DNA of 33,492 bases from contig CACWVN010000040.1 of the NCBI GenBank assembly GCA_902764285.1, positions 1 through 33,492 on the forward strand. The letters are read 5' to 3'. The notes under the pieces are model-generated. The model was not told where the DNA came from. It saw only the letters and a list, made by a program, of their open reading frames with translations, and did no database searches. Each line of letters opens with the position of its first letter. Position 1 is the first letter of the stretch. This document shows positions 1 to 33,492 of this stretch, piece after piece. Origin of the DNA: an uncultured Eubacteriales bacterium (GTDB lineage: Bacteria > Bacillota > Clostridia > Christensenellales > Aristaeellaceae). The position numbers and the translations under genes were made by a program.

Positions 1-21
1 GCGACACAGGAGGAGCCGCCG

Positions 22-1239
22 ATGCGCACGCTGACCAATCGACAGGCCCGGGAGCTGCTGGTCCGGTATCACAATCTGGACGGACACGATGGCTTCAAGG
101 GCATCGACGGCGCGAAGGCCGTGATGGACCGGCTGGGCACCATCCAGTATGATCCGCTGAACGTCGTGGGCCGCAACGCCGAGCTGGCGCTGCAATCCCG
201 GGTGCGCGGCTTCCGGCCGGAGATGCTGCAAAAGCTGCTGTACGAGGAGCGCCTCCTGGTGGACGGCTACGACAAGGAGATGTGCATCTACACGGCGAAG
301 GACTTCGGGGCTTTCGGGCCGCAGCGGGAAATGCACGCCGCCGACATGCGGCGCTGGCTTTCGGGCCGCGGCCAGGGCGAAGCCTTCGACATGATGGAGG
401 ACATCCTGTCCATCATCCGCGAAAAGGGGCCCTGCGCGCTGACGGACATCCCGATGGGCGAATCGAAGGACTTCGGCTGGGGACCGCGTCGGCCCTCCGG
501 CGCGGCGATCGAATACCTGTTCCGCCTGGGCAGGCTGTGCGTGGGTGACAAAAAGGGCACGCAGCGCCGCTTCGACCTGACTGAGCGGGTGCTGCCCGCC
601 GAATACCTGCGCGCACCGGAGCGCGACGAAACCGACTTTGCGGACTGGTATGTGCTGCGTCGGCTGGCCTGCGTGGGCCTGCTGTGGGCGCGCCCGGGCG
701 GCGCGTGGCAGGGCTACGTGGTCTCCGGCGACCAGCAGCGAAGGGAATCGCTGGCGCGGCTTGCGGAGCAGGAGAAGGTCGTCCCCTGCCGCATAGAAGG
801 GCGTAACGAGGTCTTCTATGCCCTGCCGGAGGCGCTGGCCATGCTGGAAACGTGCGGCGGGCAGCGGCACGCGCGGTTCATCGCGCCGCTGGACAACCTG
901 CTGTGGGATCGCGGCATGGCCGAGGCGCTGTTCGGCTTCAAGTACCGCTGGGAGGTCTACACGCCCGTGGAAAAGCGGCAATACGGGTATTACGTGCTGC
1001 CGGTGCTGTACGGAAGCCGGTTCGCGGCCCGTTTCGAACCGGAGCCCGCCGCCCGGGCCGGGTGCTTCCGGATCAAAAACTGGTGGTGGGAACCGGACGT
1101 TCGCCCCAGCCGCGCCATGCTGGAAGCCGTAGAGATCGCCATGCGGCGGTTCGCAGCGTTCCTGGGCGTGCCCTGCGCACCGGAGAACATGGACGCCGTG
1201 CGTCGCGCCGCGGATCGCCAGCTCATTGTTAAATTTTGA
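22..1239 (+). CDS. Winged-helix DNA glycosylase, YcaQ/AlkZ-like (HTH_42 family)
   Basis: A 405-residue protein of the winged-helix family that includes E. coli YcaQ and Streptomyces AlkZ, monofunctional DNA glycosylases that remove bulky alkylated bases and unhook interstrand crosslinks. The N-terminal helix-turn-helix (about residues 1-60) carries Gln42-Tyr43-Asp44, matching the catalytic QxD motif of the YcaQ branch rather than the QxQ of AlkZ. The Trp- and Arg-rich C-terminal half (KNWWWEP, about 350-360) is typical of the family. The ATG at 22 follows an AGGAGGAG Shine-Dalgarno at 8-15. The gene lies alone at the window edge, so its upstream partners are unseen. Family assignment is fairly secure; activity on crosslinks is inferred. 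Confidence 0.8.
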   Translation: MRTLTNRQARELLVRYHNLDGHDGFKGIDGAKAVMDRLGTIQYDPLNVVGRNAELALQSRVRGFRPEMLQKLLYEERLLVDGYDKEMCIYTAKDFGAFGPQREMHAADMRRWLSGRGQGEAFDMMEDILSIIREKGPCALTDIPMGESKDFGWGPRRPSGAAIEYLFRLGRLCVGDKKGTQRRFDLTERVLPAEYLRAPERDETDFADWYVLRRLACVGLLWARPGGAWQGYVVSGDQQRRESLARLAEQEKVVPCRIEGRNEVFYALPEALAMLETCGGQRHARFIAPLDNLLWDRGMAEALFGFKYRWEVYTPVEKRQYGYYVLPVLYGSRFAARFEPEPAARAGCFRIKNWWWEPDVRPSRAMLEAVEIAMRRFAAFLGVPCAPENMDAVRRAADRQLIVKF

Positions 1240-1256
1240 TTAATCAGCACAAATCC

Positions 1257-1284
1257 TTGACTGGGCTGGGAAACGTGATATAAT
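1257..1284 (+). promoter_or_regulatory. Sigma-A promoter of the Mn2+ riboswitch transcript
   Basis: TTGACT at 1257-1262 and a perfect TATAAT at 1279-1284 are separated by 16 bp. Transcription would begin near 1291, immediately before the riboswitch aptamer. Confidence 0.85.
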
Positions 1285-1290
1285 ATTCTA

Positions 1291-1420
1291 ACCCAATACA
1301 AGGGAGTAGCCGAACGCCCGCAAGGGTGGGTTTGAGATCGTCAGCCGGCGCGTGTGCGCCCGTATCAAATGAGACGGCGAGACTTATATTGTGACAGCAG
1401 TCGCGGTATAAGTCTTTTCT
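1291..1420 (+). ncRNA. yybP-ykoY (Mn2+) riboswitch with terminator platform
   Basis: The two conserved joining-loop elements of the yybP-ykoY class are visible: GGGAGTAGC at 1302-1310 and GGCGAGAC at 1376-1383. Segment 1295-1302 pairs with 1383-1390 to close P1 with one mismatch. The 3' side of P1 also belongs to a second helix: AGACTTATA (1380-1388) is perfectly complementary to TATAAGTCT (1407-1415), and a TTTTCT run follows. The terminator and the aptamer-closing helix are therefore mutually exclusive. Ligand-bound aptamer would prevent termination, which fits the known ON-switch behaviour of this class with Mn2+. The controlled genes are unlike the usual MntP, TerC-like or P-type ATPase targets. 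Confidence 0.88.
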
Positions 1421-1452
1421 TATATCGCGACGCGCGGAAAGGAGCGATGAAC

Positions 1453-1863
1453 ATGATGGATAAGAACATGGCGGTTGAGGTGCGCGAGGCCCGGGAGGCC
1501 GGCGTGCGCGCGCTGAACAGCCTGCGCCTGGCGCAGCGGTATCTGAAGAAGGCCGGCAACTGGGGCATCGTCGATATCCTCGGCGGCGGCGTGATCAGCA
1601 GCCTGATCAAGCATTCCAGGATCTCCGAGGCCCAGGCCTGCGTACAGCAGGCAGAGGCCGATCTGGACACCTTCCGCCGCGAACTGGCGGACATCCGCGT
1701 GCCGGATCTGCAGATCGGCGGCTTTCTGACCTTTGCCGACTTCTTCTTCGACGGCCTGCTGTCGGACCTGCTGGTGCAAAGCCGGATCCGCGAGGCCATC
1801 CGGCGGCTGGACGACGCCTGCCGCCAGGTGGAGGACGTGCTGTACCGGCTGGAAAACCTGTAA
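1453..1863 (+). CDS. Unknown helical protein under Mn2+ riboswitch control
   Basis: A 136-residue protein with no function I recognise. It is predicted mostly alpha-helical. A charged N-terminal helix rich in Ala, Arg and Glu leads into a Gly-rich, weakly hydrophobic segment (WGIVDILGGGVISSLIKHS, about residues 37-55). A second such segment (IGGFLTFADFFFDGLLSDLL, about 93-112) lies between amphipathic helices, suggesting peripheral or hairpin membrane association. There is no signal peptide. The AAAGGAG at 1438-1444 best serves the ATG at 1453 (spacing 8); ATGs at 1447 and 1456 are alternatives. It is the first gene of the riboswitch transcript, and the next gene begins 33 bp on. A role in manganese homeostasis or stress is inferred only from the riboswitch. 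Confidence 0.75.
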   Translation: MMDKNMAVEVREAREAGVRALNSLRLAQRYLKKAGNWGIVDILGGGVISSLIKHSRISEAQACVQQAEADLDTFRRELADIRVPDLQIGGFLTFADFFFDGLLSDLLVQSRIREAIRRLDDACRQVEDVLYRLENL

Positions 1864-1896
1864 AAAAGACCCGTCTTGCCGAAAGGAGGGTTTGCC

Positions 1897-2082
1897 ATGT
1901 TGACGCTGATACTGCTGATTATCGTGCTGCGCGCGCTGTTCCGGCCGCGCTGGTTCTACCGGCCCTGGGGCCTGTGGGGCTTCCCCGGTATGTGGAGCAT
2001 GCGCCGCGGCCCGTGGCATCGCCCGCCGATGGGCGGACCGTTCGGCCCCGGCCCCGGCGTGGGGCGCTTTGGCCGGTTTTGA
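1897..2082 (+). CDS. Small membrane peptide, Pro/Gly/Trp-rich tail
   Basis: A 61-residue peptide: one hydrophobic helix (about residues 2-13, LTLILLIIVLRAL), then an aromatic and basic stretch with several Trp, then a Pro/Gly/Arg/Phe tail. The start is fixed by AAAGGAGGG at 1882-1890, 6 bp before the ATG at 1897; the upstream in-frame TTG at 1876 has no such site. It lies 33 bp after the preceding gene and before the first terminator, so it shares the Mn2+ riboswitch transcript. Function is unknown. The strong ribosome-binding site and operon position make a real small protein likely. Confidence 0.6.
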   Translation: MLTLILLIIVLRALFRPRWFYRPWGLWGFPGMWSMRRGPWHRPPMGGPFGPGPGVGRFGRF

Positions 2083-2090
2083 CGCAAAAA

Positions 2091-2125
2091 CGCCGCGCTG
2101 TCGATGACAGCGCGGCGCGTTTTAT
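2091..2125. terminator. Bidirectional intrinsic terminator
   Basis: A perfect 12-bp stem (2091-2102 with 2106-2117) has a three-base loop. It is preceded by AAAAA and followed by CGTTTT, so it can end both the riboswitch operon on + and the 5'-nucleotidase gene on -. Confidence 0.9.
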
Positions 2126-2153
2126 AGTTGTGTCCTTGCGAAGGACCGCCGGT

Positions 2154-3851
2154 TTATGCGGCGGGTTCGACTTCCTCTTCCGGCGCCTCGGCGCGGATCT
2201 GGGTCTCCGTGCCGCGGGGCTCGCCGTACTGCTCGGCGGTGATGGTGCCGTTCAGCACTTCGGAGATGTAGGCCACGACAGCCTCGTCCATCGGGACGCC
2301 GGTATCGAAGCCGGAGCCCTCGTTGTAGGCGCGCATGAACACGTTGTAGGTGTCGCCGCCGGCCGCGCAGAAGTTGTTGGTCACGACCGCGTAGGTGGCC
2401 GCCGGATCGAAGGGCTCGCCGTTGATGGCGGTGATGGTCACGCGCTTGATGGAGGCCGGCGCATAGTAAGTGGTCTCGCTGCCGTCGGCCTTCAGATACA
2501 GGTCGCCCTGATCGTATTCCACGGTGGTGTCCAGCGTCCATTCGATGCCGCTGGTCTGCGGATAGCCGCCGACCGCGCCGGGCGTGCTGAACGAGGAGGC
2601 TTCGAGGGCTTCCAGCAGTTCATCGCCGGTGACGTAGATCACGGCCACGGTGTTGCCGAAGGGCAGCACGGTGTTGACATCCTTCCTGGAGATGTCGCCC
2701 ACTTCGATGGTGGCGCGGATGCCGCCGCCGTTGGTGATGCCCACCACGGCGTTGGGCTCGACCTGCTCCACGCCGCCTTCCTTGACGACGCTCCAGACCA
2801 TGGCGTCCGTGATCAGGTCGCCCAGGTTGGTCTCCTCGGTGCGGTTGCCGGGATCGCGGTCGCCGTTCAGGCGGACCTCGGTGGTGGCGAACACGGCGCC
2901 GTACTGCTCGTCCACGGCCTCCATGATGGACTTGGCCAGGTCGGCCACGTCGCCGTCCTGCTTCAGATAGCTCACGGGGAACAGGAAGTTGTCCACGATG
3001 GCCTTGGTCTCGTTATCAATGACGACCGCGCCGATGTTGGCAAAGCGGGTGCCGGTGGACTGGACCGGTTCGCCCTCCGGGCCCTCGACCATGACGGTGT
3101 GGGAATGGGCGTCGATGATGAAGTCCACGCCCTGGACCTTCTTCAGCAGGTCGATGGAGCGATAGCCGTTGGCCGCGGACTCGTCGTCCACGCCCAGGTG
3201 GCACAGGCCGATGACCACGTCCGCGTCGGCCAGCTCGTCGATGGCCTTCTGGGCCGCTTCGTACAGCTCGTCAAACGTGGCGAAGCGGATGCCTTCGATC
3301 AGGCCGGGGTTCACCTTGGTGGCGGTCTCGGGCGTCTCCATGCCGAAGAAGCCGATCTTCAGGCCGGAAGCGGTCTCGACAATGGTGGTGGCGGGCAGGA
3401 TCAGGTTGCCGTCCGGGCCGTACACGTCCGCGCAGATCGTGGTGAACTGGGCGTCGGCCAGGTTGGCCATCAGCTGCTCATAGCCAAAATCGAATTCATG
3501 GTTGCCCAGCGTGGCCACATCGTAGCCCACGGCGTTCATCAGCTCGATGGCGTTGTGGCCCTTGCTCAGGCTGACGTAGGGATTGCCCGCGCTGAAGTCG
3601 CCGGCATCCACCAGGATGACGTCGGCGCCCAGGCCTTCCAGCGTTGCCTTCAGCTTCGGCATGTAGGCATAGCCATCGACCGCGCCGTGCACGTCGTTGG
3701 AATGCAGTATAACGGTCTTGCCGGCAAAATCGATCTTCGCCGTCCTGACCATGACGGTCTGGCCGTCCACGGTGGCCTTGTCCGCCAGCGCGGAAGACAT
3801 GGCGAACACCATGGCCAGCGCCAGGATCAGGGCAAACAGTTTCTTGCTCAT
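2154..3851 (-). CDS. Secreted 5'-nucleotidase / metallophosphoesterase (UshA/CpdB family)
   Basis: A 565-residue exported enzyme that dephosphorylates nucleotides or related phosphate esters outside the cell. A signal peptide (about residues 1-23, ending ALA before DK) contains no lipobox Cys. The calcineurin-like domain shows the metal-binding motifs NDVHG (52-56), VDAGD (81-85), GNHEFDFG (116-123) and, later, DAHSHT. The C-terminal 5'-nucleotidase domain has NGGGIRA and a substrate-pocket region ending LPFGNTV. The ATG at 3851 is preferred because AGGAG at 3860-3864 lies 8 bp upstream; a GTG at 3860 overlaps that site. No LPXTG or other anchor is visible. Likely monocistronic, ending at the shared terminator. 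Exact substrate is not determinable. Confidence 0.92.
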   Translation of the reverse strand: MSKKLFALILALAMVFAMSSALADKATVDGQTVMVRTAKIDFAGKTVILHSNDVHGAVDGYAYMPKLKATLEGLGADVILVDAGDFSAGNPYVSLSKGHNAIELMNAVGYDVATLGNHEFDFGYEQLMANLADAQFTTICADVYGPDGNLILPATTIVETASGLKIGFFGMETPETATKVNPGLIEGIRFATFDELYEAAQKAIDELADADVVIGLCHLGVDDESAANGYRSIDLLKKVQGVDFIIDAHSHTVMVEGPEGEPVQSTGTRFANIGAVVIDNETKAIVDNFLFPVSYLKQDGDVADLAKSIMEAVDEQYGAVFATTEVRLNGDRDPGNRTEETNLGDLITDAMVWSVVKEGGVEQVEPNAVVGITNGGGIRATIEVGDISRKDVNTVLPFGNTVAVIYVTGDELLEALEASSFSTPGAVGGYPQTSGIEWTLDTTVEYDQGDLYLKADGSETTYYAPASIKRVTITAINGEPFDPAATYAVVTNNFCAAGGDTYNVFMRAYNEGSGFDTGVPMDEAVVAYISEVLNGTITAEQYGEPRGTETQIRAEAPEEEVEPAA

Positions 3852-3893
3852 AGCTTTCACTCCTGTTCATGTAATGTTTCGGACACCATATAT

Positions 3894-3922
3894 AGGATAA
3901 TCGATCGGCCAGAAAAATGCAA
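3894..3922 (-). promoter_or_regulatory. Promoter of the 5'-nucleotidase gene
   Basis: On the minus strand, TTGCAT (3922-3917) and TATCCT (3899-3894) are 17 bp apart, about 43 bp upstream of the start codon. Moderate match to sigma-A. Confidence 0.5.
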
Positions 3923-4009
3923 GCGCAAACAGAAAAATTGTGACACAAATGCGAAATTGTCGGCCGCATTTGATCACCGGTCTGGCCGTTCCCCGACCGG
4001 ACAAAGCGA

Positions 4010-4036
4010 AACCCCGCGCCGAAGCGGCACGGGGTT
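4010..4036 (-). terminator. Terminator after rpsI
   Basis: AACCCCG pairs with CGGGGTT (4010-4016 with 4030-4036), and an inner GCC/GGC stem sits across one mismatch. On the minus strand it is followed by TTTCGCTTTG, 20 bp past the rpsI stop. Confidence 0.75.
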
Positions 4037-4056
4037 GTGAAAGATAAGGGGATAAA

Positions 4057-4449
4057 TCAGCGCTTGGAGAACTGGGGCGCGCGGCGGGCGGCCTTCAGGC
4101 CGTACTTCTTGCGCTCCTTCATGCGCGGATCGCGGGTCAGGTAGCCGGCCTGCTTGATGGCGGGCTTCAGCTCTTCATCGGCCTTGACCAGCGCGCGGGC
4201 GATGCCATGGCGGATGGCGCCGGCCTGGCCGGTGAAGCCGCCGCCCTTGCAGTTGACGATGACGTCAAACCTGCCCAGGGTTTCGGTGAGCACCAGCGGC
4301 TGACGGACCACGGTCTTCAGGGTCTCATAGCCGAAATACTCGTCCAGACTGCGCTTGTTGATGATGATATTGCCCTCACCGGGGATCAGACGAACGCGGG
4401 CGATCGCCTTTTTCCTTCTGCCGACAGCATGGAAACAAACATTACTCAT
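4057..4449 (-). CDS. rpsI: Ribosomal protein S9 (uS9)
   Basis: A 130-residue small-subunit protein of normal length. The family hallmarks are present: [12 protein letters not shown] near the N-terminus, the Gly-rich [19 protein letters not shown], the [11 protein letters not shown] basic stretch, and the C-terminal APQFSKR whose last residues reach the P-site tRNA. The ATG at 4449 follows a GGGAGGAGG site. It is the second gene after rplM, with a 19-bp gap; rplM-rpsI is a near-universal bacterial pair. Confidence 0.98.
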
Positions 4450-4468
4450 TTCTTCGTCCTCCTCCCTA

Positions 4469-4897
4469 TTACAGCTTCAGCGCTTCGGGCTTCTGCGCCT
4501 GGTGATTGTGCTCGGGGCCGGCGTACACGAACAGCTTCCTGGCCATCGCGTAGCCCAGGGGGCCCTTCGGCAGCATGCGGCGAACGGCCTCGCGGAAGGC
4601 AAATTCGCTCTTGTTGGCCATCAGCCTGCGATAAGGGATTTCCTTCAGGCCGCCCGGATAGCCGGTATGATAGCGATAGATCTTGTTGTCCAGCTTCTTG
4701 CCGGTGAAAACCAGCTTATCGGCGTTCACAACGATGATATAATCGCCGCAGTCGCAATGAGGCGTAAAGGTGGGCTTGTGCTTGCCGCGCAGCATGGAAG
4801 CGACCTGGGAAGCCAGGCGGCCGAATACCATGCCCTCTGCGTCGATGACGTACCACTTACGCTCGACGTTCTGGGGATTCGCCATATAAGTACTCAC
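4469..4897 (-). CDS. rplM: Ribosomal protein L13 (uL13)
   Basis: A 142-residue large-subunit protein and early assembly factor. The [16 protein letters not shown] start, the [11 protein letters not shown] segment and the [20 protein letters not shown] motif are diagnostic. The start is a GTG at 4897, chosen because GGAGGG (4911-4906) lies 8 bp upstream; the ATG four codons in is less well placed. It leads the rplM-rpsI operon behind a consensus promoter and a leader of about 110 nt. Confidence 0.98.
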
Positions 4898-5011
4898 GAG
4901 TGTTTCCCTCCAAGAATGATTTCAATACAATGCTTCAGCGAACAAGTGTGGTCAGTACTTTTCGCGATGATGTCATTGCCCGGGGCTAGTGAGCGTATTG
5001 ACACAAAATGT

Positions 5012-5040
5012 ATTATACCCAATTTTCGCCTGTGCGTCAA
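5012..5040 (-). promoter_or_regulatory. Promoter of rplM-rpsI
   Basis: Minus-strand TTGACG (5040-5035) and perfect TATAAT (5017-5012) are spaced 17 bp. The leader between it and rplM (about 5005-4898) is long enough for ribosomal-protein autoregulation, but I could not match it to a known leader motif. Confidence 0.88.
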
Positions 5041-5066
5041 CGGTTTTGCCCCGATGTTCATAGAAT

Positions 5067-6008
5067 TTAACAGTCATTTCCGCGCGCCGTTCGCAGCCGC
5101 CGCCGGACCGCCGTTCGCGGCAGCGAACCCAGCGCCGCGGAGAGCGTCGCAGAGGCGCAGAAGAACGAAAAGCCCGCGCACAGCCAGAAGCCCGCCTTCC
5201 CCCATCGCGCCGCCAGGATCACCGTGGGCATGGCCTGCCCCAGCAGCCGGTCGCCGCCCCGGAGGATGGCCGCGTTGGCGCACAGCAGCAGCGCGCAGAG
5301 CAGCGCGCCGGACAGCATCGCCGCGCGAACGGGTTTCGCGCCGCCCCCGGACAGCCGCGCGACCGCGCCGCCGGCCACGGCGGCGTTCAGCGCCGCGTAG
5401 AGCGCCGCCAGCGCCACCGCCGCGGGCAGGTTCCCGCGCAGCGCCAGCGCGGTTTCTCCGCGCAGCCAGATGCGCACCGGTCTGGGATCGACGGCCAGGC
5501 CGAGATAAAACGCCGCGCCCAGCGCCGCCGCCAGCAGGCCCATCCACGGCAGCGCGCGCAGGCCGTTCAGGTTGACCAGCAGCGCGATTGACAGCGCCAG
5601 CACCGCGCCCCAGAGCGCGCCGTGCCTGAACGGCAGCGTCAGCGCGCCGATCCGGGCAGCGCTGCAGAGCATCATGACCGCGATCATCATCATCAGGATC
5701 GCATGCATCGCCGCCGCCACCGCACCCGCGGCGGGGCCCAGCCGTTTCCAGTACAGGCCCGGCAGATTGTCGGCGCCGAGCCGGCGGGCCTGGCCGCATA
5801 TCGCCCCCAGCAGCGCCGCGTAGAGCGCCGCGGCGAGAAGGATCCCGATCCATCCCGCCCAGCCCAGCTGGGCAAAGAACAGCACCTGTTCCCGCCCGGA
5901 GGCCATCCCGGCCCCGGAGACCGCCGCGACGGCGGCCAGCGCTGTCCGCGCTTCCGTGCGCCGGCCTTCCCCCGTTGTTCCCGCGTATCCTGTCCGCGCA
6001 CCCGTCAT
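5067..6008 (-). CDS. YkvI-like membrane transporter (APC superfamily)
   Basis: A 313-residue integral membrane protein with about nine to ten hydrophobic segments. Near the N-terminus, after a hydrophilic lead of about 22 residues, is SGAGMASGREQVLFFAQLG. This corresponds to the VGAGFASGQE-type unwound first helix of the YkvI branch of APC transporters. Substrate is unknown. It is very Ala/Leu-rich and ends in a short basic tail. The ATG at 6008 has only a GGGGG stretch as ribosome-binding site, and that stretch is inside the hairpin at 6014-6052. It sits 50 bp downstream of the small membrane protein and P-loop genes on the same strand. Confidence 0.75.
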   Translation of the reverse strand: MTGARTGYAGTTGEGRRTEARTALAAVAAVSGAGMASGREQVLFFAQLGWAGWIGILLAAALYAALLGAICGQARRLGADNLPGLYWKRLGPAAGAVAAAMHAILMMMIAVMMLCSAARIGALTLPFRHGALWGAVLALSIALLVNLNGLRALPWMGLLAAALGAAFYLGLAVDPRPVRIWLRGETALALRGNLPAAVALAALYAALNAAVAGGAVARLSGGGAKPVRAAMLSGALLCALLLCANAAILRGGDRLLGQAMPTVILAARWGKAGFWLCAGFSFFCASATLSAALGSLPRTAVRRRLRTARGNDC

Positions 6009-6013
6009 AGCAA

Positions 6014-6052
6014 AACCCCCGTTTCACACCGATAGTATGCGAAACGGGGGTT
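6014..6052 (-). terminator. Hairpin abutting the YkvI-like gene: terminator or attenuator
   Basis: AACCCCCGTTTC (6014-6025) is perfectly complementary to GAAACGGGGGTT (6041-6052), with a 15-nt loop. On the minus strand it ends in TTTTGC directly before the ATG at 6008. It also contains the only candidate Shine-Dalgarno, so it may lower expression of the YkvI-like gene. Confidence 0.65.
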
Positions 6053-6058
6053 GAAATA

Positions 6059-6391
6059 TTAGGGTTGAAGCGGATCCGAATCGTCCTCCGCAGCCAGCTG
6101 GTCGGCGGTCTTGTCCACGGGCGTCTGAACGTCCTCTACCCAGCGGCTGGAGGGATCGTCGTCCGGCCCCGGCCGGGCGGGCGCTTCCATCAGCTCGGAG
6201 GGCGGCGCGAAGGTCTCCGCCGGTTCGGCAAACTGGGGATCATGCTGGACCGCGCCGCCGTCGGTATGCAGCAGATTCAGCGCGCTGAGGAAAAACCTGG
6301 CCATAAACACCAGCAGCACCGCCAGCAGGACGATGGCTGCCAGGCCGACGACGATCTTCGGCCACACGGGCGCGCGGCGAGGCGCGCTCAA
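6059..6391 (-). CDS. Single-pass membrane protein, acidic Pro-rich tail
   Basis: A 110-residue protein not recognised from any family. One transmembrane helix (about residues 12-35, IVVGLAAIVLLAVLLVFMARFF) follows a short basic N-terminus. The rest is a hydrophilic Pro/Glu/Asp-rich tail, probably extracellular by the positive-inside rule. The start is a TTG at 6391 whose last two bases overlap the upstream stop (TTGA), pointing to translational coupling with the P-loop gene. No ATG occurs before the membrane helix. Confidence 0.55.
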   Translation of the reverse strand: MSAPRRAPVWPKIVVGLAAIVLLAVLLVFMARFFLSALNLLHTDGGAVQHDPQFAEPAETFAPPSELMEAPARPGPDDDPSSRWVEDVQTPVDKTADQLAAEDDSDPLQP

Positions 6392-6813
6392 TCCGCGAAC
6401 TTCCGGATGTACTCCGGTACCTCTTCTGCGGAAATGCTGATGGAAAGCACGAAATCACAATGGTGCGCTTCGGAAAGGGCGGCCATGTTTTCGAAGAATT
6501 TTTCCATCTCGACGTCGTGCAGCGGCGTCCTGACCAGCTTCTTGAAGGCATCGACGGCGATCAGGGAAAGGTCGAAATCGGCGGACAGCATGCCGCAGAG
6601 GAACGAAAGAAACTCACTGGCGGTGCACTTATAGGCCACCGGATATTCGCTGGCATCCACGAAGCGGATCTCGTGGCGAAGGTCGTACATATAGCGCTTG
6701 TCGTCGTCGATAAAGATGATATTGCCGTGCACGCTCTTGAGCGCGTCGTTGGTCAGGTCGATCAGGCGCTTGGTCTTCCCGCTGCCCTTGTCGCCGAGAA
6801 TGACTTTAATCAT
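6388..6813 (-). CDS. Small P-loop NTPase of unknown role
   Basis: A 141-residue protein with an immediate Walker A motif, GDKGSGKT (residues 7-14), and a candidate Walker B strand LSLIAVDAF (about 82-90). It is too short for a motor or transporter ATPase and lacks an ABC signature. Related short proteins in Clostridia are, to my knowledge, uncharacterised and sometimes loosely labelled PilT-like. The ATG at 6813 follows TAGGAGG. It heads a minus-strand group with the tail-rich membrane protein (coupled start) and the YkvI-like permease, suggesting an ATPase serving a membrane partner; that is inference. Confidence 0.65.
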   Translation of the reverse strand: MIKVILGDKGSGKTKRLIDLTNDALKSVHGNIIFIDDDKRYMYDLRHEIRFVDASEYPVAYKCTASEFLSFLCGMLSADFDLSLIAVDAFKKLVRTPLHDVEMEKFFENMAALSEAHHCDFVLSISISAEEVPEYIRKFAD

Positions 6814-6855
6814 CGCAATCCATCCTCCTATTATTTATCCTGAGAACCCAATTCA

Positions 6856-6884
6856 ATTATACAATAGAAGCCGTCAAATTACAA
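6856..6884 (-). promoter_or_regulatory. Promoter of the P-loop NTPase group
   Basis: Minus-strand TTGTAA (6884-6879) and TATAAT (6861-6856) are 17 bp apart. A better-looking TTGACG lies only 10 bp from the -10 and is not usable as a standard -35. Confidence 0.6.
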
Positions 6885-7001
6885 GCGGTGAAGTCAGTTT
6901 ATTTTCCCGCGCGCAAAATCTGCGCGAAGGCCGGCCGACGGCAGGATTTCGGGCGCCCGCGGTCGAATAAGACAGCTAAGACGACACGGAGGAACGGGCA
7001 A

Positions 7002-7556
7002 ATGATTCGCGACGACAATTCGAACATCATGGAAACGACCGTCGACAGCCGGCGCGTGTTCGACGGGATCATCCTGCACATCGACCACATCACCAACCGC
7101 CTGCCCAACGGCAAAACCGCCGCCAGGGAGGTCGCCCGCCATGTGGGCGCTTCCGCGGTGGTCCCGGTGGACGGCGACGGGAACGTCTGGCTGGTGAAGC
7201 AGTTTCGCGCGGCCGTGGACCGGGTATTGCTGGAGATTCCGGCGGGCAAACTGGATTTCAAGGGCGAGGACCGGCTGCTGGCCGCAAAGCGCGAGCTGGA
7301 GGAGGAAACAGGCCTGACCGCCGCCAGCTGGATACATCTGACGGACATCGTGACCACGCCGGGCTTCAGCGATGAGAAGATTTCGCTGTACCTGGCCCGG
7401 GAACTGTCCCCCGGGGAAAGCCACCCGGACGACGACGAGTTCCTGAACGTGGTGAAGGTGCCGCTGAAGGATGTGGTGGCCGGCATCATGCGCGGCGAAA
7501 TCGCCGATGCCAAGACGGTATGCGCCGTGATGATGGCGTGGGAAAAGTGCAGATAA
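7002..7556 (+). CDS. Nudix hydrolase, ADP-ribose pyrophosphatase type
   Basis: A 184-residue cytoplasmic Nudix enzyme, probably hydrolysing ADP-ribose to AMP and ribose-5-phosphate. The Nudix box spans residues 82-104 and ends in RELEEETGL, the catalytic REUxEExGU core. The preceding LLEIPAGKLD and the later TPGFSDEKISLYLA are typical of the NudF/ADPRase subgroup. The spacing between the box Gly and first Glu is one residue longer than the consensus. The ATG at 7002 follows GGAGG (6988-6992, spacing 9). A GNAT gene begins 16 bp after the stop, so the two are likely co-transcribed. No clear promoter was found in the 188-bp upstream spacer. Confidence 0.9.
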   Translation: MIRDDNSNIMETTVDSRRVFDGIILHIDHITNRLPNGKTAAREVARHVGASAVVPVDGDGNVWLVKQFRAAVDRVLLEIPAGKLDFKGEDRLLAAKRELEEETGLTAASWIHLTDIVTTPGFSDEKISLYLARELSPGESHPDDDEFLNVVKVPLKDVVAGIMRGEIADAKTVCAVMMAWEKCR

Positions 7557-7572
7557 TCCGGAGATACTGAAA

Positions 7573-8148
7573 ATGAACCTGGACAGCTACTCGTACATGC
7601 CGACGCTGGAAACCCCGCGCCTGCGTATCCGCAGGCTGACGATGCAGGACGCGGCGGATATCTACCGGTACAGCCGCGACGCCGAAGTGGCGCGCCACGT
7701 ATTGTGGGACGCCCACCGCACCATCGGCGACAGCCGCGCGTATCTGCGCTACATGCTGCGGCGCTATCGCCAGCACGACCCCGCCAGCTGGGGCATCGAA
7801 TGGAAGGAAACCGGGCGGGTGATCGGCACCATCGGCTTCATGTGGATCCAAAACGACAATTCCGCCGCCGAGGTGGGCTATTCCCTGGCCAGGGATTTCT
7901 GGAACCGCGGCATCATGACCGAGGCGCTGAAGGCCGTGATCGACTACGGCTTCGGGCGTCTGAACCTGAACCGCATCGAGGCCCAGCACGAGACCACCAA
8001 CCCCGCCTCCGGCGCGGTAATGCGCAAGTGCGGCATGGCGCGCGAGGGCACGCTGCGCCAACGGCTGTACAACAAGGGCCGGTATGTGGACGTGGATCTG
8101 TACGCGATCCTGCGGAAGGATTACAAATCCAGACTTGGCATGAGATGA
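7573..8148 (+). CDS. GNAT N-acetyltransferase, RimJ/RimL-like
   Basis: A 191-residue acetyl-CoA-dependent acetyltransferase. The opening LETPRLRIRRLTMQDAADIY is characteristic of the RimJ/RimL branch. The acetyl-CoA region is EVGYSLARDFWNRGIMTEAL (about 97-116), followed by the NPASGAVMRKCGM segment and the REGTLRQ motif. Many such proteins modify N-terminal amines of proteins or small substrates; the target here is unknown. The ATG at 7573 has a GGAGAT site and lies 16 bp after the Nudix gene. A terminator follows. Confidence 0.88.
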   Translation: MNLDSYSYMPTLETPRLRIRRLTMQDAADIYRYSRDAEVARHVLWDAHRTIGDSRAYLRYMLRRYRQHDPASWGIEWKETGRVIGTIGFMWIQNDNSAAEVGYSLARDFWNRGIMTEALKAVIDYGFGRLNLNRIEAQHETTNPASGAVMRKCGMAREGTLRQRLYNKGRYVDVDLYAILRKDYKSRLGMR

Positions 8149-8161
8149 CATTCCGCCATAC

Positions 8162-8193
8162 AAAAACGGGACGCCTTCCGGCATCCCGTTTTT
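8162..8193. terminator. Bidirectional intrinsic terminator
   Basis: A ten-base outer stem (8162-8171 with 8184-8193) and an inner GCC/GGC stem are separated by one mismatch, with a TTCC loop. A and T runs form the ends. It serves the GNAT gene on + and rpiB on -. Confidence 0.9.
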
Positions 8194-8206
8194 ATTATGC
8201 TTTTGC

Positions 8207-8659
8207 CTACTGCAGCGTTTCGCCGCGGTCCAGCGCCATGATTTCGTCCACGCGGCGGGCGTGCCTGCCGCCTTCAAATTCGGTAGTCAGGAAGGTTCTG
8301 ACGATCTCCTCGGCCATCACCGGGCCGATGGTGCGCGCGCCCATGGCGACGATGTTCGCATCGTTGTGCTGGCGGCAGAGCGCCGCCGAAACGGGTTCGG
8401 AGCACAGCGCACAGCGCACGCCGTGGATCTTGTTGGCGGAGATGGAAATGCCGATGCCGGTGCCGCAGATCAGTATGCCGCGGTCGCACGCCCCGGAGAC
8501 GACGGCCTTCGCCACCCGTTCGGCGTAGATGGGATAATCGGTGCTGACGGGTTCGTCGGTGCCGAAATTGACGACTTCGTAGCCGTGGTCGTTCAGCCAG
8601 CCGACGACGTGGTTCTTCATCTCAACGGCGCCATGGTCGTTGCCGATCGCGATCTTCAT
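8207..8659 (-). CDS. rpiB: Ribose-5-phosphate isomerase B
   Basis: A 150-residue RpiB/LacAB-family isomerase interconverting ribose-5-phosphate and ribulose-5-phosphate in the non-oxidative pentose phosphate pathway. Visible landmarks are the GNDHGA phosphate-site motif (7-11), the catalytic Cys65 in ILICGTGIGISISANK, His99 in RQHNDANIVAMGAR, and the C-terminal FEGGRHARRV. Starting at the ATG at 8659 gives the normal length and an AAAGGAG site 8 bp upstream; a longer reading frame extends 11 codons further without such support. It follows the opp cluster by about 57 bp and may be read from it. Confidence 0.96.
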   Translation of the reverse strand: MKIAIGNDHGAVEMKNHVVGWLNDHGYEVVNFGTDEPVSTDYPIYAERVAKAVVSGACDRGILICGTGIGISISANKIHGVRCALCSEPVSAALCRQHNDANIVAMGARTIGPVMAEEIVRTFLTTEFEGGRHARRVDEIMALDRGETLQ

Positions 8660-8716
8660 ATCCTTTTCTCCTTTCACGCGCCCTAAAAGCAATTTTCTTT
8701 TCGGGAACCCCGGCCG

Positions 8717-8974
8717 TCACCGGAACCAGACGAGCTGGCAGAACAGCACGAACAGCACTATTCCCAGGCACATCACGCCCACCACCAGCAGCGCCGCCTT
8801 CAGCGCGCCCCAGGTGAAAAAGCGGCTCTCCTCGCGGGTCAGCGGCACGTCCGGCGCGGCCTCGTCGCGCGGCGCGTCCGGTTCGGGACTGTACCAGGGC
8901 ATGCCTTCCACGTTCATGCGGACGATGGTGCGCCCGTCGTCGCCTTCGGGCATGTCGGGCTTACGCGTTTTCAT
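8717..8974 (-). CDS. Small single-pass membrane protein after oppF
   Basis: An 85-residue protein of unknown function. A hydrophilic, Pro/Asp/Glu-rich N-terminal half is followed by one transmembrane helix (about residues 57-82, ALKAALLVVGVMCLGIVLFV) near the C-terminus. The ATG at 8974 lies inside the oppF 3' end (14-bp overlap) behind GGAGAG, so it is probably translated with the opp operon. It could be an accessory subunit or a chance neighbour. Confidence 0.6.
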   Translation of the reverse strand: MKTRKPDMPEGDDGRTIVRMNVEGMPWYSPEPDAPRDEAAPDVPLTREESRFFTWGALKAALLVVGVMCLGIVLFVLFCQLVWFR

Positions 8975-9965
8975 AGCCGCTCTCCGGGTCGTAGATGTGG
9001 CAGGCCACGGTGTGCCCGTTGCCCATGTCCATGGTCCGCGGCGCCTTCTGGCTGCAAACCGCCTGGCATTTGCGGCAGCGGGTGTGGAACTTGCAGCCCG
9101 ACGGCGGGTTCGCCGGAGACGGGATGCTGCCTTCCAGGATGATGCGGTTCATCTTCACCGTGGGATCCGGCACCGGGATGGCCGAGAACAGCGCCTGGGT
9201 GTAGGGATGCAGCGGGTTGGCGAAGATTTCCGCCTTGTCGGCATATTCCACCATGTTGCCCAGGTACATCACGCCCACGGTATCGGAGATGTGCTGGACC
9301 ACGGACAGGTCGTGGCTGATGAACAGGTAGGTCAGGTTGAACTGCTTCTGCAGATCCTCCAGCAGGTTGATGATCTGCGCCTGAATGGACACGTCCAGCG
9401 CGGAAACCGGCTCGTCACAGACGATGAAATCCGGGTTCAGGGCTATGGCGCGGGCGATGCAGATGCGCTGGCGCTGGCCGCCGGAGAACTCATGGGGATA
9501 GCGGTCCTTCTGGTAATCGAACAGGCCGCAGGCCTTCATGATGCGGGAGATGTAGGCGTCAAATTCGCTCTCCGGGACCAGATTGTGCTCGCGCACGGCT
9601 TCGCCGATGATCTCGCCCACGGGCAGCCGGGGCGAAAGGCTGGAATACGGATCCTGGAAGATGATCTGGATCTTCGGGCGGAAATCCCGCAGCGACTTTC
9701 CCTTCAGCATGTCCAGATGGGTGTCGCCGTTGAAGATCACTTCGCCGGAGGTCTTGGGCGTGAGATTCAGCAGCGTCTTGCCGATGGTGGTCTTGCCGCA
9801 GCCGGATTCGCCCACCAGGCCCATGGTGGTGCCGCGCTTGATGGAGAAAGATACGTTCTCCACGGCGTGCACGTGGCCCACGACGCGCCCGAACAGCCCG
9901 GCTTTGATCGGGAAGTATTTGCAGAGGTTGCGCACCTCTACCACGTTTTCATAGGCAGAACTCAT
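8961..9965 (-). CDS. oppF: Oligopeptide ABC transporter ATPase, OppF/DppF type
   Basis: A 334-residue nucleotide-binding subunit powering peptide import. Walker A is GESGCGKT (52-59), the signature is FSGGQRQR, Walker B is FIVCDEPVSALD, and the switch His is in FISHDLSVV. The C-terminal extension with PxxPSPANPPSGCKFHTRC and several Cys is the oligopeptide-transporter domain that can bind an iron-sulfur cluster in relatives. The ATG at 9965 lies 3 bp after the oppD stop. It pairs with OppD as a heterodimer. Confidence 0.95.
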   Translation of the reverse strand: MSSAYENVVEVRNLCKYFPIKAGLFGRVVGHVHAVENVSFSIKRGTTMGLVGESGCGKTTIGKTLLNLTPKTSGEVIFNGDTHLDMLKGKSLRDFRPKIQIIFQDPYSSLSPRLPVGEIIGEAVREHNLVPESEFDAYISRIMKACGLFDYQKDRYPHEFSGGQRQRICIARAIALNPDFIVCDEPVSALDVSIQAQIINLLEDLQKQFNLTYLFISHDLSVVQHISDTVGVMYLGNMVEYADKAEIFANPLHPYTQALFSAIPVPDPTVKMNRIILEGSIPSPANPPSGCKFHTRCRKCQAVCSQKAPRTMDMGNGHTVACHIYDPESGYENA

Positions 9966-9968
9966 GGT

Positions 9969-11117
9969 TTATTCCGCGCCCCCTTCTTTATAGTACTTCC
10001 AGCAGCTGACGATGTGGGTGTCGGTCACGCGGATCTCCGGCGGGTACAGGCCCTGGCAGCGCTCCACGCACTGTTCGCAGCGGTCGCGGAAATAGCAGTA
10101 ATCCGGCATGTTCACCGGGTTCGGCACCGAACCGGGAATGGAATACAGCCGGTCGACCATCTTGTTGATGACGGGCTTGGACTGCATCAGGCCGATGGTG
10201 TAGGGATGGCGCGGATCGAGGAACACCTCGTTGGCCAGGCCCTTTTCCACCACGCGGCCGGCGTACATGACCACCACGTAATCGGCCATTTCGGCGATAA
10301 CGCCCAGGTCGTGCGTGATCAGCATGATGGAGGCGTTGATCTCGTTCTTCAGGTTGCGCAGCAGCTCCAGGATCTGCGCCTGGATGGTGACGTCCAGGGC
10401 GGTCGTCGGCTCGTCCGCGATGATCAGCCGCGGGTTGCAGGCCAGCGCCATGGCGATGACGATGCGCTGGCGCATGCCGCCGGACAGCTCATGCGGGTAG
10501 CGATTGTAGATGCCCTCGGCATCGGCGATGCCGACCATCTTGATCGCCTCGATGGAGCGCGCCTTCACGGCCTCGGGGGACATCTCCGGCGTGTGCAGCG
10601 AGATGACCTCGTCCAGCTGGTATCCGATGCGGAACACCGGGTTCAGCGAAGTCATGGGTTCCTGGAAGATCATGGATACGACGTTTCCGCGCACCTTCTG
10701 CATGGCCTCGATGGGCATCTTCGCCACGTCAAACGCCTTGTCGCCCAGGTTCAGGCGGATCTCGCCCTCCACGATCTGGCCGGTGGGCCGCTGCACCAGC
10801 TGCATCAGCGAAAGGCTGGTGACGGATTTGCCGCAGCCGGATTCGCCCACGATGCCCACCGTCTTGCCCACGGGCACATTGAACGTCACGCCGTCCACGG
10901 CCTTGACGGTGCCCACGTCGGTGAAGAAATAGGTGTGCAGGTTATCGAACTCCACGACGTTGTTTTTGTCGTGCATCTGCGTCACATATTCGCTCTCCGG
11001 CACGCGCTTGCGGGACAGGCGCTTGTCCAGCTTGCGGATGACCTTCTGGTTTTCGCGGCTGATCCTCCGGGATTCCCGGGCGGAGATATAGCTGGTTTCG
11101 TTGCTCTTCTTGCTCAT
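9969..11117 (-). CDS. oppD: Oligopeptide ABC transporter ATPase, OppD/DppD type
   Basis: A 382-residue nucleotide-binding subunit. Walker A is GESGCGKS (91-98), the signature LSGGMRQR, and Walker [13 protein letters not shown], followed by LITHDLGV. The C-terminus has the Cys motif [16 protein letters not shown]. The first 52 residues or so are an unusual hydrophilic extension dense in Arg, Lys and Ser that precedes the first strand of the normal fold ([12 protein letters not shown]). The ATG at 11117 follows a GGGGGAG-type site and lies 19 bp after oppC. Confidence 0.94.
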
Positions 11118-11136
11118 ATTCGCTCTCCCCCTCCCA

Positions 11137-12891
11137 TCAGCGCTTCATCTTCGGGTCAAAGGCATCGCGCAGGCCGTCGCCGACGAAGTTGAAGCCCAGC
11201 ACCGTCAGCACGATCAGCAGGCCCGCGGGAATCCAGATGTACCAGAAGTTGGTCATGACGTAGATATTGCTGGCCGCGTTGATGATGGAGCCCCAGGACG
11301 CCAGCGGGTATTTGATGCCCAGGCCCAGGAACGACAGCGTGGCCTCGGTGAGGATGATGTTGCCCAGGCCCATAGTGGCCTGCACGATCAGAAGCGGCAT
11401 CACGTTGGGCACCAGATGGCGGAAGATGCGCCGGGATACCCGGATGCCGGTGGCTTCGGTGGCCACCATGAAATCCTGTTCGCGCAGGGACAGGATCTGG
11501 CCGCGCACCACGCGCGCCACGCCCGTCCAGCCCATGATGCCCATGATGGCCATCAGCAGGAAGATGCGCGTATACGGCGGCACCTCCAGCGCGTCCATGA
11601 TGGCGCCTGCGATGATCATGATCGGGTAATACGGGATGGAATTGAACAGGTCCACGAATCGCATCAGCAGCGTGTCCACCCAGCCGCCGAAGTAGCCGGA
11701 GATGCCGCCGATGATGATGCCGATCAGGTTTTCCAGCAGCATGACCACGAAGCCCACCAGCAGCGAAATGCGGCCGCCGTACATCAGGCGGGTCAGCACG
11801 TCCATGCCGTGGTCGTCGGTACCCAGCGGATGGGCCCAGCTGGGCGCGGCGTACATATCGATCAGGTAGGTCTGCTGTTCGGTGTAGATGATATAGTTGT
11901 TGCCGCGCATGCGGATGGTGTGCCGCTCGGTAACGCCGTCGGCGTTCACATAATCGAAGGCGGTCTGCTTATCGGCGATGGCCTCCGAAACGGCGGCCTT
12001 GTAGTCCACCGACAGGAACACGCCGCTGGTGACCGGATTGACGATGATCCGGCTGACGGAAGCCAGCGGGTTTTCTTCGCCGTCCCGGAAGATCAGCGCG
12101 CTGTCCTCCTCGGCCTCCAGCGTGTATTTGATGCCGTCGGCCTCGAAGGAAGTTTCGCCGCTGCGCAGCGCCAGTTCGGCGGCGCGGCGGAAGGCGTAGG
12201 TGGAAATGACGCCGGTATCGGCGCTGTCGTGAGCGTCATAGGACAGCAGGCTGGCGATGGCCACCTCGCCCACGGTGCCCAGGTTGTACGTCTTCGCCTT
12301 GCCCTTGGTGAGCATGTAGGTCTGGCCGTCGATCTCAAAGGACCCGCCGCCGGCCTTGGCGGTCTGCAGCGCGGCGTCCTTCACGGCGTCGGAGAGCTCC
12401 ACGCCGTCGAGGGCCTTCACGTCGCACACCTTGCCCAGCAGCGTGACGGTGGCCAGATCCTTCGTAGTGCCGATCGAATAGAACCCCTCGCCCAGCCTCT
12501 GCACCGTCCAGGCGGCACCATCAGCATCAAAGGAGATGTCCCCGTCGCCGGCGTCCTTCACCAGGCGGCTGAAGTTGGCGCGCACCAGCGTGCTCAGGGG
12601 GCTGCCGTCTTCGGTCAGGAAGCGGTACTCGGTATTCACGACGGCGCTGGCAAATTCCTTGTTGGCGCTGTCGGTCTTATAGAACACCTGGTCCTGGCGG
12701 TACGGGGAAATCAGGCCGCCCAGGAAGGAGAACGCGAACATGAAGGCCAGGATGATGATGCCCACGATGGCCAGCTTGTTGCGGATGAACCGCTTGAAGA
12801 CCATCATGCCGGGAGACAGAACCTTGACGCGGCGGCCGTCATCCAGAGCGAGCTGTTCGTTATTGTTGTTGATGTTGTTGTTTTCACTCAT
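11137..12891 (-). CDS. oppC: Oligopeptide ABC transporter permease OppC with a large repeat insertion
   Basis: A 584-residue permease, about twice the usual OppC length. An Asn-rich N-terminus leads to the first transmembrane helix (about 40-60). The normal core resumes at 350 with HPLGTDDHGMD and carries five further helices and the EATGIRVSRRIFRHLVPN coupling motif. Between them, about 66-349, lies an extracellular domain containing at least three similar units of about 63 residues. The unit starts are DISFDADG at 118, GSFEIDG at 183 and ETSFEADG at 246, with a degenerate fourth near 310. The ATG at 12891 is chosen for GGAGG 8 bp upstream. The insert may contact OppA or peptide substrate, which is inference. 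Confidence 0.93.
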   Translation of the reverse strand: MSENNNINNNNEQLALDDGRRVKVLSPGMMVFKRFIRNKLAIVGIIILAFMFAFSFLGGLISPYRQDQVFYKTDSANKEFASAVVNTEYRFLTEDGSPLSTLVRANFSRLVKDAGDGDISFDADGAAWTVQRLGEGFYSIGTTKDLATVTLLGKVCDVKALDGVELSDAVKDAALQTAKAGGGSFEIDGQTYMLTKGKAKTYNLGTVGEVAIASLLSYDAHDSADTGVISTYAFRRAAELALRSGETSFEADGIKYTLEAEEDSALIFRDGEENPLASVSRIIVNPVTSGVFLSVDYKAAVSEAIADKQTAFDYVNADGVTERHTIRMRGNNYIIYTEQQTYLIDMYAAPSWAHPLGTDDHGMDVLTRLMYGGRISLLVGFVVMLLENLIGIIIGGISGYFGGWVDTLLMRFVDLFNSIPYYPIMIIAGAIMDALEVPPYTRIFLLMAIMGIMGWTGVARVVRGQILSLREQDFMVATEATGIRVSRRIFRHLVPNVMPLLIVQATMGLGNIILTEATLSFLGLGIKYPLASWGSIINAASNIYVMTNFWYIWIPAGLLIVLTVLGFNFVGDGLRDAFDPKMKR

Positions 12892-12911
12892 CTCGAACGC
12901 CTCCTTCCGCG

Positions 12912-13907
12912 TCAATTTACGCGCACGCGCGGGTCGACCACGGCGTACATGATGTCCGCCAGCATCAGGCTGGCCTGCGTCAGCGCCAGAAGGAACACCG
13001 AATAGAACATCGTGAACGGCAGGTCCCCCGCCACCATGGCTTCATAGGAAATATAACCGATGCCGGGGATCTGGTACAGCGTCTCGGTGATCATCGATCC
13101 GGAGAACAGGCTGGGCACCAGATAGCTCATGTAGCTGACCAGCGGGATCAGCGTGTTGCGGAAGGCGTGGCGGTTGATGACCACGCGCTCCGACAAGCCC
13201 TTGGCGCGGGCCGTGCGGATATAGTCGGCGTTCATGACCTCCAGCATGTTGGTGCGGGTATAGCGCGTCAGACCGCCGACGTTCAGCATCGTCAGCGTCA
13301 GCGTGGGCAGAACCATGTGGTGCACCATGTCCCAGATCTTGCCCGACCGGGACAGCTGTTCGTGGTAACGGCCCACGATGCCGTACAGGTCAAACCAGCC
13401 CAGCTTGATCGAAAACGCGTATTTCAAAACCGTCGCCAGGAAGAACGTGGGCAGCGAAATGCACAGCATGGCGAACACGGTAATGCCGTAATCGAAGCCG
13501 CTGTACTGGTGCCGCGCGGCCTGGATGCCCAGCGGGATGCAGATGATCACCTCGAGGATGAGGGTGATGACGTTCAGCACCACCGAGTACCATATCACCT
13601 GGTTGAACTTTTCGACGACGGGAATGCCGTATTTCCAGCTGTTGCCGAAATCGCCCTTCAACACGCTGCCCAGCCAGTTCAGATAGCCGGTCAGCACGTC
13701 GTCGTTCATGTGATAGGCCTCGTTGAGCTCCGCCAGCCATTCCTGATAGGTCTTGCCGCCGGTGGTGGCGCTGGCGGCGGCGCGCTGGCGCGCCAGGCTT
13801 TCCACGAAGCTGGTGGGCATACAGCGCATGACGCCATACAGAATAAAGGCGCCCAATATGACGATGACGATCGCCAGCGCAGTACGCCGGACTATGAATT
13901 TCCACAC
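12912..13907 (-). CDS. oppB: Oligopeptide ABC transporter permease OppB
   Basis: A 331-residue permease with the expected N-terminal helix (VWKFIVRRTALAIVIVI), five further membrane spans and the OppB coupling region TRTNMLEVMNADYIRTARAKGL. The extracellular loop after the first helix includes the usual YGLD-like region replaced by YHMNDDVLTGYLNWL. The start is a GTG at 13907 behind GGGGAGGAAG; the open frame extends 33 codons upstream, but those codons run through a palindromic repeat and are unlikely to be coding. It forms the channel with OppC, encoded 20 bp downstream. Confidence 0.95.
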   Translation of the reverse strand: MWKFIVRRTALAIVIVILGAFILYGVMRCMPTSFVESLARQRAAASATTGGKTYQEWLAELNEAYHMNDDVLTGYLNWLGSVLKGDFGNSWKYGIPVVEKFNQVIWYSVVLNVITLILEVIICIPLGIQAARHQYSGFDYGITVFAMLCISLPTFFLATVLKYAFSIKLGWFDLYGIVGRYHEQLSRSGKIWDMVHHMVLPTLTLTMLNVGGLTRYTRTNMLEVMNADYIRTARAKGLSERVVINRHAFRNTLIPLVSYMSYLVPSLFSGSMITETLYQIPGIGYISYEAMVAGDLPFTMFYSVFLLALTQASLMLADIMYAVVDPRVRVN

Positions 13908-13953
13908 GGTCGTTCTTCCTCCCCGTTCGCTGTAATGTTGGTTTTCTCCCCGT

Positions 13954-14021
13954 AGGAGCGGCATTGCGCCGCCTGCCCGCAGGCCCTTTGAACCGCCGGC
14001 GGGCATCGCAACGGCGCTCCT
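13954..14021. repeat. REP-like imperfect palindrome
   Basis: AGGAGCG (13954-13960) pairs with CGCTCCT (14015-14021), and GCCCGC (13975-13980) pairs with GCGGGC (13999-14004), giving a long imperfect hairpin in the oppA-oppB spacer. Its left edge, beginning CCCCGTAGG, resembles the reverse complement of a segment near 17933-17967. The two probably belong to one dispersed intergenic repeat family. Confidence 0.6.
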
Positions 14022-14081
14022 GATCCAAGCGTTTCGGGCGATTCATCCAAAAAATGCAAACCACCCTTGAGAAGTCCCAAA

Positions 14082-14111
14082 GCCGCTCCCTCCCTTTCGG
14101 GAGAGGGCGGC
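14082..14111 (-). terminator. Hairpin downstream of oppA
   Basis: A GCCGC...GCGGC hairpin with a Pyr-rich/Pur-rich stem and TTTC loop lies 34 bp past the oppA stop. On the minus strand it is followed only by TTTGGG. A partial terminator or mRNA-stabilising hairpin separating oppA from oppBCDF expression is plausible. Confidence 0.45.
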
Positions 14112-14144
14112 CGGGAACAGCTTTATGGCTTGATGGAGATCGAA

Positions 14145-16562
14145 TTACTTGGCAGCGTCAACCATCTTCAAGGTCTCGACATCGCTCAGCCAGCCCCAGA
14201 AGGTGGTGACGTCGGGCGTCACGGTGGAGATATCCACGCGCTGCGTGCTGGCAATGATGATGTTCTGGCGCTGGTAGGTCGGAATCTCAACCGCCCAATC
14301 GATGATCTCGTCCAGCGCGGCCTTGTAGACCTGCTTGCGGTAATCCTGGTCGGCGCTCTGGCGGGCGTCCACGATCAGCTGATCCAGCTTCTCGGAGCGG
14401 ATGTGATAGTGGTTGGAGTCGGAGCCGCCTTCGCCCACGACGCCGGAGGAATGGTACACCTGGTACATATCCGGGTCGATGGTGGCGCCCCACGCCGCGC
14501 ACCACATGTTCTGGGTGCCCGCGTCCAGCGCGTCCCACAGCACGTTGGAGTCGGCCGGGTCGTTGATCTTCAGCTCGATGCCGATGGTCTCCAGCGCGGC
14601 CTTGGCGTCGGTCAGGATGGCGAAGGCCGGGTGATCGCCGATGCCGTCGGCGGGGATGATCACCTCATAGGACAGGGAAGCGCCTTCGGGAGCCTCGGTG
14701 AACTTGCCGGAAGCCTCGTCGAAGGTGTAGCCGGCGGCCTTGAAGAAGCCGATGGCGGCCTGCAGCGCGGCGGCGTACTTCTCTTCCTGGGTCATCTCGG
14801 CGGTGTAGATCGGGTTGCCGTCCACGTCCACGGAGAAGGCCACCTGATAGCCCTCGTCGGTGGCCTGCGGGGCCGCCCAGGAGGTGGTGGAGATGGGATA
14901 GTTGATGACCGCGGCGGCGTCGCCGTAGTAGCTGTCGATGGCGGTATCGCGATACACGCACAGCACGGTGGCAAAGCCCTTGCGCAGGTTCTTGGAGGCC
15001 TCGCTGCCGGGCTCGCCGGCCACGTTCATGGTATCGGCGTTCATGCCGATATAGCCGTAGCCCAGGTTGGCGACGGAATAGGTGGTGACGACGTTGCCGG
15101 TCACTTCGCCGTTGTCGTTGAAGGAACGGAGCAGCTCGAAGTTGGACTTGTTGCCGGTCATCTCGCCGCCGTCGGCGGTGCCGGACTGCACGGCGGTGGG
15201 CACCTCAGCGGCGTTGGTCTCCTTGTACTGGAAGGTCTTGGTCGCGGGCTCGCCCTTGAAGTAGTATTCGTTCGCCTCGTAGTAGACCACGCGGTTCTCG
15301 TACTTCACGAACTTGTAGGGGCCGGCGCCCATGGGCTCGGCGATCTTCTCCTGGGCGATGCTCAGGTCGCCGAAGGGATGGCCGAACTGGTTGTTCTCAT
15401 AGTCGTACTGCTCGGGATCGCCGTAGTAGTGCATGGGGGCGATCGCCAGGCCCAGGATGCTGTACACGGCGGGAGCGGAGAAGCCCTTCACCTGCACTTC
15501 GACGGTGTAGTCGTCGACGCGCTTGATACCGGCGATGTTGGGCACGCCCGCGGAAACGTCGATGTCCAGGTCGGCGACGATCTGGGCGGACAGCGCGGCG
15601 TTGGCGGGATCAGAGGTGGTGCCCATCTCGGATTCGCCGGCGGCCAGGTAGTCGTCCAGGCTGCCCGCGTACTTGGCGTAAGCGGCCTTGTAGTAATCCT
15701 CGGCGGTGGGATAAACGCCGCCGGCCAGATCGAAGGTGGAGCCGTCGACGGAGGTCAGGGTGGTGAACTCCTCGTCAACGCCGGCGAATCCCCACAGGGC
15801 CATGCCGAACGCGGCCTTCAGGCCGTCGTCCGCGCCGACCTCATCGGCGGTCTTGCCGATGATGGCTTCGGCGTAATCGGCGCCATAGTTGTCGAACTCA
15901 TAGCCGATCATGCCCGCGGCGTCTTCCTTCCAGATCTCTTCGATCTTCGTCCAGTAGGCGTCATAGGCCTCCTGAGAGAAGGCGTCGCCCTCGGCCAGGG
16001 TGTATTCGGGACCGGCGGCCTTCACGGCGTCGGCGATCTCGTTGACTTCGCCCAGGTTCGCCTCGGGGATCTGGGTGCGGTACGCCTGCAGGCCGATGAT
16101 GTCATAGCTGTTCAGCGTGGTGGAGCCGTTGTAAGCGGGATCCAGGAATACATAATAGGTGAAGATGACGTCGTCGATGGTCACCGGTACGCCATCGGAG
16201 AACTTCAGGTCCTCGCGCATCTTGTAGCGGTAGGTGGTGATATCGGCGGCCTCGTCGTAATCGACGGACAGATCGCCGGTGCCGTAATAGGTGTAATCCG
16301 TTCCGTTATAGGAATGGGTCTCACCCTCGATGCCGTTGTAGATGATACCGCCGACGCGGTCGGTGGTCATCATGAAGATCTGAGTCCGATCGGAAACCTC
16401 CACGTCATACTCGGTATCCGCAAAGAACGGGGAGAATTTCTGGGAAAGGTTGGAAGTGGCCACCACCAGGGGCGTGCCCTGATCGGCGGTTTCTTCTGCC
16501 ACGGCGCCGATCACGCTCAGCAGCATGACGGCAGCCAGCAGCATGGCCAGCAGCTTCTTCAT
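14145..16562 (-). CDS. oppA: Oligopeptide-binding protein OppA (SBP family 5), enlarged
   Basis: An 805-residue secreted solute-binding protein, the first gene of the opp operon. A signal peptide (about 1-22, ending AVA) has no lipobox Cys, unlike most Gram-positive OppA lipoproteins. Family-5 features are the early LKFSDGVPVTIDDVIFTYYVFLDP segment and the later GAGPYKFVKYE and EYYFKGEPATKTF regions. The size exceeds the usual 520-600 residues. Much of the excess is an acidic Tyr-rich insert at about residues 150-300. The ATG at 16562 follows AAGGAGGT (16579-16572). Its own consensus promoter lies upstream and a hairpin follows, so it is probably the most abundant product of the operon. Confidence 0.94.
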   Translation of the reverse strand: MKKLLAMLLAAVMLLSVIGAVAEETADQGTPLVVATSNLSQKFSPFFADTEYDVEVSDRTQIFMMTTDRVGGIIYNGIEGETHSYNGTDYTYYGTGDLSVDYDEAADITTYRYKMREDLKFSDGVPVTIDDVIFTYYVFLDPAYNGSTTLNSYDIIGLQAYRTQIPEANLGEVNEIADAVKAAGPEYTLAEGDAFSQEAYDAYWTKIEEIWKEDAAGMIGYEFDNYGADYAEAIIGKTADEVGADDGLKAAFGMALWGFAGVDEEFTTLTSVDGSTFDLAGGVYPTAEDYYKAAYAKYAGSLDDYLAAGESEMGTTSDPANAALSAQIVADLDIDVSAGVPNIAGIKRVDDYTVEVQVKGFSAPAVYSILGLAIAPMHYYGDPEQYDYENNQFGHPFGDLSIAQEKIAEPMGAGPYKFVKYENRVVYYEANEYYFKGEPATKTFQYKETNAAEVPTAVQSGTADGGEMTGNKSNFELLRSFNDNGEVTGNVVTTYSVANLGYGYIGMNADTMNVAGEPGSEASKNLRKGFATVLCVYRDTAIDSYYGDAAAVINYPISTTSWAAPQATDEGYQVAFSVDVDGNPIYTAEMTQEEKYAAALQAAIGFFKAAGYTFDEASGKFTEAPEGASLSYEVIIPADGIGDHPAFAILTDAKAALETIGIELKINDPADSNVLWDALDAGTQNMWCAAWGATIDPDMYQVYHSSGVVGEGGSDSNHYHIRSEKLDQLIVDARQSADQDYRKQVYKAALDEIIDWAVEIPTYQRQNIIIASTQRVDISTVTPDVTTFWGWLSDVETLKMVDAAK

Positions 16563-16616
16563 CTAAGGTCTACCTCCTTGCTATTTCCTTTGCCTTATGG
16601 CAAAAGTATCGTATCT

Positions 16617-16645
16617 ACTATACCGCAGTTTCACCAAAAAGTCAA
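16617..16645 (-). promoter_or_regulatory. Promoter of the opp operon
   Basis: Minus-strand TTGACT (16645-16640) and TATAGT (16622-16617) are 17 bp apart. The implied start is roughly 50 bp before the oppA ATG. Confidence 0.85.
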
Positions 16646-16734
16646 CGTGAAGTTGGGAATTATCCACTGTTATATAGAAGATTATCCGTTTTTTACCCTT
16701 TTTCCGCCGGATTTCTTCCCTTTGTCGCGGAGAT

Positions 16735-16744
16735 ATGCTATAAT
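16735..16744 (+). promoter_or_regulatory. Extended -10 promoter of the membrane-protein gene
   Basis: ATATGCTATAAT holds a perfect TATAAT (16739-16744) preceded by the TGn extended -10 element. No good -35 is present at the usual distance. It diverges from the opp promoter. Confidence 0.55.
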
Positions 16745-16778
16745 TTACCCAGTGGTTTTTCCCACGCGGAGGTAACCG

Positions 16779-17324
16779 TTGAAAGAGCGAAAATACAAGG
16801 AATCGTATCGGTTCGTCACGAGAATCGACGAAAAAAGCGGCCGCGAACGCCGCAGCGCCGAGTACATCGGGGAATATTTCCGGTTCCCCGCGCTCTCCCC
16901 TGCCCCGCGCCGCCGCGCCGCCCGGCTGGCCGCGCCGCTGGCGCTGTACTGGGCCGCGGCGCTGGCATATATGAAGACGGCGGGGATCACCGGGCGCTGC
17001 ATCTACGCGCTGCCGCCGTTTATGCTGGGGCTGTTTCCCGGCGTTTACGGATTGATGGGGCTGTACGCCATGCTGCGCGCGCCGGAGCGCATGACCATCG
17101 TGCAGCGGGAAAACGGCGTCGGCCGCCTGATGCGCAGCGGGCTGGGCTGCGGCGTCTTCGCGTCCCTGGGCGCCGTCGGCGGCGCGATATGCCTGTGCGC
17201 GGCGAACGGCTGGGCCTCCGGCTGGCACGAGCCGCTGCTGGCGCTGGCCGCCGCGGCCGGCGGATGGGCGCTGTTCACCCTGGCGCGAAGGGATTACCGC
17301 GCGCTGGAGAGCGCCGGGCGATGA
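16779..17324 (+). CDS. Membrane protein of unknown function
   Basis: A 181-residue protein with a hydrophilic, basic N-terminus of about 45 residues. It is followed by about four hydrophobic segments (near 52-66, 76-99, 122-143 and 150-166) arranged as two hairpins, ending in a short cytoplasmic tail. I do not recognise the family. The start is TTG at 16779 behind GGAGGT (16768-16773). Its stop codon TGA overlaps the ATG of the next gene (ATGA at 17321-17324), implying translational coupling with the damaged flavoprotein-like gene. Confidence 0.65.
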   Translation: MKERKYKESYRFVTRIDEKSGRERRSAEYIGEYFRFPALSPAPRRRAARLAAPLALYWAAALAYMKTAGITGRCIYALPPFMLGLFPGVYGLMGLYAMLRAPERMTIVQRENGVGRLMRSGLGCGVFASLGAVGGAICLCAANGWASGWHEPLLALAAAAGGWALFTLARRDYRALESAGR

Positions 17325-17699
17325 CGCCCGAAGAAGTGCGGCACGTATTACCTGGCCACCGTCGAGGGCGACCAGCCCCGGGTGCGGCCCTTCGGCACGG
17401 TCGATCTGTTCGAGGGCCGGCTGTACATCCAGACCGGAAAGGTGAAGGCCGTGTCGAAGCAGATCCAGGCCAACCCGAAAGTGGAGCTGTGCGCGTTCGA
17501 GGCCGGCAAATGGCTGCGCGTGGCGGGCACGCTGGTGCGAGACGACCGCGTAGAGGCCAAGGCGCACATGCTGGACGGCTATCCCCAGCTGAAGGCCATG
17601 TACTCCGCCGAGGACGACAACACCGAGGTGCTGTACTTCAAGGACGCCGTCGCCACGTTCTCCAGCTTCACCGAAGCGCCCAAGACGATCCAGTTCTGA
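17321..17699 (+). pseudogene. Pyridoxamine 5'-phosphate oxidase-like protein, 5' end frameshifted
   Basis: From the codon at 17331 onward the frame encodes a near-complete small flavin-binding split-barrel protein of the pyridoxamine-phosphate-oxidase-like superfamily: KKCGTYYLATVEGDQPRVRP, then LYIQTGK, ANPKVELCAF and the terminal ATFSSF. The expected start, ATG at 17321 coupled to the upstream stop, is in another frame (MTPEEVRHVL) and runs out of the homologous sequence within about ten codons. The homologous frame has an upstream TGA at 17322-17324 and no ATG, GTG or TTG until a GTG at 17382, which would delete the first strand. A short indel or lost segment near 17330 explains this. Sequencing error or a recently inactivated gene are the main options. 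Confidence 0.75.
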
Positions 17700-17704
17700 C
17701 GTAT

Positions 17705-17739
17705 TGGCGGGGATCTGCTTCCCCCGCCATTACCTTTTT
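17705..17739 (+). terminator. Intrinsic terminator
   Basis: TGGCGGGG (17705-17712) pairs with CCCCGCCA (17722-17729), then TTACCTTTTT. It ends the two-gene unit upstream. Confidence 0.8.
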
Positions 17740-18030
17740 GGCAGGTTGGCTTGAATGGCGACAGCTGTCATTTCTGTTCCCTGGTCGGCTGCGTGCGCGC
17801 CATTCGGCGGCCCGCAGCTTCGCGCCCGCACAGCCGATGTGCTGGGCGCTCCTCGGCCTTCGGCCTCGCTCTTGGTCGGCTGCGTGCCGACCATTCCTGT
17901 TCCCTGTTCCCTGTTGCCTGTTCCCTAATCCACCACGGGCGGGCGCCGCATCGGCGCCCCTACGGGGGATCCGGGCGTTCTCCTACTCCCTACACCCTAC
18001 TCCCTAAACTCATCCCCCACGTCATTTGAT
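17740..18030. repeat. Repeat-rich spacer with heptad tandem repeats
   Basis: About 290 bp without a credible gene. It contains a 14-base direct repeat, GGTCGGCTGCGTGC, at 17783-17796 and 17874-17887. Five consecutive heptads of the CCTGTTC type lie at 17896-17930. A REP-like GC palindrome lies at about 17936-17967 (GGCGCCGCATCGGCGCC core). Four more heptads of the CCCTACT type lie at 17981-18008. The heptad phase is kept within each block. Confidence 0.75.
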
Positions 18031-18091
18031 GCGCGGGGGTTCATTTTACCCTCGAATATGCAAAATTTGCATTAACTCGCGGGCCGCTCGC

Positions 18092-18119
18092 TTGACATTT
18101 GCAGGATTACAGGTATAAT
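18092..18119 (+). promoter_or_regulatory. Consensus promoter of the lysine riboswitch transcript
   Basis: Perfect TTGACA (18092-18097) and perfect TATAAT (18114-18119) with a 16-bp spacer lie about 15 bp before the aptamer. Confidence 0.92.
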
Positions 18120-18134
18120 AAATGCAAAATGAAT

Positions 18135-18312
18135 GATCGATAGAGGCGCGGGATCCATCAGTAGCGCCGCCGAGCCCCTCCAAGGGCGTCGAAGCGGCGG
18201 GAAAGGGGCTTTCGCCGAAATCCGGCGTCGGATTGGAGCCGATCCGGGTTGGGGAATCGCAGAACATGCGGTTCACTGTCACGGCCTCCGCCGTGGAGCG
18301 CTATCTCTGATC
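18135..18312 (+). ncRNA. Lysine riboswitch (L box) aptamer
   Basis: The conserved L-box blocks occur in order: GATAGAGGCGC (18139-18149) closing against GGAGCGCTATCTC (18295-18307), ATCAGTAGC, AAGCGGCGGGAAAGGGG, CTTTCGCCGAA, CGGATTGG, CACTGTCACGG and CCGTGGAGCGCTATCT. The class binds L-lysine and normally turns expression off. The expression platform (18313-18437) is less clear. A T-run at 18375-18379 follows a possible weak helix (18316-18322 with 18367-18375), and a TTCCCG/CGGGAA hairpin lies at 18389-18417. The downstream operon encodes an amino-acid ABC importer. Confidence 0.92.
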
Positions 18313-18450
18313 CCCATGCGATTGCCGAACGGCAAACCGAGGCGTGACCGGAGTATAGAAACTTCGATCGCGCATTTTTGTTATCCACTTCCCGCCCGCG
18401 CCGAAGCGGCCCGGGAAAAGGCTTATCGACAATCGTTAGGAGGAATCATC

Positions 18451-19248
18451 ATGAAGAGAATCATCACCGCCCTGCTGGCCGCCATCCTGCTGCTGTCCGC
18501 CTGCGCCTGCGCCGAGGGCACCTTCCGCGTTGGCATGGAATGCGACTACGCGCCCTTCAACTGGACCCAGGTGGAACCCGACGAGAACAGCGTGCCCATC
18601 GAGGGCGGCTTCGGCTATGCCGGCGGCTATGACGTGGAAATCGCCAAGCGGATCGCCGAGGGCCTGGGCAAGGAGCTGGTGATCGTCAGCCTGGAGTGGG
18701 GCGGCCTGATCCAGGCGCTGACCACTGACCAGATCGACGCCGTCATCGCGGGCATGTCCCCCACCGAGGAACGCAAGGTGACCGTGGACTTCACCGACGC
18801 CTACTACAACAGCGACCTGGTGGTGGTCGTGCGCAAGGACGGCCCGTTCGCCGAGGCCAAGACGCTTTCCGACTTCAGCGGCGCGAGGATCACCGCCCAG
18901 CTGGGCACCTTCCATGAGACCGTGATTCCCCAGCTGGAGGGCGTCGATCAGCTGGAGTCGATGGAGACCTTCTCGAACATGATCACCGCGCTGTCCAGCG
19001 GCGTCATCGACGGCTACATCTCCGAGCGCCCCGGCGCCATCTCCGCCTGCGCCTCCAACGCCGACCTGACCTTCGTGACCCCCGGCTTCGTGGCCAGCGA
19101 GGAGGACACCTCCGTGGCCGTGGCCGTCAAGCAGGGCCAGCCGGAGCTGATCGAGCAGATCAACGAGATCCTGGCCGGGATCGACGCCGACGAGCGCAAC
19201 GCGCTGATGGACGCCGCCGTGCTGAACCAGCCGGTCGTCGCCGAATAA
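18451..19248 (+). CDS. Lysine (amino acid) ABC transporter substrate-binding lipoprotein
   Basis: A 265-residue family-3 solute-binding protein. The signal peptide ends in a lipobox, LSAC, with the lipidated Cys at 18. FRVGMECDYAPFNW is the typical ligand-pocket start; GYDVEIAKRIAEGLGKEL, DAVIAGMSPTEERKVTVDFTDAYY and the ISERPGA region follow the family pattern. The family imports polar amino acids. L-lysine is assigned because an L-box riboswitch precedes the gene; the sequence itself does not fix specificity. The ATG at 18451 follows AGGAGG (18438-18443). A strong hairpin after the gene probably makes it more abundant than its membrane partners. Confidence 0.92.
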   Translation: MKRIITALLAAILLLSACACAEGTFRVGMECDYAPFNWTQVEPDENSVPIEGGFGYAGGYDVEIAKRIAEGLGKELVIVSLEWGGLIQALTTDQIDAVIAGMSPTEERKVTVDFTDAYYNSDLVVVVRKDGPFAEAKTLSDFSGARITAQLGTFHETVIPQLEGVDQLESMETFSNMITALSSGVIDGYISERPGAISACASNADLTFVTPGFVASEEDTSVAVAVKQGQPELIEQINEILAGIDADERNALMDAAVLNQPVVAE

Positions 19249-19263
19249 TCCGTATCTGAAAGC

Positions 19264-19304
19264 GCGGCTGCGGAGCCTGTTTCTCCGCAGCCGCTGCGCG
19301 TTTT
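19264..19304 (+). terminator. Intercistronic terminator after the binding-protein gene
   Basis: A perfect 12-bp GC-rich stem (19264-19275 with 19283-19294) is followed by TGCGCGTTTT. The weak T-run suits partial read-through into the permease and ATPase genes. Confidence 0.75.
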
Positions 19305-19331
19305 CCAATACCGCCGAAAAGAGTTGATATC

Positions 19332-20123
19332 ATGCCCAACGCACAATCCGGCTTCTTTGAGTGGGTATTATTTTTCATCAAGACCCAGGGCTCGCTGTTC
19401 CTGCGCGGCGCGGGCGTCACGCTGCTGATCTCGCTGACGGGCACCATCGCGGGCTTCATCATCGGCCTGGCGGTGGGCTACGTGCGCGCCAGGCCCCTCC
19501 AGAAGGAGGACGGCGCGGGCCGCTACTGGCTGATGAAAGTCGTTCGCGCGATCCTCGGCGCGTACATCGAGATCTTCCGCTCCACGCCCATGATCGTGCA
19601 GGCCATGGTCATCTTCTACGGCATCTCAGCGGTGTTCCATGTCACGCTGCCCTATCTGCTGGCGGGCTTCATCATCGTGTCGATCAACACCGGCGCGTAC
19701 CTTTCCGAGATCGTGCGCGGCGGCATCCAGTCCGTGGACCCGGGCCAGCAGGAAGCCGCGCTGGCCATCGGCATGACCTACGGCCAGAGCATGCTGCACG
19801 TGGTGCTGCCCCAGGCCATCCGGAATATCCTGCCGGCGCTGGGCAACGAATTCGTGGTCAACATCAAGGATACCTCGGTGCTGAACGTGATCGCCGTCAC
19901 GGAGCTGTTCTACGTATCCAAGAAGGCGGCGGGCACCTATTATAAATACTTTGAGGTGTTCTTCATCACCAGCTGCGTCTACTTCGTGATGACGTTCACC
20001 GTCACGCGCATCCTGCGCTGGCTGGAGAAGAAGATGGACGGCCCGGAGAACTACGTCATCCACGGTTCGCAGACCGTTCCGGACGTGGAACTGATCGGCA
20101 AGGGAGGCGAAAAGCATGCCTGA
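19332..20123 (+). CDS. Amino acid ABC transporter permease (HisM/GlnP family)
   Basis: A 263-residue permease of the polar amino-acid uptake family, forming the membrane channel for the upstream binding protein. About five hydrophobic helices are visible. The coupling (EAA) motif is [20 protein letters not shown], and [18 protein letters not shown] is the conserved cytoplasmic-side helix. A 20-residue insertion of charged residues around 55-70 is mild. No strong ribosome-binding site precedes the ATG at 19332 (GAG near 19324). Its 3' end overlaps the ATPase gene by 8 bp. Confidence 0.94.
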
Positions 20124-20871
20124 GACCATCATCGAAGTGCGCCACCTGAGCAAGTCCTTCGGCGACCACGAGGTGCTGCGCGACGTGGATTTCTCCGTAG
20201 GCAAGGGCGAAGTCGTCTCCATCATCGGCAGCAGCGGCTCCGGCAAATCCACGCTGCTGCGCTGCATGAACCTGCTGGAAAAGCCCACGGGCGGCGAAGT
20301 GCTGTACCATCGCAGGAACATCCGCGACGCGGGCTTCGACCTGCACATGTACCGTGCCCACGTGGGCATGGTGTTTCAGCAGTTCAACCTGTTCAACAAC
20401 ATGACCGCGCTGGAAAACTGCGTGGTGGGCCAGATGAAGGTGTTGAAGCGAAGCCGCGCCGAGAGCGAGAAGATCGCCCTGGATTACCTGTGCAAGGTGG
20501 GCATGGACCTGTACGTCCACGCCAAGCCCCGCCAGCTCTCCGGCGGCCAGAAGCAGCGCGTGGCCATCGCCCGCGCGCTGGCCATGAACCCGGAGGTGCT
20601 GCTGTTCGACGAGCCCACCAGCGCCCTGGACCCGGAGATGGTCGGCGAAGTGCTGGCCGTCATGAAGGACCTGGCCGCCTCGGGACTGACGATGCTGGTG
20701 GTCACCCACGAAATGGGCTTCGCCCGGGATGTGTGCGACCGCGTGGTGTTCATGGACGGCGGCGTGATCGTGGAGAGCGATACGCCGGAAGTGATCTTCA
20801 CGCAGCCCAAGCACCCGCGCACGCGGGAATTCCTGGCCCGCGTGCTGCAGAGCGAGCCGCAACCGGTTTGA
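20116..20871 (+). CDS. Amino acid ABC transporter ATPase (GlnQ/HisP family)
   Basis: A 251-residue nucleotide-binding subunit. Walker A is GSSGSGKS (38-45), the Q-loop [10 protein letters not shown], the signature LSGGQKQR, Walker [17 protein letters not shown], and the switch His in [12 protein letters not shown]. The GGVIVES and [10 protein letters not shown] segments close the fold as in GlnQ. It overlaps the permease gene by 8 bp, with AGGGAGGCG just upstream of its ATG, so it is translationally coupled and completes the presumed lysine importer. Confidence 0.95.
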
Positions 20872-20895
20872 AAAAAACCTCGCCCCACGATGCGG

Positions 20896-20924
20896 TGGAC
20901 AATCGCCGCTCCTTGTGGTATGAT
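20896..20924 (+). promoter_or_regulatory. Promoter of the secreted-protein genes
   Basis: TGGACA (20896-20901) and TATGAT (20919-20924) are 17 bp apart, about 45 bp before the next start codon. Confidence 0.7.
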
Positions 20925-20968
20925 AATGAAGGATATCGATAAGACGAACATACAAGGAGGAACAAGGA

Positions 20969-21490
20969 ATGAAGAAACTGATCGCCATTCTGCTGGTCTG
21001 CCTGCTCGCCGCCGTCGCCGCGGCTGAAACCGTCGAAGAGCTCAACTGGGCCGACGTTTCCGCGGAACTGGGCGGCTCCGGCACCAACGAGAGCTTCGCA
21101 ACCTATCCCGAGACCAGCCTGGTCGTGTGGATCCCCGCCGACTTGGAAGCCGAGGAGCTGACCGACGATGACCGGACGAACGGCTACATCGGCTACTATT
21201 CGAACGCCGATCAGTCGCTGCTGCTCGCCGTGGTCCGCGTGCAGCTGTCCGATATGACCTTTGACGACTACGTTGAAAGAATAAGCGGCGACGAGACGCT
21301 CGAAAACGTCGCCCGGTTGACCGTCAACGGCCTGCCCGCCGTGAGCTACTACATGCCCGAAAACGATTCCCTGAACATCTCCGTCGCCGACGGAACAGAC
21401 TACGCAGTGGAAGTCACCATGGCGCCCGGTTCCGCGGAGGGCAACGACGGGATCTGGAAGCTGATCAGCGCTTCCATCCAGTCCAGGTAA
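20969..21490 (+). CDS. Secreted protein of unknown function
   Basis: A 173-residue exported protein with a clear signal peptide (about 1-19, ending AAA before ETVEE) and no lipobox. The mature part is acidic and probably alpha/beta. No catalytic motif is evident. The ATG at 20969 follows AAGGAGG (20954-20960). A terminator separates it from the C11 protease gene 71 bp downstream, yet both products are exported and no separate promoter is visible for the second. Possible roles such as protease partner or inhibitor are guesses. Confidence 0.7.
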   Translation: MKKLIAILLVCLLAAVAAAETVEELNWADVSAELGGSGTNESFATYPETSLVVWIPADLEAEELTDDDRTNGYIGYYSNADQSLLLAVVRVQLSDMTFDDYVERISGDETLENVARLTVNGLPAVSYYMPENDSLNISVADGTDYAVEVTMAPGSAEGNDGIWKLISASIQSR

Positions 21491-21508
21491 TCGCCCGATC
21501 CCCCAAAT

Positions 21509-21537
21509 CCCTCCGTCCGGCTGGAAGGAGGGTTTTT
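21509..21537 (+). terminator. Intrinsic terminator
   Basis: CCCTCC (21509-21514) pairs with GGAGGG (21527-21532), with TCC/GGA extending the stem, followed by TTTTT. It lies 19 bp past the stop of the secreted-protein gene. Confidence 0.75.
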
Positions 21538-21561
21538 CAATCGACGACAGGGAGGCAAACC

Positions 21562-23505
21562 ATGAAACGAATTGTGCTGGTATTCGCGCTGGCGATGCTC
21601 CTGCTGCTCATCGGCGCGGCGGCCTCCGCCGAGGCTTCGACGACCGTGCTGGTGTACATGTGCGGCGCGGATCTCCAGGATGCCGCCTGCGTAGACCTGT
21701 ATGAAATGGCCGAATCGGAAAACGGCGCGAACACCAACATCGTCGTGCTGGCAGGCGGCGCCGAGGAATGGGACGACGAAGATCTCGTCGGCGGCACCCG
21801 AAACCTGATCACCATATCGGACGGCGGGTTTCAGAACGTGGACGACGTCGACCAGGCGTCCATGGGCAGCGCGGAGAGTCTGCTGGAGTTTCTGATCTTC
21901 GGCCTGGAGGAATACCCGGCGGAGCGCACCGTGTTCATCCTGTGGAACCACGGCGGCGGCACGGAAGGCGGCATCTGCTTCGACGCGCTGGAAGGCGAGG
22001 ACGGACTGACGCTTTCGGAGATCCGCGAGGCGCTGGACGCGCTGAACGACGAGGTGCCCGGCTGGCACATCGATGTGTTCGGCTGCGACGCGTGCATGAT
22101 GGCCAGCTATGAGCTGACCGCGCTGCTGTCCAATTACAGCATCGATTATTTCATCGCCAGCGAGGAAGTGGAGCCGGGCATCGGCTGGTACTATACCCCC
22201 TGGCTGAAGGCGCTGGACGAGGAGCCGGGTATGAGCAGCGAGGCGCTGTGCCGGCAGATCGTGGACAGCTACATGGATGACAACCGGGTCTACAACCCGG
22301 ACGAGCCCTACGGGCTGAGCGCCGTCGATCTCAACCGCCTGCGGCCCCTGGCTGAGCGCATGGAGGACCTGGCGGCCTCGATGAACGCCGCGCTGGAAAA
22401 CGGGCAGCTGGCTTCCCTGCGGCGCAGCCGCAGCCGCCTGTACACCTTCGGCTCCTTCTGCGATGGCAGCTGGGACATGGTGGACATGGGCGCGGCCGTG
22501 GACGCCTACGCCGCCATCGACCCGCAGGCCGCCGCGGATGTCAAGCAGCTGCTGGGCGAGGCGGTGATCGCCAACCGCCGGTCGGAAAGCATGACGGAAT
22601 GCAGCGGCTTGGCGCTGCTGATCCCGGAGGACACCCCCGAGGATTACGGCACCTACCGGGACGGATTCGACGTCTCCCACTGTCTGCCCAACTGGATGGC
22701 CTTTCTGGACAACTACACGGGCCGGCTCAACGGCGCGGATTACAGCTTCGGCGAGCTGACGCCGGTGCAGGTTGGCGCGGGCGACACGGTGTGCGGCGTG
22801 GACAATTCGCTGTGGAACCACGACTGGCTCGAGGAAGAGGCCGGCGAGAGCTACACCATCTCCGAGAGCGAATACGGCTTCACCACGCAGCTGACCGCGC
22901 AGGATCTGGAAAACCTGGACTACGTGGAAGGCATGATGCTGTGGGACATGAGCGACGACGAGATGGACTGCTTCGTGGACCTGGGGCTGTCCCGCAGCAA
23001 CCTGATCGACTGGCAGAGCGGCGTCGTGACCAGCCTGTTCGACGGCAGCTGGCCCACCTTCGGCGACCAGCTGGTGCCGCTGTATGACCAGGCCAGCTCC
23101 GAAAACAGCCGCCGCAGCCTGATCCCGGTGAAGCTGAACGGCAATTACACCTATCTGGTGGTCGTGTTCCCCTCCGGAAGCGGCGAAGGGCGCATCCTCG
23201 GCGCGAACGCCGGCTATGACGAGAACGGCCTGCCCATCCGCGAAACCACGCGGCTGCAGCCGGGCGACGTGATCGTGCCCGTCTACACCATGTACTACGG
23301 CGAAGTGGATTCCGACGAAGATTACGAGGAAGGCGAATTTGAGGGTGACGAAATCATCTGGCGCGACGGCATGACCGTCAGCTACGTCTCCTTCGAGGGC
23401 GAATGGGAGGAAGACGACGAGCCGATGCGGCTGCAGTTCTGCTTCGTGCTGAACGACATCTTCGGCGATTACACCATGAGCGACTTCATCGAATTCGAGC
23501 TGTGA
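21562..23505 (+). CDS. Clostripain-family (C11) secreted cysteine peptidase
   Basis: A 647-residue exported protein of peptidase family C11. A signal peptide (about 1-23) is followed by VLVYMCGADLQD, the usual first strand. The catalytic dyad is His130 in LWNHGGG and Cys178 in FGCDACMM; SEEVEPGIGWYY follows as in clostripain relatives. Family members cleave after basic residues and are often self-processed; those properties are not visible here. The C-terminal half (about 400-647) is acidic and likely a substrate or surface-interaction region. No LPXTG or membrane anchor is present. The ATG at 21562 follows GGGAGG. A strong terminator follows. Confidence 0.9.
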   Translation: MKRIVLVFALAMLLLLIGAAASAEASTTVLVYMCGADLQDAACVDLYEMAESENGANTNIVVLAGGAEEWDDEDLVGGTRNLITISDGGFQNVDDVDQASMGSAESLLEFLIFGLEEYPAERTVFILWNHGGGTEGGICFDALEGEDGLTLSEIREALDALNDEVPGWHIDVFGCDACMMASYELTALLSNYSIDYFIASEEVEPGIGWYYTPWLKALDEEPGMSSEALCRQIVDSYMDDNRVYNPDEPYGLSAVDLNRLRPLAERMEDLAASMNAALENGQLASLRRSRSRLYTFGSFCDGSWDMVDMGAAVDAYAAIDPQAAADVKQLLGEAVIANRRSESMTECSGLALLIPEDTPEDYGTYRDGFDVSHCLPNWMAFLDNYTGRLNGADYSFGELTPVQVGAGDTVCGVDNSLWNHDWLEEEAGESYTISESEYGFTTQLTAQDLENLDYVEGMMLWDMSDDEMDCFVDLGLSRSNLIDWQSGVVTSLFDGSWPTFGDQLVPLYDQASSENSRRSLIPVKLNGNYTYLVVVFPSGSGEGRILGANAGYDENGLPIRETTRLQPGDVIVPVYTMYYGEVDSDEDYEEGEFEGDEIIWRDGMTVSYVSFEGEWEEDDEPMRLQFCFVLNDIFGDYTMSDFIEFEL

Positions 23506-23511
23506 CAAAAC

Positions 23512-23555
23512 AAAAAACCAGCGGCAGGCTCTTGCGGGCCTGCCGCTGGTTTTTT
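23512..23555. terminator. Strong bidirectional terminator
   Basis: An 18-bp perfect stem (23512-23529 with 23538-23555), including its A and T runs, has an 8-nt loop. It insulates the converging C11 protease gene (+) and fabZ (-). Confidence 0.95.
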
Positions 23556-23563
23556 GCGGGAAA

Positions 23564-23992
23564 TCACTTCGCGATCATGAACATGAACTCGCCGGCGGCG
23601 CATACCGCGCCGTCCACGGTGGCTTCGCCCTTGACCACGAAGAGCGTGCCCTTGCCGCGCACCAGCTGGGAATGGACCACGATGGTCTCCCCGGGGCGCA
23701 CCGGGCGGCGGAAGCGGACGCTGTTGATGCCCGCATAATAGGGCGTGCCGCCGGGAATGGCGTCCTTCATCAGCATGCAGGAGGCCTGGGCGATGATCTC
23801 GCACTGGATGACGCCGGGCACCACGGGATTTCCCGGGAAATGCCCGCGCAGGAAGAACTCGTCGCCGCGCACGTGATACACGCCCTCGGCGGTGCCGTCC
23901 TCCAGCAGCGCCGCCTCGTCCAGCAGCGCCATGTCGTCCCGATGGGGCAGGATCTCCTTGATCTGTTCGCGGTTCAGTCTTTCAGTTGCCAT
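23564..23992 (-). CDS. fabZ: 3-hydroxyacyl-ACP dehydratase FabZ
   Basis: A 142-residue hot-dog-fold dehydratase that converts 3-hydroxyacyl-ACP to trans-2-enoyl-ACP in fatty acid elongation. Catalytic His51 is in GHFPGNPVVPGV and the partner Glu65 in CEIIAQA. The LPHRDDMALLDE start is typical. It is the last gene of the fab operon, 18 bp after fabF. accB, which often lies between fabF and fabZ in Bacillota, is absent, and no accC, accD or accA follows before the terminator. Confidence 0.96.
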   Translation of the reverse strand: MATERLNREQIKEILPHRDDMALLDEAALLEDGTAEGVYHVRGDEFFLRGHFPGNPVVPGVIQCEIIAQASCMLMKDAIPGGTPYYAGINSVRFRRPVRPGETIVVHSQLVRGKGTLFVVKGEATVDGAVCAAGEFMFMIAK

Positions 23993-24010
23993 GCTGTTCC
24001 TCCGTTCGCG

Positions 24011-25243
24011 TCACTTGATCTTCCTAAACGCGATCACCGCGTTGTGGCCGCCGAAACCCAGCGAAGAGGACATGGCGAACGCGGGATCGGCCTTCACGGC
24101 CGCGTTGGGCACGTTGTTCAGGTCGCATTCGGGATCGGGCTGATCCAGGTGGATCGTGGGCGGCACGACGCCCTCGCGCAGCGCCATGGCGCAGACGACG
24201 GCTTCCACGCCGCCCGCCGCGCCCAGCATGTGGCCGGTCATGGACTTGGTGGAGCTGACCAGCGCGGCCCGCGCCGCGTCCTCCCCCAGCGCCTTCTTGA
24301 TGGCCAGGGTTTCCACCCTGTCGTTCATCGGCGTGCCGGTGCCGTGGGCGTTGATGTACAGCTTTTCGCCGTCGTACCCGGCCTCCTGCAGCGCCAGCCG
24401 CATGGCATTGGCCGCGCCCACGGCCTCGGGCTCGGGCGCGGTGATGTGGTAGGCGTCGCAGGTGTTGCCGTAGCCGCAGATCTCGGCGTAGATCTTCGCG
24501 CCGCGGGCGACGGCGTGCTCATACGCCTCCAGCACCACGATGCCGGAGCCCTCGCCCATCACGAATCCGGAGCGCCGCGCGTCGAAGGGCAGCGACGCCG
24601 CGTTGGGGTCCTCGCTCTCGCTCAGCGCCTTCATGTTGGTAAAGCCCGCCACGGCCAGCGGCGTGATCGTCGCTTCCGCGCCGCCGGCGATGATCGCGTC
24701 GGCATGGCCGTACTTGACGGCCCGGAACGCCTCGCCGATGGCATGGCTGCCGGTGGCGCAGGCCGTCACCACGGGCAGGCACGGTCCCTTCGCGTTGAAG
24801 CGGATGGCGATGTTGCCCGCCGCCATGTTGCCGATCATCATCGGCACGAAGAACGGCGACACCCGGGAAGGCCCGCGGTTCAGCAGCTTCTCGGTCTCCT
24901 GCACGAAGGTCTGCATGCCGCCGATGCCGCTGCCCACATAGACGCCGAGACGCTCCGGAGCCACGGTGCCCTCGATGCCGCTGTCGGCCACGGCCTGGAT
25001 GGCCGCCGCCATGGCGTACTGGGCGAACATATCGGTGCGCTTGGCCTGGGCGCGGTCGATGCCCGCCGCTTCGGGATCGAAATCCTTCACTTCAGCGGCC
25101 ACCTTGACCTTGCAGGCCGCGGTATCGAATCGGGTGATCGGCCCGATGCCGCACACGCCGCGCGTCAGATTGTCGAAAAACGTGCCAACGTCGTTGCCCA
25201 CCGGGGAAATGACGCCCATGCCGGTGATAACTACTCTATTCAT
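24011..25243 (-). CDS. fabF: 3-oxoacyl-ACP synthase II FabF
   Basis: A 410-residue condensing enzyme extending acyl-ACP with malonyl-ACP. Catalytic residues are Cys162 (VTACATGSHAIG), His300 (NAHGTGT), Lys333 and His338 (SMTGHMLGAAGG). GEGSGIVVLE and the C-terminal SSLGFGGHNA are conserved. The ATG at 25243 gives the standard MNRVVITGMG start behind GAGGT; the open frame continues upstream 33 codons only through a heptad-repeat element. A 102-bp spacer holding that element separates it from fabG. Confidence 0.97.
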   Translation of the reverse strand: MNRVVITGMGVISPVGNDVGTFFDNLTRGVCGIGPITRFDTAACKVKVAAEVKDFDPEAAGIDRAQAKRTDMFAQYAMAAAIQAVADSGIEGTVAPERLGVYVGSGIGGMQTFVQETEKLLNRGPSRVSPFFVPMMIGNMAAGNIAIRFNAKGPCLPVVTACATGSHAIGEAFRAVKYGHADAIIAGGAEATITPLAVAGFTNMKALSESEDPNAASLPFDARRSGFVMGEGSGIVVLEAYEHAVARGAKIYAEICGYGNTCDAYHITAPEPEAVGAANAMRLALQEAGYDGEKLYINAHGTGTPMNDRVETLAIKKALGEDAARAALVSSTKSMTGHMLGAAGGVEAVVCAMALREGVVPPTIHLDQPDPECDLNNVPNAAVKADPAFAMSSSLGFGGHNAVIAFRKIK

Positions 25244-25254
25244 AGCATACCTCG

Positions 25255-25342
25255 CAGTGATAGTGAGGAATGAGGAGTGAGAAGCGAGGAGTACAGAATG
25301 GCCTGGAAAAGGCAATTGTATTCCTCTCTCCTCGCTTTCCAA
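25255..25342. repeat. Heptad-repeat inverted element, fabG-fabF spacer
   Basis: Five in-phase heptads, GTGAGGA, ATGAGGA, GTGAGAA, GCGAGGA and GTACAGA, run from 25263 to 25297. A complementary pyrimidine-rich arm follows at about 25321-25342. AAGCGAGGAG (25282-25291) is perfectly complementary to CTCCTCGCTT (25328-25337), so the transcript can fold into a purine/pyrimidine hairpin. Confidence 0.75.
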
Positions 25343-25345
25343 TTC

Positions 25346-26086
25346 CTATCTCATGAAGAACCCGCCGTCCACGTTCAGCACCGCGCCGGTGATGTATCCG
25401 GCGTCGTCGCCCACCAGGAAGGCCACCGCGGCGGCCACGTCCTCGGGCTTGCCCATGCGTCCCACGGGAATGGTCTTGCTGGCCGCTTCCAGCGCGTCCT
25501 GGTTCATGTTCGCGGTCATCGGCGTTTCGATGAACCCCGGCGCGACGGCGTTGCAGGTGACGCCGCGGCTGGCCAGCTCCCGCGCGATGGTCTTCGTCAG
25601 GCCCACCACGCCCGCCTTCGAGGCCGCGTAGTTCGCCTGGCCGGCGTTACCCATCAGGCCCGCGATGGAAGCGATGTTCACGATGCGGCCATAGCGCTTG
25701 CGCATGAAATCGGCGTACAGCGCGCGGATCATCAAAAACGTGCCCTTCAGGTTCACGTTGATCACCGCGTCGAAGTCCTCCGGGGACATGCGCAGCGCCA
25801 GCTTGTCGCGGGTGATGCCCGCGTTGTTCACCAGGATGTCCACGCCGCCCAGCTCGTCTTTGACCTGTTTCACGGCGGCAGCCACCTGGTCGGCGTCGGT
25901 GATGTCGCACCGCACGGCGCAGGCCTTCACGCCCAGCGCGCGGATCTCCGCGGCGGTCTGTTCGGTGGTCTCCAGGGCGCCCGCGTCCAGCACGGCCACG
26001 TCCGCGCCCAGGCTGGCCAGCTTCAGCGCGATGGCGCGGCCGATGCCGCGCGCGCCGCCCGTGACCAGCGCTACTCTGCCATTCAT
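25346..26086 (-). CDS. fabG: 3-oxoacyl-ACP reductase FabG
   Basis: A 246-residue short-chain dehydrogenase reducing 3-oxoacyl-ACP with NADPH. The nucleotide-binding motif is TGGARGIG (9-16), then NNAG (87-90). The catalytic triad is Ser140, Tyr153 and Lys157 in NIASIAG and YAASKAG. The length is normal. The ATG at 26086 has only a GGGGG stretch 9 bp upstream, weaker than its neighbours. It is flanked on both sides by heptad-repeat spacers, which isolates it within an otherwise tight operon. Confidence 0.97.
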   Translation of the reverse strand: MNGRVALVTGGARGIGRAIALKLASLGADVAVLDAGALETTEQTAAEIRALGVKACAVRCDITDADQVAAAVKQVKDELGGVDILVNNAGITRDKLALRMSPEDFDAVINVNLKGTFLMIRALYADFMRKRYGRIVNIASIAGLMGNAGQANYAASKAGVVGLTKTIARELASRGVTCNAVAPGFIETPMTANMNQDALEAASKTIPVGRMGKPEDVAAAVAFLVGDDAGYITGAVLNVDGGFFMR

Positions 26087-26109
26087 AGTGTTGTCCCCCG
26101 CTTCGTTAT

Positions 26110-26195
26110 TATAGGGTTGAGAGTTCAGAGTGAAGAGTGAAGATAAAGTAGGCCGGGTGACGGCATGTCGATCTCAACTCTGAACTCTGATCTCT
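26110..26195. repeat. Heptad-repeat inverted element, fabK-fabG spacer
   Basis: In-phase heptads TTGAGAG, TTCAGAG, TGAAGAG and TGAAGAT run from 26117 to 26144, with an opposing arm at 26171-26195. AGAGTTCAGAGT (26120-26131) is perfectly complementary to ACTCTGAACTCT (26177-26188). It occupies the place where many Clostridia carry fabD. Confidence 0.8.
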
Positions 26196-26206
26196 CCATG
26201 ACCGCG

Positions 26207-27154
26207 TCAGCGCAGGCGGTCCGCGGCGTTGCCGAGGATCTCCTCGCAGCCGCGCATCAGGTCGTCGACGATCTCCGCGGCGCTCTGCTCCTGCTTCACC
26301 AGGGCGGCGATCTGTCCCGCCAGGAAGCTGCCCTCCTGCAGGTTGCCGTCCACGGCGGCCTTGCGCACCGCGCCGGTGCCGAAGGCGCTCAGCTCGTCGT
26401 CGGAGACCTCAGGATCGCGTTCCAGCTCCGCGAACTTGTTGACAAAGGGGTTGCGCAGCGCGCGCACCGGGTGGCCCAGCCGGCGGCCGGTCACCTGGGT
26501 GTCGATGTCCCGGGCGGCGAGCACCTTCTGCTTGTAATTCGGGTGGATGCCGCATTCAAAGGCCGAGAGGAACCGCGTGCCGCACTGCACGCCCTCGGCG
26601 CCCAGCATGAACGCCGCCGCCATGCCGCGGCCGTCGGCGATGCCGCCCGCGGCGATCACGGGGATCTGCACCGCGTCCACCACCTGGGGCACCAGCGCCA
26701 TGGTGGTCAGCTCGCCCACGTGGCCGCCGGATTCCGTGCCCTCGGCGATCACGGCGGTCGCGCCGCTGCGCTCCACGCGGCGGGCGATCGCCACGGAGGG
26801 CACCACGGGCACCACCTTCACGCCGGCCTCGATCCAGGCGGGCATGTACTTGCCGGGCAGGCCCGCGCCGGTAGTGACCACCGGCACCTTTTCCTCGGCG
26901 ACCAGCTTTGCCACGGCCTCCACATGGGGGCTGAGCATCATGATGTTCACGCCGAAGGGCCTGTCGGTCAGCCGGCGGCACAGCTCGATCTGGCCGCGCA
27001 CGTAATCCGCATCGGCGTTCATGGCCGAAATGATGCCCAGGCCGCCGGCGTTGGAAACCGCCGCCGCCAGCTTCGCATCGGAAACCCAGGCCATGCCGCC
27101 CTGGAAGATCGGGTATCGGATGCCGATGGCATCGCAAATCCTTGAGCGCAGCAT
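26207..27154 (-). CDS. fabK: Enoyl-ACP reductase II FabK (FMN-dependent)
   Basis: A 315-residue FMN-binding TIM-barrel protein of the nitronate monooxygenase/FabK family. Its place directly after acpP in a fab operon identifies it as the trans-2-enoyl-ACP reductase. Features are YPIFQGGMAWVSDAKLAAAVSNAGGLG at the N-terminus, PFGVNIM, the ESGGHVGE flavin/active-site segment, IAAGGIADGRGMAAA and LGAEGVQCGTRFL. The ATG at 27154 shares one base with the acpP stop (TGATG). No FabI or FabL is present in the window. Confidence 0.95.
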   Translation of the reverse strand: MLRSRICDAIGIRYPIFQGGMAWVSDAKLAAAVSNAGGLGIISAMNADADYVRGQIELCRRLTDRPFGVNIMMLSPHVEAVAKLVAEEKVPVVTTGAGLPGKYMPAWIEAGVKVVPVVPSVAIARRVERSGATAVIAEGTESGGHVGELTTMALVPQVVDAVQIPVIAAGGIADGRGMAAAFMLGAEGVQCGTRFLSAFECGIHPNYKQKVLAARDIDTQVTGRRLGHPVRALRNPFVNKFAELERDPEVSDDELSAFGTGAVRKAAVDGNLQEGSFLAGQIAALVKQEQSAAEIVDDLMRGCEEILGNAADRLR

Positions 27155-27381
27155 CAGCCGGCGATCCTTTCGTTGATCAGGTTCACCAGGTCCTGCACGG
27201 TGGCAATGCCCTCTTCCAGCTCGATGGTGATGCCGAATTCATCTTCCAGCGTCATGACCATCTCGGCGATGTCCAGAGAATCCACATTCAGGTCCTTGAA
27301 GGTGCTTTCGGGGGTGATGGAAGCGGCGTCGATGCCCTTCGCGTCCACGATGGTCTCCACGATCTTTTCAAATACGTTCAT
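27154..27381 (-). CDS. acpP: Acyl carrier protein
   Basis: A 75-residue acidic four-helix carrier protein. The phosphopantetheine attachment Ser35 is in NVDSLDIAEMVM; the TFKDLNVDSLD context is the usual one. The ATG at 27381 follows a GGAGGTTATC-type site (around 27386-27394). It couples by a one-base overlap to fabK and lies 68 bp after fabH. Confidence 0.98.
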   Translation of the reverse strand: MNVFEKIVETIVDAKGIDAASITPESTFKDLNVDSLDIAEMVMTLEDEFGITIELEEGIATVQDLVNLINERIAG

Positions 27382-27449
27382 GATGATAACCTCCTGTAAT
27401 GATGTCGTCGTTGGGTAAATCTATATCATGCCGCGGGCGCCGAAGAGTA

Positions 27450-28397
27450 TCAGAACTCGATCAGCGCCGTACCCGTGCATAATCCCGCGCCGAAGGCGTT
27501 CAGGATCACGCGGCAGCCCGGTTTCAGCTTGCCCGCGCGGTTCAGCTCGTCCAGCAGCACCGGAACGGTGGCCGAGGACGTGTTGCCCGTGCGCTCGATG
27601 TTGTGGGGGAAGCGGTCCTCGCCCACCTTCAGGCGGGTGCGAACGGCCTCGAGGATGCGCATGTTGGCCTGGTGCAGCACGTAGAAATCCACGTCCTCCG
27701 GCTGCAGGCCGGCGCGCTCCAGCATTTCGCGGATATCCCTGAACGAATGGGACACCGCGAATTTGTAGACCTCCTGGCCCTGCATCTTCAGAAAGCAGGC
27801 GGGCCGGGGATCCACGGCGAAGGGGCTGTTGCCCGGATCGGTGTTCGCGAACAGCACCTCGCGGCGCGGTTCGCCGCGGAAGCAAACGTCCTTCACGCCG
27901 TCGCCCTCGCCCACCACGGCCGCGCCGGCGGCGTCGCCGAACAGCACGCAGGTGCCGCGGTCGGTCCAGTCGGAGAAACGGGAGAGCGCCTCGGCGCTGA
28001 GCACCAGGATCTTCCTGGCGCGGCCCATCGCCAGCAGACCCTCGGCCACGGCCAGCGCAGCGATGAACCCGGTGCAGCCGCCGTTCAGGTCGACGCCCAT
28101 GCATTTCAAACCCACGGCGGGCTGGATATCCATGGCCAGCGCCGGGGAGAGCGTCTCGGCCAGCACGGTGCTGACCAGCACGAAATCGATATCCTGCGGC
28201 GTCAGCCCGGCGTTTTCGATGGCGTTCTTCGCGGCGGTCTCCGCCAGCGATTGCAGCGTCTCGTCCGTCAGCACCCGGCGCTCGCGGATGCCGGTGCGGG
28301 TGGAGATCCACTCGTCGTTGGTGTCCAGGAATTCGGCCAGGTCGTCGTTGGTGACGACGCGCTTCGGCAGGGCGCTGCCGGTGCCCAGTATCTTCAA
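27450..28397 (-). CDS. fabH: 3-oxoacyl-ACP synthase III FabH
   Basis: A 315-residue initiating condensing enzyme joining acyl-CoA to malonyl-ACP. The catalytic triad is Cys108, His242 (VLHQANMRI) and Asn272 (IERTGNTSSATVP). GTGSALPKRVVTNDDL and WISTRTGIRERR at the N-terminus are diagnostic. The nucleophile context, LNGGCTGF, departs from the usual NAACSGF or NAACAGF. The start is a TTG at 28397, secured by AAGGAGGAAT 8 bp upstream and by the MarR gene ending 3 bp before it; there is no nearby ATG. Confidence 0.95.
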   Translation of the reverse strand: MKILGTGSALPKRVVTNDDLAEFLDTNDEWISTRTGIRERRVLTDETLQSLAETAAKNAIENAGLTPQDIDFVLVSTVLAETLSPALAMDIQPAVGLKCMGVDLNGGCTGFIAALAVAEGLLAMGRARKILVLSAEALSRFSDWTDRGTCVLFGDAAGAAVVGEGDGVKDVCFRGEPRREVLFANTDPGNSPFAVDPRPACFLKMQGQEVYKFAVSHSFRDIREMLERAGLQPEDVDFYVLHQANMRILEAVRTRLKVGEDRFPHNIERTGNTSSATVPVLLDELNRAGKLKPGCRVILNAFGAGLCTGTALIEF

Positions 28398-28400
28398 AGG

Positions 28401-28886
28401 TTATTCCTCCTTGTCCTTGAAAAGGGGCCCGTCCAGCTCCTCTATTTTCTGCCTGAAAAACCCGTTCAGACCCTGCAGCGCGTGCATCAGCATCGGGCAT
28501 TCATCGGCGCTCAAGCTCTCGCGCACGGCGTTGATCATCTTCCTCTGGGCGAAGCGGTATCCCACGAACGCCTGGAAGCCCTGCTCCGTCAGGCTGATGC
28601 GCACCTGGCGGGCGTCGCTGGCGCTGCGCTGCTTGGCGACGTAGCCCTTCGCCTCCAGCCGCTTGACCATGGCCGTCACGGACGGCAGCGTGATATCCAG
28701 ATCCTGGGAAATCTCCGTGACCGTCCGGCCATTGGGCCGGCCGCCGCCCACACTTTCGATGGCGCGCATCTCGGCCATGCTCAGCCGGCCGCCGCTCAGA
28801 TCCTCCAGCATGATCTGTTCGATCTTGCCCGCGATGCGGTACGTCTCCACCAGCAGGCGGTTCAATTCGTTTCCAAATGCATCCAC
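28401..28886 (-). CDS. MarR-family regulator of the fab operon (FabT-like)
   Basis: A 161-residue winged-helix repressor at the head of the fatty acid synthesis operon, the position of FabT in streptococci and of related regulators in Clostridia. FabT uses acyl-ACP as co-repressor; whether this protein does is inference. The winged helix spans about residues 52-100 (TVTEISQDLDITLPSVTAMVKRLEAKGYV, then a wing with SASDARQVRISLT). The start is a GTG at 28886 behind GGAGG (28899-28895, spacing 8). A palindrome overlapping the operon's -10 is a likely autoregulatory operator. Confidence 0.88.
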   Translation of the reverse strand: MDAFGNELNRLLVETYRIAGKIEQIMLEDLSGGRLSMAEMRAIESVGGGRPNGRTVTEISQDLDITLPSVTAMVKRLEAKGYVAKQRSASDARQVRISLTEQGFQAFVGYRFAQRKMINAVRESLSADECPMLMHALQGLNGFFRQKIEELDGPLFKDKEE

Positions 28887-28919
28887 GCGCCATGCCTCCC
28901 TCGTGTCGGACGCGCTTCA

Positions 28920-28964
28920 ATTAGTTAGTCTATCTAATTATACAGTGCGTCCACAGGTTGTCAA
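28920..28964 (-). promoter_or_regulatory. fab operon promoter with overlapping MarR-type operator
   Basis: Minus-strand TTGACA (28964-28959) and TATAAT (28942-28937), spacing 16. The palindrome ATTAGTTA-GTC-TATCTAAT (28920-28938; eight-base arms, one mismatch) covers the end of the -10 and the start site. Its AT-rich symmetry fits MarR/FabT operators. Confidence 0.85.
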
Positions 28965-29049
28965 GCCTTTGCCACAAGGTTTAATGTAATTTTTTCATAA
29001 TTACGTGAAATGGTTTTTAAAACAAGATTCTTCCCGCGCCCCAAAAGTG

Positions 29050-29100
29050 CGCGACGGCGGCGCTTTCGGGCTCGTTTGCCCGGGTTGCGCCGCCGTCGCG
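29050..29100 (-). terminator. Long hairpin after the GT2 gene
   Basis: A perfect 14-bp stem (29050-29063 with 29087-29100) has an inner CGGGC/GCCCG stem. On the minus strand it follows the glycosyltransferase stop by 16 bp and is followed by ACTTTTGG. Confidence 0.7.
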
Positions 29101-29116
29101 GAGGAAATGATTATGT

Positions 29117-29980
29117 TTACTTTAAGTCCCCCGTCTCTTCAAACGGGCGGTTGAATTTGCGCTGTTCCAGGATCTTGGCGTCCACCAGCGCCCGGTACCA
29201 GCGGTGGTACATGTAGTTAAAGACGAAGCCTTCCTTTCCGTCCAGGAAGCCCAGCCGGAAGATGTAATAATAGACGAACAGCATCCAGCTGCGCAGGAAC
29301 ATGGGCAGCCGGTAATAGACGCCGTACTTTTTCCGCCGCGTGCCGGTGATGGCGGCGTCGCCGCCGCCCAGCCCCGCGGACTTGCCGCGGGTGTATTCGA
29401 TGTAGTCCTGCATCTCGCGGGTGGCGTACCAGTTCATCTTGCCGATCCAGTGGGTCATGTCCTTGAAATCCTGGTGGATGAACCTTTCCCGGCAGGATAC
29501 AGAACGCCCCGAGGACAGCACGGTATGCTCGTCCATGCGCCGGTCCTCGATCCGGCCGACGCCGGTCTTGAACAGCATCAGCTTGCGCTTGTTTCGGCAG
29601 CCGTGCCGGATCCTCCGGCCCATGAAAACCAGCCAGGCCTCCATCGTGATGCCGTTCACGTCGTCGCCGGCGTGCGCGTCCATCAGGGCGGTCAACTCCG
29701 CGATCAATGCCGGCGTCAGCCGCTCGTCGGCGTCCAGCCGGAACGTCCATTTGGTGTCGATGCCGGCGTTGTCCAGCGCCCAGTTGAACTGGCGGGCGTA
29801 GTTTTCAAAGGGATGCGAAAGCACCTCCGCGCCCGTGCGGCGGGCGATTTCGCAGGTGGCGTCGTCACTGCCGCTGTCCACCACCACGACCCGCGCCGCG
29901 AAGCTGCGGATGGATTCCAGGCAGTCCGGCAGATTCTGCTCCTCGTTCTTGGTGAGTATGATAAACGTCACGTCCGCCAT
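29117..29980 (-). CDS. Family 2 glycosyltransferase (WaaE/KdtX-like)
   Basis: A 287-residue GT-A-fold glycosyltransferase. The N-terminus is FIILTKNEEQNLPDCLES, followed by the nucleotide-site VVVDSGSDD (32-40) and the metal-binding DAD (83-85) in RLDADER. The C-terminal part, with RLPMFLRSWMLFVYYYIFRLGFLDGKEGF, resembles the WaaE/lipopolysaccharide-core-like subgroup and may sit against the membrane. Donor and acceptor are unknown; surface polysaccharide assembly is likely from the neighbouring GT4 and TagB/TagF-like genes. The ATG at 29980 follows GGAGGCG. It is transcribed away from the GT4 gene. Confidence 0.88.
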   Translation of the reverse strand: MADVTFIILTKNEEQNLPDCLESIRSFAARVVVVDSGSDDATCEIARRTGAEVLSHPFENYARQFNWALDNAGIDTKWTFRLDADERLTPALIAELTALMDAHAGDDVNGITMEAWLVFMGRRIRHGCRNKRKLMLFKTGVGRIEDRRMDEHTVLSSGRSVSCRERFIHQDFKDMTHWIGKMNWYATREMQDYIEYTRGKSAGLGGGDAAITGTRRKKYGVYYRLPMFLRSWMLFVYYYIFRLGFLDGKEGFVFNYMYHRWYRALVDAKILEQRKFNRPFEETGDLK

Positions 29981-30026
29981 GCGCCGCGCCTCCGCTTTCG
30001 TACCGGTGAAATGGTCCTTCCCCTCT

Positions 30027-30054
30027 ATTATACCAGATTGCGCCGCGATTGCAA
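30027..30054 (-). promoter_or_regulatory. Promoter of the GT2 gene
   Basis: Minus-strand TTGCAA (30054-30049) and TATAAT (30032-30027) spaced 16 bp. It diverges from the GT4 promoter 18 bp away. Confidence 0.65.
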
Positions 30055-30071
30055 AGCCCGCGGCGCAATTC

Positions 30072-30101
30072 TTGACACCGGGCGCGGCGCTGGCATATAA
30101 T
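30072..30101 (+). promoter_or_regulatory. Promoter of the GT4 gene
   Basis: Perfect TTGACA (30072-30077) and TATAAT (30096-30101), spacing 18. A 12-bp palindrome, ACCATATATGGT (30103-30114), covers the expected start point and could be an operator. Confidence 0.8.
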
Positions 30102-30147
30102 AACCATATATGGTAAAAAGTCCCGGCGCGGCCGGGCGGGAGGCACT

Positions 30148-31245
30148 ATGGGCGCGAACGAGGGCGGAAGGCCGCTGCGGCTGCTGATCGTCAACGCCAC
30201 GGAAACCGGCTACAACGGCCAGACGATGTTCATACTGAAATACCTGCGGAACATGGATCTGACCGGCATGGCCGTCGGATATACCGCCGTAAACGATCCG
30301 CCGGAGGAGATCCGCGGCTACGTCTTCCCCCAGCGCAACCGGCGGCCCGTTTCCTATGCGCTGGGCCTGGCCCGGCTGATCCGGCGCGAAAAGTATGCCG
30401 TCGCGCACATCCACGGCAACAGTGCCACGCTGGCCGTAGAGACCACGGCGGCCTGGCTGGGCGGCGCGAAGGCGCGCATCGCCCACAGCCACAACACCTA
30501 CTGCATGCATCCCCGCTTCAACAGGCTGCTGAACCCGCTGTTCCAGCTGACGATCACCGATCGCATGGCCTGCGGCATTGAGGCCGGCCGGTGGATGTTC
30601 GGCAAGCGGCCGTTCGAGGTCATTCCCATCGCCGCCGACCCGGTCCGATACCGCTTCGACGCCGAGCGGCGGGAAGCCGCCCGGGCCTCCATGGGCATCG
30701 GCGACGACGAGCTGCTGATCGGCGTGGTGGCGCTGCTGTCGCCGTTCAAAAACCACGCTTTCCTGCTGAAAGCCTTCGCGCTGGCGCGCCGGCGCAACCC
30801 GAAGGTAAAGCTGGCGATCATCGGAGAAGGCCCGCTGCGCGGGGAACTGGAACAAAGCATCCTGCGCATGGACCTGGCCGACGCGGCGTTTCTGACCGGC
30901 AATGTGGACGACGTGCCCGACCGGCTGCAGGCGATGGATCTGATGGCGCTGCCTTCGCTGTACGAGGGCTTCCCCAACGTGCTGATCGAGGCGCAGATCG
31001 CCGGGCTGCCGGTGCTGGTATCCGACCGGGTGACGCGGGACTGCGACATCACCGGACTGCTCACCTATCTGCCGCTGGAGCCGAAGCCCTGGGCGGAGGC
31101 CATGGCCGGGGCGACGTTTACCGACCGGCCGGCGCAGAGCGCGCTGGGCTGCCGGCGGCTGGCCGAGCGCGGCTACGACGTGCGCGTAGAGGCCGCGAAG
31201 CTGCGCGCCCGGTATGAGGCGCTGGCTTCGCCGGGCAGGCGTTGA
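30148..31245 (+). CDS. Family 4 glycosyltransferase (capsule/exopolysaccharide type)
   Basis: A 365-residue GT-B retaining glycosyltransferase. The N-terminal acceptor domain opens with LRLLIVNATETGYNGQTMFI and has HIHGNSATL and RIAHSHNTY, features of EpsF-like enzymes of exopolysaccharide clusters. The C-terminal donor domain has GVVALLSPFKNHAFLLKAF, IIGEGPLRGELE and the EX7E motif (Glu273, Glu281) in SLYEGFPNVLIEA. Cytoplasmic, acting on a lipid-linked intermediate. The ATG at 30148 follows GGGAGG. Confidence 0.9.
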   Translation: MGANEGGRPLRLLIVNATETGYNGQTMFILKYLRNMDLTGMAVGYTAVNDPPEEIRGYVFPQRNRRPVSYALGLARLIRREKYAVAHIHGNSATLAVETTAAWLGGAKARIAHSHNTYCMHPRFNRLLNPLFQLTITDRMACGIEAGRWMFGKRPFEVIPIAADPVRYRFDAERREAARASMGIGDDELLIGVVALLSPFKNHAFLLKAFALARRRNPKVKLAIIGEGPLRGELEQSILRMDLADAAFLTGNVDDVPDRLQAMDLMALPSLYEGFPNVLIEAQIAGLPVLVSDRVTRDCDITGLLTYLPLEPKPWAEAMAGATFTDRPAQSALGCRRLAERGYDVRVEAAKLRARYEALASPGRR

Positions 31246-31332
31246 ACGGCTGCCCGGGAAAACAGATGAAAGACCGTGCTTTGTGCTTTGATGTCCGGGC
31301 GAATCGGCAGGCCGGCATTTTCGGAGGGAAAA

Positions 31333-31797
31333 ATGCTCGAAACAACAGTTCCCGCGCTTGAAGATTTATGGTTCAGACAAAAGCTGCTGGCCGACGAGGA
31401 TACGATGTCATACAATCACGCCTGGGGCGGCGCAATCCCTTTCCCGCAGGAAGAATGGCGGGATTGGTATGATCATTTGGTCGTTCATCATGACAACCGG
31501 CGCTATTACAGGTATTTGAAAAACGGGAACGACGGTTTTGTCGGAGAAATCGCATACCATTACGACCCCGAATATGACGGCTATGTCGCGGATGTGATCG
31601 TTTTTTCCGGGTTCCGGGGGAAGGGCTACGGACGCCGGGGACTGGAAATCCTTTGCGCGGCTGCAAAGGAAAACGGCATTGCGGCGCTTTACGACGATAT
31701 GGCCGTCGACAACCCCGCGATCGGACTTTTCCTAAAATGCGGATTTTCGGAAGAATACCGAACGGAAGACAAAATCATCCTGAAAAAGCGCCTGTAG
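31333..31797 (+). CDS. GNAT N-acetyltransferase, atypical base composition
   Basis: A 154-residue acetyltransferase. The core is YVADVIVFSGFRGKGYGRRG (about 95-114), holding the R/QxxGxG/A acetyl-CoA loop as RGKGYG, followed by NPAIGLFLKCGFSEE. The substrate is unknown. The ATG at 31333 follows GGAGGG; the frame is open further upstream but lacks a site. Compared with its neighbours it is visibly more AT-rich and uses TTA, AGA and AAA codons that are rare elsewhere in the window. That suggests recent acquisition between two surface-polysaccharide genes. Confidence 0.85.
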   Translation: MLETTVPALEDLWFRQKLLADEDTMSYNHAWGGAIPFPQEEWRDWYDHLVVHHDNRRYYRYLKNGNDGFVGEIAYHYDPEYDGYVADVIVFSGFRGKGYGRRGLEILCAAAKENGIAALYDDMAVDNPAIGLFLKCGFSEEYRTEDKIILKKRL

Positions 31798-31852
31798 CAT
31801 GCCTCCGGCCTGACAGCCCGATCCATCCTCACGCATGAATGAAAGGACGCCT

Positions 31853-33013
31853 ATGAGCATACGCGACCAACTGCGCGGCGTGCGCTTCGTCTATCCGCTG
31901 CTCAGCGCCGGCCGGCGAATCGGCGGCCGCGCTTTGATGCGCCTGTTCCACGCAATTCACGGCATCGACGGCAACGCGGTGCTGTTCTCCAGCTACGTGG
32001 GCAGGGGCTATTCCGACAACCCGCGGCGCATCAGCGAAGCGCTGCACGCGATCCGGCCGCAGACGCGCATCGTCTGGCAGCTGCTGCCCGGATGCGTTCC
32101 GGAGGACCTGCCGGGCTATGTGGAGGTCATCCCCGCGCGCACCCTGCGGGCGGTGCGGGCCTTTTCCACCGCGCGCTGCTTCGTGGACAACTTCAACCGG
32201 CCCCAGTACATGCTGAAATTCCCCGGGCAGCTGTACGTGCAGACCTGGCACGGCGACCGCGGCTTCAAGAAGGTGCTGATGGACATGGGCACCGGCGAGC
32301 CCTTCCCCGACGGCGGCCAGATGGATCTGGCGTTGTCGGGTTCGGATTTCGGCAGCCGCGTGTACCGCAGCGCCTTCGGCTATGACGGCGAGATCATGGC
32401 CGTCGGCTGTCCGCGCAACGACATGCTGGTGAACCCGCCCGAGGGCGCCGCCGCGAAGGTTAGAAAGGCCCTGGGCATCCCGGAAGGCGCGAAGGTTTTC
32501 CTGTACGCGCCCACGTTCCGCGACGCCACCGCCGGAAAGGCGCAGGACGCGCTGCTGGATCTGGAGAAGGCGCGGGCCGCGCTGGAATCCGCCGCCGGCG
32601 GGCGCTGGATCGCGCTGGTCCGCGGCCACGACCTGAACCGCGGCGTGACCGCCGGCGCATCCAAAGATGTCAGCGACTACCCGGAGGTGTCCGAGCTGCT
32701 GCTGGCCGTGGACCTGCTGATCACCGATTACTCCTCCATCGGCGGCGATTTCATGCTGCTGAACCGGCCGGTGATCTACTACCAGCCCGACCGCGCGCGC
32801 TACGACCGCGAGCTGTACTTCGACCCTGACCAGAGCCCGCTGATCGTGGCCCATACCGAAGATGAGCTGCTGGACCTTCTGTCCAAACCCATCGACGCCG
32901 CCGCGAACTGCCGCGCGGTGCTGGATTTCTTCGGCGCCCACGAGAGCGGCCATGCCGCCGAAGCCGCGGCCCGCTGGATCGCCGCACGGATGGACGGCGA
33001 TTCACCGCGCTAA
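31853..33013 (+). CDS. CDP-glycerol glycerophosphotransferase family protein (TagB/TagF-like)
   Basis: A 386-residue peripheral membrane transferase of the glycero/ribitol-phosphotransferase family, which primes or polymerises teichoic-acid-type polymers from CDP-alditols. Diagnostic segments are FVDNFNRPQYMLKFPGQLYVQ, TWHGDRGFKKV (131-141), AVGCPRND, FLYAPTFRD (217-224), the RGHDL region and LLITDYSSIGGDFMLLNRPVIYY. The ATG at 31853 is preferred because AAAGGA at 31842-31847 precedes it; an in-frame ATG at 31835 lacks a site. Single-domain length suggests a TagB- or TagF-type enzyme without an N-terminal GT2 domain. No tagD-like gene is in the window. Confidence 0.9.
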   Translation: MSIRDQLRGVRFVYPLLSAGRRIGGRALMRLFHAIHGIDGNAVLFSSYVGRGYSDNPRRISEALHAIRPQTRIVWQLLPGCVPEDLPGYVEVIPARTLRAVRAFSTARCFVDNFNRPQYMLKFPGQLYVQTWHGDRGFKKVLMDMGTGEPFPDGGQMDLALSGSDFGSRVYRSAFGYDGEIMAVGCPRNDMLVNPPEGAAAKVRKALGIPEGAKVFLYAPTFRDATAGKAQDALLDLEKARAALESAAGGRWIALVRGHDLNRGVTAGASKDVSDYPEVSELLLAVDLLITDYSSIGGDFMLLNRPVIYYQPDRARYDRELYFDPDQSPLIVAHTEDELLDLLSKPIDAAANCRAVLDFFGAHESGHAAEAAARWIAARMDGDSPR

Positions 33014-33036
33014 AACGTTAAAACTTGGGGAACGCA

Positions 33037-33066
33037 TTGACAAACCCCGGGTCGGCGGCCTATAAT
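33037..33066 (+). promoter_or_regulatory. Promoter of the DAHP synthase leader
   Basis: Perfect TTGACA (33037-33042) and TATAAT (33061-33066) with an 18-bp spacer, about 30 bp before the leader-peptide start. Confidence 0.88.
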
Positions 33067-33098
33067 TGATCCAATTCAAGGATGGAGGCGCCATCGAC

Positions 33099-33161
33099 GT
33101 GAAGACCTTCCCGAACACCGCTTACAGCTATTACTTTTACTTTATCGGCACTGGCAGATAA
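33099..33161 (+). CDS. Tyr/Phe-rich leader peptide (attenuator)
   Basis: A 20-codon open frame starting at GTG 33099 and ending at TAA 33159-33161. GGAGG lies at 33084-33088, 10 bp upstream. It encodes Tyr at positions 9, 11, 12 and 14 and Phe at 4, 13 and 15: seven aromatic residues in twenty, with five in the run YYFYF. This is the signature of a control peptide for ribosome-mediated attenuation of aromatic amino-acid genes. It sits between a strong promoter and a terminator upstream of a DAHP synthase gene. No Trp codon is present. Confidence 0.85.
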   Translation: MKTFPNTAYSYYFYFIGTGR

Positions 33162-33162
33162 A

Positions 33163-33237
33163 GCGCTTTGCTGTACGCGCAATCGGATACGGAAAATGTA
33201 ACGGTTCTGCAGCAAGACGCGCTGCGGGGCCGTTTTT
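33163..33237 (+). promoter_or_regulatory. Transcription attenuator (antiterminator/terminator pair)
   Basis: Terminator: 33200-33213 pairs with 33221-33234 over 14 bp (three G-U), with a seven-base loop and a T5 run at 33233-33237. Antiterminator: 33163-33175 pairs with 33208-33220 at 12 of 13 positions, consuming the 5' arm tip and loop of the terminator. The antiterminator's 5' strand begins 1 base after the leader stop codon. A ribosome resting there would mask it and favour termination, whereas one stalled at the Tyr/Phe codons would leave it free. Confidence 0.82.
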
Positions 33238-33292
33238 CATTGGCGCCAACGCCCGGCGCAGACAAACCGCGCATCACGGAGGATGAGAACAA

Positions 33293-33492
33293 ATGATCAT
33301 CATACTGAAGGACAAGGTCAACGAAAAGCAGGTGGAGAACCTGACCAACTGGCTGGAGGGCATCGGCTTCGATCTGCACATCTCCAGGGGCCAGAGCCAG
33401 ACCATCATCGGCCTGATCGGCGACACCAGCCGCGTGGACATGGACCTGATCGCGTCGCTGGACATCGTGGAGACCGTCAAGCGCATCCAGGA
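33293..33492 (+). CDS. aroF: DAHP synthase (3-deoxy-7-phosphoheptulonate synthase), N-terminal part
   Basis: The first 66 codons of a gene cut by the window end. MIIILKDKVNEKQVENLTN and SRGQSQTIIGLIGD match the N-terminal ferredoxin-like regulatory domain of type I-beta DAHP synthases, as in Thermotoga. This enzyme condenses phosphoenolpyruvate and erythrose-4-phosphate at the entry of the shikimate pathway, and the domain binds Tyr/Phe for feedback in relatives. The ATG at 33293 follows GGAGG (33278-33282, spacing 10). The catalytic barrel is outside the window, so identity rests on the small domain plus the Tyr/Phe attenuator. Confidence 0.8.
   Translation, partial: MIIILKDKVNEKQVENLTNWLEGIGFDLHISRGQSQTIIGLIGDTSRVDMDLIASLDIVETVKRIQ

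Follow-up and report, generated by a model that had tools for sequence, protein, structure and literature searches.

Control of aromatic amino acid synthesis in the Bacillota has mostly been described in terms of T-boxes and TRAP, a TRAP-controlled leader being one with about 11 (G/U)AG repeats spaced 2-3 nt apart. Leader-peptide attenuators of E. coli work through three alternative helices, 1:2, 2:3 and 3:4. The available part of PMC11802643 names the pheA, pheST and trp attenuators of E. coli and describes the AroR-aroF attenuator of Corynebacterium glutamicum (Neshat 2014), in which a stalled ribosome raises transcription and the aroR leader is reported to answer Phe and not Tyr. The uORFC-13-1 motif of Acholeplasma is a predicted uORF before aroF, with a promoter, RBS and terminator; according to the part available of PMC8632094 it comprises 24 sequences, from Acholeplasma and the environment only, has one or more Phe codons and folds in a distinct way. 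Peptide attenuators elsewhere in the Bacillota include a His leader before hisS/hisZ in bacilli, described as replacing T-boxes (PMC2965389), and the Leu-rich ilv leader of Staphylococcus aureus (PMC5794164). According to a 2005 survey of Actinobacteria, classical attenuation was not known for any aminoacyl-tRNA synthetase gene of the Firmicutes (PMC1262725); all three are cited from the parts available.

We analyzed a 33,492-nt stretch of DNA (the window), which is contig C40 of its genome, from base 1, and which ends inside a DAHP synthase gene, aroF. The anatomy and evolution of the sequence in front of this gene point to classical ribosome-mediated transcription attenuation, and it is very probable that this leader senses charged tRNA-Tyr and tRNA-Phe and so controls the aroF operon. 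It resembles AroR in having a leader peptide of the Phe-Tyr-Phe sort before an operon with a DAHP synthase gene, although AroR is actinobacterial and is reported to respond to Phe and not to Tyr, and the likeness, drawn from the description in the available part of PMC11802643, is one of kind. Like uORFC-13-1, it places a predicted uORF, together with a promoter, an RBS and a terminator, in front of aroF, but that motif, compared by its description in the available part of PMC8632094, is restricted to Acholeplasma and environmental sequences and has its own structure. As in the pheA, pheST and trp attenuators of E. coli, there are alternative helices, strand 1 contains the regulatory codons and the stop lies just before strand 2; unlike them, the window's leader mixes Tyr and Phe codons and serves a DAHP synthase operon, and no sequence homology is claimed. 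The His (PMC2965389) and ilv (PMC5794164) leaders, as far as the available parts describe them, are also peptide attenuators of Bacillota, but they differ in amino acid, gene and class. The open-licence papers searched yielded no Tyr/Phe leader in front of a clostridial DAHP synthase gene and no split into Tyr and Phe forms. The kind of attenuator is already known, and the Clostridia family is a widespread addition to it, with no Rfam match for the window's leader.

Anatomy and proposed operation of the leader

The original prediction, made from the sequence alone, had placed a consensus promoter, a 20-codon peptide with four Tyr and three Phe, a strand after its stop codon pairing at 12 of 13 positions with the 5' arm and loop of a 14-bp intrinsic terminator, and a DAHP synthase gene at the end of the window, and every one of these parts was recovered. 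The sigma-70-type promoter (33037-33066, + strand) consists of a -35 box TTGACA (33037-33042) and a -10 box TATAAT (33061-33066) separated by an 18-nt spacer, and agrees with the consensus at 12 of 12 positions. A block CCA(A/G)(C/T)TAAAG(C/T)A lies just 3' of the -10 box (e.g. near 1300 in L003); a strict pattern finds it at 17 of the 23 genus loci, and in the window it is altered. Between the promoter and aroF lies a putatively translated ORF with a start, a Shine-Dalgarno sequence and a stop. The Shine-Dalgarno-like GGAGG (33084-33088, +), also present in the rows of the relatives, is 10 nt 5' of a GTG start at 33099, from which 20 codons, four of them for Tyr and three for Phe, encode the peptide MKTFPNTAYSYYFYFIGTGR (33099-33161, +) and end at a TAA stop (33159-33161). 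The GTG was chosen from the position of the Shine-Dalgarno sequence and from the relatives; the program's ORF list begins the frame at a TTG within the -10 box. The Phe codons of the core (33135-33143) are both TTT, and TTC is dominant in most of the window ORFs counted; across 118 leaders the counts are TTT 429 and TTC 98. Stem pairing accounts for TTT at the second core Phe codon and leaves the first unaccounted for.

The aroF gene (33293-33492, +) is cut by the contig end after its first 66 aa, which match PF18152, the DAHP synthase ferredoxin-like domain, with 85.8 bits. The gene therefore belongs to aromatic metabolism, as the original prediction needed it to, and genes for Tyr and Phe come after it in relatives; the codon run of the leader matches the amino acids made by the operon, as read from the gene row of the genus. 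The gene upstream of the leader (31835-33013) is of the CDP-glycerol glycerophosphotransferase type and is non-aromatic.

Three helices can be drawn in the leader RNA, and both prediction and comparison find 1:2 and 3:4 to be mutually exclusive with 2:3, in an arrangement where the position of the ribosome would decide between them. Strand 1, within the coding sequence, supplies the 5' arms of the 1:2 hairpin (outer 33123-33128, inner 33140-33146, +), the 3' arms of which are at 33157-33163 (inner, containing the stop codon) and 33170-33175 (outer, +). Strand 2, the antiterminator half (33163-33175, +), forms 12 of 13 pairs with strand 3 (33208-33220, +), which lies inside the 5' arm and loop of the intrinsic terminator (33200-33240, +). 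This terminator precedes the structural gene and has arms at 33200-33213 and 33221-33234, giving 14 pairs around a 7-nt loop, followed by a T-rich tail. The original prediction was right about 2:3 and the terminator and overlooked the 1:2 hairpin, in which strand 2 pairs with part of the peptide's own coding sequence. The fold of 33101-33240 is unusually stable (z = -3.57, with 0 of 200 shuffles as good). The fold of 33162-33216 is not unusual (z -0.44), and the window's 2:3 duplex taken alone is ordinary, ranking only at 10% among shuffled partners and at 22% among swapped ones; support for this pairing therefore comes from the relatives.

If Tyr and Phe were plentiful, the ribosome would reach the stop codon and cover strand 2, the 3:4 terminator would form and transcription would end near 33235-33240. 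If charged tRNA-Tyr or tRNA-Phe were short, the ribosome would stall in the YSYYFYF codons and open the 1:2 hairpin, and the strand 2 freed in this way would pair with strand 3, blocking the terminator and allowing RNA polymerase to enter aroF. If there were no translation, the 1:2 hairpin would form and lead to termination. Fold predictions in which a ribosome footprint of 33 nt was masked gave 1:2 and 3:4 without a ribosome and 3:4 with the ribosome at the stop; for RNA extending to 33222, a ribosome placed at any of six Tyr/Phe codons tested gave 2:3 (P 0.75-0.79). For the complete transcript, the terminator 3:4 was preferred in all three of the states tested (no ribosome, stop and F13); antitermination would therefore have to win during transcription, as is usual for attenuators.

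Both Tyr and Phe presumably act on the leader in the window's species. Alternatively, a peptide attenuator here could answer Phe only, or a general slowdown of translation, with the Tyr codons carrying little weight; we consider this unlikely, though it deserves to be kept in mind. The precedent is AroR, which in the available description (PMC11802643) answers Phe and not Tyr, so that the Tyr input here may not be real, and the use of TTT, a minority codon in most window ORFs counted, for both Phe of the YYFYF core would also suit such a response. Against it, Tyr codons occur in every leader of the genus, and some leaders, namely L088 with 4 Tyr and L109 with 7 Tyr, lack Phe altogether.

Conservation and covariation of the helices

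The start of AroF was found in 22 of the 27 other genomes of the genus and was absent from 5; the RNA element was present in the same 22 and missing from the same 5. Including the window, all 23 genus genomes with aroF have a Tyr/Phe leader, and in 22 of the 23 loci (L014 is the exception) it follows the promoter pair TTGACA-17/18-TATAAT. The original prediction had named the lack of a conserved peptide or of conserved helices in related genomes as grounds for giving up a Tyr/Phe peptide attenuator; both are conserved, and that interpretation is supported. In an alignment of the 23 genus rows (A1), 98.1% of cells were paired for 1:2 and 3:4 together and 98.9% for 2:3. Because conservation is so high, covariation within the genus is thin: the outer 1:2 pairs are invariant throughout, 1:2 and 3:4 together show three pairs with changes on both sides, all of them in 3:4 (9 of 500 shuffles were as high), and 2:3 shows one such pair in a single row (19 of 500 shuffles). 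That row is the window's own, where the change is compensated (GCG/CGC vs GAG/CTC in most rows).

A search for second sites with the model R1 gave one strong match in the window's own genome, and the only strong second copy listed among the relatives was in G025:C5 (L167, 115.7 bits). There, within L167:247-1659, the attenuator copy stands before a shortened piece of aroF that runs into aroB-like sequence, followed by aroA (judged by eye); this is either a variant locus or an assembly chimera. Of the many weak R1 matches, the five loci viewed as possible further attenuators (L168-L172) look like ordinary terminators and were rejected.

A second alignment (A2) of 18 rows, 12 picked from the 23 genus rows and 6 from other genera of the family, gave clearer results for 1:2 and 3:4, with both-side changes at 13 of 26 pairs, a number reached by 0 of 500 shuffles and compared with 2-5 pairs in slid controls. 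For 2:3, 93.4% of cells were paired (0 of 500 shuffles as high) vs 32-50% in slid versions, and the covariation score was reached by 3 of 500 shuffles. The count of both-side-changed pairs in 2:3 was only three; 58 of 500 shuffles did as well or better, as did two of the slid versions, with 3 and 4 pairs. The count suffers from the placement of gaps in the loop, a problem that a duplex test made sequence by sequence avoids. In that test, which used the 100 of 118 leaders with a terminator between the Tyr/Phe run and the gene (the shuffled mean was 5.1), the cognate 2:3 duplex averaged -16.5 kcal/mol; with shuffled partners the average was -11.5 and with swapped ones -12.3 (Wilcoxon p about 1e-17 for each comparison, which is optimistic because the rows are related). 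The best 5% was reached by 56 of the 100 leaders against shuffles and by 34 of the 100 against swaps; in a few leaders, such as L040, L046 and L166, the 2:3 duplex was no better than shuffles.

Distribution of Tyr/Phe leaders and other forms of control

Of 150 relatives, a number that includes the genome of the window, 95 had the AroF start, and 86 of these 95 upstream regions were examined (8 were left out and 1 had too little upstream sequence). A strict rule required an ORF of 7-60 aa, no further than 350 nt upstream, with at least 4 Tyr/Phe in 6 residues; it found a leader in 67 of the 86 order genomes, representing 41 of 53 genera and 16 of 21 families: all 23 of the genus, 23 of 29 in the family's other genera and 21 of 34 in other families. 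Shuffled upstreams passed in 5.05 of 88 loci on average. A relaxed rule raised the count to 74 of 86 (null 9.65 of 88), with some of the extra matches looking poor. Among the 86, 19 therefore failed the strict rule and 12 the relaxed one, and L031, L058, L067, L085 and L086 are examples of real misses, with no Tyr/Phe leader. In L056 and L074, Tyr-rich short ORFs (FNAYYTAYGYYYLS and similar) end about 330-370 nt upstream of aroF, beyond the 350-nt rule.

Loci from public records, with titles from Clostridia, Oscillospiraceae, Lachnospiraceae, Christensenella and others, passed in 67 of 75 cases (null 6.25); these were selected because their AroF start resembles that of the window, come partly from the same genomes and are nearly all MAGs. 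Outside the order, 9 of 29 class loci (null 2.35) and 5 of 30 phylum loci (null 1.15) passed, the loci being those from the best PF18152 matches and no census, and on inspection by eye several of these leaders, most of all those of the phylum sample, are unconvincing.

It is improbable that the pattern comes from a constitutive terminator close to the promoter, with partial read-through, and that the Tyr/Phe ORF is a by-product of T-rich sequence. Codons for Tyr and Phe are indeed T-rich, and the ORF rule was passed by the reverse strand in 18 of the 146 pooled distinct upstreams. However, the forward strand passed in 117 of the same 146, dinucleotide shuffles in only about 5 of 88 and 6 of 75, and control stretches 900-1250 nt upstream in 1 of 134. 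Nor would a by-product of base composition be expected to show cognate 2:3 pairing in excess of shuffled and swapped partners, or a Tyr and Phe content that differs between paralogue leaders (see below). Control by a T-box, or by another tRNA- or ligand-binding leader without a translated peptide, is more improbable still: T-boxes are common in the window's genome, one precedes DAHP synthase in an order member, and 14 of the 59 class and phylum loci scanned contain one (some off the gene's strand or non-adjacent), but the window's leader matches no Rfam family at gathering score and its conserved core is a Tyr/Phe reading frame inside hairpins.

The Rfam scan of the leader returned sub-threshold matches only, to Spot_42 (19 of 80 bits) and ctRNA_p42d (16.3 of 50). 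T-box identity (RF00230) was rejected, as the covariance model had no match in the leader, and so was TRAP control, as there are 3 (G/U)AG triplets in 33067-33292 with a longest chain of 2. Elsewhere in the window, a lysine riboswitch (RF00168, 18133-18311, +, 104.3 bits) lies ~1 kb upstream of genes for an ABC transporter permease and ATPase (19332-20123 and 20116-20871). The genome has 18 T-box matches, 5 of them above gathering score; the ORFs downstream, scanned for 10 of the 18, include pheS, Ile/Leu/Met/Val- and Cys-type class I synthetases, HisS, an aminotransferase and a LeuA-type gene. With T-boxes and the aroF peptide leader side by side, the genome would thus use both kinds of control. 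The order member mentioned above (L087:1148-1402) has a T-box of 108.8 bits before DAHP synthase and no Tyr/Phe leader was found there, which is a change of mechanism within one order.

Leader residues and gene rows

In the genus, a mixed Tyr/Phe leader precedes the row aroF-tyrA-aroB-aroA-aroC-pheA-aroEK, which from its gene order and common strand would form one transcript. The tyrA gene follows aroF in 15 of the 16 genus loci L092-L107 (L100 has only 129 nt); in L093 the row is aroF-tyrA-GNAT-aroB-aroA. In all five genus genomes read further, aroC, pheA and aroE-aroK come next, with a gap of about 1.7 kb from pheA to aroEK in two of them.

Nine genomes have two AroF matches, and both copies were viewed in eight (G140, with its second match at a contig end, was left out). 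The comparison was restricted to such genomes because TYR/PHE labels placed on the AroF tree from simple counts were noisy within the genus; a "lone aroF" here is one with no tested pathway gene found in the available stretch. Both copies have leaders in six of the eight genomes; the two leaders contrast strongly in five of these and hardly differ in the sixth, and in G105 and G111 no leader was detected on the second copy. In G079, the Tyr leader GYAYAYCYC (4 Tyr and 1 Phe in all; L066) stands over aroF-tyrA and the leader SFSFAGFFTFTGFF (0 Tyr, 7 Phe; L063) over aroF-aroB-aroA-aroC-pheA-aroEK. In G059, G051, G035 and G089 a lone aroF has 4 Tyr/2 Phe, 4 Tyr/0 Phe, 6 Tyr/1 Phe and 4 Tyr/1 Phe, respectively, and the other copies have 1 Tyr/8 Phe over aroF-aroB-aroA-aroC-pheA (G059), 2 Tyr/6 Phe over aroF-tyrA-aroB-aroA-aroC-pheA-aroEK (G051), 1 Tyr/4 Phe over aroF-aroB and then the contig end (G035), and 1 Tyr/4 Phe over aroF-aroB, followed by roughly 10 kb in which no pheA was detected (G089). 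The sixth genome, G037, has 2 Tyr/4 Phe over aroF-tyrA and 2 Tyr/5 Phe over aroF-aroB-aroA-aroC-pheA-aroEK.

In several cases, therefore, the leader's residues go with the genes it precedes, in few genomes and with exceptions to any strict rule, i.e. G037, the Phe-rich row of G051 that holds tyrA and the Phe row of G089 without pheA. Across 72 loci, the Tyr fraction of the leader did not differ with the presence of tyrA (p 0.73). On the AroF tree, the Phe-type copies of G035, G059, G089 and G051 (L252-L255) group in a single starred clade that does not include L063 of G079, which makes two or more separate events likely. Specialisation of DAHP synthase isozymes in E. coli is known at the level of enzyme and repressor. 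On balance we lean towards the view that the leader is an evolvable two-input sensor, and that after duplication of aroF and splitting of the row each leader shifted towards the amino acid of the branch it serves: Tyr in front of aroF-tyrA or of an aroF that stands alone, and Phe in front of the row with pheA.

The wide spread, the Tyr-type and Phe-type leaders of the two-aroF genomes and the 1:2 hairpin were beyond what the original prediction was able to see. Within one order, 41 of the 53 genera examined have such leaders, and this group of Clostridia appears to run its Tyr/Phe pathway by a peptide attenuator; in the window's genome T-boxes are retained before aminoacyl-tRNA synthetase genes, pheS among them, alongside the aroF peptide leader. 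The natural Tyr-type and Phe-type leaders are suited to testing how specificity depends on leader codons. If the proposed shift of leaders is true, isozyme specialisation would be encoded in the codons of an attenuator.
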